The notes below the pieces were generated by a model. That model was not told the origin of the DNA. It saw nothing but the letters and a program-made list of their open reading frames with translations, and did not search any database. A program made the translations under genes and the position numbers. A DNA stretch of 64,000 bases from Pochonia chlamydosporia 170. Lineage: Eukaryota; Ascomycota; Sordariomycetes; Hypocreales; Clavicipitaceae. Location: the NCBI RefSeq assembly GCF_001653235.2, contig NW_019154043.1, forward strand, positions 806,001-870,000, given 5' to 3'. Numbering within the stretch: position 1 is the stretch's first letter; each line of letters begins with the position of its first letter. Positions 1 through 64,000 of this stretch are shown here, one piece after another.

Positions 1-895
1 ATTTATTTCGCTGAGGATTCGTGTTCCACATCTCAGCGTCATATTCATATGGATCATACCCGACAGAGAGAATCAGGTCCGCATGACAGAGCAGTTTGTC
101 GCCAGGCTGATTCCTGAAGAGCCCAATCCGACCGTAGAACAAATGCAGCAGGTCCTCGCTAATAGCGCCGGCAGCCTGAAATGTCTCAACAACAGGCAAG
201 TTGAATGCAGAAACGAGCCGTTGTGTTGCCGCGACTGTCTCGGGGTCTGCAGCTCTCATCCCCAGTAAGACTACTGGCCGACGCGCAGAAGAGAGTAATT
301 CGGAGACGGTAGCAATGGCAGACGGGCTCGCCGGACCATGGACCGGAGCTTCGAACCTCTGAACAGCATGGTCTAGGCCACCAACACTGCTGTTGACCAG
401 ATCTACTGGCAAGGCCAACGCCGTGGCACCCTGGGGGAAGTCGAGGGCATCTCGAAAGACGTTGGCGAGAACTTCATGAACCTGGTCCTCGATAACCACT
501 TTAACAATAGACTTGCAGACACCATCGAGGACTTTAGCGACGTCTAAATTTTGGTGTGTATGTCTGGTTCCTTGAGTTCGCGACACGGTACCAGTAATCG
601 CGACGACTGGATCGCCCTCAGACGTTGCTGTAGCCAGACCAGTGACGAGATTGGTGGTTCCAGGACCTGATGTAACTAGGCAAATTCCCGGACGACCAGT
701 TAGGCGCCCTACAGCGGCGGCCATGAATGCTGCATTCTGCTCATGTCGGCAAACTATGAGTTTGATGGCTGGATGGTCTCGAAGGGCATTGAAAATGCCG
801 TCTATCTTCGCTCCCGGGACGCCAAATACATGAGTGACGCCTGCCTTGGCTAGAGCTTGCACGATGAGATTCGCGATTGGGAGATTTCCCGTCAT
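1..895 (-). CDS. Catabolic (AlsS-type) acetolactate synthase, C-terminus cut by window edge
   Basis: Thiamine-diphosphate enzyme that condenses two pyruvates to 2-acetolactate. The frame is open without introns from ATG 895 to the window edge, giving 298 residues that cover the N-terminal PYR domain and much of the central domain. The start is the first ATG of the conserved region. The RHEQNAAFMA motif carries the cofactor-activating Glu (E52); VFGVPGAKID, VTSGPGTTN and, near the edge, GRIGLFRNQPGD followed by a GYDPYEYD motif are those of bacterial catabolic enzymes (Bacillus AlsS, Klebsiella BudB), not of fungal Ilv2. No mitochondrial presequence is visible, so a cytosolic enzyme is inferred. 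It lies downstream of, and on the same strand as, the acetolactate decarboxylase gene, so its product would feed acetoin formation. Other TPP decarboxylases are less likely because the AlsS-specific central motif is present. Confidence 0.9.
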   Translation of the reverse strand, partial: MTGNLPIANLIVQALAKAGVTHVFGVPGAKIDGIFNALRDHPAIKLIVCRHEQNAAFMAAAVGRLTGRPGICLVTSGPGTTNLVTGLATATSEGDPVVAITGTVSRTQGTRHTHQNLDVAKVLDGVCKSIVKVVIEDQVHEVLANVFRDALDFPQGATALALPVDLVNSSVGGLDHAVQRFEAPVHGPASPSAIATVSELLSSARRPVVLLGMRAADPETVAATQRLVSAFNLPVVETFQAAGAISEDLLHLFYGRIGLFRNQPGDKLLCHADLILSVGYDPYEYDAEMWNTNPQRNK

Positions 896-1524
896 GGTGT
901 TGCGTGATGGAGACTCGGTGATGTCTTACATCCAAGCAGTTGAGTGCGGTATGAGATGTGGGAACTCCGATTGATGTGGTTATATATGTGAACGTCTATT
1001 GATCGGTCACGCCACTTTTGCAGTCCCTTGGCTAGTATTCACTTCCACATAAACTGCCGCAGGCGGCGAATCTCTAAACTTTGATGGGTGTGCCTTCGGG
1101 ACTCGCGGATGCGGCTTGGTGGACACTAATTGTCCCCATCTGAGACTAGATAAGCGATCGAGAGGAGGGCTGAATTAAGCCCAAACCTTTGAAAGGGTTG
1201 CAGGGCGTCGGCTTGGCGCAAATCATCTTCAGCGGGCTTCTCATCATACTGTCTCTCTGGTTAGTTGGTTCACGTCCGCTGTGAGTTGCCTCTGATTGTA
1301 CTGTGACTGCTCACTGGAATTCAGTTACATCAGGATAAGTGGCTCAAAACTGGAGCCAAGCTGAAGCCGTGCTGGAGTGTTGGAGAATTCACTTTGTTTC
1401 CATTCATTGTTGTACAGTTGTGCATTGGGTAAGATTATTTGTGTTAATTGAAGATGAATTATCGTTTAAATTTGTTGATGAAACTGGCGCAAGACTGTCG
1501 TCTCACCAGAGTCATGTAATCTAT
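896..1524. other. Intergenic between acetolactate decarboxylase and synthase
   Basis: About 630 nt between two same-strand genes. It should hold the decarboxylase 3' end and the synthase promoter. I see no further gene; the plus-strand frame at 1339-1644 runs antisense into the decarboxylase and has no recognisable content. Confidence 0.6.
980..986 (-). promoter_or_regulatory. TATA-like box upstream of acetolactate synthase
   Basis: TATATAA on the minus strand about 85 nt before the ATG at 895. It suggests the synthase has its own promoter rather than being co-transcribed with the decarboxylase. Confidence 0.35.
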
Positions 1525-2238
1525 CTATCCTTCTACCTTTTTCAGCGCATCGCCACCCGGCTCAAGTTTCGCCTTATCAAAATCATTCGACTCCGGAAGC
1601 TCCAAATGAAACGAATTGAGAACATCAGCCGTCAACTGAAGTGAACCGCTCGCTTCCAGCGCCAGAACATGACCTCCAAAAGTATTATCAGATGATAAAA
1701 AGTGCGCATGTAAACCGCCAACTGATATTCCGTCCATAAAAGAAGGACTCCAGAAACCCACGATTGTCCCCCGCACATGTTCGTACTTGTTGACTTTCTG
1801 ATGCTCTCCAAGCTCTGAGAGCGACTGTCCCGGATATTCCTGCCCACGCACGACTCTTGCAGTCATGGTATCAAATTGGCCCTCTAGCTTGAAGATTATG
1901 AAACGATTCGTCGCGCCCGGGTAGATTCTGAGTAAATTGTCTCGGATTGCGTCCTTGTGAGGTAGGCCATCTATTGACAGCGATCGGTCTTTTGAAAAGT
2001 GTGCGACCATGGCAAAAGGAAGTTGTTGTTGATCGTCCAAAACCTTGACATCACCAGAAGATTGCAAATGGTATGGAACACCGTTCACTACGACGACTTC
2101 CCCGTCCACATTGGCCACCGTGCCGAGTCCGTAGTTCCCATGCGAGAGGAGATTGGACACCCGGATACCGGTAGAGGCTATGCCGGCCATCAGCGCAGAC
2201 GCTGTGGAATACTGAAAGAGCTGGGATGCGGGTGCCAT
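1525..2238 (-). CDS. Alpha-acetolactate decarboxylase (AlsD/BudA family)
   Basis: Decarboxylates 2-acetolactate to acetoin. The 237-residue intronless frame covers the whole bacterial family length: the N-terminal LFQYSTASALMAG motif, HGNYGLGT around residues 33-40, DGE with Glu47, and the metal site GLHAHF...FGGHVL. His177 and His179 followed by His190 keep the His-x-His-x10-His spacing of the zinc ligands in the Brevibacillus enzyme. The C-terminal LPESNDF segment and the terminal VEG also fit the family. The ATG at 2238 immediately precedes the conserved start, and no signal or transit peptide is seen. Its same-strand neighbour is an AlsS-type synthase, so the two enzymes make a two-step pyruvate-to-acetoin route. 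Family assignment is secure; bacterial ancestry is an inference from family distribution and lack of introns. Confidence 0.93.
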   Translation of the reverse strand: MAPASQLFQYSTASALMAGIASTGIRVSNLLSHGNYGLGTVANVDGEVVVVNGVPYHLQSSGDVKVLDDQQQLPFAMVAHFSKDRSLSIDGLPHKDAIRDNLLRIYPGATNRFIIFKLEGQFDTMTARVVRGQEYPGQSLSELGEHQKVNKYEHVRGTIVGFWSPSFMDGISVGGLHAHFLSSDNTFGGHVLALEASGSLQLTADVLNSFHLELPESNDFDKAKLEPGGDALKKVEG

Positions 2239-3532
2239 GACTGAGATGGAGGCCAGGAGGATGAGAGTAATAGGGTAAAGATGATTGGAAAACGCTGCTG
2301 TAATTCACTTCTGGAGTGGCTAGTGCACAGCATCACAGGACCCTTGAGATTGTCGTGGAAGTACTAGAGAAGATAAGTGAACTGAGAAAGAGTCGAATGA
2401 TGTCCGCTGTTTCTTTTACGTCTTGGCCGATGATTCCGCCACAAAATCCGACGTTTGCGACTAGTGCGGCTTTGCCTTTTGTTTACGTCCATACAGGTAT
2501 TTTATAGGCAAACCCAACACGTGGCGCTGTGCAAAGTTAATAAATCACCATAGAGGACCCATGGAGAGCCACCGCCCTGGAGGTGGTTGTGGCCTGGGAG
2601 TTTTGTTTGTTGGCGTTGACGGTTGTTGCAGAAACTCCAGGGTTCTTGATCAATGTACCCTTCATTGCTGACTGCCTCATCACTTATTGTCATTACTTGC
2701 ACCTAACTAGGTGGTTTGCTTTGTGCCGTGTGGTGGCACAGTGGTAGCAAACTAGTTTGCTGCAGCAGGATCCAGTGGCTCAAGACACTGCTCTCTATTA
2801 GATCAAAGGTGGCATGGCTCTTTGGAAGAAGCCTCATTCTGGGTCAAAGGGAAACAATACAAAAAGGCGATCCTGCTACTACGCAAAGTAAATCGACTAA
2901 CTCCCTACGATGCTTCAACCCACTGTACCACACAGGGCAACAAGATACTGAAACGAGTCAAGATGCCGAACGGCAATGCTGTCAATCCAAGTGCCACCGA
3001 AGATACAAGGTTGTCCCAGGCACTCGTGGGATGTTCCCTAGTTTGGCGCTTCATTCGACACTAAAGAAGTTCATAGTCAGCGACTCTCAGCGGACACGCA
3101 ATGGGTCTCGTAGCCCCTACGATAAGTGGCGTCAAGGATAGTTGGTATATCTGGTTCTACGTATCATGACTGCGTGTAGTACTTGAATGAAACTACCCAA
3201 AGAAGAATCCGATTCGATCACACGTCACACGTTGGCTTTTATGTTCACGGAGGCCTCTATCAACACCAATTACAACCAATCTCAATCTTTCACTCTGTAT
3301 TCCGTACGCATCAGCATATCCTTCAGCCCTGTGCTTAGTATGCGGGGAATACGACGGAACTAGTGAGACATGGCGGCATTTTTGGGGCTCAGCTCGATCA
3401 AAACGTCATCTTACTGCCGTCCAACATCTGTTGCGAACCAGTTAACTGGTTGATAAGAACCAGCGTTTTCCACCACTTTCATCTTCAGTAAAATCATCAA
3501 TCAAGAAGTCGCCCAAACTGCAAAGAGTCAAA
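2239..3532. other. Intergenic, divergent promoter region
   Basis: Lies between the leftward decarboxylase and the rightward gene at 3533. Apart from the TATA box at 2498-2506 I see no convincing gene. The 141-codon plus-strand frame at 2716-3141 lacks recognisable protein features. Confidence 0.5.
2498..2506 (-). promoter_or_regulatory. TATA box upstream of acetolactate decarboxylase
   Basis: TATAAAATA on the minus strand, about 260 nt before the ATG at 2238, which allows a leader of roughly 230 nt. Confidence 0.35.
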
Positions 3533-4561
3533 ATGGCTCCCGGCAAAGAAGATGCCTCTATTCTGGACCAGAAACGCCAAGACGGCAGCTACCCCAATGC
3601 TCAACCATCATCAACAGCTCCCTTAGTCTCAGAATCTGCAACCGAGCCAGCTCCCATCGCCGGTCCAAGCACGCAACTAGATCCATTAGAGAAGGCACCT
3701 ACATACGAAGAAGCAACAAGCGCAACCGGCCATGTTCCGACCGTCGACTCGCCATTTGACTTTCCTACAGACGCAGAACTTCCGCCCTCCTACGACGCTC
3801 ACAGTGAAGCAGAAGCTGGGCCAAGCTCAAGCGCCTCCACGGCAAAACCCATCGCGATCCCTCAAATCGCACCTGATCCTGCCGCTCCATTCCTCCCTTC
3901 TTACCCGCCATCACTTCTAGCCTCTGGCATCACTGAGCAAACATGGCGCTCATTCCTGAATACCGTGTCTGCCTTCCTAACCGCCAAAGTATCCGATAGA
4001 GCCATCGCCCACGCTGGAGACATGGCAAAGAGCCTAGGCGAGCCGCCCAAAAACTACGGCAAGAGTCTTGTCACTCACACCAAATCAGTTGGAAAGCAAA
4101 TCGCCAAAGACGCAAAGCGCTTCAACGTGTTCGGTGTGGCGTTTGGCGTCATTGGAGGCGCAATCTCCATCCCAATGCACGTTGCGTTTGGTGCGGTGCA
4201 CACTATATTCGAGATTCCGGCTACTGCCATCTCTGCTGTGTCTAAATCGCCTAGGACGCCGGTACAAAGGGCAGCTACATACGCGGCTGTCGCCAATAAG
4301 GATTGGTTTAATGCCAGGGGCCTTCATGCGGTGTTGTTAGATACGAAAGAGTTGGCGGAGATGATTCATGTTCCCATGAAAAAGATTCTGGAGATGGCTG
4401 CGGATGGAGGGAAGAATGGAACAGCGGCAGCTACTATGGCTGCTTTGGAGCCACACATTGAGAAGTTGAAAGTTGTGGATGATGAGGTTGTGGTGTTGAA
4501 TGGCAAGTCATTGTGGTTGGTGCTTGTACCAGTTGTCAAGGAAGAAGAGCCGAAGAAGTAG
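3533..4561 (+). CDS. Fungal protein with PPxY motif and central hydrophobic segment, function unknown
   Basis: 342 residues in one exon. I do not recognise a named family. Residues 1-130 are Pro/Ser/Ala-rich and disordered-looking, with a PPSY motif at 84-87 (a PPxY-type ligand for WW domains of Rsp5/Nedd4 ubiquitin ligases) and Tyr-containing Pro motifs near 56-58 and 122-126. Residues about 198-236 are hydrophobic and Gly/Ala-rich and could associate with a membrane. The C-terminal part is mixed alpha/beta-like and ends in a charged tail (EEEPKK). The start has a good context (AAAATGGC) and sits in an A/C-rich leader. A WW-domain-recruited membrane adaptor is possible but is only inferred from the motif. 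Confidence 0.8.
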   Translation: MAPGKEDASILDQKRQDGSYPNAQPSSTAPLVSESATEPAPIAGPSTQLDPLEKAPTYEEATSATGHVPTVDSPFDFPTDAELPPSYDAHSEAEAGPSSSASTAKPIAIPQIAPDPAAPFLPSYPPSLLASGITEQTWRSFLNTVSAFLTAKVSDRAIAHAGDMAKSLGEPPKNYGKSLVTHTKSVGKQIAKDAKRFNVFGVAFGVIGGAISIPMHVAFGAVHTIFEIPATAISAVSKSPRTPVQRAATYAAVANKDWFNARGLHAVLLDTKELAEMIHVPMKKILEMAADGGKNGTAAATMAALEPHIEKLKVVDDEVVVLNGKSLWLVLVPVVKEEEPKK

Positions 4562-5865
4562 GTAATCATCGCTGGGCGGCTGATAGAAGATTGAAGAAAG
4601 AAGTTTCGCTTGGAAGAGAGAATGGGCTCGGCGTAGAGTCGCATGACGAAATACGGCGGCTAAGTTCTCGCTAAGGGAATGATGGGGCTTGTTGCTCACT
4701 GGGATGGCCTAAGAATGCCGTTGTTTGTCGCTCCAACACATGTAAATATTCGCTTTAACACGATTTCATGTTGATAAGTTCTATGATACTAAGATACTGA
4801 AACCAGCGACGACTTTGTGACTTTCGTGAGGGTTATTCCCAGGAACTTGGCGTGGAGCTTTTATAAGTTGTGGTTCAATACTTTTGGTATGGCAAAAGAG
4901 CGACCGACATAGTCAAGGATATAACACAAGACGAACCCTTTTAATCACTTCTGCTGTTCGGCTTATCCGATGAGGTCGCCAAAGATACAATCTGATGATT
5001 CGACGTAAAGCCTCATTGACGGAACAGCATCCCAATAGACTCACACAGTGCACAACATACAAGGGGTTCGGTGTCAAAGAATTTATGATGCCTAAGTCAT
5101 CCCCGTGAAGCTATGTAGTCAACCAAGGCCAGAAGTTTCGCGCTTTTGTATTGGGTAAGTAATAAGTTAAAAGCAGGCAGCCAACACACGTTCCTTTCTC
5201 TGAACGTTACGAACAGAACCAAACTTGGACCAACGCATCGGGTGGCATCGCTCGATTCATCTACATCATGGTCCAGCTGTCGGGGCAGTCTAGAACTAAA
5301 CCTACTTTCCTTCAGCCTCGTCACAAATCCGCAGGTAAGCAGCCAACTCTTCCCTTCTCAAGGCTTGGGGAACAGTTGGTAACGTCTCGTTGGTCCCGCC
5401 CCAAACCAACACGTGGACTGCTTCGGCAAAGGACCAACCAAATAAGGTTAAGAACAACGTTGCAGGAACAAAGGATTCTGAGTGCATCCGGGGTCAGATT
5501 TCGGTCAGGAACCGCAAGGTTAATGTGATTGCTCATCTGTAATAACAACTGCTACGCGTGAAAGACCAGTCTCACACCTGACATTGTCGTTGTCGGCCAA
5601 TCGTACACATTGACCCGGGACAATGGGTTCTGCACGGCCCCTTAGATACATACTGCTGAATGCAAAGATCTAACAGTATACAAGTCTCTCATTCCGGATG
5701 TGGTGATTCACAGTTCGGTTACTGACCTATTGATGTCAAAAACGGTGAGAAAAATCTCCCGCTTGCATTATAAGAAGTCTTGCTCTCCCGTCAAAAGTAA
5801 CAGCATGTCTTCATTCACTCACACTTCGCACAAAATACCCTCCTACCTAAAAAAACACATCCAAA
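4562..5865. other. Intergenic, no gene seen
   Basis: About 1.3 kb between two rightward genes. Only short frames occur, without features; a TATA box for the next gene lies at 5769-5775. Confidence 0.5.
5769..5775 (+). promoter_or_regulatory. TATA box of the secreted barrel-protein gene
   Basis: TATAAGA about 95 nt upstream of the ATG at 5866, followed by a C/A-rich leader typical of fungal mRNAs. Confidence 0.45.
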
Positions 5866-6255
5866 ATGCTCACCATCGCCAAAGCCCTCGCGGCCGTCAT
5901 GGCACTCACTCTTACTGCCAATGCTGCGCCAACCCCTGAGACAGAGAACATGAACGAGCTTGATGCTCGTGACAATGGTGACTTCACCTGGTATCACACC
6001 GGTCTCGGTGCCTGCGGGTGGACAAACCATAACGGCGAGTTGGTTGCCGCTGTCGGTCATGCTCTATATGATCGTACTCGCCCGTGTGGTCGCAGGATCC
6101 GCGCCCACCACAGAGGCAAGTCTATTGTTGTCACGGTTGTCGACCGTTGTGAAGGCTGCAAAGACAACGATGTGGACTTTACGCCTGAGGGTTTCAAGAG
6201 GCTTGTTGGTAGCCTTGGACCTGGTCGTGTCCGAGGCACTTGGGAATTTATCTGA
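5866..6255 (+). CDS. Small secreted double-psi beta-barrel (RlpA/barwin-like) protein
   Basis: 129 residues. Residues 1-21 form a signal peptide ending at ANA-A, followed by a short acidic propeptide-like stretch containing a DAR site. From about residue 37 the chain matches the compact barrel family seen in fungal RlpA-like, expansin-like and papain-inhibitor-like proteins: GDFTWYHTGLGACGW, a CGRRI segment, the core VVTVVDRCEGC, and DVDFTPEGFKRL. The four mature Cys would form two disulfides. Such proteins are extracellular and bind carbohydrate or act as protease inhibitors; most have no proven catalysis, and no cellulase or expansin C-terminal module is present. Host-interaction or wall-remodelling roles are possible. 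Confidence 0.88.
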   Translation: MLTIAKALAAVMALTLTANAAPTPETENMNELDARDNGDFTWYHTGLGACGWTNHNGELVAAVGHALYDRTRPCGRRIRAHHRGKSIVVTVVDRCEGCKDNDVDFTPEGFKRLVGSLGPGRVRGTWEFI

Positions 6256-6917
6256 ATGTAATGTTATGGACTGTTTCTCGACTTGGATGTCTCCTCATTT
6301 GGAGACTCTACAGGAACTGGGATTGGGAGAAAACTGATGAGCTCAAAAAGTGGGTGGTGTTAAAAGCGTTGATTGAACAAAGTCAAAGTTTCGTGTATAT
6401 TGAATGCAATTAGCTTTCTAATTGGTTGTTTCACTTGGTGACGCTGTAAATGTACTTGATCGTTTCCGTAAGTGATGGAGAAATGAAAGTTAGTTGGGTG
6501 AGGCAGTTCTATGAACAATGGTACTCATCTCGACGGGAATTGGTTCCGACACAACGTTTACAATGTCCCCCACAATGTTTTATCTATCAGCTTAGTAATG
6601 AGTGCATCATTTGAAGATTCACTCGTCACAAAAAGTGACAACCAAGCACTCCACTAGTGCCACCACAGAGGGATGCTGCAATCTGCGAAACAATTGACAC
6701 CCACCCCCTGAAAAAGTCCTCTACCATATGAGCCAAGAATCATCTAGACATACTAGTTTGATGTAGTTCGAGTTATTCCCCTTGGCGCAGGGCACATGCC
6801 ATTACCACCACTCGGAATATGACACAATGTATCAAGTACAAGAAAGAGCCCACGAGCGAATCAGCAACCTGGACAGTACTAAAATGAATTCATTGACCAA
6901 TTCATAAATTCATGACG
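6256..6917. other. Intergenic between convergent genes
   Basis: Holds the 3' ends of two converging genes. Nothing else is seen. Confidence 0.5.
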
Positions 6918-7847
6918 CTAAATCTTCTCGCTCATAATCGCGTGTCCTCCATATCCCATAAACTTGGCCTGAATCTGCATGCTATCCAAAACTCTCTGCT
7001 TCACACCCACATCCTCAATGTCCATGCGCAAAAACGCGCCATGCGTAGACTTGAACTCATAATGCTTCAGAATGTCCCACATCCGAGCCAGTTCCTCCAC
7101 GCTCAGCGGAATATAGTTGGGTATGCTCCAGAGGAACGAAAACGAATTGAGACCAGGCGGCTTGGCTCGCGTAGCACCCGTTCCATCAACCTCCCACTTG
7201 CCAATGCCGGCAGGCGTCGTCATCAGCGTATCGGCAATGAACAGACGGCCGTCGAACAAGAGAACCAATGAGCCCGGGAAGTGACCACCAAGCTTGATAA
7301 TCTTGGCATCAGTGCCTTCCACCGTGGTGTCGATCTCCTTGACCAGCACCTGGTGGCCGGAATCCATGGTCGTCCAGACTTTGTCCTCAGCGGCAATGTA
7401 TACGGGGCAATTGAACGCCTGGCCCCATTGTACGTGGGTGCTGTAGTAATGCGGGTGACTGATGACAACGGCTTTCAGCCCGCCAAGCTCGTTGATCCTG
7501 TTGATGGTGTCTTGGTCGAGGAGCGTCAGGCAGTCCCACAGGATGTTGCCGCCAGGAGTGCGAATGAGAATGGCCCTCTGTCCAATGGCGAATTTCGGTG
7601 TTGTCGTGAGCGAAATCAAGCGATCATCTTCAGCGTAGGTAGTAAATTCATTTCGGTGCTTCTTGACCAATTCGTCATGAGTTGTGAACGACTGTCCTGA
7701 CGGCGGAACATATTGTCGCGGGTCATCGCAAATAAGACATGTCTTGACGACGGAGCGATCAGAGCTTGGGAACTGAGTGCCGCAGGCATTACAGATGAGC
7801 CATGAGCCCGTAGCTGCGGGATCGTATTTCTCGGTTGTAAACGTCAT
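6918..7847 (-). CDS. Metallo-beta-lactamase-fold protein with N-terminal zinc ribbon
   Basis: 309 residues from the ATG at 7847; a further in-frame start at 7904 adds 19 residues that look non-conserved. An N-terminal zinc ribbon (C19-x2-C22 and C37-x2-C40) precedes an MBL-type fold. The first metal motif is HPHYYSTH (131-138) instead of the canonical HxHxDH: the first two His are kept but the Asp-His pair is not at its usual place. Later ligand positions look intact, with GGHFPGS (H189) and IADT (D206). Fungi contain many such uncharacterised MBL hydrolases. The substrate is unknown and the altered first motif makes catalytic activity uncertain. It converges on the secreted barrel gene. Confidence 0.82.
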   Translation of the reverse strand: MTFTTEKYDPAATGSWLICNACGTQFPSSDRSVVKTCLICDDPRQYVPPSGQSFTTHDELVKKHRNEFTTYAEDDRLISLTTTPKFAIGQRAILIRTPGGNILWDCLTLLDQDTINRINELGGLKAVVISHPHYYSTHVQWGQAFNCPVYIAAEDKVWTTMDSGHQVLVKEIDTTVEGTDAKIIKLGGHFPGSLVLLFDGRLFIADTLMTTPAGIGKWEVDGTGATRAKPPGLNSFSFLWSIPNYIPLSVEELARMWDILKHYEFKSTHGAFLRMDIEDVGVKQRVLDSMQIQAKFMGYGGHAIMSEKI

Positions 7848-8367
7848 GGTGATGGGAATACGTAGGCTGTGGAGATGCTTGAGAGAGCAGGACAAGAAGA
7901 TCAAGATGCGGTGTTGCAGATTAAAGATCTACAATGTGGCACTTACGGGGCATTTATAAAGAAAGACATCGGCAGCCAGTTCCGAACGAATAGCCTATCT
8001 TGAGACAGCTTCCATAAGCGATGAAGCTTTTCGGGCGAATCTTCACGATACCCCAGGTTCTTTTGCTGACGCCACCGTTATGATGGTGGGACCAATTGAC
8101 GTCGCGCCCACTCTATTAAGTGCGGCTGACAAACTTGATGGTGGTGTTGATGGAAGTTGGGGGAATTGGCTGTAAGACATGCATTGTGGCAGATGGATGT
8201 TGATCCAGATTTCGACAAGACTCCGAGATCTGTGTATTTCTGGATCACATCAGCCCGCAACGTCATAGTGTTAGTCACTTCGGACCACAGTACTCCGTCA
8301 AGTATCACACAGCCATAGTAAACTTCATTTCTCATTTTCCGTATCGTCAATCGGCTCTACCAAACGC
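7848..8367. other. Intergenic, no gene seen
   Basis: About 520 nt holding the promoter of the MBL-fold gene and the 3' end of the next leftward gene. A 90-codon minus frame at 8078-8350 lacks support. Confidence 0.5.
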
Positions 8368-9409
8368 TCAAAGCAAATCCATCAACTTATCAGTAACCTG
8401 CCCAAGATTGACACCAAAGTTCTTAGGCGCGGTCTGCAAATACAAAGCATCCCCCTCAACAACCACCTCATTATACCCGCTCTTAATAACGCCCTCGTCC
8501 ACAACCCTGAAAAACACATTTCCACTGGCGACAGCCTCGTTGACACCCTCCCTGATCATCTCATCCTCCTTGGCCTTGTTATACTCCAACCAGCTGGCGA
8601 GCGCCTCAAAGTATCCCTTGATGTACATGCCCAGGTTGACTTCCCAGCTCTCGTCCGCATCCTTCGCAGCCTTGAGCTTCTCATAGGCGGCTTCGAATTC
8701 GGGCTTCAGGGTGATTTCCTTGCCGAGCTGCTCGTTGATCTTGGCCTGGATAGGGTCAATCTGCTTGGTGTACTCCTCGCGGATAGACTTGCGGGCGACG
8801 TAGCTCATGGAGAGTGAGGGAGCGGATGCCGCGTTGAGGGCCTTGGTGAGGTGTTCCTCTGACGTGGCGTAGTCGATGTTACTGCCCAGAGCGTCTTCGT
8901 TAAAGAGAATGACAAGGGCGCCTGACTCAGAGACTTCGCAGCCGCAGTAGCTGAATTTCTTGTTTACGTCGAGGTCCATGGTGAGGACGTGGGCGTGGGC
9001 GAGGGTGTTGAGTTCATTCTTGCCGTCGTCGCCGTACTTGGAGACAAAGCTCTTGAGTTGCCACTCTACACCTTCAACGTAGCTGCTCCTTGTTAGCAAT
9101 TTGGAGTAGAATCGGTGGGAAAGCAGGGTAAGCATACGCGTTGATCATGGCGCCGGGGGACTCCTTGGCATAGCCGTCCTTTGCGTAGGCGTAGATTTGG
9201 TTGGGGTTAATGTCGATGGTCCATTCTGCGCCAAGAAGCTCAGAGATCTTCTTTGCTAGTCCATCCTTATTGGCTTCCCAGCTGTCGCGGACTGGAAAAG
9301 TCAGTTGAATTCACCAAAGCGAACTATATATGTGATTGTAACAGGAGGCGAACTTACCATCCTTTCGGATCGCAAGAGGGAGCTTATCAACAGGAGGAAG
9401 ACGGCTCAT
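8368..9409 (-). CDS. Conserved-looking intracellular protein, function unknown (3 exons)
   Basis: Exons read 9409-9358, 9291-9138 and 9082-8368. Donors GTAAGT and GTATGC and a TGCTAAC branch before the second acceptor give an in-frame 306-residue protein. It starts MSRLPPVDKLPLAIRKD and has no signal peptide or membrane span. The middle (about residues 175-255) is Lys/Glu-rich and helical; the C-terminus is beta-like (SGNVFFRVVDEG...). I considered F-actin capping protein alpha because of length and general composition, but its conserved C-terminus is absent. I do not recognise the family. The clean splicing and even composition make it a real gene. Confidence 0.8.
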
Positions 9410-10488
9410 TTTGACGACTTGAAGACAAACTAAAAACTTTTGAAACTAAAAATGCTGGAATATTGTGTAATGATGCTGACTCTGCCAAGCTTCCATCTCG
9501 AAAGAGCAGCAACCCCTCTCTTATACAATTTCATCCAGACCCCTCAACATCAACGTGGGCTCCTCCCAAAAGCCACCAAGCTCCTATTGCATCAGCTCAA
9601 CTCAACTATCAGTCTATCAGCCTCATAAGGCTACCAGGGAAACTACCGTGCCGTCTCAACATACCTTCAAATTTCCCCGTTGCCAAGAAACTCCGTTCCC
9701 ATCTCCCAATTCCGCGTTTCGCCTCGTGCCACGTCCCCTCAGCCACGCAAGAGCCGAACTATCCGTTCCAGTGAAACAATCCCAGTCCCCTCAATCTGCC
9801 TACCTACATGGTAGGTATCAGCGCATAGTTTAGTTTCTCAGCCTCTGGTTCTCCCCATGCAGCGGAGCCTCAGTCCCTTGAGACTATTGCCCAGCCTTGA
9901 CCCCATTTGGCGGAACCATCTTCAGCTACCGCGCTCACAATTACAGGGGTAGCAACAAGCACACGAAAAACCATATTTGGTTTCCGTGGGGCCGCTCAGG
10001 CACAATGGAGATGTGCTTGATGTCACCGGGGTTCAAGAATCAGCTCTTTCCCGGCTGAGTGGTCGAACTTGTGGCCAAACGGGTGCGGTGCGTGGTCCGG
10101 GCAAAGTAGAAAAATAGCCACAAAACGCCAAGACCGAGCCGAGACTCGTGAGGCTGAGATGATGGCATAGAGTTGTCAGGGGCATCAGGAAGAGGCTTTG
10201 ATATTTGGGCTTGGCGAATTGGGAACTGTTTGGCGAGATGAGATGCGTGATTGCGTAAGTGGTAATGAGGGAGGTGGAGGGTTTGAGTCGTGGATGAGGA
10301 GGAGGGGCGAAGCTGCGCTGATGAAGCTGTCACGATTCATTTTCACGACATAAAGGTTATATCCTGAGCTTTCTGGAAGAAATAGTAGCTCATAAACGAA
10401 TCAATATTTCACTCCATCTTTACTCACCGCTATTGCACCACCTATCAAACAACCACTATTCATTTCACACCACATAGCAAAGCCCACC
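9410..10488. other. Divergent promoter region, C/T-rich
   Basis: Separates a leftward gene (ATG 9409) from a rightward gene (ATG 10489). The plus strand is C-rich over about 9480-9800. No gene is seen. Confidence 0.5.
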
Positions 10489-11656
10489 ATGTCATTGTAA
10501 GCTTAACACAAACACAAACAAAAACACCATCAAACAGCCCAGCTAACATCACAAACAGACCTCTCAAAGTCCGCCTCTCCATCCGCCAAACCTGGGACCC
10601 CTCAGACTCCCCCTCCCAAAAAGCCCTCAAAAAACTCCAGGAAACCCTCGGCCGCCCCATCACCTGCGAGCCCGACTGGGCAGTCCTCCACGCCTCCCTC
10701 TCAAAATCCTACACCAGCGACGCAGCGCAACTCGTCGCAGACACAGCCGCCTACATCCAATCCTGGGCCCGCGCCGCCCAAGATGTCTTCGATGACCCTG
10801 ACGCCGGTGAAGCCCTCGCCAACAAGATGCTCGAGGCCATGGACGAAAGCGGGGTCAACAGTCTCCAGCTCTCCGTTGAGATGGCCTCGTCAAACTCCCC
10901 TCAGACAAAGTGGGATACAGATCGTGCGAGATTCGTATTGCTCCTCCCCAAGGGTGAGCCACCGCATAATTTGGCAGCCGCTGTGCCTAGTTTTCGCTCC
11001 CAAATCATGAGTGCGTTTGATGAGGCCAAGACGGAGGTTGATGCGGCGGATCGGGATGAATGGGCAGATGTCTCGGTTCCCGTTGCTGCTCCGACGACGG
11101 CGGCGACGACTGCTGCTGCTACAAGAACTGTGCCTGTGAGAGAGGAGGTTGAGCCATCGTATTTACCTGATGTGAATACCTTGCCTAGACCAGATGAGCT
11201 GCTTTTAAAGCCACCATATCATCTGCACATTACACAGGGCTCGGCTATCACGATCGAGTGCAGTCACAGCCCATCCCTGAGCTTCTTGGAAGCCTATTTC
11301 AAAAAGTGGTGTCGAACAAATAACCATCGTACTGACAGGGTAAGCACATTTCATTCTTCTCTATTTTCATTAAACACAAGAAGATACGCGGCAGCTTCAT
11401 TACGGAGATGCTAACAGCACGGATTAATTAGCCCCCCATGGTTCATGTCTCTCTCAGCCAGAGTCCCTTTGGTCTTGGCCCTCTCCACGACACACTGACC
11501 CTGGAGATTCCCCGAGATCACTACAGTGGCTTGCCCCCTCAGCTCTCGATGCCAATTGTATTGCACTTGGTCGAGAGTGTGTTGGGATACAGGCTGGTAT
11601 TCTCCAACGCATCCAGCTGGCAGTATCGCAGAGACACCCCATTAAAGAAGATGTAA
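10489..11656 (+). CDS. Fungal protein of unknown function (3 exons, 8-nt first exon)
   Basis: Exons read 10489-10496, 10559-11339 and 11432-11656. The first exon has only 8 nt (ATG TCA TT), then a 62-nt intron with a GCTAAC branch; the second intron is 92 nt with a TGCTAAC branch. The joined frame gives 337 residues: an alpha-helical N-terminal half (residues about 20-180), an Ala/Thr/Pro linker, then beta-rich segments around HLHITQGSAITIE and the C-terminal LEIPRDHYSGLPPQ. No signal peptide or membrane segment is seen and the family is not recognised. Frame-consistent splicing supports the gene model; the very short first exon is the least certain part. Confidence 0.78.
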
Positions 11657-11954
11657 TAAGAACAAGCCGTTTCGTTTCGTAGTTTATTAGCAGTCTTCAA
11701 TATCGGCACTCGTCCTCATAGCCACGATATATCCTTAAAGTCACGATACCATGCAAACCAAATTAAATCAGCAAGTACACAGTTTCCATGGGAACCATCT
11801 GGAGGTTGCCCGCATGCATTTCGCTCATCCTAGACTGCTCTATATCGTGCCATTATACTCGGGTATCAATAAACGTTTCACCGTAAGCCATGACTGCTTC
11901 GTCATACTACTTCCAAACGCCTTTTTGCTGCTAAGCTTTAGTTCATGCAGTGTT

Positions 11955-13490
11955 CTAAGCCGCCTCGACCTGTTTTCCTAGCAGGGCATTTGCGGCAGGG
12001 TTTGGGTCAACATTCTCCTTCCCAATATCTTCATCTTGACGTTGGGCCGTTTCTGTTTCCGATTCTTGAACAGCCTCACCAGTAGGAGACTCAATTTCCG
12101 CCTCGCCATCCTTCTCCATCATAGCCGCCAATCGAGCTGCCCTTCCCTCCTTCTTCCTCGGCACAGGTGCTAGTCAATTGTCAGTATAATTGCCGTGTCT
12201 CCGAATGAAGCAACAGTAAAACTTACCACGCCCATTTTCTTGCACGTAGAACCGTCTCAAAAGTCCTACAGCTTCATCACGTCCCCATCCACCTTCAATC
12301 TCATATCCTTCTTCCACATTCCCACCATCGCCTCCACCAGGCGGGTAGGATGTGCCTAGTGTGCCACTGCCATCTGGGAGCTGGGATGGTCGCGGAGTGG
12401 GATGTGCGCTCGGTGTTTGCCCATCCTCCCTGACAGGCAAAGAATTGGCGTGAATGCTGAACACACCCCCAGTACCACCAAATTTGTCATTGACGGCACC
12501 AAAATACACTTTTTTGATGCCTAGTTGTCTCAGGAGAGATGCACACATCACACAGGGCTCCACTGTGACATAGAGAATGCATTCTCGAATAATTTCGCGG
12601 TTGACCTTGTCATGGGGATAAAGTTTCTGGCCATAAGGATATAAATGACCCTTCTTGCCATCTTCATTGCCTTCGTCGGGTGACTTTGATTCAATCGAGG
12701 TTGCATCGGAGGCATCGTCAGGTGTTTTGAAGGCTGGTCTCGGGAGATCTTTCGGTCTCAGAGATGTTTTACGGGGACCATTCTTCGGGGGATATGATAA
12801 GAGAGCCGAGATGGCCATAAATTCTGCGTGTCTGGTACCATTGCGCGTAACGTTCGTTGCGTTCATTCCTTTGGCGATAATGGTGCCGTTGTGAACAAGC
12901 ACACAACCCACTGGGGTTTCATTCGTACGAAGCGCAAGTCGAGCCTGCAAGAGTTAGCAATTTTGCAATTGAGTTGGTTAACCGCCAGCTAGTGGCCTCC
13001 ATAATCGTACCATGTCGAGTGCCTCCTCGATGAATCGTAAATGATGAGCCCGTTCAGCCAAAACAGCGGGGTCCTCAATGATGATTTCGACGTCACTGGG
13101 GCTTTCATTTTGGGAATTAATGTCCAAATTCTTTAACGGAAGCACCAAATCGCCACCATCGCTTCCTTGTGGTCGGTGGTTCTCCTTGTCCTCTTGGGAC
13201 AACTGCTGATCGGCCACAGCCATTTTGTCCGAAATATCGTTCGGTGAAATGCTGGTTTCAGAGGGTTTTCGATGCTTCAGATGCTTTGATGCTTTTTCGT
13301 CCGGTTTTGTGAGTAAATTCTGAGGTGGTGATGAATCATGGGCTGAGTTTTCTGAGCCAGCTGCCGCAGACGAAAACTGGCTTGGTGGTCTGTTGTCTCC
13401 GTTTTCCACGTTATCAGCTGGCGGCCGGCGAAACAGTTTGCGAATAGCATGTTTGGCAGGTGCCAGTCCAAGAGACTGAAGCAGCGGCAT
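11955..13490 (-). CDS. TAD2: tRNA-specific adenosine-34 deaminase catalytic subunit Tad2 (ADAT2)
   Basis: Deaminates wobble adenosine 34 to inosine in tRNAs, as a heterodimer with Tad3. Exons 13490-13011, 12944-12227 and 12169-11955 join in frame to 470 residues. The cytidine/deoxycytidylate deaminase fold starts near FIEEALDM (about 153-160). The zinc site and proton donor are HAE at 199-201 and PCVMC at 290-294 (C291, C294). Two features make it longer than yeast Tad2 (about 250 residues): a disordered N-terminal extension of about 140 residues and an insertion of about 65 residues between HAE and PCxxC. A later Met (MAVADQQ, near residue 98) could be the true start. The C-terminus is acidic and disordered. 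This is an essential housekeeping gene. Confidence 0.9.
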
Positions 13491-14976
13491 CGGAGCGGCA
13501 GCTGCAACCTGGAATAAATCGTCTGGTTCCTTCCACTTCTTCCCTCAACTTTCCTTGACCACCCTGAGGCCGTTCCCAGCACTTTTTCCCAATTCTCTCC
13601 GATGGCCTACCTTTCGTTTCCTTGCTCAAATGATCTGCCCGTTCTTGATGGTCGAGGAAATCAATCTCAATCAGAGCCTAGATTTCCGTCCCATCTATTG
13701 TGGCCCACAACAGCCAGAAGGCAGCCGAGCTTAGACACCTGGAGTCACTGCAAGAGTGAAGTTCCAGAGACCGGTCTCTTCACTGTCCTCCCAGCTTCTG
13801 CAACCTCGAAACGAGGCACAGCTGCCCTTTGCTCCCGATTCTATATGCCACTCCTCGGAATGAGCCCAGACAGAGGACACAGCCGCAGTAGCTCTGTTCA
13901 AATCACGTCGTCGAAGTTCCTTGCTGGCAGTGAGATCATGGGTTACACAGCAGCCTTCCTCCACGTATGTCGTCAATGCTCCGTTTGTTCAGACGTGTTC
14001 CACAATTCTATCGTATAGCCAACTGATTACACCAGTAGTTGATTACTTCATGCGCTTTTTGCCCTCTCTGCGGATCAACTTGCGGCTGGGGCTGTCAACC
14101 TTGATTGCGGGATATGTAACTGATGGGGGATCGGTGGTCATTAATTCGCAGTCAGGTATTTGTGCACGTTGATTCTGCTTATTTACTGGTAGGATCTGGT
14201 GCAAGTCAAACCAATGTAATTAACGCCGACTAGCAAACGAAACGGGCATCCTAGACCTATCTTAAACTCATTTCACGGCGAGAAAATTCGTAGACAACCC
14301 GTCACATGACTGCCGACCCACACCAAGTTGGACCCAAAGCTTCCATCTCACGACAAACAAATATGTCAGAAACAAAGAACTTGGTGTATTATTCCTTTTT
14401 CTGAAAAAAAAAAAAAAAAAAAAAATATGAGGGCCGAGTTCCTGAAACAAAATAGTTTCAAGTCCCTGCAATTTTCTCTCTGGCACTTACGAACGGAAGA
14501 CGATCCCACCAGGAGGCTGTGCGCCAAGTTCCCAACAGCAAAGTACACCAAGCAATGGACTTCGTATACTTCCATTGGTCACTTCATCCCCAATACATTC
14601 AATGGTCGCTACGCGCAGCGCAGGTACAGACCAATGCCTGTTTGATATGATATGTTTCATGGACCGCGTAATAACCCGAATTATGCAATCCATCTTAGAG
14701 CGCAAAGGTGTTACATTCTTTACATCCGAGAAGGGTTCAGCCATCAAGCCACGCAGCATGTTCCACCCCTGTCCACGATAGTCCCAAACTGCTAATCAAT
14801 AACTCTGCAGCACTCACAACCAACTAGTATGACTCCAAGCCCTTGAGTCACCTCAACTTGGCTGGGGTTTATCCCCCATAGGCAAACCATCCCGTCGACC
14901 AAAACTACGAAGCAGAGCCAACCCTCTCGCACTCCAGACACTATCCAGCGGAATTCTTCTGCATCACTCGATTGAG
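13491..14976. other. Intergenic, divergent promoters, poly(A) tract
   Basis: Separates TAD2 (leftward) and the gene at 14977. Frames up to 138 codons occur but lack recognisable content. The only clear structure is the A22 run at 14404-14425. Confidence 0.5.
14404..14425 (+). repeat. Poly(A) tract, 22 consecutive A
   Basis: Uninterrupted mononucleotide run of 22 A in non-coding DNA. No target-site duplication or retroelement tail structure was noticed around it. Confidence 0.95.
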
Positions 14977-16221
14977 ATGGCGGATCAATCCAGCCAAACG
15001 GCGACCAGCGGGCTGACAATCTTCAGTCTGCCCCGCGAAATTCGTGATGATATTTGGACACAAATAGTATCGCACGACATGATCCTCCTCTCAGGAGAGC
15101 ACCATACGGCCAGCATATACATATGGCCGGAAAGGTACCGTCCTGCACTCACAATATTCAATCTTCTCCTCGTAAGCAAAGCAATCAAGAACGAAATCAC
15201 AAACACGTTTCGCCAAAGATACAAATTCGCCTTCCAGAACAGCGCAGTCCTTCGTCATCTACTAGAACATGGCTACAGCTACTGGGGCCGCTCGCCGCAG
15301 TATGGAGCGTGTCCTAGAGTCTTTTTCACAATGGGCCATCTCAGTATTATCCCGCGCAAAAAAATCACATCCAATAGTTACATACGACATCCGAAGATTT
15401 TGCCCCCAAACAAGGGCCAGGAGAAAAGGACCTTGTGGTGCAGCAGTGGCCATCCACACGGCTATTGGGGACTCGACGGTGACATGGAGAGTCTGCTCAA
15501 ATACATACACAAGTCGCCGATGAAGCTGCGTAGCCTAGAGATACCAGCTGCCCTGTTGTTCAATGTACGTATTGTGCGGCAGTTGAGGAGGTTCCGCGGC
15601 GTTGATCTCCATTTCGCATTTGTGCCTGAAGCAATGATGCCAAAAGCATCGAACGTTCAGCACGACACTGGCCATCAGCATCGTACGGTGAAGTGGCTGG
15701 CCGAAAACGGCGATGCAGACATCGTCGCGCCGGTTTACGAAACACAATCGGACACAACACCTATAGCAGTAGTACCGCTAAGGTGCATCGCTACCGCAAT
15801 TCGGCGAGAAGTTGCAAGTAGAGACCTCGTGCCTTCACGACCCTCAGCAGTTCCGCAAGCCGAAGTAGATCCACCGCTTTGGATCGAATGTGACGAGGCA
15901 AGCCAGCTCACGAGTACCATGTCATCTTTATCACCACCAACATCAGGCTGGTATCGGTACTCGGGACGTGATCCCGGCGTTGTGTGTCTCGAGAAATGTA
16001 CCGGGCCTCCGTTTCTGCGTGCCCCTCTCAAAAGGAAGATGTTGAAACGTCAACGACAAGAATGGGGACGCCAGTGTGCAGAGTATAAACCGTTTCATTT
16101 CGTTCGAGCTCCGGAGCGCGAAAGAACAGACACCCATCGTCGTTGGGTCATTGTCGAAATGGGTCTTCAAGGTGTGGTTGTGAAGCATGAGTGGTCGAGG
16201 GATAGAGTGCCTAAATTGTAG
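14977..16221 (+). CDS. F-box-like fungal protein
   Basis: 414 residues, single exon. The N-terminal segment FSLPREIRDDIWTQIV (residues 16-31) followed by LLLVSKAIKNEI about 50 residues later is the F-box/2EXR-like pattern that opens a large class of lineage-expanded fungal proteins. The rest contains no repeats or catalytic motifs I recognise; the C-terminus is Arg/Lys-rich. By analogy it could be an SCF ubiquitin-ligase adaptor, but this is inferred from the N-terminus only. Confidence 0.75.
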   Translation: MADQSSQTATSGLTIFSLPREIRDDIWTQIVSHDMILLSGEHHTASIYIWPERYRPALTIFNLLLVSKAIKNEITNTFRQRYKFAFQNSAVLRHLLEHGYSYWGRSPQYGACPRVFFTMGHLSIIPRKKITSNSYIRHPKILPPNKGQEKRTLWCSSGHPHGYWGLDGDMESLLKYIHKSPMKLRSLEIPAALLFNVRIVRQLRRFRGVDLHFAFVPEAMMPKASNVQHDTGHQHRTVKWLAENGDADIVAPVYETQSDTTPIAVVPLRCIATAIRREVASRDLVPSRPSAVPQAEVDPPLWIECDEASQLTSTMSSLSPPTSGWYRYSGRDPGVVCLEKCTGPPFLRAPLKRKMLKRQRQEWGRQCAEYKPFHFVRAPERERTDTHRRWVIVEMGLQGVVVKHEWSRDRVPKL

Positions 16222-16649
16222 TTGATATTGGTGAATGTTCATGTTGCTTCTTAATGAGATTCCGAGTAAATTCCTTACGCTTTATGCCTTACATTACCAT
16301 CACGAAATGACGTCCATCGAGTGTTCACTGTTCGAGCAATGTAGCTATATTAAACTAGAAATACAGTTCTGGCATCACAGTCATTGATCACAGCTATCGC
16401 AGTAACAAGAGTTAAATAAAATAAAACAGCGCTACGCGCTTATATTCGTCTAAATATATAAACATCTAGAACATCTAGCACCACCCCAACCCACATAGTA
16501 TACAATGTAAGTGCAAGTAATGTAATCAATAGGGTATCATTAAATCATCGCCATCTAATAAAACATGAGAACGCTTCGCTGCGAAAACAAAACCCCCCCA
16601 TCCTCCATCCCTCCTCACCACCAACCCCCATCACAATGTAACATCATTG
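16222..16649. other. Intergenic between convergent genes, AT-rich
   Basis: Holds 3' ends of two converging genes, with A/T-rich stretches near 16350-16570. No gene is seen. Confidence 0.5.
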
Positions 16650-19600
16650 TTACACGACACACAAAGGAGACATTGTTGAAAACACGGTTCGTCGCTTGTG
16701 CAACGAGGCCCGTGACGCTGTGCGGCAGGATGCCACAGCGGATGAGGGTTGGGGCGTGGCGTTCATATCGCCATTTGTCGCAATCATGGCGGCGAGCATG
16801 TACAGCGCCAGATTGGACATTGTAGCAGTGTGTGCCAATAAGACAGGGTCGACTTCAGTGTTGGACACAGAAGAGTCTGCGGATTGGCTTCGTGACTGCT
16901 CAATACTACCATGTGGTTGGATTGTCGCAAGAGAGCGGATGGTGGCATTGATAGGGGGTTGGATAACCGGTAGGGCGTTGGACGACGCCTGTGACGGCTG
17001 GGTTTCTGCCTCGCCGCTGGTTGACAGGCCGACGCTTACGCCCTGGTCATTGCTATTGGCAATGTCATATGGCCGTTCATCCTGGTCAGAGAATGGACTG
17101 GCCGTAGGGATGGACCTGTGGGAAACGACGTAGCGTTCACCAGGAACATCCGGTACAGATAGGTCTTGTTCACGGAGTGATACTTCAACCGGAACTGGTG
17201 TGCTGCTTGCTTCGCTTGACTGAGCGGCGCACATGGGTGCAGACGGGCGAAGCTCATCATTATAGGCACCCTCCAAGTCTGATATGACCACGTCAGGAAC
17301 GGTGTGGTCCGAGGTGCCAGATATGACAGGTGAGGCTTCATGGACAGGACGCTCAAAGCCACCGATCAGCAAATCGTGTGTCGAGGATGAAGTAGAATTA
17401 TCAATCGATTCAGCAGAACGGTTGGTGGACACCTGGAGGCCATCGCCAGTGGAAGAAGCCTTGGAACAAGTTAGCGATAATGCGGCGGCACGCAGCAGCG
17501 AGTTTCGACATACGCTCAGAACATTGGGTTCGGGGTAGGATGAGGCTGGGCTGATGGCGGAAGCCACATGATCTTGATCGCGAATGGCAGTTGTTCCTGG
17601 GGATTCCTTTTTGCAAAGTTAGTCGCAGAACGATTGATGGGGGTGCAGGTGCACGTACGGAGTCCATCCTGTTGGTTGAGACAAATACAGATTGACGGGC
17701 CGATTCAGCTGTGGATTCCTTTTTTGAAGTCAGTTTCCGTACTACACAGCACGAGCTGTAATCCATGGGGTTACGGTTACGTACACTGCTGTTCCTGATG
17801 GTAGAGACATTCGTGGACAGGCCGACGTAGTCAGCTGGTAGTACCTTTTTTGAAGTTAGTTTCCATACGAATTGTAATGAGTTTCCAACGGCGGTACGTA
17901 CACTGCTGATCCTGTTGGATGCGTCGGCGGCCAAGTTGGATATAGATTGGTCGACGAATACACCTGGCGATTCCTGGGTAGGGGTCAGCATTACTGCAGA
18001 TAATGAGGTGGCAGATGGTAGACATACGCTTGCATCGATCTCAACAGATGCGGATGCAACAGACGAGTTGAAGCTGGTTGATACCTTCCGAGAAGTTAGT
18101 TTTTGAATATTCATCAACGAAAACGGTGGTGGACGTACGCTGTCTAGGGCTTGACCACCAGGTGAGGTATCACCGGCGACCACAACCGTGCCGGGGGGAC
18201 AACAAATGACCACCTGGCTTGGGGGTTGGACGCCTGGGCTCCTGTTCGGTGGGGAGCTAAACTCATCTACGGGGTCTCCCGCGGTGCGTGTAAAGCTCGT
18301 GGTAGCAAACATGCCGCTGCTGCTCAATGGGCTGCGGCCGCTACCGCCAACGGATTCGTTGGCAGAGTGGAACTGGAGTTCATCAACAGACAGGCCAGGT
18401 CCGTCCCACTCGATTGCCTCGCCATGCGCCATAGACTCATAAGAGGGAGGCGGGCATTCAGACAGCGATGGTTCATTCAGGCTGGGCAGGCTGCCAGTCG
18501 AGGAGCCAATTGGCAGCATACGCTCATCCTCGGAGAAGCTGGACTGCGGCGAGTACAGATTGAAATCGGTGTAATCGCTTGACGAGCCAGAACGCTCCAG
18601 GAAAGGGAAGTTCGGAGACCTTTCCTGCAGCTCGGGATTGACGAACTCGGTGCCAGGAGGCGCCCCGGGTTCCTGCGTTGAGGACGGCGTAAGCGCCTTG
18701 AGCGGTGAAGCGGCCGAAGATGAAGAAGCAGTGGTCGTAGATTGTGAAGACAGATAATCCCCAGTGTCGAGGAGGAAGTCGAAGTCCGGAGTATCCATGG
18801 CTGGGAACTGGACAAACTCGTCGAATGGGTCGTAAGGAATGGTAGCTGGGTCGAGGTTCTCGAGCCCAGAGAAGTCAAAGCTCGAGTCTAGGTCGAATGA
18901 TGATGCTGAGAAGAGCAATTCGGTGTCGGTTATTGTAGCCGGCAGTGGACAAGGAGGAGGATCTTGAGCGATCGTCCTCGCCTTCTTTGCAGGCTTTGGA
19001 GTAGGTTGTGGCGTTGTTACTTGAGCAGCTCCTCGCTTCTTGTGGCTGGGGTCGCAGCGAATCTTCTTGCGTTTGCAGCTGTCGCAGGCCTTGATGATTC
19101 TCATGAGGTGAGCGTGGTCACGCTGTTCCTTGGTTTTTGATCCCCGAGAAGCGGAGTTGGTCACGTCCAGTCCGTCCTTGGTGAGGATCTTCATACCAGG
19201 CAGGTGCGAAAAGTCGGTAGTTTGATGTCTGGAAGGCGGGCTGCTGGTCTTGCTCTGTCTTCGGCGTTGCGTTGAGCCACGAGACGAGGAGGCTACTGAG
19301 GGTGCAGATGCTGCGCTCCAGTCCCAGGAAGATGTGACGGGAGAAACGTTGAATGACGAATTGACCGAGTCAAGAGAAGGGCTTGCTGTTGAAGGAGAAG
19401 CAGCGGCCGAAGGTGCGGATTGAACGGGGTAGAACTTGAAAGTCTGCCCGGTCATCTGAGCGTACTCAAGGAAGTCCAAAGAGATGGTGGCTCGCTTCTC
19501 GCTGGCAGCAGAAGGGCCAGGGATGAAGGCATTGATCATGTCATCGAGCTGTTGAGATCCAAGAGCAGGGAAGAACTGCAGAGGAGCACCGAGCGTAGGC

Positions 19601-19653
19601 TGGTAGACGGAGAATCCCTGAGGGAGAGTAGAGCTGGACTGGGTGGAAGCCAT
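16650..19653 (-). CDS. Large Ser/Pro-rich protein with half Zn2Cys6 motif and tandem mini-exon array (7 exons)
   Basis: Exons read 19653-18139, 18084-18028, 17973-17902, 17844-17785, 17718-17659, 17606-17514 and 17459-16650; the six introns (54, 54, 57, 66, 52, 54 nt) are all phase 0 and the joined frame gives 888 residues. The start MASTQSSS is chosen over an upstream in-frame Met (19908) because the upstream 85 residues look untranslated. Residues 50-77 form a conserved-looking block (KRATISLDF...FKFYPV). At 190-200 C-x2-C-x6-C inside KRKKIRC resembles the first half of a Zn(II)2Cys6 finger, but the second three Cys are absent. A PPPSYE (PPxY) motif lies at 401-406. The rest is Ser/Thr/Pro-rich. 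A DNA-binding or regulatory role is possible, not shown. Confidence 0.78.
17460..18138 (-). repeat. Tandem intron/mini-exon cassettes inside the Ser/Pro-rich gene
   Basis: Introns at 18138-18085, 18027-17974, 17901-17845, 17784-17719, 17658-17607 and 17513-17460. Introns 1, 3, 4 and 5 share a GTACGT donor; introns 3 and 4 share an almost identical 3' end (GGAAACTRACTTC then six A and G). The flanking exons are short (19, 24, 20, 20 and 31 codons) and resemble one another, for example ESPG/ESTA starts and VSTNR/VSTIR ends. This looks like duplication of an intron-plus-exon unit of about 115-125 nt. Confidence 0.75.
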
Positions 19654-21512
19654 TTCGTAATTGAAGTCGAAGATGTTGTTACTAAAGCGGTCCAGGGTGA
19701 AGATGGTTGAGATACCCGTAAACTGGATTTGGGTATTGCCGAAGTTGTCAAGCGGGACAAATATGCTGAACAACGGCCATTTGGGGTGTAAGCCAAAAAT
19801 ATCGCGTAGCGTTATGCGATTTTCAGCAAACTTACTAGGGTCACCGAGAAGAGATCTCGGGAGTGTGAATTCGGATTGTCGTGTGTAAAGAAGCACGCCA
19901 GGTATCAAGACAAGTGCCGATAACCAAGATCTAACACAAGCTGATGTCGTTGGGCCTCAGAGAGTCCCAATTTAGAGGCGATGAATACCGAGGAGGTGAG
20001 AGAAAAGAGTGTGAAGCCGAAGCTTGAAGGAGGGGGGAGAAAGATGCGGAGAGATTTGGTGGAAGCCTCAAGATCGAGGTTTCAAATTTGTTACTATATT
20101 TTCTTTCTTTCTGTGTCTCTTCTTTGTTCTCTCTTTGTGACTATGTCAAAGATTCTAGTCAATTCAATTATTGAACAAGAAAAAGAGAGATCGAGAGGAA
20201 CCTTAGGCGTCGTCCGGGAGGGAGTCATGGACGGTATTTCACTTGAAGCATTTGACCAAGGCGCAGCGGGTGGAGGAGGCTGACTCTTTCGGCGTGCTCA
20301 ATCAGGACTAGCGCAGATTGCACGTTTGGGGGCCACCACCCAATGAACTGTTGGCATCTTGACCAGGATCTCTATTTTGCAAGCGATTATTGGCTCAGGA
20401 GACCCACTCCATGCACCACCCGCAATGGACCTTCGGCGAGGACGTACCATTGTGATTGGACAATGGGGTTGAAGGCTTACATGCAAGAGTGACTCAAATC
20501 TCGGACGGTTGAGTTTAGAAGGAAAAGAGTGTCGTGAAGAACGCGCCAAAGTGCCTGTTGTGGCCCTTTTCGTTGCAGCTTGTGTAACGCAGTTTGGCAG
20601 GTTGCGCGGTCTCATGGTCCGCTTGTTAGCGGCTCACCGGGTCCGAGCAAGTGACACTGGACCTCCATTTTTACCCCAGACTCAAGCATTATGCATGTAC
20701 CAAGTACATATCTTGTCCAAGAGCGGCCCATAATAAACTGGGAGCTTTGTACCTGGCTCGTTTGAGATTCTCAGCTGAGAAGATGAGGTTGAAATTTTCT
20801 GTCCAACCAGACGGGACCCAACGTTGGTGGAACGAGAACATTGAAGAGAGGACGCCGACGGACTTTGAGGTGTGCCTTCAAGTCAGCCATGAGGATGGAC
20901 CAACACCAACTTCTAAGCCTTCCGCAGCACCCCGTGTGCCACCAGGGTTTACCTCCCACCCTGGCGCTTCAACCTTGGCTTCCTAGGTAGGTTCGGATCG
21001 TGAAGAATCGAAGAAGAAGACCAGGCCTGGTACCTTTCCAGCCTGAGGCACATCAGCATCGATATCAGGGTGCCAGGTTCGGCACATGTTGTAAGATGAG
21101 ATTAAGTTTGCCTCTGGAAGACTGTGTGGTGTGATGAGCACTACTGACAGATCGTGAAGGTCGTCGTCTCGCTTTGCCGGATGTTTTGCTGACAAAAGGC
21201 CAACGCCAGTCTCAGCCTTACTCCCACGGGAGAGTGATGCTTCAAAGACACTGACTTCGTAAATCTCGGATTCACTGTCTCAGGTTCTGGACTCTTCAAC
21301 CTGTCCATCCATCCATTTGCCCCTCTTGTTGCCCCGCATTGCACCATTGACGTTGAATTTGTCCGATTTGCGTGGTGTCATTTCACATGCATATATTCAT
21401 GATATCTCTCTACCATTGTAGTTCATAACAACGGCAAAGTACGGAGTATTCGGTGTGTAATTATATACGATGGCCAGTCCAACATGTACGCTCACTCATG
21501 AGTCCAAAATTG
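19654..21512. other. Intergenic, 5' region of the Ser/Pro-rich gene
   Basis: About 1.86 kb. It includes an in-frame upstream extension (19654-19908) of the Ser/Pro-rich gene and a pyrimidine-rich plus-strand stretch near 20095-20145. No other gene is supported. Confidence 0.5.
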
Positions 21513-24251
21513 TCATCTATAGCTCTTCTTTCCCGTAGGCCGTGTCATACCAAGCAAATCTTCTGCGTGCTTACTCCATGCCCCGCCGTTCGCGCTCGTG
21601 AAACCCGGTAAATTCTGGTCCATCTTCTTCGGTAAAGCTTGCTTCTCTCTGGGTGGTCGTACCTGGCCCGGCGCCTCGAATGGGACAATAGTTTGGGGTG
21701 CTTGGCCGGCTGCATCTTGCTTTCGCGCTGCTTTTTTCCCACGTGTCGCCGGGTTGATTATGGTGGGCTTTGAAGTAATTACCTGATCCGTAGCGGTATT
21801 CCGTTCAAGGGGAGACGCTTCTCGAACCGGTTCTGCCACAATCAATTCCGTTTTGCCTAATAGCTCTGGCTCCGGATTCACTATCGTCGAATCTTCATGA
21901 ATAGTCTCTTTAAGTGGAGGGTCTGAACTCGACTTCTCGCGAACACCGCTCTCTGAGGACAAATCGCCGCCCACTTCAACATTTTTGTTCTCAGCTGGTC
22001 TTGGGGGAGCTTGAACCACCGACGTGACAAGCTCAGGCCTTCTCGTTACCGTTATTCCTGGTAGTCGGTTCGGAGCACTAGGCGGTCGGCCCACAGTCCC
22101 AATGCGCTCGGTTGCCATCGCAAATGCAGCAGGAACGAGATCTAGCTCACTAACTGGAGGTATGAAGCCAAAGATCTCTTTGCATTTCACACTTTTTCGT
22201 GCCATTCTCGTGATGCGTGGCCCTTTGGGTTCATCCGTCTTCTCCGCTGCAGGAGGAACTGATTCGCGTTTAGTTCTAGTTCGTCTCATTTGCCGAGGCG
22301 GTGGTTGATCTGAATCCTCGTCACTGGAAGAGTCAACTTCAGGGGATTCGGACTGTTGAATCTCGGTTTGGCGGCTGTACCTTTGGGGCGCATGGGCTCG
22401 TGTATCCTCGTCGGCACTCAAATCTGGTTCATTTCTCAACGTCGCCTTTGTCTTCCTTCTCACCTGCCTTGGCGACGACTCAGTTGACTCGGATTCGCTG
22501 GGGAGTTGTCGACTCGTCGATCTTTTTGGAGCTATCCTTTGCCTTTTTCGTGAGGGCTTGACTTCCTCGTCGGAATTTGACGATGTTTCTGCCTCCTCAA
22601 TTAACTTTTTGTTTTGGTTTAACTTTGCACGGGGTACATCAGATTCACTCTCTGAAACAACTTCGGAAGCATCATTACGTCTCGGAGGACTTGGTTCAGG
22701 CGTAGCCGTGATGGTTTGTTCCTCGTCAGGTTCTTCGGATTCGTGACGAGGTGGCTCTTCGTCGTTCCGTTGCACTCGCACCTCCGGAGATGTCGATTCC
22801 TCCGCACCATTGTCTGGTGCAGTCTCAACGGTTCGCATGTTCGAGGTTGCCGTAGCAGAAGCGGGCTGTCTTTGAAACCCCTGTCGTCGCTCAGATATCA
22901 TCAGCAGGCCTCGCCTCTGTCTGGATTTGATACGTAATTCAGTTCGCCGTTCTGGCGGTTTAGGAGGTGACGTAGTCCGCGGTAGTTCTACCGTTGGTAC
23001 GTTGGCCGCAACTTTTGGTCTCCGTTCTGAATTTTTGTTGGCTGCTCTTTGAGGTTTTGCCTCTGGTGATGATTCAATGTCAATCACATTGGCTGGTGGT
23101 TCGGGTGTAGCCTTTCGTGCTGCTGCAGTTGTTGACACTTGCGCCTTCGAATGAGTTGGCGTAGTTTTCCTTGCCGCTTGTTTGTGCCCGCCAGCAGGCT
23201 TAGCTGAAGTTCGTGTTTCGCTTAATTTGGCAGCAGCCTGTAATCCCGGAGTGTTATCAAGAGTCATGTCTGGGTCTCCATTGACTATGACTGATCGCTC
23301 CTCCAGCGGCTGAGCTTCCTCAACCCTCTTCGAGGTTGAATCCGTAGGCGACTTATCCTTATCATGAACAGGTGTCAAAATCTGTCGTACCACTGGTCTT
23401 GGTCCATCATTGACGGTAGTAGAAACCGCACTCAGCGCAGTAGAATACCTCGATTTCTTCACCACCACCTTCTTCCGTCTCTCATCCACAATAACAACAT
23501 CCTCATCCCCATCGGAACTCTGTCCCTTGTCCCCTTCATCCACCTTCCTTTGCAAATTCGTTCTCTCCTTCAACGCCCTCATCTTCAAAGACGCCATGGC
23601 TCCTGAACCACCCAAATTCAACCTAGCCCCAAACAGACTCTGCGCAAACCCAGCCTTGCTAGGCGGCGAAGGACTAACCCTCCTTTTCTTCGCTGGGGGT
23701 GCCCCCTCCGCCTTCCGAGCTTCAAAGGGCGAACGGTCCGATATAGCGGCCCGTCCAATCGGTCCCTGGCTGGGAACTATCGAGCTCAACGATCGGTGAC
23801 TGACTTGAAAATGTGGTTGCTCCTGCGGCCGAGGTTGAGCTCCAGCTCTACTCGACTTTGGTGTCTTAGCTGCCGCCAAGTTCCTTCGCTTCTCGACCTC
23901 TCGCACGCGTTTATCCAGAATTTCCGTCAAGTCTTGCTCGCGCGATCCCACACAATCAGCTACTTGGACGATTGCAGCGCCACGATCAAGTTCCACCTCC
24001 TCGCCTTCCTCAAGACCTCCGCCCCCGTGCCAGTGTGCGTCACCGATGAAATTGCCCCTATCATCGTAGACCATAATACGCTTATTGAACGTGTGGTATT
24101 TAAGTTTTCCATCTTGCCACCGTTTCTGCTTTCGTCGGAGATCGTGCGTGAAGAGGCAGATGTAGTCGAGGACCGTTGCCGTCGTTAGAGGCTCGCCGGA
24201 TGAGTTTGGTGCAGTGGAGGGGTCTACTACCCTCCTCACGGCATAAGACAT
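21513..24251 (-). CDS. ZGRF1/Mte1/Dbl2-like genome-stability protein (DUF2439)
   Basis: 912 residues from ATG 24251 (context AGCAACATG); a frame extension to 24389 is Thr/Ser-rich and probably leader. Residues about 25-105 match the ZGRF1 N-terminal domain (DUF2439): VLDYICLFTHDLRRKQKRWQDG, then a KYHTFNKRIMVYDDRGNFIGDAHW block. In budding yeast Mte1 and fission yeast Dbl2 this domain is found in proteins that recruit or regulate the Mph1/Fml1 helicases at recombination intermediates. The remainder is long, charged and low-complexity (Ser/Glu/Pro/Arg), with a short C-terminal block RMARKSVKCKEIFGFIPP that looks conserved. No helicase domain is fused, unlike vertebrate ZGRF1. Nuclear function is inferred from the family. 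Confidence 0.83.
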   Translation of the reverse strand: MSYAVRRVVDPSTAPNSSGEPLTTATVLDYICLFTHDLRRKQKRWQDGKLKYHTFNKRIMVYDDRGNFIGDAHWHGGGGLEEGEEVELDRGAAIVQVADCVGSREQDLTEILDKRVREVEKRRNLAAAKTPKSSRAGAQPRPQEQPHFQVSHRSLSSIVPSQGPIGRAAISDRSPFEARKAEGAPPAKKRRVSPSPPSKAGFAQSLFGARLNLGGSGAMASLKMRALKERTNLQRKVDEGDKGQSSDGDEDVVIVDERRKKVVVKKSRYSTALSAVSTTVNDGPRPVVRQILTPVHDKDKSPTDSTSKRVEEAQPLEERSVIVNGDPDMTLDNTPGLQAAAKLSETRTSAKPAGGHKQAARKTTPTHSKAQVSTTAAARKATPEPPANVIDIESSPEAKPQRAANKNSERRPKVAANVPTVELPRTTSPPKPPERRTELRIKSRQRRGLLMISERRQGFQRQPASATATSNMRTVETAPDNGAEESTSPEVRVQRNDEEPPRHESEEPDEEQTITATPEPSPPRRNDASEVVSESESDVPRAKLNQNKKLIEEAETSSNSDEEVKPSRKRQRIAPKRSTSRQLPSESESTESSPRQVRRKTKATLRNEPDLSADEDTRAHAPQRYSRQTEIQQSESPEVDSSSDEDSDQPPPRQMRRTRTKRESVPPAAEKTDEPKGPRITRMARKSVKCKEIFGFIPPVSELDLVPAAFAMATERIGTVGRPPSAPNRLPGITVTRRPELVTSVVQAPPRPAENKNVEVGGDLSSESGVREKSSSDPPLKETIHEDSTIVNPEPELLGKTELIVAEPVREASPLERNTATDQVITSKPTIINPATRGKKAARKQDAAGQAPQTIVPFEAPGQVRPPREKQALPKKMDQNLPGFTSANGGAWSKHAEDLLGMTRPTGKKSYR

Positions 24252-25546
24252 GTTGCTGGATGGGACATGGCCCGCCGTAGCGGCAGCGCATGGATGAGTG
24301 GTGGATGTCTGTGATAGTGAGTCCAGGTTGAGCTGCGTTGTCGTGGGGAGACGCGTTGAGTGGTGAGGCTCTCTTCGACGCGACGCCAAATCACGTGCGA
24401 CTTTGAGTTACCCTACACTTTGTGCATTTTCTCAAGTCGCTTAAAAAAGCAGAAATAAGAGTATTGATTGCAAAGAAGATGTCTCGGGGAAATTTTATAC
24501 CTTTCAGAAAATTTGTGCTTTGTTTTGTGTGAACCAAAGAGCAATATGGAACCGGGTTGGTGCACCACCGGTAGGACTTCAATGTCGAGAGAGGTGAGAT
24601 TTATACAAAAGGCCGGCTGAGCTGGGGTTTTCTCAACGGCGAAGAACGAGGACGCAGACTCAAATCACACCCTCCCCTTCCAAACTATGCGCTAACACGA
24701 GTTTCGAAAAATAGACCAAACTTTCGATTATTCTTGAATATGGAAAAACGCCCCATACTACGACAATTCACGCGAACAAGGCTATAGCCCCAGGCTGTAA
24801 TCTGTAAACTGCCGAACAGAAGCAATAAGCCCTCCACATCACGCGTGCGGAGTGTAACCTATTTGAACACCCAGGTAGTTGAATGTGCTAAACTGCAATA
24901 TTGCCGTCAACAAACACACCGGAATCCTGATGTGCCCATGTCGCCAGTCAAGCTGATTTCCAAGAGGCTTGCAAGTTGGTCCGCCAAGCGATATCGACGT
25001 CTCCCAACGCACTTCCCTAACACCTCGATACTCAGCAACATGAAAATTGAAGAATTTATGACCAACCATCGACTATAGCACTCACATCATCGCGCCACCC
25101 CAGAAAATCACCCCACTGACGCCTCAGATACCGCAGCATGCAGCTGTCGCATCTGTCACCGGGGTACTCAAATCATTCACAGCCGCTATCCCGTGCAACA
25201 ATACAAAGATTCGGAAAGGGCACAGTCGGCATCACGTCAGGACTACTCATGGAACAAAGCTACCGTTAAAATCGTATGACATTGGGGACCACAGTCCTAA
25301 ATCTAAGGGTATCTATGGATAATCATGAAACTTATCGTCTCGTCTCAATTTGTCCAAACTCCGTGCAAAAGTCATTGCATTGCAATGCAGTCAAACTGAT
25401 AAACTATATCCGACGCCAAAAATGCTGCAAATGCGCTATGTTGTTATTCCATCACTTCAACATGGAAACTCCAGAGTATGTACGATCAAGGGAAGCCTTT
25501 GCATGCATAGTCTCCACAAACGTATGTTTTCCTAACGGCTGGTAGT
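24252..25546. other. Intergenic, no gene seen
   Basis: About 1.3 kb between two leftward genes, AT-richer than its neighbours. Frames are short and featureless. Confidence 0.5.
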
Positions 25547-27364
25547 TTATCCCGAACTAGGAGAGGCGAGACCGTCCTTGGAAAGCGGCGAGGGCGACTT
25601 TATTCCTCTGTCGAGATAGCCACTGCCGCTTGATTCGAGCTCCATGGGCGTGACGGGCCCAGGGCTGCCTAGAGGGTGAAGTCTTGGTGAGAGAGGCTTC
25701 TGTGACGCTGAACCTGAGAGCCAAATATCCTTGATTGGCAGTCCGTTGAGGGAGATGCTGGTTCCGGACTTGGTGGACGCTCCCAATACCATGGTGGCTT
25801 GGGCAATCATGTCTCGCTGATACTGTTGCATTTTGCGGCGCATTTCCATCTGAGGATTATCACCTCGGGATGACTCGGGCCTCAGCTGTGGTACATGCGA
25901 ATCCGACTTCACGGAGGATGGGGCAGCGTCGGTGAAGGAAGTTGGTCGTAGTCGATCTGACTCAGGTTGGGGGTGTTGCTGCTCGTAGTTTGATGGATAG
26001 TATTTGCCCATCGGTAAGGGGGCGTCATGGAAGCCCGGCGCGATATAGGATGACACTGGTGTGCTTGTGTTGGCCATGGGTGAGGACATGGCGGCGTGTG
26101 AGGTTCGAGCTCGCTCAGCTTGCATGGTGATTGAGTCTGAGGTTCGCTGATGACGAGAAAGGGAAGATTCGTTGAAAAATGGATGTGGACGGTGGACTCT
26201 GCTCTTGGGGTCCTCGTGCATAGGAAAGTATCCCCTTCATATAATTAGTCATATGAGTAATGTGGGCATGAAGGACATGGTGGAATAGTACTCACCCCGG
26301 AAGATCACCTCGAGCAGACAAAGGTTCTGGAGGCGTGCAAGTAGAACCAGAACTGTTAAATTTTCTCAACTTGGGAAGTTCAATAGCGATGGGATTGCTG
26401 TTTGATCGCGAAGAGCCAACCGAGAACTCAGGGCTACCTATATAAGTGGGAAGTCGAGTTAGTCAGGTGGCACGGGTTTGTGCTTTTGTTGTAAGTGCGG
26501 TCAAGGTAATATATGGGGATCGACGCCGGGCATCGGCAGCCATGAGATGACGAGCCACCACCATCATCATTTTAACGGCCACCCGGACAAGACGGAATGG
26601 GTAAAACGTTTGACGGATCCACGGAGGCCACTGTTGTGTTGCAGCGTGACGAACGGCGCCCCCCCGTCCCATCCGTGGCCCTCATTCGCACCATTTGCAG
26701 GCCCTGTCGCACAGTGGGTGGCGCTAAGGGTACTCCAGTGGTGATGAGCGGCGCTCTGCTTTTTGCTGTACCCCGCGAAGCACTGGATGGCAGAGAAACA
26801 GTTTGTGGTGTGGTGAGGTGGTGATACGACGTGGAGATTGTTTGCGACTTGTTCCAGACGGGCTAGCCGCCAAGCCTGTCCCGTATCGTACAGCAGCGAT
26901 AGCCTTGGCAACCCGAGCATTGAACCATAGGCACGCAGAAGCACTCACAGATGGAACGTATGGGTGCATGGTTGTGTGTGTAGTGGATCAAGTTGTTTTG
27001 GCGGTGCATTTGTTGGTGGTGGCCGTTGGCGGGAATAATCCAAGCTCCAAAACGTTTTGTGGCATTCTGGCGAGACACAAGGGAAAGGCCAATCAAGAAA
27101 CATAGTGAAACACAATTTTTACATACCTTTGGTAGACTGTGCCCCGTCTTCTGACGTAGCTCCAAAAGCAGGAGACATGAATGGCGAGCTCGGGGCCGAT
27201 GCTACCGGACGGTCGACGAAGTAGTCCGTTTGGTGTGCCGCAACGGCGCTCGGTGTCAAGGACAGGTCGGAAGAAGTGGACAAGGTCCGACCAGACATTC
27301 CTGGCCGTCGACGAGGCGAAAGAAGGGCAGAGGGCGGTTTGAATGACCTCGCAAAGCTGGCCAT
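25547..27364 (-). CDS. Ser/Pro-rich protein of unknown function (3 exons, long first intron)
   Basis: Exons 27364-27127, 26437-26296 and 26234-25547 join in frame to 355 residues. Donors are GTATGT and GTGAGT; the second intron (61 nt) has a GACTAAT branch. The first intron is 689 nt, more than six times any other here, with a CTGACTAAC branch near its 3' end. The protein is Ser/Pro-rich with many SP/TP sites (LLSPRRRPG, KSPSPLSKDG), a short helical block EMRRKMQQYQRDMIAQATMV (residues about 265-285) and no signal peptide or membrane span. The family is not recognised. SP sites suggest a proline-directed kinase target. A 3.7-kb gene-free region lies upstream. Confidence 0.75.
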
Positions 27365-30300
27365 GATGACGGTATCGAAACACTTATTCGAGCCGGGCCG
27401 GAGATTTTTGGTCGAAGGCGTTTTTGTGGCTGAGGGGCAACGAAGAATCGTGAACAATGGTGGATGATTAATCGCTAGTCGCTTTCGTTCTTTTTCTAGA
27501 ATGACCCAAAAGTGTATCCACGACGGTTCAAATGACGTCGTGGGCAAGCTATGCACACATCGAAGGCCGTGAAATTTTGTAGAAATCCAAGTTCGAGTTG
27601 CGTTGATGATGGAAGGGTGATTTTATCGGACGGACGAGGGTTGGATGCTGTGTGTGCCCGCACTGCGAGGGCCGCGATGTGGTCAATTCGAGGTGGCAGA
27701 CTGGCGGTTGGATTATTGGCTGCCCAACAAGAGAATAGGGAGACAGGCACGCCCTGAATTTCTTTTCTTCCGAATATTTCTTTGCGGGGAACTTTCGTCT
27801 TAAACGGCACGCTTCGAGATGAAATGGAAATGAAGATATTTGCAAGTTGAAGATGGACGCAGAACAGAGAAGGGGACCTGATAGGCAAAGATGTTGAATG
27901 GTCAAGGCAAGCAAGGGCCGAGCCAATGATGGAGAGATTGGGTGCTCAACAAGTGACAATCAACGTCTGGTCAAGGTTGGTGGTGGCTGTGACTGGCCAC
28001 TCAGCACTTGCAGACCAGGCACAGCACTCGAATGAGATCAATTGTCGAGTCTGGCCAACTATAATCTGCAGGCAATCGTACAGGCGACTGGGACGGGACC
28101 GGGTCCAGGTCTTTGGCTGCGGACTTGGACCTATTTTTTGAGTTGAGACGAACTGAGGCTCAGCAGATTTAACAAGGTTATCCTGTGCAATCACACTTGA
28201 CACTTGACTGAGACTGACGAGGCAACAGGCGTGCATGACCCAAGGGCCAAGTATCTCACGCGCACAAATCTAGTCGGTGATACTTGCAGCATATAAGTGA
28301 ATCATTGACCAACAGACAGAAGTCGTCGAAAAAAATAAGACCCTCCCATTACACAACACAACGCCAGTGACGAGATGTGACAGTCTGTGTCTGGCCTGGT
28401 GTCTTATTTACCCACAGACAGGACAAAATGGCCCGGCTAGGCCCACAGTTGGTCCAGGCAAGAGTCTTGGCGTTTCCATCACTTCTGTGCGCAACTTTTG
28501 AACATTGCACAAACAGCAGGACCTTTGCAAAGTGGATCTGGCCAGGGACGAAATGGACATGGACGAACTAGCACAGACGAAATGGCCGGTGGCATCAGCG
28601 TGGCATTGCTGTGGGTCATTGTTGGTGATTTACAGACGTCATATCCCGTTTTGATGGTGGATCTCGACATGGAGACCGGAGCAGAGTGTGGATGTTCATT
28701 CATGTGCCCTGAGCTGGCGGATGGTCGACGACTGTTTGGTCCAGTCTGATGGACGATTGACGTGGCTACTGTCGTTCAATTGGATGTTTTCTCTAACCCT
28801 CCTCAGTGGCAGTTTGTGGAGAAAGATCAATCCTGCTGGTGTTTCACCTTTTTGTTCACCTTTTACAGCGTTCAGAGTACCGATACACATGTTGCCCATT
28901 TGGACAATTGCTACCGCGTATGCATCCCAATCAGTCCATCCATCGCATCGCATGTTGTCAATATCACAAAGTACGTCTGGTGTCTCAGTTGATCTGTGCT
29001 TTCAGTCTGTCACCTTGCCCGCAGGTGGAGATTGCCCATTGCCTCATATTGATTGTTTGATGCCATGTACGGAGTTTCTTGCAGCAGACGACGTCAACCG
29101 ACGACCGGACAGTCAGCCAAAAAGAAAGAAAAATGTTAGAGCAATGCAAAGAACGCTAGCTTTGCCACTATCAGCACAAAATATCAAGGAGATTTTCCAG
29201 ACTCTACTCCGTAGTCCAAGTATACATCACAACGTGACTGGGCTTTCGTCACAATGCGGTCACTGCAGATGAAGTCACCACCGGAAGCACATTTTGCGAC
29301 AAAACCGAATTTGCGGTTTGACAGCCACCCACGTTGATGGATCGTATGCATCCCTGCACCGTCAATGTTTTACATGTACGTTTGCTCATTCAGTCCCAAT
29401 TGCATATTGGCCATGTCTCCGGCAGGCAACATGCATTGTTCTGCACAAGCCGCATATCTCACTGTCGAAAACAAAAAATCAATTCTGCAGAAACGTTGAT
29501 ATCTTCAGGGTTCATTTTGCCACACCAATCTCTGATCCATGCTCCCGCCGCACAGTGACTGGCACATTTCCCACTGCGAACAGTGAACTCTCAGCCTTGG
29601 CATGACATTGGCTTTCAATGTTCAATGTTGTCCCCTGTGTTGCCTTGGCCCGGAGCTGGTCCTTGCAGCAATCACCACGGAACATGCAGTTGGTGCTGTC
29701 ATGAAACCAGACCTCATCAGCTTGAGACGCTCAGAGCACCACAGCATCAACACTCAACTTCAATTCACCCCAAAAACATCTTCATATCCAGAACATCAAA
29801 AAGCAGCACCACCAACATTGATGTCGGAGCACACCCCGCCCATCAGCGGGGGATCAACAACACTAACACCTCCCATCCACAAACACTTACCGCCAAAACA
29901 AACCAAATTCTCAATTTCCCACATTGCCACTCCAATTTCACAAACTCCCATCCGCCAAACCACACACACCCTCCACACACATCACCGCACTTGTAGATCT
30001 CAGGGACCAAACAGCCCAAGCAATCTCGCCCAAACACATCCTCAGTCGTCGACCTACATTCCCCAATTTTACTCCATATCAGCAGAAACAAGCTCAGCGG
30101 AGAATAGCAGGGAGGGAGAAACGGTGAATGCCAAGGCAGACCCACAAACCAGAAGTGGATGTCTCCAAAGTGGTGATGCTGTCATGCATAAAGGGTTTCC
30201 ATCACACCCTTGCCAAAACTTCAAGACTAGATCGCTAAATGATACTGGGCCAAGTTCAAAGTTTGCGTATTTCCTTGGTCGCGACTCACTAGCCGCAGCG

Positions 30301-31025
30301 CCCTTGGGTAGATCGGAGCTGCGAACTCGTCGCGTCTGGCCGCCAGTTACATCATCTCCTGCGCCTCGCCACCGTATTTTACTGAGCCGCGCCAAGCGGG
30401 CGTGGTTGTGTGTGCCGTTCTGCTACCGTAATGGGCGGATCTGTTTCCTCTTGCGTAAGTGTGCATATGGGTTGATGCGGTGTTGTACATCCATATCGCT
30501 TAGATTGTTGGCCATTATTGCCAAGGCTTTGAGGAGGACGCTGGACGTTGGTGGCCAGTTTAAGTCTGGAGTATAATACCTCACATCCTGGAAAGGGAGG
30601 TCATTCAGTTTCATAGTATTGACCATCTGCAGGGATTTCTACATCAGCGTTCATACCAATTTTGTCGGGATGAGAAACAGTCCAGTCATTGAAAATAGCC
30701 GACATTGGCATTGGATTAATAAAATATTAGCATTACTAAGGTATCGGTATAAAATGAGCCTTGCTCGCGTTCCAACCTTTTCGACCGCTTCCCCTAAAGC
30801 TTCCTACCAGTTACCATGACAGTCGTACCCGTCAACATTCATATCGCTGCATTCTGAAGCTTGCAAACCCCGGGGGACCGTGACGCCAAACGCAAAAAAC
30901 GGAGGGGGTATCTCGTCCAATTGTAGTCTCATCCCATCCTCTGTCGTCATATCACCCAAACAAATTCCCGCCGTCCGGGTTGACGCTTCTCCTTCGCCGT
31001 GGCGATCGTGGCACCGCATCATTAC
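27365..31025. other. 3.7-kb region without a supported gene
   Basis: Upstream of a leftward gene and downstream of another. Plus-strand frames of 194 and 324 codons (28688-29272, 29602-30576) have no domain or coding-like composition. From about 29730 to 30060 the plus strand is very C/A-rich and G-poor, the composition of fungal 5' leaders, so a rightward transcript may exist. Confidence 0.45.
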
Positions 31026-31693
31026 TTAAACACGAGCGCGTCCAGTAAACTGCGATCGCACATCACGGTGCCTCCACCAGTAGATGGTAGTGGCAATAGC
31101 AGAGACCAGCCAGAGCAGGGCGCTCACAAGATCTACCCAAACGGCACTCTTCATGCGCTTGATGTTGCCGTCACCCTCGGGGTTTTCGTGAATGTACAGC
31201 TGCGAAAGGTGGTGTTAGCCCAAGACGTACGTTGCTATGGGGGGAGTGCGGTCCTCAAGGAGTTGCAGCCAAGCATAGCCGGAGGGTCACCTACTGCGCC
31301 AAAGACTCCAAACAGAGTAATCCAGAGGATGAAGAGTATGGTGTTCCAAATGGCCCCAATTATGCCAGCATGGCGCAAAATGGCGGGAATGAACCAGACA
31401 ACACATGTCACGGCCGACAATGAGCCCACAACAACAGCATAGACCTGTTACACGTCCCTCATTAGCTTCTCATCCATAGTCTCGTGGTAGCCTCATCATT
31501 GCCGTGTCAAGTCAGGGCGTCAACGCGTGGGAGTAGAAGCTCTTACCCATTTGGAGTCCATATACTTGTCTTGGTCGTTGGCATTATGAAGATCCTGGCC
31601 GTACAGCCCGCATACCGCGAGCGCGAGCGCAAAGCAAACGAGATGCAGGGCGGAAAAGGCAAAGTAGCCTACTGTCGTGCTGAAGAAGCCCAT
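31026..31693 (-). CDS. Four-helix membrane protein, MARVEL-like (3 exons)
   Basis: Exons 31693-31547, 31444-31295 and 31199-31026 (all phase 0) give 156 residues. The start is the first ATG on the inferred transcript: no ATG lies in the 200 nt upstream. Four hydrophobic helices are visible: residues about 10-32, 50-70, 77-99 and 119-141, in the MARVEL arrangement common to small fungal plasma-membrane proteins. Between helices 1 and 2 is the conserved-looking DSKWVYAVVVGSLSAVTC; between 3 and 4 the loop HENPEGDGNIKRMKSAVWVD. Introns have GTAAGA/GTAGGT donors and GCTAAT/GCTAAC branches. Related proteins act in membrane microdomains or are uncharacterised. Confidence 0.82.
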
Positions 31694-33648
31694 GATGCGC
31701 GCCACTTTCTGCAGTTTGGTTGTTTTCGAGCAATATCTTGTGCCACTTGGCTAGCAAAAGGGCCGTTGGATTGATGCAACACAAGGTGCAACCAGATGGC
31801 GAACAACACGCTTTTGCGATGCGTGCGGCGTGGTGGCAGGGGATCGGAAACTTGAGAGAGGAGATTGAATCAACGTAGAGGTCGGACGCTCAGGGACAGA
31901 GCCGTCGCGTGTGTTGTATGGAACAGCAATTTTTTAAAATGTCAGTTCATCTAATTTCCAAGGTCAAGTCGATTAGCGCCAATGACGTAAAGACCATTCT
32001 CTGCTGGTTTCGGTAAGCGCGATCCGTACCAAAACACATACCGTGCAGGCATCGCTCCTTCCCTTTGGCCCTGTTTCTCAAATCGAATCACATGATGCAA
32101 ACTGGTGGCATTTTCAATTGGTCGCCATTTAACCAAGTCGGGGTAAATGGTGCCCAATCTACTCCGTATTTTGCCAAACATTGCGCTTCAGTCCAATGTC
32201 TCGATCTTGGAAAAGGAGCGGTGAGCTGTCTATTAAGAACCTGATGGTCCAGCAAGCTGCAATACCCTTTCTCTTTGCAAAAAGTCCCGAAATTTCCTTG
32301 CACATACCATGTGTGGCCTCCCAAGTCAATACCTCAGCGACGGCCACCCTGAGCTCAGTGCCTCTTTGCTGCCTCCTGGTGCCTCGCAAAGTGGGCCACG
32401 AACAACCCACTCCAACACAAGGCTAAAAGGCTAACAGACTCGAAGTGGCCAAGAGAGGAAAGCGCCTGCACTGAACGCCCCAGACTAGCCAGCCCTGTTT
32501 GTCCAGTTCAATGGAATATGGAGCGAGGTCTTCAAGAAGAGGAAGCAAGTTTGGCAAGCCACCACCGTCGACCGAGCGAAAGCTACGCCACGATCGTGGG
32601 ACCCGCCCTTCGACTCTCCAAGCCAAGCTCGCGGGGCCGAGAGCATGGGCTGCCTGCCATTTCGCCTGGTAAAGCTTGTCAACTGGCGAGGCAAAGGAAG
32701 CAAATACTGGGGCTTTCGATGAAGAGATGAGGCGGGAAAACAGTGCCTTTCCACCGAAATCTCAAACTGGATAATGCTACCAATAAGGATCAACCAATTC
32801 CTACCGAGTTCTCACGCTAGCGCCGCGCCTTTGACACCGGGGCACCGTAAAACAAGCCGCCCCGTGACAGATGACTGTTGTCTGAATATGACCTTCAGCC
32901 TACCAAAATGCCCAGATTCTCAACTCATGGCGGGAGCTACCGACGCAACTCGTTGCTGAACAGAGCTTCTGAGTACAGGCAAACATATTAGCGTCCGGGC
33001 CATTTTCTGGCGGGATTAGCACCTGGTTCGCATTTGACATTTTTTGCAATGTCTGAGGTCTGAGCCTGGCACGAATCCACCGTCGCCTTGTGCAAGAGAA
33101 GTGTATTCGTTGAGGGACTCCGCCGTGTTCACCTCGAATCCACCTTTGCCTAATCGACGACACATGAAGCAAACTTGGCCCCATTCGGAGATGCCTATTG
33201 GGGGCGATTGAGTCAATGTGCCTCACAAGGCTCGAATGTTTTGTTTCCTGGATCGTTGAGTCAACGGTCATTGACCAATGATGGTTGCGAATGGCCATCT
33301 CGATAATGAGTTGGCTGTGTGGCATGTTTGGGGCCTGGTTGCCTGTGACAGCCTTGATCAAGCCTTCCTTTGTCAACTGCTCATGAGACAGCACACTGCC
33401 ACCGACATGATGTGAATTACGAGGGACTCAGAATGGGGCCAGTTGCAAGGAGACTGCTTCGGTATCAGCCTTACATTTCTTGATGCCTGCGATGAATATA
33501 TATAACCGTGGACTCACCTTGACCTGAGTTTGATCATTATCATTCACTTCTCACGCAATTACAACTTTGCAACTCGGCAAACAAGCAACCGCTTCCACAG
33601 AAAGGAGACTATCTACTTAGAACCGTTACATCCTCAAACACCAGCAAC
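31694..33648. other. Intergenic, mostly featureless
   Basis: About 2 kb between the MARVEL-like gene and a small rightward gene. A minus-strand frame at 33016-33213 carries two CxxC pairs but has no ATG (see findings). Confidence 0.45.
33497..33505 (+). promoter_or_regulatory. TATA box of the small zinc-finger-like gene
   Basis: TATATATAA about 150 nt before the ATG at 33649, followed by a C/A/T-rich leader (33530-33648). This supports expression of a gene too short for standard ORF calls. Confidence 0.5.
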
Positions 33649-33876
33649 ATGTGCGGCACCCATATGAACAACACAACCACTGGACTCGTCAACGAGTCTC
33701 GAGCAAACTACTGGCAGTGTGTATGTATCAGCGGCCTCGCGCAATCCCATTGATGTCAAGCTAACTGTGAGTAGTGCGGCTGCTCTTCTGGCTGGTTCTC
33801 CGTGTCTATGGACGTCTACTGTCCAAGCTGCCAAAGACCACGATGCGAGTTTTGCCAGTATGCCGCGAGCGGATAG
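33649..33876 (+). CDS. Small zinc-finger-like protein, 57 residues (2 exons)
   Basis: Exons 33649-33720 and 33775-33876, separated by a 54-nt intron (donor GTATGT, branch GCTAAC, acceptor GTAG), encode 57 residues. After a short polar N-terminus comes YWQCCGCSSGW, then YCPSCQRPRCEFCQYA: a WxCxxC...CPxCxxxRCxxC arrangement typical of small fungal zinc-binding proteins, which occur as expanded families of unknown function. No signal peptide. A TATA box and C/A-rich leader support transcription. The intron and two CxxC pairs argue that the frame is real, but the gene is short and the function unknown. Confidence 0.55.
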
Positions 33877-35091
33877 TGGCATTCGACGAATGGCGACAAG
33901 AGAACGAGAACAACTACAAGAACTGGGCATGGTTAGCTACAGGATCCAGATGGACCGTTGTTATCCAAGTTGATGGAATTGTTATGACATTTGGTCATTG
34001 TACACTATTTGAATGACGGCACGGATCATGGTTTATGGATTATGGGTTATGGGCATTTTACAGGGCAAGCAAGCATCATATAGAGGAAAGACTTAGACGA
34101 CAGCAATGTTGGGTTGAATTCAACTACTTTTCTTTTTTTATCTTTCTCCCCAAGAATGTATCTGGTGTTGAGTTTCGCGAAGTGCCGGTCCGTCAATTGA
34201 CTGAGATTGAAGCTGCAGCCTAAAATGCGACCAGCAATTGAGTCAAAGTCAATCCCCCACATTGGAGAGGCACCCCGCAAATTGCCAAACAAACAAGGCG
34301 AAGAACACAAAGGCAACCCCAGGCATGCACGCCCAACTATTAATACATACTGTACTAAAAAGTATAAATATTAAAATAAATACGAGTGACAGCTTGACAG
34401 CAGTGGTGGTTTTGGAGTGGGTAACCCATTTTGCTGCCTTGTCATGAAGCTTCAAAAGCTGGAGGGATAGGCAACCACATTGTTGGTATTCGCCTCGTCT
34501 TGGCGGCCCTTTCTGGAGCCAAGTGCTGTGGCGGTGCGAGCAGGAGAGTGAAACAAGGATGCTGCATATTTCAGCCCTACCGTGGTGCTTGCCGTTATGC
34601 CCGATTTCCGATGCTGTTTGGCAGCGTGTGATTCTACCACGGAGGTTTCGGTATCGTTATGCCCGAGGTTGTGTGGTCACCGAAATCCAAGAGGGTATGG
34701 TAGGTTTAGTTGGGCCATGCTTGTGAAGGCGAGAAACAGGATTCTGATGGTGGTTCATTCGTCATACAGAATGGGGGTTTCTTCTAAGTGAGGGTTCTCG
34801 ACAGACATTGAACGTGGAGGACTGAAGCCTCATTTCTTGAATTCACGGTGACATGTAGGAAGCTTGCCGCAAACTGTCACCGAGGAAGTAATCTATATCC
34901 GGTTCACACTATCTCACTCCGCACACAAAAATAGCATCTGCTATGTAGCAAGCAAGCATGGTAGGGCTGAGAGCGGACACAGCGGAACAACAGCCGCCAC
35001 GCCAAGTACACCATCCCCCACAGGAGACACACCCAAACTTGATGGTGTAAAGCAAATCGTCTCAGTAAACTGACGAACCACCCGGTGTGCT
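33877..35091. other. Intergenic between convergent genes, no gene seen
   Basis: About 1.2 kb. AT-rich around 34330-34385. Only short, featureless frames. Confidence 0.5.
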
Positions 35092-35388
35092 CTAAACCTT
35101 ACAAAAGACACGCACCGTTGCCGCCAGAGCATTCGGATCATCCTTGCACTCATTCTGCTTCACAAAGCCCATGTTGGGAGAGCAAGTCCGTCTTGAGCTG
35201 AGCCAAAAGCCGGTCATGTCAACGCCCTTGTAGCTAACTATACGGGGTTGTGGCGGCAAGCGCAGGCAAAAGTCGCTGCAGTGGGAGTTGTCGAGGAGTA
35301 TTGGCTTGCCCCTGCAGCCGAGTTGTGTGTAGCCGTAGAGGTTGCCGAGTGCTACGGGGAGGAGGGCGAGACTTAGAATAGCTTTCAT
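35092..35388 (-). CDS. Small secreted six-cysteine protein, effector-like
   Basis: 98 residues. A signal peptide (about 1-15, MKAILSLALLPVALG) precedes a mature chain of about 83 residues with six Cys (C25, C37, C41, C69, C81, C96), an even number suited to three disulfides. No family is recognised; the size and pattern are those of candidate effectors or antimicrobial-type secreted proteins. A consensus TATA box lies at 35556-35564. The surrounding intergenic DNA is long on both sides, an accessory-like setting. Confidence 0.75.
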   Translation of the reverse strand: MKAILSLALLPVALGNLYGYTQLGCRGKPILLDNSHCSDFCLRLPPQPRIVSYKGVDMTGFWLSSRRTCSPNMGFVKQNECKDDPNALAATVRVFCKV

Positions 35389-36501
35389 TTTGTCTGTCTT
35401 GAGTTAGTTGTGCCGTGGGGTTGACTGGCTACATATGTAGAAGCTTACTATAGGGAGGGCAATGGAAGTAGCTGGGGGAGGAGACTTTGTTAAATAAGTT
35501 CAGAGAATGAAGATTTACTGACATGATCTCACTGCTGGAAGGGAAGATCTGCTCACTATTTATACATGGATTGATAAACTGCAATGTAATTTTGGCTATT
35601 GTCACGACAGTGTGTGAACAAGGCATCTGTTGTACGAGTCTATACGGTCGGCGACAACGGTGTAAGCAATCGGGATGATTGCACCAGTAAGACGACGAGG
35701 CAGTTTCTAAGCTTCACACATCATAAAATTGAATAAGGTTACATTTCAGCTATATGTGCAGTTTTATGGCTAAACTTGAAGTAAATGGTTTATGGTTATG
35801 TCTAGCTGCTTGAATTCAGCCTGACATACACGACACAATACGAGAACCCTGGTCGTTGGGGTTTGCACTTCTTTAGTGACTCGGATTTGGACCGAAAGAA
35901 TATTAGAGTACCGCTGATGTGCAATGATGCATAGCAAGGACTTTTGTAATGGGTTGCAGTTTGGAATCTTCCCGCATGGTAAGGGATCTAGATCTTCCAG
36001 GCGACATTTCGCGCCATTTCCGTCAGTCAACATGGGCAGGTGTACAGTCCGCTCACAACGCTTCAAATTTTGACGACTTAACTTACCTGTTGTATTGAAG
36101 CGGAAATAGCAAGCAAATAAGGTGCAGGAGCAATATTACCTTGTGAAATTTTATTACATTGGTCTCTGTTGTCACTAACGGAGCATCTCATGCCGTCTAG
36201 CAACTGAATGTTCTCGCTGTAAGTAACGTTTTGCAGGCTTATCCGCTTCAGGATGCATCGTAATGATGGTTTGAGGTGGTTTATTTAAGGCAGACGATTT
36301 GCCTACATAGGATAGGGCTGTGCGGAATAAATCCCGCCATTATTCACATATGTAAACAGTCATGCATTTTCCGATATCACGCATGCACCTATCACCAGTA
36401 AGAACCAGGTGCAGAGACCAAGCTGAAAGCACCGTATACGTTGGTTTGGAAACGAAGCTTCATTTGCCAATTAAAGACCTGAGAAGTACAACGCAACCTA
36501 G
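35389..36501. other. Intergenic; possible degraded or unannotated Cys-containing gene
   Basis: Contains a minus-strand open stretch (35770-36066) with several Cys that can be joined to an upstream open stretch (see findings). No firm gene model can be given. Confidence 0.3.
35556..35564 (-). promoter_or_regulatory. TATA box of the secreted six-cysteine gene
   Basis: TATAAATAG on the minus strand, a near-perfect TATA consensus about 170 nt before the ATG at 35388. Confidence 0.5.
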
Positions 36502-36876
36502 TTACTTCCCATCCTCACAGAATATAAGCGTATTCCCAAACGGGTCAAGAACAACCACTTCCTTGGACCCCTCCACTGGTCCATCATCAAGTCCAGGCCT
36601 CATGTAGCGGTACTTTTTGGCCGCCAACTCTGCGTGATAGTCTGCAAGATTGGTGGTGTTTATGCGGACTCTAACACCTGGGCTGCCGTCGCCATGGTGC
36701 TCGCTGAGGTGCAAAATGACGCTCCCTTTGGATATCTGGCGGTACAGCGGGGCGTTGTCGTCGAAGCGATGCTCCCAGTCGGTTTTGAAGCCGAGGTAGT
36801 CGAGGTAGAATTCGTTGGCTTTGGGGAGGTCAAAGATGCGGAGGATGGGGGTGACGGTGTGGAATTCTGGGGCCAT
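36502..36876 (-). CDS. Glyoxalase/bleomycin-resistance (VOC) fold protein
   Basis: 124 residues, intronless. The two beta-alpha-beta modules of the vicinal oxygen chelate fold are visible: VTPILRIFDLPKANEFYLDYLGF (8-30) with FKTDWEHRF, VILHLSEHHGDG (53-64), then residues 70-121 ending in VVLDPFGNTLIFCED. The SEHHGDGSPG and DPFGN motifs are those of bacterial-type bleomycin-resistance/glyoxalase proteins. Candidate metal or ligand residues include His8, Glu and His in LSEHHG, and the C-terminal Glu. The substrate cannot be told from sequence; drug binding is one option for the family. The 5' leader (36877-37160) is strongly C/A-rich on the coding strand. Confidence 0.85.
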   Translation of the reverse strand: MAPEFHTVTPILRIFDLPKANEFYLDYLGFKTDWEHRFDDNAPLYRQISKGSVILHLSEHHGDGSPGVRVRINTTNLADYHAELAAKKYRYMRPGLDDGPVEGSKEVVVLDPFGNTLIFCEDGK

Positions 36877-37713
36877 TGTGGGTGAAACTGAGGTATATAG
36901 ATTGAGATGTCGAATGTGTTTGATGGGTTTGAGTTTGGGAGCGGGAGTGGTTGATTAATTGACTTGATGTTGGGTCAAGTGTGATGTGGTCAAGTGGATG
37001 CGTGAATGGGCTGGTGTTGACTGTGTGAGAGTTGGCACAGAAGTAAATGGTTAAGTGTGTTGGAGAAAAGAAATACGGCCAGGCAGCAACGGAAGGGGCA
37101 AAGACATGAGTTACTGAATCTGTTGATACTTGTCTGCGAAGACCATTACCAAGCATTTATTTGTTTCGCAATAGTACCATGTTTATCGTACCGCTTTGAT
37201 CTGTGGGCGTCGATGACGCAGTAAAACGTCCATATTCGTTCGTTTCAGCATGGCCGTTGAATTGGAAAGGGAACATGAGAAAAATTTGAAGAATGTAAAG
37301 AAATAGGCTAAAACAAAAAGGACATTCGGAATCTAATTGAGCACAGGTGATAGTACTATTTTTTGGTCATCTCATCCCAAGCATTGGGGGCATTGCGAAA
37401 TGCGGCAAGACCTCGGCTCTGACAGACAAGTTATCGTGACTCCCTGGTCTCTCATCCTCAACCTAACATGGACCAGAACAACTTGACCCAACTCTCACCA
37501 GCACCCTCAGCCAATTGCCAAATAGCTCCATGTGAGCATTGTTTCATCTTCCCCTCACCAATTGATGAATTCTGTATGCTGGCCAGGTTCAAAACCCCCC
37601 ACGATCAACGAACAAAACCAGACTTGGCAATCCCACCCATCGAGACTCACCCGTCCCATCGCCATCAAATATCATGACACCAGTCCACCTGCAGATAAGC
37701 ATGCACCCTCAAA
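36877..37713. other. Divergent promoter region
   Basis: Between the VOC gene and a HET gene. The minus-strand leader of the VOC gene occupies about 36877-37060. No gene is seen. Confidence 0.5.
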
Positions 37714-39363
37714 ATGCGATTAATCAACGTCAAAACGCTCGAGATTGAGATCTTTGCCGAATCTACAGTTCCCGACTATGCAATTCTATCACATACGTGG
37801 GAGGACGAAGAGGTCTCCTACCAAGACATGAGTCAACCAGGAGCATCCGAAAAGCAAGGATTTCGAAAACTGCAACAAGCATGTCGACTGGCCTCGGAGC
37901 AACAATTAGGATATGTCTGGGCTGATACCTGCTGCATCGACAAGACAAGCAGCGCAGAGCTATCAGAAGCAATCAACTCCATGTTCCACTGGTATCGAAG
38001 CGCCGTCGTCTGCTTTGTCTATCTCAGCGACTTGAGTAGCCTTGACCACGACCAAGGACCCAATTACGAGGACCTAAAAAGCTGCCGATGGTTCACCAGG
38101 GGTTGGACCTTGCAGGAATTAATTGCCCCTGCCACAATTCAGTTTTACGACAAAAACTGGACTTGTGTGGGAACAAAGCAGACTCTAGATGACCCCCTTC
38201 ACCTGATTACCAAAATCGACAAAAATGTGCTTCAAGATGGTCGTCGAATCACGCAATTCTCAGTCGCAAAGAAGATGACGTGGGCGTCAGGCCGGCAAAC
38301 CACCAGAATCGAAGATATGGCATACTGCCTGTTAGGAATCCTTGATGTCAATATGCCACTGCTTTACGGCGAGAGAGAAAAGGCGTTTCAACGTTTGCAG
38401 GAAGAAATAGTCAGGTCAACACATGACATGACCATATTTTCATGGAAGACGGAAGATACCTCCGTGCTATACTCTGGGCTCTTTGCCACATCACCCAGCC
38501 AATTCATCGTGCACCCCAACATGGAGCACTTTTCATCGACAGCTAATCAAGAGCAAGCCGAGTTCTCCGTCACCAACAAGGGGATCAAACTGTCGTCCAG
38601 ACTAGTAAAGAGCCCCGAATCTCCACTGCATTACATTCTCCCTCTCCCGCCCTTCGACTCCGGACCCTTCACCAAAATAACGGGCATCTACCTCCAACAA
38701 TACAGCGCAAATTCCTTCGTCCGAGCAAATCCCCATCGTTTATATGAATCTCGAATGGGGCTGCGGCCACTTGTAACCCAAGAGCGTGTACTGTATGCCC
38801 TCAAGGCTGTAGACGACAATCTACATGAGTCTATATCAGCACCATCTTCCTTTCTCATCGACTTTCAACTCGACAACCACATGCAGATACGTAAAGTCGT
38901 ACCTGATTCTTTATGGGATCGACACCACCGACGGAGACTGTTTGTGCCGCCCTCGGGTTCTCGGCAAGCAGTTGTTTTTGTGGAAATAGGTCCAAGGGAA
39001 AACACACCTGCATTCAGTGTACAGAGACTCAGGACACAGAGGAGGATGAACTGCATGCTTCTCCTTTCGTTTGTGGACGGCGCCACCGTCAGCTGTGACT
39101 ACGTGCTGTTGGATAAGTCACGCCATGGCGAGCTGTTTATCCAAAATGTGGAGTCTTTGACTGAGGCGAGGAGCATACTCATGTTTAGCTGGAAGGGAAA
39201 GGACGACTTTCGGGTGAACATGTGCGAGGAGAGAGAATGGTCTTTGGGGAAGCGGCGGTTCGAGACTTCATTGGGCCCTGGTGAGGACACTCGGAGTCCG
39301 TTGATTCTACGATTATTTGAAAGGGTTTCACGGGGTGGTCCTGGAACTTGTTTCTGCATGTAG
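37714..39363 (+). CDS. HET-domain protein (heterokaryon incompatibility type)
   Basis: 549 residues, single exon, starting directly at the family's usual N-terminus (MRLINVKTLEIE). The HET domain spans about residues 22-165: YAILSHTWEDEEVSY, then YVWADTCCIDKTSSAELSEAINSMFHWY, and RGWTLQELIAP. This is the N-terminal domain arrangement of het-e/het-d type proteins, but no NACHT or WD40 part follows. The C-terminal 300 residues are beta-rich and not recognised. HET domains trigger programmed cell death after non-self recognition in hyphal fusion. It is one of two HET genes in 10 kb. Confidence 0.9.
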   Translation: MRLINVKTLEIEIFAESTVPDYAILSHTWEDEEVSYQDMSQPGASEKQGFRKLQQACRLASEQQLGYVWADTCCIDKTSSAELSEAINSMFHWYRSAVVCFVYLSDLSSLDHDQGPNYEDLKSCRWFTRGWTLQELIAPATIQFYDKNWTCVGTKQTLDDPLHLITKIDKNVLQDGRRITQFSVAKKMTWASGRQTTRIEDMAYCLLGILDVNMPLLYGEREKAFQRLQEEIVRSTHDMTIFSWKTEDTSVLYSGLFATSPSQFIVHPNMEHFSSTANQEQAEFSVTNKGIKLSSRLVKSPESPLHYILPLPPFDSGPFTKITGIYLQQYSANSFVRANPHRLYESRMGLRPLVTQERVLYALKAVDDNLHESISAPSSFLIDFQLDNHMQIRKVVPDSLWDRHHRRRLFVPPSGSRQAVVFVEIGPRENTPAFSVQRLRTQRRMNCMLLLSFVDGATVSCDYVLLDKSRHGELFIQNVESLTEARSILMFSWKGKDDFRVNMCEEREWSLGKRRFETSLGPGEDTRSPLILRLFERVSRGGPGTCFCM

Positions 39364-40568
39364 TTGGATTGCTTGTATAGGTACCCCTTGCCAACGCGTC
39401 TATTCTTTAACGGTGTTATGTGCCAAATGCCTGCTCGCCACCCAACTTGTCACTATTTGCCAAGCATGGCTAACATATCAAAGAACATGAGAGCTAGGTC
39501 ATTTGGCTACGGAAAGGGAACGCCCTCGCTAATGCAGAGAGATGTTCCGAGTTATATACCTCATGGCAAAACTATGGCTTCCGCACGGCCGCAGTGCTTG
39601 CATAGGCGGTCCAAATGAGAGGCGGCCAAACATGGTCATAAGAGTTTGCTGCTTGACCTGTACGAGTATTTCCGTGTTCCTAAATGCACCAACAATTTCG
39701 ATCGCCCTATGTTCTACAGATATTATATAACTTATGCAATTGTAGACGCGGACTTACCCTGTACACTATGGGCCTGAGAGTTTTTGATCAAAGTCAAATT
39801 CTGTAGATAGCTCCAGCTACTGGATCGGAAGACTCAAACATTTCAAGCCTGTTCATCCAAGTACCGACAGCCAGAAAGCCTGACAATATTGCCGACTGAA
39901 CTTGAAGGAAGACTTCTCCTTACACATCGGATAGAGACACTTTGAGGACCACTTCCACGGCTTAATTGGCCAGGTCTCTGAAGCCCAGTGCCGAGTTCGG
40001 ATTGTCGTACATAAGGCAATCACAAGAAGCAATAGTAAAATTTCAGTGTGTGGCGTCAGGGTAATTGTCATGGGAGCATGAAAAGCGTTGTCATTCTATT
40101 GACTGCACCATGCCTCTATAGGCTGGCTCGTCCATGCGTCTTTAGAACCCCCTCGCAGCCGAGAAGGCAGCGCCACACCGAAGCAAGGAAGTACAAAGTG
40201 CTGCTGATTGTGGTGGAAGAACAGCCGAAAGTGTTAGTTTGTCCGGTACAGATCCTGGGAATGACGCCACTTTTGCGGGTGGCTTACTCTGACAAACTGC
40301 CAGAAGTTCTTCTGCCTAATCATCACTTACACACCCCAATCACGAACCACGCTGAACATGTTTGCTTACATGGTATCACAGTGTGTGTGCAGCAGATGCT
40401 TTAACAACAGTCTCAAATTCGCTATCTAGACATATGTGCATGGGCTAATCTGACGTCCAATCAACCATTCATATATACTTTTCTCGCTTGCCTAACAGCT
40501 GTGCCAATGGTGTGATTCACACCGCCCCCAATGGTTCAAAGATGATAACATCTTCCTAACGAAAAAAC
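39364..40568. other. Intergenic between convergent genes, no gene seen
   Basis: About 1.2 kb. Frames up to 118 codons on the plus strand (40048-40404) lack recognisable content. Confidence 0.5.
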
Positions 40569-41090
40569 TTAAGAGAAGAAAGCAATGGCGTCGTCAAAGT
40601 CAGCATCAATCTTGGCCTGAATAGCCTGAGCCTGAGCGACAAGATTGGCGGGCGTTCCAGCAATAAGAGCAGCACCGAGGGCATCAGTGTCAGACTTGAG
40701 CGAGGTCAAGCTGCTCTTGACAGTGCCGGTCAGGCCATCAGCATCAAACTTGGCCTTCTTGGACTTCAGGGCGGAGAGGGAGCCCACAATGGTGGGCTCA
40801 AGAGTGCCGGTGATGTAGGCAATGATGTCGAGGGCATCGGCCTCGCTCACGACGCCGGCGTTCTGGGCATCAGTGGTGGCCTTCTTGATGTCCTTGGTGA
40901 CTTGCTGCTGGGCGTTGATGATGGGGAGGGCGTTGAGGACGCCGCCGTTGTAGTTGTTGACGGCGGTGGTGACCTTGGCGGTGTCAGTGTTGATGGTCTG
41001 GAGGTCGGCCTTGACGAGGGCGGCGTCACGCTTGATGACGGAGCCGGTGACGGCGACGGCAAGGAAGAGGAGGTTCTTGACGGAGAGCAT
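40569..41090 (-). CDS. HsbA-like secreted cell-surface protein
   Basis: 173 residues. A signal peptide (1-16) is followed by a Lys-Arg Kex2-type site (20-21) and an all-alpha domain of about 150 residues matching hydrophobic surface-binding protein A / cell-wall galactomannoprotein: DLQTINTDTAKVTTAVNNYNGG, an Ala-rich middle, TGTLEPTIVGSLSALKSKKAKFD, and a helical C-terminus. There are no Cys. Family members coat hydrophobic surfaces or bind lipids and can recruit hydrolases. A TATA box lies at 41215-41221. A larger paralogue-like gene of the same type lies 1.8 kb upstream on the same strand. Confidence 0.9.
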   Translation of the reverse strand: MLSVKNLLFLAVAVTGSVIKRDAALVKADLQTINTDTAKVTTAVNNYNGGVLNALPIINAQQQVTKDIKKATTDAQNAGVVSEADALDIIAYITGTLEPTIVGSLSALKSKKAKFDADGLTGTVKSSLTSLKSDTDALGAALIAGTPANLVAQAQAIQAKIDADFDDAIAFFS

Positions 41091-42930
41091 TTTGGGCGGT
41101 TGTTTTAAAGTTTGAGAGTAAACTGAAAGAAGATGTGATTTACGGTTGCAATGGGTTGTGTTTGATGAAGCTGATTGATGCAGAATCTGGGAACGGGGTG
41201 GGTTGTTGGTCAGATTTTATACTTGGATCTGCTGATGATTGTATGAGACAATGTTGACATGCTCACTCGTCCTATACGCAGTTACCATCACGAGAGAATA
41301 GCAAAGTTTGCTTGTGAAGCCTCGGCGAAAAGCGTATATGTCGTACTATGCTTGACGAATAATATAGTCTCCTTGCGTCATTCACCTCTGTGAGAAAGTA
41401 AGGTACGCGCCCTGGGTTGGTTCCGCACAAACCCATCGCACCAGTGTGGTTACACGACATATAGTTACCCCATAGTTTCATATACAACCGGCACCTTGGC
41501 AACTTCCCTTCAAGGCATGGCCATGGGCGTCCTAGCCACTCGCAGCTATGTTTCGTCTAGGGAAAGGTTTCAACGGTACCAGATCTCAACACCTTGCGCA
41601 TTGAAGCCTATACTATGCCCTACTATACGATACTAACTCGTACTATACGCGCCCTAGTATTTACCCTTCTGATACCGAGGCAGGGGACATGCCTGTTGGC
41701 CCAACGTCAGGCACCGGCCTTGTTTCCTCGTAGGATCTCACGAAAAACATAATGGAAATCGGGAGTGTAAGCCGCCACGATAGATTCTGGGGGAGGGGCA
41801 AAATCAAGGACACACGGTACAAAAGTATCCTCGCGGCGTAAAGGATTTAACCGGGCTCACGACGGACCACACAGCACCTCGCTAAGGTGGTGCGTGTGGG
41901 TGGAAGGGGACAAAAAGCAGGGTTGCAAATAAGCTGATGCTGCGTTCCGTAAGAAATCTGTCCATGGCGGCAATTGTTGTGCCGGGAGATTATGGTCCCG
42001 TGGTCAAATCAAGATGCCACAGTCGACGACTCACGCAAACTGCCCTTGCTTGCTGCAAGTATTATGTATATCATGTATGAGTTCTGTGTATCCAGCACAA
42101 GACAGAAAGAAGACCCTTGGAATTCTACCCAATTGCAAGGATTGCCCCTCTTCCCCGCTGTTTAGGCATTTTGCAATTTTGCTTTGCGTTTGGGTGAAAT
42201 TGGGCAAAGATCAGCACATTGTGTCTCTTGATCCCGCCAGTCCTAAAACGTAGCCAAGCTCCGGACCAAGTATATGCTCGGCCGAGGGCGCTTAGTAGCT
42301 TACAAAAAACCTGGGGCAGACGAGTCCATCGCGGAGAGTATCCGTGCGCCCCAATTCGAACATCATTCAGCTTTCCTTTTTTCGTTGCAGGATTCCGGTG
42401 GCCGTGGACGGTTTTGGGCTGAAGGGCGCTAGTTACGGTGGGAATCGGGAAATCTAGGCCGGCAGGAAATAGTGTCACAGGATGGGCATTCTACGTAATA
42501 TGCGTAATTGACGTGACTGCATGTATGTTGCTGGGTTGTGTGAGACTGGTGAAAATAGTCCGGCATCATGACCCGGTCAAGCGGACGTGGTATCAAAAGA
42601 GGTCACACCATGATTTGTTTGAGACTCTTTGTTGTTTATCCTGCACGACATGTACGCATTCACATGCAAGAGGGGCCGTTTCACGCAAAGTTTCACGCAA
42701 AGTATACCTTGGAAATCGTAATAGTATTTATTTTTACCTGTGACATGCCACTCATGATGTCGTGACACGGTAACATTACCAAACTTGAATTATAGAAAGC
42801 GGCACAAAGTGGCCTGATAAAATATATAGGTATGGAGTTAAAAGACCAAAAGGGTCGTGATTCCAAGGCGTCATAACAGGTCAATTTAATTATTCCATCC
42901 TCATCGTTGCCAACGCAGTCAATTTAGCGT
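41091..42930. other. Intergenic between the two HsbA-type genes
   Basis: About 1.8 kb. A short imperfect repetition of TACTATAC units occurs near 41612-41650. No gene is supported. Confidence 0.5.
41215..41221 (-). promoter_or_regulatory. TATA box of the HsbA-like gene
   Basis: TATAAAA on the minus strand, about 125 nt before the ATG at 41090. Confidence 0.45.
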
Positions 42931-44067
42931 TTACAGAGCAACACCCACAATACCGGCGATAGCAGCAATGGCTAAAGCGACGGGGATTTCTCCCCGAGAA
43001 GCGCCAGCAACAACGGGAGAGCTGGGAGTAGGGTTACCGCCATTGCCTCCGTTGCCTCCATTGCCACCGGTTGGGACTGGGACAAGAGTAGTGGGCTCAG
43101 GTCCAGATCCAGATCCAGAAGTCTCACCAGGGGGGCATCCAGGGCATCCAGCACCGCCGGTAGGCTGGGAACCCGAACCGCCAGTAGGCTGAGATCCGGA
43201 GCCGCCAGTGGGCTGGGAACCAGATCCTCCCGTGGTGCAAGGAACAGTCTCGGTCACGGGGACTTCGACAGTGGTGGTCTTGTCACAAGGCTCAGATCCG
43301 GTAGCGGTAGCAGAACCGGAGTGAGTCTTGGTCTTGGAACCGGTCTCAGTGCAAGGCTCGCTGGTGCCGGTGGCAGTGCCAGAGGTCTTGGTACCGGTAG
43401 CAGTTCCGGAAGAGGTACCAGTCTGAGAACCAGAAGAGGTGCCGGTAGCAGTTCCAGTAGCAGAAGTAGTAGTGGTGGTGACAGGAGGCTCAGAGGTAGA
43501 CGAAGTAGCTGAAGTGGTCGAGGTAGAAGACTGAGAGGTAGTAGTCGAGGTAGCAGCACACTTGACGTCCTTGAAGGCAGCGGCACCATCAGCCAGACTC
43601 TGCAAGATAGGAGCAGAGATCTGAGCGGCAATATCCTTCAGCGCGTCAGGAACCTTGGCGACCAGAGCATCAGAGAAGGCCTTGGAGTCAGTACCCTGCT
43701 CCACGAGCTGAGGGTAGACTTCGCAACCACGACCAGAGTCAGAGAAGATTTGCTTCTTGGCGATGAGAGCAGAGACAGTCTGGTTGACGACGTCAATCAA
43801 GGCGCTCAGAGGTGGGACAAGCTGGAAAGCTTCATCCTGAGACAGAGGAGGCGAGGCATTAGCATCAACAACACCCTTCTTGATGTTGGTGACGACAGTT
43901 TCCGACGCAGCGATCAAGGCATCAGCCTGGGCAGCACCCTGAAACTTGTTGACCTGATCCTGAAGAGCTGTGACGCTGGTGACGATGGCAGCAACATCGG
44001 CCGCCAGAACATCACCCTGGCGTTTGACAAGAGCCAAAGCCCCGGTGGCGAAGAGGAGAAACTTCAT
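42931..44067 (-). CDS. HsbA-domain cell-wall protein with Ser/Thr stalk and GPI-type C-terminus
   Basis: 378 residues from ATG 44067; an upstream in-frame Met (44190) would disrupt the signal peptide and is rejected. The signal peptide (1-14) and a Lys-Arg site (15-16) precede an HsbA/galactomannoprotein domain (about 20-170: TSVTALQDQVNKFQG, VNQTVSALIAKKQIFSD). Then comes a Ser/Thr/Gly-rich, probably O-glycosylated stalk (about 175-345) with Cys-containing segments, three GGSGSQPT repeats and a GGN repeat. A C-terminal hydrophobic tail (IPVALAIAAIAGIVGVAL) after small residues fits GPI anchoring. It is thus a wall- or membrane-tethered version of the soluble neighbour at 40569. Confidence 0.9.
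   Translation of the reverse strand: MKFLLFATGALALVKRQGDVLAADVAAIVTSVTALQDQVNKFQGAAQADALIAASETVVTNIKKGVVDANASPPLSQDEAFQLVPPLSALIDVVNQTVSALIAKKQIFSDSGRGCEVYPQLVEQGTDSKAFSDALVAKVPDALKDIAAQISAPILQSLADGAAAFKDVKCAATSTTTSQSSTSTTSATSSTSEPPVTTTTTSATGTATGTSSGSQTGTSSGTATGTKTSGTATGTSEPCTETGSKTKTHSGSATATGSEPCDKTTTVEVPVTETVPCTTGGSGSQPTGGSGSQPTGGSGSQPTGGAGCPGCPPGETSGSGSGPEPTTLVPVPTGGNGGNGGNGGNPTPSSPVVAGASRGEIPVALAIAAIAGIVGVAL
43154..43228 (-). repeat. Three tandem 24-nt repeats coding GGSGSQPT
   Basis: Near-identical 24-nt units within the stalk of the GPI-type HsbA protein. Such repeats commonly vary in number between strains. Confidence 0.85.
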
Positions 44068-45352
44068 TATACAAGCGGGAGGGTATAGTGTAATGCAGAT
44101 AGATGCAGGGCAAAAAACCAAAAACCAAGTCAAACGAATGGCGTTTCTGAACGAGTGTAGCCAAGTCTCCAAACCGAGTGCGCAAGACAACCGATTTCAA
44201 ACTCAAAACGTCGCGATGGGCAAAAAGAGGGATTTCCAGAATGCGACGAAGATCGGCGCGTACTGTATATATTTTTAAAATCTGCGGGAGGGACAACGCT
44301 TCCCGTGTCTCGCTCTCCTCTGCATGAAGGTAAAATTAAACCAACTCTACCAATAACAAGACTCGACGCCGGTGCCCATCACAAGCCATTTTCTACCTTC
44401 TCGCCTCTGACAAGCCCGAGGTTGTCATTGTCATCTCACCAATCCGGGGGGACTAGCCACACTATCGACTGCAAGAACCAGGGCTTTCTGAGGCTAAGAT
44501 TCCTTCGGGTGGTGGTACAAACCGCACCAACATTGCCCAACTTGGCCCAACATGTTGTCGACGAGCCGCTTTGACAAGGGCCTTTCTCCTTGCTGACGGG
44601 CCAAAGTCCTCATGCAACACCACACTCTTCATCCCGCATTACCCCTGATTGGATCGTGGCTTTTCCATGGCGTGGTTCTTGTTCAACCCCACGACCATGG
44701 CTTTGCAGGTGGAGCTAACCTGATGAAGAGTTTGTCCGGGGTTGCTTGCCGACCAGCCCGGATCGTCTATACCCTGAAGAGACGTGAAATGCGACTGGGC
44801 AGTTGGGAAGTGACATTTCCCACTGCTACCTGTACCCGGTTGGGAGAGGAAAGCGTTGGCCTCCTGTTGGTGTTGGCAGTTTCTGGTATGAACGGCTTAC
44901 TCTTAACTTGGAAGCGAGACTGCTTTGTCGTTTATACTAACCCTCCAAGGAACTTTCCGAGCCACGAGCTTCGCAAGGGCCAGTTCTCGCTTGTTCTCCT
45001 TCTTCCTGAGGATCAATGCCTCCACACAACATACGCCACGGCGCTTTCGGCGACTCTTTGTCACCAACATTCCCCAGGATTTGGCGTCTTCACAATAACG
45101 CCTCATTTTAATATCCTGTTTACAACCGTAATGATAGCCCCGCCACATCTGTCAGTAACACCAACGTGCGGCCGGGCTTGCATTAGGAAGCCTTTGCAGT
45201 CTACACGTGCAGGGTGGCAAAAGTCAACCGGGAACCATCACTTACTGCTGCTCAAACCATGCGAGAAGGGTTACGTTCATTGTAACATCGATAAGCTCAA
45301 AGATCTCATATCCTTGCCTGTAAAAGGATTGTTTATGAAGAATACAAATCAT
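44068..45352. other. Intergenic, no gene seen
   Basis: About 1.3 kb between two leftward genes. A 288-codon plus-strand frame (44612-45478) overlaps the 3' end of the HET gene in antisense and has no coding signature. Confidence 0.5.
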
Positions 45353-47632
45353 TCACCGCAGCGTAAAATCCCGTTCGGCATTGGCTCCCAACGCTTCGCC
45401 ATTCATGATGCCATCGCAGTACACCTCGCCCCGATACTCCCACAACTCGTCTTTCGTCCCTACCACCCTCCTTATTAAATGCGGCGTAGTGCCCCCATGA
45501 AACACCGTGACTGCATCTCCTGGCTTCATTTCCGGCGGTCCCATGCCAACGTACCCTGTCCGCGTGAGATAGAGCCGCCGCCCGACGAGCTTGAGAATGT
45601 TGTTTGCAAAGGTGCCCATGTCCTCTCTGATCTCCATTCTACCGTCGAGACCGTGCTTTGTGAATGTCTCCTCGTCAATGCGCAGGTTTACTTTGGCATA
45701 TCGACGCCGTAGTCGAACATAACACTGCGCCCAACGTATTCGAGCCGACGCGACACACATTCCGATTACGTCCTCGACGACGTCCTTTAAAGCATCGCGC
45801 AGTACAAATGCTGCTGATATGGGATCCTGTGCGCAGACTCGCAACGCATCCATCTCCGGCGGTGGGATAAAATACCACGGGGTGATGCCAAGGGTTCGAT
45901 ATATTCGGGTAATGCTCCACGCTGCAGCCTTGACATCAGAGTCCAACAGGCGTTTTCCTACAAGGGAATGCTGGCTGTGAACGGTTTCAAGTCTATCAAT
46001 GCCAGCTTGTGTACCCAGTCGATTGGTAAATTGCTGATAACTTATACCAGAGCAACAAACTCGCTGAACCTGGAGAGCTAACGAGCGCTCATCAGCCGGT
46101 GACCCTTCTCCGCTTCGTATCTCATAAGCGTCACGCGCAAACTGCGCTGCTTCGTCGAATACACGCTTCGACCAGCGATAATCAGGAGCTCTTTGGAACA
46201 TGTAATCGACATCGTCGCGATACGTCCGCTCACCAACAGATGCAACCTCGTCCACCATGACTCCACGGATGGTCAACTCCCCGGTCTTGTGATTTACTTT
46301 AAACAAGCCGTTGTCCTTGGACCCTCCGGCGGTGAATAACGCTTCCAACATTGACGTATACCCGATAGGAAGCTTCAGCGGCATTTTCCAATCCGGGACC
46401 CAGGACGGCAGTCCCGTGGTCTTCCTCCCGGCCTGAGTGTAAAGCAGCACATCGACATTATCCTCCAGCAACAGGGTGGCTACTTCTGTATATACCCTCG
46501 GGACACCTGCCTCCGGATTCAGGGCGTTGTACCGAACATGGATTCGTTGTCGAAGAGGGTCGTCCTCTGCCATGAGCCCCAAAAGGCCGAATATTCTATC
46601 TTGGGGGAGACTTGCCCCAATCTTCTTATTGACATCGTTGACATTATACTTCAATACAAGGTCGTAGAGACTTTGCCTAATCCCCGTCTGGTGAATGGCC
46701 TTGCGTTCTTGGAAGACACGGTTGAATCCATCGCCCTTTGCGAAGATGCCGTCTCGTCGGTGGAGTTCCGCCTGTGTTATGGGTTCCCTTACGTGCCTAA
46801 CCCAGTGTGTGTTGTATATGTTGTAGAATAATTTGCCCCCGCGGAAGCAATCGAAGCATAATGACTGGTTGCCACAAACGAAGATGACCTCTGGGGGCAA
46901 ACATGCCTCTTGGATGGTCCAAAGACGGTTGAACCACGAGCGGTCCAGGACGTCGATGAAGCCATCCAAGGGGTACTGATCACCTCGCAGCCTGAGAAGC
47001 TCCAGAATGTCATCTCGGTCTTCCTTTTGATGCCCGGTTACTTGGATCGAAGAATCCATGACTGCGTCAAACACTTGCATGAATGTGGCGACACGAGGAC
47101 CCATGACTCTGCTTAGAACTCCTTCATTACTGAGCTCGCGGGTATACTTGAACCATTCGTCGGAACCACGCGTCGCCGTCCCTAACCATACAATGGTGCG
47201 GTTGCAGCTGGAGTAAATGTGCCGCATGAGCCTCACTTGATGCGCCTTTTCGTTGTCATCGCCACCTTGGCCCTTGGATGCCTGGTTAATACATATTTGA
47301 TCCACGAAGAGCGGCAGCTCTGTGACTTTGCTCTCAAGTAAATGCAAGAGGGCTAATTCCAGCGGACGCGTTATCCAGAGACGGTAAGATTTGCCTCCAT
47401 CTTCCACGATGATCGGTCGATTGGGTTTGCTTTTGCCCCAGGAATACGAAAGAGCGTCGTATTTGCATGATGCTTTACCGTTGGCGTCGATCTCGGCATC
47501 AATTAATTCGATTCTCACTGTGCCGTAGCAGCCTGGGATGAGGGGTGGTTTCGGCGGCAAAAGCCGGAGGAGACGAAATGTTTGGCGAGACAAGTCAAGA
47601 GGAGTGTATGTTAATGGTTCTGGGCCTAACAT
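45353..47632 (-). CDS. HET-domain protein (second copy type, 759 residues)
   Basis: Single-exon frame from ATG 47632. The HET domain occupies about residues 55-240: CKYDALSYSWG, RPLELALLHLL, PLFVDQICINQ, KAHQVRLMRHIYSSCNRTIVWLG, and RSWFNRLWTIQEACLP. The motif set is the full-length 'YxALSYxWG / D.ICINQ / R.W..QE' class, distinct from the shorter class at 37714, so the two genes are not recent duplicates. The C-terminal half ends with a beta-rich module containing TRTGYVGMGPPEMKPGD and VFHGGTTPHLIR, the common C-terminal region of this class. It probably acts in non-self recognition or cell death. Confidence 0.92.
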   Translation of the reverse strand: MLGPEPLTYTPLDLSRQTFRLLRLLPPKPPLIPGCYGTVRIELIDAEIDANGKASCKYDALSYSWGKSKPNRPIIVEDGGKSYRLWITRPLELALLHLLESKVTELPLFVDQICINQASKGQGGDDNEKAHQVRLMRHIYSSCNRTIVWLGTATRGSDEWFKYTRELSNEGVLSRVMGPRVATFMQVFDAVMDSSIQVTGHQKEDRDDILELLRLRGDQYPLDGFIDVLDRSWFNRLWTIQEACLPPEVIFVCGNQSLCFDCFRGGKLFYNIYNTHWVRHVREPITQAELHRRDGIFAKGDGFNRVFQERKAIHQTGIRQSLYDLVLKYNVNDVNKKIGASLPQDRIFGLLGLMAEDDPLRQRIHVRYNALNPEAGVPRVYTEVATLLLEDNVDVLLYTQAGRKTTGLPSWVPDWKMPLKLPIGYTSMLEALFTAGGSKDNGLFKVNHKTGELTIRGVMVDEVASVGERTYRDDVDYMFQRAPDYRWSKRVFDEAAQFARDAYEIRSGEGSPADERSLALQVQRVCCSGISYQQFTNRLGTQAGIDRLETVHSQHSLVGKRLLDSDVKAAAWSITRIYRTLGITPWYFIPPPEMDALRVCAQDPISAAFVLRDALKDVVEDVIGMCVASARIRWAQCYVRLRRRYAKVNLRIDEETFTKHGLDGRMEIREDMGTFANNILKLVGRRLYLTRTGYVGMGPPEMKPGDAVTVFHGGTTPHLIRRVVGTKDELWEYRGEVYCDGIMNGEALGANAERDFTLR

Positions 47633-48472
47633 TGTCAAGATCAGAGAGTTCAGCCTGCATTTCGTAAGAAACTACGTGAGAGTAAGTTCACCAGTAAATC
47701 AAGCTGGAAGTCAGTGTTTCTATGTTTCCCAATCTCAACAGCCCTGGAAGGAAAGCCTCGAACGCCTCAGCCGCAAATCAATATTGTGTTAGTGCCCAAT
47801 CGATGGTGGCTTGTGGTGGGATATGATCCACACTCTAGCAAAAGTTGATGGCGCCACCCGCGCTGGTTAAGCTTATATACTTGGAAACTGTATAAACTTG
47901 TGCGTGGCTGTTGGCAACCTCAAGATGGAGGCGAAAGTCCTGAACACCTATCCGATGGGAGATGGGGCTTGCCAGCACGGTGTCATGCATTCTACAAATT
48001 GCATTTGGAACATGCTTTACCAACTGCATTTTGACGGCCCTGCCGAACCGGGAGCGGACCCGGACTTGCTTGCACATGTCTCCGTGGTCTGAGTCCGCGT
48101 CTTGGTTCCGATCCTAGTCCCGTTCATCGTCGGTACATTGCCGTTTGCCGGCGCGTTCTCGGCTTGCCTTCTCCGAAAATCCTGAAGACGAAACACCATC
48201 CTGTTCTTGGGGAAATGGTTCAAATCACCGCAGTCGATACAATTGGGAGAAAGGCACAAAAGTTAGAATCCCCAGGGTCTGCGGCATGGGCTTGGCCACC
48301 TAGGTCATGGGAAGAAGCCCCGAGCTCTAGAGGTTACTGCTTTTGTGCATGAATCAGAAGGGCGCTCTCGACGAGATCAAACTTGGCAGCTCTGGCTCCA
48401 GCCGTTTATTTACATGCGAGCACAGTGAGTGTTCATACGGCTTGGAACTCGCACCCCGCCACTCCTATCCAT
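47633..48472. other. Intergenic, no gene seen
   Basis: Holds the HET gene promoter and the 3' end of the oxidase gene. Nothing else is supported. Confidence 0.5.
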
Positions 48473-49932
48473 CTACCGGTCTTGATATGTAGGTATATGA
48501 ATAGTCTTCAAATCTCTCAAATCCTTGACCTGAGTATCTGGCCGCATCACGTCTCTCTCCGCCTTGCGGCCCTCCAGCCTCCATTCAGGTTTCAGCCCTC
48601 GTGGCTTCCCCTCCAGCGCGTCAGCAATGTAATCGCCGATAATGGGAAACATTTTGAACGCATGGGCGCTCCCGCCTGTCGCTATTAACATCTCCGGGTG
48701 TTTGGGATGTTTGTCGATGAGGTAATGCGAATCTGCAGTGTCCGTACACCAGCATAATCGCGCGTCCACTAGCGGTCGTCCTCTAAATTCTGGCAAAACT
48801 GACTCAACAAAGGCTGTGATATTGTTGATTGCTTCCTCAGGAACTCCATTCTGAATGTGCTCGCTTGCGTAGTGTGGGACTGAATATGCGACTTGTTTGC
48901 CGTCCTCGGTGATATACTTTCCCTCCAACAGCTCGTACCCGGGGGATCCATCGCAAATCTTCATCAGCCCTATGCTCCTTTTAATAAAATACGATGAAAA
49001 GCGTTGAACATATAGTACGCACCTGTTTCACGATCCGGCTCAAAGGTATATCCCATTTCCAAGTTGTCAATCACCGGTATACCCTGCCATCGTTGCACTT
49101 CCTCGCGCGTCAGTTGCAAATGTGCCACCACCCAGCATTTCGATGATAGATGCTTTGATAGCACATCTGGCAGTAAGCTCGGCGAAGCAGCGCCTGGGCA
49201 AAAGACGTATCGATCTGCAGTGAGCACATCCCCTGACGCCGTCTTGATGCCTCGTAGCTTCCCGGCGTCGTCAACGTCTAGTCCCGTCATGGTACCCATG
49301 CGTCCAGATATAAACAATACTCCTTTCTTGGTTGCTAATCTTGCCCATTTCTCAGGAGCCTTTCGAGAGTGTGCCCAACCTGCTTCGGTGTTGTAAATTC
49401 CCGTCCAATTGTCAATGCCGTTGGAATGCTCCAAGTTGGGGCAGTGTCTGACGATGTCGTCCCGACTATGGATCTGCTCTATAGATGCACTTCTTCCAAT
49501 ATTCCTTAGGTTTTCACAAGCTTTATTCATCCCCTCTTTGGCAGCAGCATCACCACAAGTGGTTGCAAGACGACCCTAGTATGGTGTTAGTCTCAACGTA
49601 GTTAACAGTTGCATTTCAACTTACCGTTTCGTGGAAGATGCCATTGAACGCGGGGTCTCGCCACGCTTCGAGGGCTTCTACAGCCAATCTTGTATATAGA
49701 GCGTCATCGTAGTCGGTGCGAATGATTTTGTTGATGTCATTCGCAGCAGAGTCAATGCTGGGGTAAGGCTGCCTGTCAATGCAGGTGATTTTCTTGTATC
49801 CTCGGCGAGATAGATGATACGCCGTACTTATTCCAAATGTGCCACTTCTACATGTTAGACACGGTTCGAATCTTATAGTGAGAGAACTTACGCTCCAATG
49901 ATAAGTATGGACGTATTCTGCGGCGTAGTCAT
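48473..49932 (-). CDS. FAD-dependent amine oxidase of the amadoriase/sarcosine/saccharopine oxidase type (4 exons)
   Basis: Exons 49932-49892, 49847-49625, 49575-49023 and 48969-48473 join in frame to 437 residues. The N-terminal dinucleotide fold reads ILIIGASGTFGISTAYHL (residues 9-26, GxxGxxG), followed by the DAO-family signature DINKIIRTDYDD. SKCWVVAHLQLT and CWCTDTADSHYLIDKHP, then ATGGSAHAFKMFPIIGDYIADAL, form the C-terminal part of the flavin site. This combination is typical of fungal fructosyl-amino-acid and saccharopine/sarcosine oxidases, which bind FAD covalently through a Cys; that Cys is probably in the CWCTDT region or near it. No peroxisomal SKL-type tail is present (ends YQDR). 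The exact substrate is not determinable here. Confidence 0.88.
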
Positions 49933-50660
49933 GTTGAGCAGATGGTAACTCTGACTGTGGATACGGATTATCACCTCATCCTATCTTTACAATTTCATGA
50001 GGTCTGCTCGAGACCGGATGAATCGGAAATACATGAATTGGTTCTGATGAAATGTTGCAAAATTATACGACGACTTTGGTGCGCGAACGACTAGGTTGTC
50101 CAGGTTGTCAAGCATATTACGTGGCGTTATGAGGATTGGTAATGGTACCTGCAGCCGACGCCCTTCAGCGGAACTTGGTAGAATGTTTCAGCTTGTCAAG
50201 ACTCGAGACAATTGACGCTAGTTGCTTCCCCAGCAGTCAATTCAATTTGGAACACTTTATAAAGAACCCCATTCATTAAGCTTTCTTGTCTCCTTTGCCA
50301 AGATTCCCTTGCATTACCACCATGGTACAGAAACTGGGCAAAGCAACTGGTGCCTGACGTGGCTGTTTCTAGACTCAATGGTTGAAATCAATGACGGCGC
50401 AAGTATGGAGCCTTTGTACCACGATTCACGTAGTGAATGGTATATTTGCCATCGAGACCATGATGTCATCCTGATATATGGATATTCACCACATTCGCGA
50501 AACTGAATCGGGTGCAATGAATCTTGACATCATGAATTGTTCGACAACGTCAATGACATTTCATTGTCCGAGAAATAAAATGTTGAAACCGCCGTGAATT
50601 CGTCCTTGTTGCATTAGCTGCTTGAACTTCCACTACAAGGTCCCTGGTCAAACAAGCAAC
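49933..50660. other. Divergent promoter region
   Basis: Separates the flavin oxidase and the Ohr gene. No gene is seen. Confidence 0.5.
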
Positions 50661-51230
50661 ATGTTAGCACCAAGAATTCTAAGCTCTTTCATCCGGCAAA
50701 CGCCACGGCGTGTCGCGGTGCCCAACGCAAACACTTTATCAGCAGCAAGAGTATCCTGCCTACCGCAACGGTATCTCAACACAGACACCGCTCCGGTGCT
50801 GTACTCGGCCCACGCAACCGTGGTTGGCGCTCGAAATGGACACATCAAAGGCAGCGAGGGTCTGCATGTCAAGCTCTCCATGCCCACTGCGCTGGGTGGT
50901 GAAGGGGGATACGGCAAAACCAACCCAGAGGAACTATTTGCCGCATGTTACGGATCATGTTTCCAGTCAGCAATGAACCTCAGTGCCAAGCAACTCGGCA
51001 TCACTATGCCTATCGATCCCAGGGACAGCGTTATTGAGACAACGCTTCACATGGTCGGAGACTTGTCCAAATTCGATTTGGGAGTCAGGGTTGAGATGTT
51101 GATCAAGGTTCGGGGCGTTAAGAAGGAGGATTTGGACAAGGTTATTGAGAGGACTAGGGAAACGTGTCCGTACAGCAGGGCAACGAGAGGAAACGTGACG
51201 ACCAATATCAAAGTGGAGGAGATGGCGTAA
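50661..51230 (+). CDS. Mitochondrial Ohr/OsmC-type organic hydroperoxide peroxidase
   Basis: 189 residues from ATG 50661 (context AGCAACATG); an upstream in-frame Met (50622) is less likely. Residues 1-40 form an Arg/Ser-rich amphipathic presequence (MLAPRILSSFIRQTPRRVAV), so mitochondrial import is predicted. The OsmC fold follows: VLYSAHATVVGARNGHIKG, NPEELFAACYGSCF with the peroxidatic Cys100, and ETCPYSRATRGN with the resolving Cys169, the two-Cys signature of Ohr that reduces organic hydroperoxides with lipoylated partners. The family is mainly bacterial and also known from ascomycetes. The gene is intronless. Confidence 0.92.
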   Translation: MLAPRILSSFIRQTPRRVAVPNANTLSAARVSCLPQRYLNTDTAPVLYSAHATVVGARNGHIKGSEGLHVKLSMPTALGGEGGYGKTNPEELFAACYGSCFQSAMNLSAKQLGITMPIDPRDSVIETTLHMVGDLSKFDLGVRVEMLIKVRGVKKEDLDKVIERTRETCPYSRATRGNVTTNIKVEEMA

Positions 51231-51761
51231 GTCGGTCCGCCGCCGCAGCAAAGTTGTAGGTTAAGGTTAGTATATCGTATATAGGTAGTTAGTGATACTG
51301 ATGATACTATCGAATGGGTTTTGACACATACCGAATTGAGACTTGTTACTACAATTGCAGGAATATATTGTTAACTGTGCTGTACATTGGTCTAGGCAGA
51401 CTCGAAACGCTAAACATAACCCATAAGTACGGCCCAGCACTGAATCATTTGCAAGATGAGCGCGCATATGGTGGTTTGCACTGGTCAAACATAGCATAAC
51501 GCCTGGCCAAACTGTATTGACATTAATATCCGTAGTGGGGCTGTGCAGGCTATCCCCTGGTAATAGGGAATGAAATAGTCAATACAAAACCAACAGGGTC
51601 CAACTCATAATGAATTTGCTTCACTTTGTTGAGTAAACTTCAGAGGCGGTGGTGCTTTCGTGACGGCCTGCCACCATCTCTTCTCACGCAAACTCCCGGA
51701 TCATCCACAACAAGGATATTGCCCGTCAGAGAAGCATTCCTGCCCTCTGACCGTGTCTTCA
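51231..51761. other. Intergenic, no gene seen
   Basis: Between two rightward genes. An in-frame extension of the F-box gene reaches back to 51660. Confidence 0.45.
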
Positions 51762-53039
51762 ATGGCAGCTTCACAAAACCCCTCGATGTTGCTACACCTT
51801 CCCAACGAGCTTCTTCTTCAAATCTTCACAATCTTGCCCAAGATTGGGGATGCACTAAACCTGTCTGAAACATGCCATCAACTTCACCAACTCTTTACGA
51901 GCCCAAGGCACGAGCTCAACATCCTTCAGTCCATTGCAGGAGTGCAAACACCCGCCTACCCGGACTTGGCAGCCGCCTTCTCTTCTTGTCTTGTTAAACT
52001 TTCCGATCTATCATGGTGGATACAAGGACGCGAAGGGGTAAACTACATATTCACTTTCGACTATGACAACTTTGATCGCCAGACAGTCGAAAAATACAAC
52101 CTGCAGGGTCTAAACTTGATGTGCACAAAGACGTCCTATCGAACTGCGCTGTTTCAATTTCTAGCCCAGTTTCACGACTTGGCTCAACACAATGGTACTG
52201 GTTTCTACGAGGATATAACCCTCAAGCTATTTTCGCATGCCGCCAAACTCCAGGAAGTTGCTCTACACCAATCACAAACCACGCCAGACTTGTACTCCGA
52301 CAGCATGCTAATTGCACTGGCTCTGCATTGTTTTGTCAAGCTGTGGGTGCTTTGGTTCCTGTGGGATTACCCTCCGATTGAGGATATTAGGTCACAATAT
52401 TTGGGACATGCTCTCGATGATGAGTTGCATCTACCCTTGATTCCCTCCGTGCGCATTGAAAAGGATTTTTCGGGAGACCAATTTCCACGGCAAGCACCAG
52501 CACCTGCTCCCGTAAGCGCCGGGTGGGAAGATGGGAATGTGGGATCAGATCTGCAATATTTACTGCAAGCCAGTCGGCGAGTGATGGAGCAGGGGAGAAA
52601 AGAAGACTGGCCTACTCTTATCCATGTTCTTTGTCTCTTGCGCCAAATCATCGGCCTCATTGACAAGCTCGTGGATTGTCTGCCTCGTGCATGGAGCGGC
52701 GTTCCGCTAACATCTGCGCGCGACTTGCTCGAGTCACAAACATCAGACCTCGGCCGCCGTTACTATGTACACAGTCGTGGCGGACAGCCATTGACGGTCA
52801 AGAGCTGCCAAGAATGGTACCAGAAAGAAGCTGACATACATCCGTCAGCTGTCAAGGGTTTCTGCTGGCTGAATGAAGAGTGGCTGCAGGTGGTTGCAGA
52901 CGATCCCAAGTGCCTCCGTGATAAAGCGCACAGAGGGGTCGACTTTTTTCCTGGGAAGATTAAAATTTTTGAGAATGGAGATCCCCATTTTCACGAGTGT
53001 TGGCTTTGTCCACCTAACCACTCAATATGGGATCCCTAA
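51762..53039 (+). CDS. F-box protein
   Basis: 425 residues from ATG 51762; an upstream Met in frame (51660) adds 34 unconserved-looking residues. The F-box is at residues about 9-47: MLLHLPNELLLQIFTILPKIGDALNLSETCHQLHQLF. The rest is helical with no leucine-rich or WD repeats recognised; an acidic/Pro linker (RQAPAPAPVSAGWED) lies near the middle, and the C-terminus has a His/Cys-containing tail (DPHFHECWLCPPNHS). An SCF ubiquitin-ligase adaptor role is inferred. This class is highly expanded in filamentous ascomycetes. Confidence 0.82.
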   Translation: MAASQNPSMLLHLPNELLLQIFTILPKIGDALNLSETCHQLHQLFTSPRHELNILQSIAGVQTPAYPDLAAAFSSCLVKLSDLSWWIQGREGVNYIFTFDYDNFDRQTVEKYNLQGLNLMCTKTSYRTALFQFLAQFHDLAQHNGTGFYEDITLKLFSHAAKLQEVALHQSQTTPDLYSDSMLIALALHCFVKLWVLWFLWDYPPIEDIRSQYLGHALDDELHLPLIPSVRIEKDFSGDQFPRQAPAPAPVSAGWEDGNVGSDLQYLLQASRRVMEQGRKEDWPTLIHVLCLLRQIIGLIDKLVDCLPRAWSGVPLTSARDLLESQTSDLGRRYYVHSRGGQPLTVKSCQEWYQKEADIHPSAVKGFCWLNEEWLQVVADDPKCLRDKAHRGVDFFPGKIKIFENGDPHFHECWLCPPNHSIWDP

Positions 53040-53760
53040 ATGCAATGCCAACTGGAAATGGCAGCGTCGATTTACAAGGCAGAGAATAGGCGAGCAATGT
53101 AAGAGCCTACGCCATATGCCACAACGTGGGCTATCATTGCTCCATATTGGGAAGTCATGCAGATATTCACGATAGAATTTGGTTGAGCATGCCATCAAGA
53201 CGATTTCCTGACGCAGTCTCACAGCACAAGACAAGCTGATTTAGCATTGTTGAGTAGTCGAGTTCTGCCCATGGACTGGAACTGATAACCAGGCGACAAA
53301 GTGCGGTTGGCTTCCAAACAGATGCAGTAATAAATGACACCAATTGCAACGTATAACTTGTTCCCGGCCTTCCTACACCAATTTGCTTAACAAAGTATCT
53401 CATATTGAGTCGTCTGTCTCAAAACCGTCAGTAGCTGACTTACACGAGACTGAATTTGAGGGATCGGTGGTCGGTGTCTTCTATGCTCCGAGTCCCGATC
53501 GTCCGATCGTCCATACCGATTTCCCCACCAAAATATCCCAACTTGACTTGACTCTTTGGATGCAACTCAACTGCCGACCACACATGGCATGGCATCACCG
53601 TGCTGCCTCTCCTCAGGCTGCGTCAGTTCACCAAAGCCCGTTTCAAGCGAATGAGCTCCTATTCACTCGCATTGCATTGCGCATGGTCTCGACTTAAGCT
53701 TATATCCCCCGTATACTCTCGCGCCAACCAACCACTGTGGCTTGTAGTGTCTGTGACATT
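53040..53760. other. Intergenic, no gene seen
   Basis: Promoter region of the Zn2Cys6 regulator. Short frames only. Confidence 0.5.
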
Positions 53761-56120
53761 ATGGACAATCCGCAACCACCCTCCACAAGCAGGAGACGGG
53801 AGAAGCCACAGCTCTCCTGTAATTTATGTAGAAGCAGAAAGTAAGAAACCTCAGATCTGGGGAGACTAGCCAGCGCACGAAGTATTTCCATCCCTGACAA
53901 CAGACAAAAAGACTGCGATGCGATCGACAGCGACCATGCACGGCTTGTGTGTCGCGAGGTCTCTCTGCCTCTTGTCGCTACCCCAATAATATCTCACATG
54001 CGCACTCGAACACATCAGCCACCCCCTCCAGTATCCAGGGAAGACTCAATCATCTCGAAGCCTTGGTAGTTCAGCTTATGAACAAGTCGGCCGCATCTAC
54101 ATCTGAACCCCGGTTCTGCGCAAAGTGTTCCGATCCCCTCCCTTCGACTAGCGACACTACGCCAGGCACGGTGACAACTGAACATTCTACAGCTGGAAGG
54201 CTCCACGTTGACGAGTTAAAAACGACATATGTGAGCAGTGCTCATTGGAAATCGGTGCTTGCAGGCATATCCGAGTTGAAGATCCTCAGTGAGGAGCAGG
54301 AAGATGATAACGATACCCCGTCCCCACAACAACAGACAGAATACGGACTGGAGGATAGCATTCTTATCCCAGGAACGACGAGGGAACGGCCAAGGTTGCT
54401 TTACGGTTGGCATAAATCTGCCACCTTGAGCGAGATATTAGCAGCCATGCCAGAGCGAGCAGTCGTGGATCGGTTGGTACTCAGCTACTTCCACCATCCA
54501 CCAATACCACATTGTCAGTAAATTTCACGTACCCTGAGCGAGTTTCTCTCAGCGACACGTTTGAGAAGTAAGTCCTAACATCAAGACAGTACTTTTGCAC
54601 GCAGATAGCTTTCTTCGACAAGTATGCGCAATCCACTTCGGCCGAATCCCAAACTTTTGGCCAGATGCTAACGTTTGTAGTACGAAAAATTCTGGGCTGA
54701 CCCGTACAACACGCCATTGATGTGGATAGCGCTCCTCTATGGAATTATGTGTCTCTCTACCCAAGCCGACATGTTTCGAGACCTGGTTCTCGAGAAGAGC
54801 ATCAACCCCTTAACGCCCGTTCCCAGTATGCCTCCATCGCGACCCAAATATCTCGATCAGATGGAACAGGCCCTCATAGCAGGCAACTACAGTAGCGGCG
54901 GTCCCTTTGCTCTCGAAGCCCTACTGCACTACCACATCCTCGAACACACCCGTTATCCGGACGCCGACGTCGGAACTTGGCTCCTAACAGGAATGGTTGT
55001 CCGCCTCGGCTTCCGCATGGGTTACCACCGGGATCCTTCCCATTTCCCAGACGTCACGCCGTTCCAAGGAGAAATGCGACGGCGAATCTGGATCCTCATG
55101 CATGCGCTAGACATCATGATGTCCCTGCAGCTGGGGTTACCTCGCGTCATCAAGGACGGACAGTGGGACACGCAGCCGCCGCGCAACATCTACGATTCCG
55201 AGTTCGACGAGAACACGACGGAGCTTCCGCCGTCGCGGCCAGAAACCGAAGTTACGCCTATTATGCACCTTCTCGCAAAGCACAAGATGCTAGTGGTTGT
55301 TGGGACCATCGCCGACACAAGCATGAGTGTAGCAGCAGAGCGGTGCGACCCGTCGACACTGATGGCTGAGAAGAGGTTGATGGGGCGCTTACGGGAGGCA
55401 TACGACTCTGTACCTGCGGGCGCAAAGTTTGACGCTTTTTCAAAGTTTGTGGACGACATGCCTAGCGATATTATGAACCGGCTTAGTATCACTGTGTTAC
55501 TGCAAAAGGGGCTCATCGTCCTTAACTGGCACCACGTCATGCCCAGCGGATCCATCATCAGCCCCGACGCTGACCCTATGGGCAGCAGCGAATCCGAATC
55601 CGGACCAAAGGACGACACCGAGGGCTATCAGATTTGCATCCGCGCGGCGCTGGAGATTCTCAGTATCCAAGAGACGATTGACTGTGAGACGCGGCCGGGC
55701 GGTGTTCTCTTCCCGCTCCACCTGTTGATATACTCGGTGGTCAAGCACGAATTCCTCATGGCAACCACAGTGCTCATCACGCACATGTACCGCACGACCG
55801 TGTCCCAGCCAGGCCTACGGGTCGATGAGAGAAAAACCAAACTCGCGCAGGAAGTAGAAGTGGCGCTTCGAAAGTCACACGGGATATGGATGCGACAGAG
55901 TGCGCGGTCGAAAGAGGCCATGCGGGTAGCCAACCTGCTGGCAATGCTCTTCCAAAAACTCAAAGACACGGATGTTCAACAGGTGCACAGGACGGAGATT
56001 GCGGACGAGCCTGTACTGATGCAATCTGATGATCAGGGGCTTGCGCTCTTTGGAGAATTCGGCCTGCTACACCATTTAGAGGACCTAAGTACATTCTTCA
56101 ACCTCCCCAACATGACATGA
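53761..56120 (+). CDS. Zn(II)2Cys6 fungal-specific transcription factor (4 exons)
   Basis: Exons 53761-53840, 53912-54513, 54590-54621 and 54681-56120 give 717 residues. Splitting the finger, the first intron joins CNLCRSRK to LRCDRQRPCTAC. The Cys at 20, 23, 30, 36, 39 and 48 keep the classical C-x2-C-x6-C-x5-C-x2-C-x8-C spacing, followed by a short linker and a coiled-coil-like GRLNHLEALVVQLM. The fungal-specific regulatory domain begins near HADSFLRQYEKFWADP (about 230-245) and includes LLTGMVVRLGFRMGYHRDP, then RRRIWILMHALDIMMSLQLGLPRVI. The second intron's donor is GTCAGT, which is not consensus, but it is the only choice that keeps frame into the HADSFLRQ exon. The gene converges with a GH43 gene 21 nt away. 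Target genes are unknown. Confidence 0.88.
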
Positions 56121-56141
56121 GGAGAAACGCCTCTTCCCATG

Positions 56142-57125
56142 TCAATCAGCAGTGGTGGTCAATATCCTCCCCTCGTCATCATAAAATATCTCCTTGACCT
56201 TGACCGATCTCAGATGGTCCACACCCTTGCTCAGCTCGCAGTCATGATAGAACAAATACGTCCTGCCTTCAAACTCGACAATGGAATGGTGCGTCGTCCA
56301 GCCCAACACCGGCTCCAGTATCCTCCCGCCGTACACAAACGGCCCCAGGGGCGACGAGCTAGTCGCATAGCACAAGAAGTGCGTGTCACCAGTCGAGTAA
56401 GAGAGGTAGTACCGCCCACGGGCCTTGTGCAACCACGCCGCCTCGAAAAACCGTCTGTCGTGGTCGTCAGCCGCAATCGGCGCGTTGGTCTCGGGGTCCA
56501 GAATCGGCAATTCTACAGGCGGCGACGCAAAACTGTGCATGTCGGACGAGAGGACGGCCACGCGCGGTCCCTGCGATGGCTGGTCCCCTGTGCGTTCGTG
56601 CGGCCCCTGGAGAGATGGGTTGTATGTCTCGGTGTTGCCGGCGTAGCACTGGAGTTGGCCGCCCCAGAGACCCCCGAAGTAGAGGTACGCTTGGTTGTCG
56701 TCGTCGACGAAGCAGGCTGGGTCGATGCTGTAGCTGCCAGGTATGGCGTTGGCGTCTGGCACGAACGGGCCATGGGGAGATGGGCCTTCTGCGACGCCGA
56801 TGCGGAAGATGCCTTCTTTATCGCGGGCAGGGAAGTAGAGGTAGTATTTGCCGTCTTTGTATGCTGCGTCTGGGGCCCAGAGTTGCTTTGATACCCATGG
56901 TATGTCTTCCATGCGAAGGACGGCCCCGTGGTCGGTTACCACTCCGGGGGAAGGGTGTAAGGTGTCGAGTGAGAAGACGTGGTAGTCAACCATGTCGTAT
57001 TGGTCGCCATTGTCATTGAATTGAATGTCTGTCTCGCGATCGTGAGAGGGGTAAATGTATAGTTTTCCATTGAATACGTGCGCTGAGGGGTCTGCCGTGT
57101 AAATGTGTGTGATGAGTGGTGCCAT
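56142..57125 (-). CDS. Intracellular glycoside hydrolase family 43 protein
   Basis: 327 residues, intronless, no signal peptide. The five-bladed beta-propeller catalytic residues fit: general base Asp12 (YTADPSAHVFNGKLYIYPSHD), pKa-modulating Asp135 (SIDPACFVDDD) and general acid Glu228 (RRFFEAAWLHKARGRYYLSYS). Family 43 enzymes act as beta-xylosidases or alpha-L-arabinofuranosidases; an intracellular form would handle imported oligosaccharides. Propeller blades with W/Y-rich strands (YYLYFPARD, AYLYFGGLWGG) are seen. Its stop codon is 21 nt from the end of the convergent Zn2Cys6 gene. Confidence 0.92.
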   Translation of the reverse strand: MAPLITHIYTADPSAHVFNGKLYIYPSHDRETDIQFNDNGDQYDMVDYHVFSLDTLHPSPGVVTDHGAVLRMEDIPWVSKQLWAPDAAYKDGKYYLYFPARDKEGIFRIGVAEGPSPHGPFVPDANAIPGSYSIDPACFVDDDNQAYLYFGGLWGGQLQCYAGNTETYNPSLQGPHERTGDQPSQGPRVAVLSSDMHSFASPPVELPILDPETNAPIAADDHDRRFFEAAWLHKARGRYYLSYSTGDTHFLCYATSSSPLGPFVYGGRILEPVLGWTTHHSIVEFEGRTYLFYHDCELSKGVDHLRSVKVKEIFYDDEGRILTTTAD

Positions 57126-57220
57126 GTTGAGTCAATGTTGATGTTGCTGTGAATAAAACTGTGGTGTATCGGCTAAGGTTCAAGTAGATCAATAAGGTTG
57201 TCTCATTCATCAGCAAATCA

Positions 57221-57292
57221 TCCGGTATGGTGTAGTGGCTAACATCGCTCGCTCTCACCGAGCAGCCCAGGGTTCGATTCCCTGTACCGGAG
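57221..57292 (+). tRNA. tRNA-Glu (CTC anticodon)
   Basis: 72-nt cloverleaf: acceptor stem TCCGGTA/TACCGGA, D arm with GTGTAGTGGCTAACA, anticodon stem GCTCG/CGAGC with loop CTCTCAC (anticodon CTC at 57254-57256), T arm CAGGG-TTCGATT-CCCTG. The discriminator is G57292. No intron and no encoded CCA. The tRNA recognises GAG codons. Confidence 0.97.
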
Positions 57293-57296
57293 TTTT
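57293..57296 (+). terminator. RNA polymerase III T-run after tRNA-Glu
   Basis: TTTT directly follows the tRNA 3' end, with further T-runs (T5 and T6) within the next 15 nt. Confidence 0.8.
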
Positions 57297-57548
57297 CTTT
57301 TTGCTTTTTTGGCCAATTTTGTGCTGCCTGCCATTTTCACTGACTGGCACCAGCATTCTTTTTATCCTCCCCAATTCAATGTTCCCCTATCAAGCCATCA
57401 TTCACTTTACCCGGACGGCTGAATGGCATCTCGGGAACTAGGAACTTTATGACCCCATTTTCAGCCTCATCCACACCTTCACTTCCCATATTCTCAGTCA
57501 TAGTCCACACATACAATCAGCACCCTTATTCCCTCCAACTGAAGCATT

Positions 57549-58236
57549 TCAAAAATCCTGCACCCCCGTCTCACCTATCTTCCGCTCCCCGTCCCCCCAA
57601 CTCGGCTCCTCCTCATCAAACCATCTATCCTCCTCATCCCTCCTCAGCACCACATCCAGCTCCTCATCCCCATCAACGCCCGCATAATCAAACTCCTCAT
57701 CTCCACCACGTATGAACCGCTCCCTCAGAAACTCCCTCCACAGCTCCACGCCTTCTTCCTTCGTGACAGCCTCCCCATCCCACGGGTTATCTACATCCGA
57801 TTGCGCCCGCCATGTATGCCGATGCGTGAAGTCCGTCCTCTGCTCACCTGCTGCTTCGGTCGCCAGCGCAGAGAGGCGGGTCTCCCCGCGGGCGAGGTCT
57901 GCCTCGAGAACGCGCCCGTACCCTTTTGCTTGGCCTTCTTGTTGGCGCTCTGATAGCGTTTGGTGTCGTTTTATGAGGCGTTCGTACAGAACGGGGTCTA
58001 TTTTACAGAGCGGACTAGTTTAGCCAGAAGGTAGTGTGGACGGGGACTTGGTAGGACAATGTTCAGTGGTACATACCTGCGAGTTCGTGATCTAGACTGC
58101 TTAGGTATGATGGGTTGCGCTCCAGATACTCCCGTCGGCGGTTCTGTGCCTGAATTTGGGCTGTCTTGGCTGGCGATTTAGCCGGACGGGGAACTTGTTT
58201 GTCAAATATCCCCTCTTTATCTGTCTGGACACTCAT
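57549..58236 (-). CDS. CCDC97-like protein (CCD97-like C-terminal domain), splicing-associated (2 exons)
   Basis: Exons 58236-58077 and 57997-57549 give 202 residues. The first exon has a Lys/Pro/Gln-rich N-terminus and the block RRREYLERNPSYLSSLDHELA; the second continues DPVLYERLIKRHQT and QEGQAKGYGRVLEADLARGE and ends in the very acidic segment ELWREFLRERFIRGGDEEFDYAGVDGDEELD with DEEDRWFDEEEP. These are the hallmarks of the CCD97-like domain (formerly DUF2052); the human member associates with the SF3b part of the U2 snRNP. Nuclear, probably splicing-linked, by homology. The intron (79 nt) has a GTATGT donor and GGCTAAAC branch. Confidence 0.82.
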
Positions 58237-58589
58237 TGTGAATGTCGTGGGACTGGTGGGTTGTCGTACAAATGAAACGTAAAATTAGTAATGGAGGAAA
58301 AGATATCAGGCTAGCGGTTATATTCACAAAGGTTCATGGCGGGTGTGAGCGTGGTGATGGATGAGATCATCCCGCTTGGATTGATCTTGTCCAGGTTAGC
58401 TGTGGGGCGGCCTCTTTGTCAACATTTCCGTGGACATGAGAGACTACAACTTTCATACAACGGTTCACAAGACCAACTCGCACGTATTTCCAATTATCGA
58501 AACCTTTTTCTTCTTAGAGTGGCTGATCCATGATGTACTAGTAACTACAAACTTGACTTTGCAACAACTACCCCATAACTGTAGCCAGC
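58237..58589. other. Intergenic between same-strand genes
   Basis: Promoter of the CCDC97-like gene and 3' end of the O-methyltransferase gene. Nothing else is seen. Confidence 0.5.
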
Positions 58590-59454
58590 TCAGTCCAGCA
58601 ACCTCCCCATGCCAAGCCCATCAAAGACCGGAAGCAACATGGCCTCGATTCGTGGGTGAGTGTGCATCAACTTGTTAAACTCATCCAAAAACGCAATGCT
58701 GCTCCAATCCCAGTTGATGGTCTGACGAGGAACCGTCTTAGTGGCCGGATTGTTGTCCGACTCATCGGCTACCAGTCCACAGCGGAGGGCATTGTCGCCG
58801 ATGATCAAGCCACCAGGACGAAGCAACCTCTTGGCTTGCCCGGGCTGCGATCTCTCCAGGATGGTCTTTAGGTACGCAGGATAACCTGACTTTTGAGCAT
58901 CAATAAAAATGATGTCGTATGGTTCTGCGGGCTCAATCTTGGACAGCCTGCCGTTGTAGGTTAGTGAGTTCATCGCAATTAAGAGACGCGGTAACTTTTC
59001 TGACATACGTCTGTAGGGCATCTCCAGTGATAATTTCGGCATTGTTCCACCCAAACCTCTCAAGTTTGTCTCTGGCTAGCTGCGAAAATTCTGGAGACTT
59101 CTCAAGACCCGTGACTATGCCCTTCTCTCCAACGGCGTTGGCCCACGCCGCAACTGAGAAGCCGACAAATGTGCCTATTTCCAAGACTGTTTGTTGCAAC
59201 AGTCAGTATATGTCATGAAATGGACGACTTGAGGCCATCATACCACGCTTGGCGTCAACGATTCGAGCCAGCCATGACAGCATCCTCGCTTCGAGGAGAG
59301 AAATCGTAAAGTTAGAGTTCTCTTGACTGCGCAAGACCCATTCATGATACTTGACGAGGTTCTCTGGAAGCGAGATAGAGTGCTTGTCCGAGTACTCGCT
59401 GACCTTTTGGCCAACGATCTCGTTGGGGTACAGAGTTGTGCAGTTCTCTATCAT
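58590..59454 (-). CDS. Class I SAM-dependent O-methyltransferase (caffeoyl-CoA/catechol type, 3 exons)
   Basis: Exons 59454-59244, 59186-59009 and 58947-58590 join in frame to 248 residues, starting at ATG 59454. The SAM-binding motif I is VLEIGTFVGFSVAAWANAVG (71-90), motif II around GIVTGLEKSPEF, and the metal-binding acidic pair appears in YDIIFIDAQKSGYPAYL and LLRPGGLIIGDNAL. The C-terminal DEFNKLMHTHPRIEAMLLPVFDGLGM matches the family end. Such enzymes methylate catechol or phenolic hydroxyls in a Mg-dependent way; fungal copies often act on secondary metabolites, but no biosynthetic cluster is visible here. Length is typical (about 230-250). Confidence 0.9.
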
Positions 59455-60975
59455 GATTCTGACCAAAGATGCCGGTTTGCTTGAGACTTAAGTGGTTGTT
59501 GATTGTCGCAGGTGCTTTCATCTGCGATGGCGGCGGGTTGATATGTTTAAGTACTCACCGAATCTTGTGCGAACATCATGTCGTGCGACCCTTGGCACGT
59601 TATCATAGGTCGTATAGTAGTCAACGACTCTATGAATCCTTCGTTATGCCCTAAACACCGTCTGAACACTGATGTGGCTGTTGGTTTGCCGGTTTGATGC
59701 AAAACAGTTGGCTGGATACGTAATAAGTAGGTTTCGTGTTACGCTGCAACTGACTACAATAGCTTTGAAAGCTGTGGAGGGTTTTGAGTAATCATCTTGC
59801 AACTCCGTGTGATGAGCTGTTCAGTGACTTTTGTTTCCCAGCTTGGGAGGCTGTTGCATTGACTCAGATGAGCTGATGACTTTGTTCCCAGAGCAACTGT
59901 TGGCGAGGGTAGTCAAGCGGCGTCGGATACTGACGGATAAGATTTGAATATAGCCATTGGCTGTGAAATCCATGCACACTTGGATGTGAATCTCATCGCT
60001 GGACTTCCGATGTCGCTGAATCCATATCGAACATTGATCAGAGACACCAAGCAAGGAGTCGGGGGCTCACAGAGTCACAGCAGCCTGCATGGACGCCACA
60101 TATGTTACATTACAACTCCTTGTGAAGCCTTGTACCGCCAAACACACATGGTGCAAATGTCACTCTGCTTTGGTTACTTTGTAGTGTGCGGTTGCACGAC
60201 ATGTCAACTCTGTCTGTGAAGAGGCCCTCAGCCACCGTCTAGTCGAGAGAGAAGCTGACAACACAGCCATCGTACCACTTGCAGTCTGTGGTGAAAAGCA
60301 TTGGGCCATACCAAGTATCCACTAACAGATCTCGATATGCCTTGGCGTACGGCACGATATGTGATACGTTTCCCTTTTTTGAATATTTTTGACCAGCTAC
60401 TGAATGTTGACCACTGACTTTTGTTGGTTGTTGGGCCATCGCAACAGAAAGGCTGAAAAAACATCCCTGAACTGCATCATGCAAGCAATCACGGAGCGGA
60501 GAAAAGCAACCGATTGCCCATTGACCCAGTGTTTCGTAAATGCTTCAGCCCAAGAATCCGCCACCGTGATTTGACTTTGAAGGACTAGTGGTGCTGGTGA
60601 AAAGTGTAAATTTATTGACCAAAGGTATGAAAGCGGTTGACGGGCAACACATTGGGGCAACTCAGCTTCTAACCGGGATCAGCGCCTTGTTTTCATGCCA
60701 ATCAGTTATTGGATTCAGTTGTCGGGTGCAAGTTGGGCAGCCGTGTCTTCTGCAGCCGCGGCTCTGGATTTTCATTCTTGTTTCTTCCCAGCCTGCGTCT
60801 CGGATTCCAGAACATCAGACATTTCACAAGCGTTTATCCTCACAACCAAGCGCGCGATGAGGTTGCTGGTCGAGAAAGCAGGCTGAGCGCGACACCATCA
60901 CTTTTCCTGGTTTGCCTCTCTGGAATCGAGCTTCCGTCGACAATCCTTTCCAGGCCAACACAGCGTAGTCGATCG
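59455..60975. other. Divergent promoter region between O-methyltransferase and SSK1
   Basis: About 1.5 kb. An in-frame extension upstream of SSK1 reaches 60709 but looks like leader. No other gene is seen; a long regulated leader for SSK1 is plausible. Confidence 0.5.
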
Positions 60976-63762
60976 ATGGCGTCCGATATTGCATCTCGCA
61001 TCAAGGCGCGGTTGTCAAGGAGGCGACACTCAACAACTCCATCGTTGGCGTCGTCTCAAAGCGGGCTTGGAGAAGCATCGGCATCGTCTGCTCCCAGCCA
61101 GAGTAGTCGTGAAGCATCATTTGCCTCGCACGCGCAGCTTACGGCCAGCCAGACCAGCGACGAACAAGCGGAAGCAATTGGCCATGGAGCTGTCGCCGGA
61201 CCTACTAGAGAGACCAGCGAAGCGAATGAGACGAAAAAGCTGCATGTGAATAAACGACAGCAACGTCCTGGTCATAGCGTTGGACATGAAGGCGACGGGG
61301 AGCATCGTGGTCCACTGTCTCCAGCGGCAAGAGCAACAAGCGATCAGGACCACAAACAGGGCAGGAGCGAACCAACAAACGCAGGGAACGCTCCAGGCGG
61401 CGCAGCAGACAAGAAGCCGCTGGAAGGTCCCCTGGGCGGTTCCCCGGAGGCCGCTGAAACAAGCTCTCCACAGCAGCAAATACAGGGCCGACCACTGTCA
61501 CAGCCCCCCGCGCCACGGCCACATGCACAGAGGTCACTATCTTTCATGGGCAACATTGACGAGGACACGGACTCTGCCCAAATGCAGGACCCGCCTCGCC
61601 AAGCTGTTGTCCACACCCAACATGAACCTGAACCTGGGCATGCTGGTCTTTCATCTCGATCTCGTCTTCATCCTCATCCCCCACAACAACTCGTAAATCC
61701 TGCTCCTCATTTGCCGCCCACATCACGATCGATCCCGTCGCCAGCGTCGTCCCCAGCACGAGCATCTCATAGCTCTCCTCCGACTTCAGTTGACCGTAGC
61801 TCCCCCCAACGTGGTGCTGGACGGACTCATAACTTGCGCCTCTCCGACCTTACCCCGTCGTCAAGCTCAGGAGCCAAGCCGTCCGCTTCTGGCCTGCCAC
61901 CTCCCACGTATGGTGGTGACGACCTCGAAGTCGATCCCCTTCAACGCCCGCCGCAACATGGCCGTGAACCCGACCAGCTGAGCTTTGCATCCTCGTCTGC
62001 AGTTGCATCAGCATCTGCTACCTCATCAGCCGATAGCCCTGCGTCCTTCGTTACGGCCGAACCGCAATCTCCCCGCCGACAGAGCCTTTTTGCCAGCAGG
62101 CAAACGAGCTTGATCAAGACTCTTCTCCGATCCAGTCAACCACAGGGTGCTGCGGACACAGAGCATCGACACTCCATAGATACCAATATGGTGACCCGAA
62201 AGATCTGGGTCAGGCGCCCCAATGCCTCTGCCACAACAATCACGATAAACGAAGAGGACCTGGTCGACGATGTGCGAGACATGATTCTGCGAAAATATGC
62301 AAACTCGCTGGGCCGAACCTTTGATGCTCCAGATCTCGTCATTCGTATACACCCTCGAGACCAGGAGAAGGAGCGAGTCCTTGGCCCAGAGGAAGTGATG
62401 GCTCGAACATTGGATACTTACTACTCAGGCGGGCAGACGGTTGACGAAGCTCTCACAATTGATATCCCTCGACGAACCCCAAAGGCCTCCCCACGCGTAC
62501 CGATGCCACCCGGAACTACAACTACAACCTACTACATTACCGACGACGGACGGCCCTCAGAAGCCGGCGAGGGTTACTTTCCCCCAGTCATGACGGTGCC
62601 ATCACCACATGCTGCACATGCAGTTCCAGTAACAGCGCCCAACGGTACTGTATCACATTCGATCGCTGTCATAGGAACCGGCCACATCCCTCCGATTCCG
62701 TCGCCCGGCGGCACCAGATCACGGCTGTATAGAGAACGGCCAGATCGTCCAAGGTTAAATAGGACCCATACATCCTCGCCCACACTTCTGGCCGGCCATA
62801 CCCCTGGTCCTCAGACCTCCGGGACCAGCAACCACGGTACGCAGAACTTTGTCCCACGGATGCCTCATTCTCGAACTCATTCAAGCTCTTCAGATCATCC
62901 GTCCGGACTCCCGACAGTAAAAACCCCAATGGCCAAGTCACCTGGCCCCGACCCCACCCCCGCCAGAGTTGCCACGCCGCCCCCGCGAACGTCTTCCCCG
63001 AGGGCACCCAGCGCTCGCCTGAGACGGAGCAAGAAAAGTTCGGAATACTCGAAACCGGTCAATGTCCTGAACGGGAGTGTACCCCCAATCAATGTTCTCA
63101 TCGTCGAGGACAACCCCATCAATCTGAAGCTTTTGGAAGCGTTCGTGAAGAGATTAAAGGTGCGGTGGCAAACAGCCATGAATGGTAAGGATGCTGTGAA
63201 GAAGTGGAGGACCGGCGGATTCCATCTTGTCCTGATGGACATTCAACTGCCAGTGATGAACGGCCTTGACGCCACGCGGGAGATAAGAAGACTTGAAAGG
63301 GTCAACTCTATCGGTGTTTTCACCTCAGCACCTTGCAGTTCGACTGGCAACGATGAGGACGACATCAATGAACAGGATCGACTGCAGAATCTTTCCCTTT
63401 TCAAGAGCCCAGTCATTATTGTGGCCTTGACCGCCAGTTCGCTACAGAGCGACAGACACGAAGCCCTGGCTGCCGGATGCAACGACTTTTTAACCAAGGT
63501 ATGCTCGATACGTCGCTTCCGTTGTTTAATCTTGGTTAACAACTACTGACTGGACAAATAGCCCGTCAACTTTGTGTGGCTTGAACGCAAGGTCATGGAA
63601 TGGGGTTGTATGCAGGCACTCATCGACTTTGATGGCTGGCGTAAGTGGAAGGAAGCGTACTCGCAACAAAACGAAGAGCGAGAGGCTGCCAAGAAGGCCC
63701 AGGCAGCTGCAAAGGCCAAATCAAAAAAGAACCGAGCATCACTCTCTGCGGCAGCGGAGTAG
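60976..63762 (+). CDS. SSK1: Ssk1-type response regulator of the HOG osmostress pathway
   Basis: Exons 60976-63498 and 63562-63762 give 907 residues. The start MASDIASRIKARLSRRRHS is typical of filamentous-fungal Ssk1. Residues 30-690 are Ser/Pro/Gln-rich and probably disordered, with a more ordered block at about 405-505 (KIWVRRPNASATTITINEEDLVDDVRDMI, preceding a ubiquitin-like segment). The receiver domain begins at about residue 703 (INVLIVEDNPINLKLL); the phospho-acceptor is D755 in LVLMDIQLPVMNG, followed by PVIIVALTAS and KPVNFVW. The C-terminal tail WKEAYSQQNEEREAAKK is also characteristic. Phosphate from the Sln1-type histidine kinase via Ypd1 keeps it inactive; unphosphorylated Ssk1 activates Ssk2/22 and Hog1. 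The 63-nt intron splits the receiver domain just before KPVNF. Confidence 0.95.
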
Positions 63763-64000
63763 CATTGCGAAGTCGGACTACAGCACGAATGGTATATTTA
63801 CACGCCCGCATATAATACGGTTGCGGCAATGACGAATGAAGAGAATATTCAGGATATACGGTAATTGCCAAGATGGTAATGGCGATGTAGTTGTGTATGT
63901 TGTGAGAGTTGAGCATGTGGCACGAACCCGCGTGTATGAGACGAGTGTAATTAGATGTGCGCATGCAAACGTCGTCCTTTCCGCATTTATCAGCGCCCAG
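63763..64000. other. SSK1 3' flank to window end
   Basis: Non-coding; no further feature is seen before the window edge. Confidence 0.5.

Follow-up and report, generated by a model that had tools for sequence, protein, structure and literature searches.

A linked catabolic-type acetolactate synthase and acetolactate decarboxylase gene pair in Pochonia chlamydosporia, a proposed fungal acetoin module

The left end of a 64,000-bp stretch of the Pochonia chlamydosporia 170 genome (G000:C8:806001-870000, referred to here as the window) carries a gene for an acetolactate decarboxylase (ALDC) beside one for an acetolactate synthase. Two questions are raised by this locus: whether the genes are a bacterial element carried by a fungus, as the initial annotation suggested, and whether they encode a route from pyruvate to acetoin that is separate from valine and isoleucine synthesis.

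The decarboxylase and synthase genes and their surroundings

The ALDC gene (positions 1525..2238, minus strand) is complete and consists of an uninterrupted frame for 237 amino acids, which begins at the first start codon after a stop codon and contains no internal stops. The protein matched positions 1-218 of the 219-position Pfam model PF03306 (E = 7e-73; 244.9 bits versus a cut-off of 25), with the domain match beginning at residue 7, and narrowly exceeded the curated cut-off of TIGR01252 (185.9 versus 180.65 bits). The top match among known structures was PDB entry 4bt2 (E = 4.7e-35), which we take to be the Brevibacillus enzyme with the active-site residues and metal ligands T58, E65, R145, H194, H196, H207, and E253. 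Counted by hand along the alignment, residues T40, E47, R128, H177, H179, and H190 of the P. chlamydosporia protein correspond to chain positions 58, 65, 145, 194, 196, and 207 of 4bt2, the three histidines forming an H-x-H-x10-H motif, and by position E236 presumably corresponds to E253, which lies beyond the printed alignment. In the decarboxylase alignment used for the trees described below, H177, H179, H190, and R128 were kept in all 136 fungal-clade rows (the window's included) and all 26 bacterial-type rows. E47 was present in 135 of the 136 fungal-clade rows (one gap) and in all 26 bacterial-type rows, T40 in 135 (one gap) and 25, respectively, and the C-terminal E236 in all 136 and in 19, the other seven bacterial-type rows having gaps. 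A single copy of PF03306 was found in the whole genome. The protein is a member of the acetolactate decarboxylase family with intact metal-binding and catalytic residues and is predicted to convert acetolactate to acetoin.

The synthase gene enters the window with its N-terminal 298 codons (positions 1..895, minus strand), and the remainder extends to the left as far as genome position C8:805210. Completed from the genome sequence, the gene, of which the initial annotation had seen only this part, comprises 561 codons (C8:805210-806895; L002:7210-8895(-)) and is not truncated. Residues 8-552 of its product matched positions 2-538 of the 539-position AlsS model TIGR02418, and the cut-offs of two AlsS models were exceeded (648 versus 551.1 bits for TIGR02418 and 712 versus 510 for NF006378), whereas the score with the biosynthetic model TIGR00118 fell far short (297.9 versus 538.35 bits). 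The top PDB matches (E = 1.5e-149) were 9zgl, named as an ancestral catabolic synthase, and 4rjj, presumably the Bacillus subtilis enzyme. The protein is a full-length three-domain thiamine diphosphate (ThDP) enzyme containing both RHEQN and GDGGF; GYDPYEYD is also present, and the FAD-site motif RFDDR, a marker of FAD-containing biosynthetic enzymes, is missing. Across the 120 listed AlsS rows, again including the window's, RHEQN occurred in 120, GDGGF in 119, GYDPxEYD in 90, and RFDDR in none.

When the genome was searched with the synthase, the gene itself and six other places were found, the next two of which (C4:5256097 and C5:350845) are each 29% identical to it. The C5 paralogue contains RFDDR and had the acetolactate synthases 7egv and 9yjz as its best structures, and the C4 paralogue, with RFDER, resembles the one on C5. 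Both look like ILV2-type synthases, the former judged by solved structures and the latter by its likeness to the former. No second AlsS-type synthase gene was found in the genome. These results confirm the catabolic type that had been assigned initially, and the enzyme is predicted to form acetolactate from pyruvate without FAD or a regulatory subunit. With ILV2-type paralogues that are only 29% identical and lie on other contigs, the locus would fit the cytosolic acetoin route, apart from valine and isoleucine synthesis, that had been suggested for it.

As annotated initially, an intact ALDC gene lies beside an AlsS-type synthase gene on the same strand. The stop codon of the ALDC gene and the start codon of the synthase gene are separated by a 629-bp spacer (positions 896..1524), which presumably holds the synthase promoter. 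Unlike those of a tightly packed operon, the frames of these adjacent genes neither overlap nor abut. The synthase frame is open over 571 codons, 10 more than the ORF, which leaves no room for a mitochondrial presequence within the frame; the ALDC frame extends 22 codons beyond the ORF without an earlier start codon. The proposed absence of presequences thus applies to the genes' own open frames, and an upstream exon could still supply one.

The GC contents of the two genes (0.502 and 0.513) are within the range of seven ORFs of the window (0.495 to 0.564), as are the third-position GC contents (0.511 and 0.506; range, 0.475 to 0.576), and the pair sits inside a 1.25-Mb contig of the 44.2-Mb genome. 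The window contains 28 ATG-started ORFs of at least 150 amino acids. Among the 12 neighbouring ORFs tested with Pfam, a minority of these, no further acetoin gene was recognised. Ten of the 12 yielded a metallo-beta-lactamase fold, a deaminase, a ZGRF1-like domain, a PNP_UDP phosphorylase, and a kinase-like match below the cut-off, with no match for the remaining five; of the other two, one had no match and one a barrel domain below the cut-off.

Relation to bacterial and fungal homologues

The bacterial alsSD/budAB operons comprise the same two enzyme families, and on Ancylobacter, Pantoea, and Vibrio plasmids the decarboxylase precedes the synthase as it does here. The resemblance to budAB/alsDS noted in the initial annotation is therefore real with respect to families and order, but it does not extend to an operon-like layout: the P. 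chlamydosporia genes are separate, with the 629-bp spacer between them and no adjacent acetoin reductase recognised, and their products are only 32-37% (ALDC) and 42-47% (AlsS) identical to the proteins from these three genera. In Pantoea ananatis (L048) the order is budA-alsS-acetoin reductase, and the ORFs of an unannotated Paraburkholderia stretch are likewise arranged as decarboxylase, then synthase. The reverse order is found in Levilactobacillus and Pediococcus (annotated) and in Niallia (ORFs of an unannotated stretch). A Deinococcus plasmid stretch had no annotated synthase beside the decarboxylase.

A search with the decarboxylase returned 28 proteins, and those with an organism name came from Xylogone, two species of Rasamsonia, and a Fusarium; three of the 28 are labelled sideroflexin-5. 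A profile search gave 1,050 matches, and the organisms named among the best 120 were fungi. The synthase search gave 7,989 matches, and the names among the best 120 were again fungi save for P0124, a presumed contaminant that bears the label Quercus suber. Another contig, 103,859 bases in length, carries a synthase 99% identical to that of the window. Identity to fungal-clade rows reached 79% over 171 columns for ALDC and 77% for AlsS. The highest bacterial identity for ALDC was about 37%, seen with plasmids (among 40 of 171 records shown) and 296 genomes of the Microbacterium phylum, and that for AlsS was 47%, seen with plasmid synthases. In the latter phylum an ALDC match was present in 26 of the 296 genomes and a synthase match in 1 of 296 (E = 1e-90), each genome contributing few scored candidates (at most four in the rows shown). 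A scan of 84,980 prokaryotic species genomes, limited to two motifs of the ALDC subclade, matched 10 stretches, one of which was confirmed (Microbacterium, 31% identity); a motif scan of this kind does not speak for a general absence of ALDC from bacteria, as the 26 genomes with a match illustrate. The scan of viral contigs gave no confirmed match.

The decarboxylase FastTree comprised 162 rows, made up of 137 distinct database rows (the 28 proteins plus the best 120 of the 1,050 profile matches) and 25 of 35 bacterial ORFs. The other bacterial ORFs were dropped as copies of L020 (L021 and L037), as a near-copy of L055 (L050), or as interrupted, short, or weak (L027, L030, L039, L043, L044, L045, and L046). 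In this tree, 136 rows formed one fungal clade (support, 98) apart from the 25 bacteria and P0028, a database row that groups with them and was counted as bacterial-type. The fungal clade falls into a subclade of 25 rows, the named members of which include the window's ALDC, Xylogone, Rasamsonia, and Malassezia cuniculi, and one of 111 rows with Fusarium, Colletotrichum, Coniochaeta, Aaosphaeria, and others; the rows being the best matches of longer lists, these sizes are not abundances. The named Sordariomycete decarboxylases belong to the larger subclade and that of the window to the smaller one. In an IQ-TREE analysis with a mixture model of 53 of the 162 rows (14 bacterial), the fungal clade and the window's subclade were each supported at 100/99.

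The synthase tree comprised 127 rows, namely the best 120 matches of 7,989 and seven of eight bacterial sequences (L050 was left out), and the 120 rows were split from the seven bacteria at 99. IQ-TREE analysis of 36 of these rows (six bacterial, L053 being left out) supported the fungal clade at 100/100 and the window's subclade at 100/99. Phylogenies of both proteins thus place 136 decarboxylase and 120 synthase rows, the window's included, apart from bacteria, and the idea that this fungus carries a bacterial element does not hold, as both proteins lie inside fungal clades (100/99 with 14 bacteria and 100/100 with six). Calling this fungal pair bacterial is misleading; the biochemical reading given with it was sound. 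The trees are arbitrarily rooted, several bacterial rows are on long branches, and the donor lineage is beyond their resolution; for these reasons the derivation of each fungal clade from one bacterial source is only an inference. An old bacterial origin common to many fungi is plausible.

The window's ALDC joined that of Xylogone (Leotiomycetes) first, then Rasamsonia (Eurotiomycetes, Eurotiales), and then Malassezia (Basidiomycota). For both genes, the IQ-TREE analyses joined the window's sequence to Xylogone first and to Eurotiales sequences next. This order fits vertical descent, because the NCBI taxonomy unites Leotiomycetes and Sordariomycetes under the name sordariomyceta.

Linkage in other fungi and alternative explanations

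The pairing in other genomes was approached by comparing the contig sizes of 136 decarboxylase and 117 synthase entries, for which the database gives the size of the longest contig and not gene positions. P0124, for which no length is given, and P0030 (103,859 bases, a size that the other list lacks) were left out, together with the window's own entries. Five sizes were common to both lists: 20,658, 70,961, 701,533 (Thozetella), 5,130,532 (Aaosphaeria), and 8,055,043 (Xylogone) bases. When one list was offset by between 1 and 10 bases in each direction as a chance control, three coincidences were obtained in 20 comparisons, versus five in the single unshifted comparison, and in each of the three pairs with a name, ALDC and synthase are assigned to the same organism. 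Each of the five same-size pairs probably represents one shared contig. The two genes would then lie within 21 kb and 71 kb of each other on the two short contigs, and on the 8.06-Mb, 5.13-Mb, and 0.70-Mb scaffolds the result means mere co-location.

Pruned to the window and the five pairs, both IQ-TREE phylogenies gave the grouping ((window, Xylogone), (20,658, 70,961)) apart from Aaosphaeria and Thozetella. Such concordance is expected if both genes were inherited jointly, with only six tips in the comparison. The Xylogone pair (P0005/P0034), the 20,658-base pair (P0018/P0038), and the 70,961-base pair (P0014/P0042) belong to the same two subclades as the window's pair and show the same branching; that each of the three is a pair is read from the shared contig size. 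Based on the five same-size pairs and the six pairs branching alike, the pairing is probably not a one-off. The window's subclades also contain Rasamsonia with a decarboxylase and three Talaromyces species with a synthase, the respective partners being absent among the matches listed.

Pairing had been taken to suggest either transfer as a unit or selection for linkage. A recent joint acquisition of the two genes from bacteria, by this fungus or by its genus, would account for a gene order and strand like those on the Ancylobacter, Pantoea, and Vibrio plasmids, for the uninterrupted frames, and for the single copy of each gene in the genome. It is nevertheless very unlikely, since identity is about 37% (ALDC) and 47% (AlsS) to bacteria versus 79% over 171 columns and 77% within the fungal clades, every sampled bacterium lies outside these clades in the IQ-TREE phylogenies, and GC and third-position GC are within the range of the seven window ORFs. 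With neither gene nested among bacteria in the FastTree or IQ-TREE analyses, a recently acquired bacterial operon was rejected. That part of the proposal is thus contradicted by the trees, whereas recurrence of the pairing is supported by the five same-size contigs, tightly at 20.7 kb and 71 kb and as co-location on the large scaffolds, and by the agreement of the two phylogenies. The bacterial type of the enzymes might also be put down to bacterial contamination of the assembly, but the chance of this is negligible: the genes lie inside the 1.25-Mb contig, their nearest relatives belong to the fungal clades, the 99% identical synthase occurs on the separate 103,859-base contig, and contamination was ruled out by trees, contig context, and composition.

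Movement of both genes together from one fungal lineage to another, into that of the window or out of its relatives, is suggested by the small decarboxylase subclade, in which the window's ALDC stands with Xylogone, Rasamsonia, and the basidiomycete Malassezia cuniculi and away from the named Sordariomycetes. Three host proteins, by contrast, had their highest scores with structures of presumably Sordariomycete enzymes (Magnaporthe, Fusarium, and Trichoderma), ahead of presumed Aspergillus ones: Tps1 (777 versus 701 bits), one exon of isocitrate lyase (567 and 553 versus 535), and ILV2 (1112 versus 1016). The order of window, Xylogone, and Eurotiales seen for both genes fits the classes, and for this reason we consider such a transfer unlikely; the remainder is explained by two old paralogous lineages of which one was lost, and no linked synthase for Malassezia was seen among the matches listed. 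It is accordingly doubtful that an acetoin pair moves jointly from one fungus to another, across phyla as well (a Sordariomycete, a Leotiomycete, and Eurotiales, and for ALDC also Malassezia). The neighbourhood of the genes might, finally, be incidental, with the synthase feeding valine and isoleucine synthesis or the ALDC merely clearing leaked acetolactate, as acetolactate is an intermediate of both the acetoin and the branched-chain amino acid routes. This explanation is quite unlikely given that the genome apparently has two ILV2-type synthases already, that the synthase belongs to the catabolic type and lacks RFDDR, and that shared contigs recur in other fungi.

A putative fungal acetoin route

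The pair very probably forms a two-gene fungal acetoin module. In the proposed route, a cytosolic, ThDP-dependent AlsS-type synthase without the FAD-site motif would convert two pyruvates to 2-acetolactate and CO2, and the neighbouring metal-dependent ALDC would convert acetolactate to acetoin and CO2. Acetoin could then leave the cell or undergo reduction to 2,3-butanediol by a dehydrogenase encoded elsewhere. Such a route would bypass the mitochondrial ILV2 and could drain excess pyruvate. Each of the two fungal clades may stem from one old bacterial acquisition, perhaps of both genes together, and the pair seems to have been kept linked in several fungi. Cytosolic location, activity, product, physiological role, and remote bacterial origin are all inferred from sequence.

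A linked synthase-decarboxylase pair has been described in Penicillium digitatum as an 'acetoin biosynthetic cluster', in which PDIG_14840 (ALS) and PDIG_14850 (ALD), both of which were knocked out, belong to five genes responding to the antifungal protein AfpB (PMC10269557). According to the available text of that study, growth on PDA and fruit infection were unchanged in the single and double knock-out mutants, the MIC of AfpB was increased twofold, and acetoin production was inferred from the mutants (PMC10269557). A proteomics table includes the P. digitatum decarboxylase as well (PMC8775614). Both systems have neighbouring ALS and ALDC genes (with consecutive locus tags in P. digitatum) in a filamentous ascomycete and are interpreted as an acetoin route apart from branched-chain amino acid synthesis. 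They differ in that five genes respond together in P. digitatum, whereas the 12 neighbouring ORFs tested here included no other recognisable acetoin gene. The comparison is drawn from the published description, and the AlsS type of the P. digitatum synthase is not stated in the available text.

A fungal linked ALS-ALDC cluster consists of adjacent genes in a fungal genome, and the window's pair is such a case. Because the P. digitatum pair has been published and knocked out (PMC10269557, available text), this kind of pair is already known, and the P. chlamydosporia pair is a further example of it, both families being present in many fungi. A published account of transfer of the fungal pair was not found in a literature search whose coverage excluded most subscription journals. 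For this genome the pair is an annotation rather than a surprise, with the named relatives of both genes being mostly ascomycetes. Acetoin is both an active volatile and a product of metabolic overflow, and a dedicated cytosolic pair would mean that fungal acetoin need not be a mere by-product of valine synthesis.

ORFs in the vicinity of the acetolactate decarboxylase/synthase pair

To the left of the pair, on the minus strand of contig C8, an ORF with a Pfam match to the PNP_UDP phosphorylase domain is followed by ORFs with a putative NTPase-like stretch and putative ankyrin-like repeats (C8:793534-797171; positions 5534-9171 of L003, a stretch of the genome). Together these ORFs look like a candidate fungal NLR-type gene, in which the domain match is established for the phosphorylase part. 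Within the window, a 129-aa ORF (5866-6255, plus strand) begins with a stretch resembling a secretion signal and has a double-psi beta-barrel match just below the Pfam cut-off (28.0 versus 28.8 bits); it appears expansin- or RlpA-like.

Paralogous enzymes elsewhere in the genome

A second ILV2-like acetohydroxyacid synthase is encoded at C4:5256097-5257722 (plus strand, locus L014), the other copy being located at C5:350845-352470. Paralogues of ILV2-like synthases are sometimes self-resistance copies. The isocitrate lyase family also has a second gene, at C4:5181088-5182720 (minus strand, locus L056 and vicinity) beside that at C1:862300-864160; it probably encodes methylisocitrate lyase.

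Distribution of the decarboxylase across fungal phyla

The subclade containing the window's decarboxylase includes a decarboxylase from Malassezia cuniculi and three more database proteins (P0174, P0021-P0023). This cross-phylum occurrence may reflect transfer between fungi.
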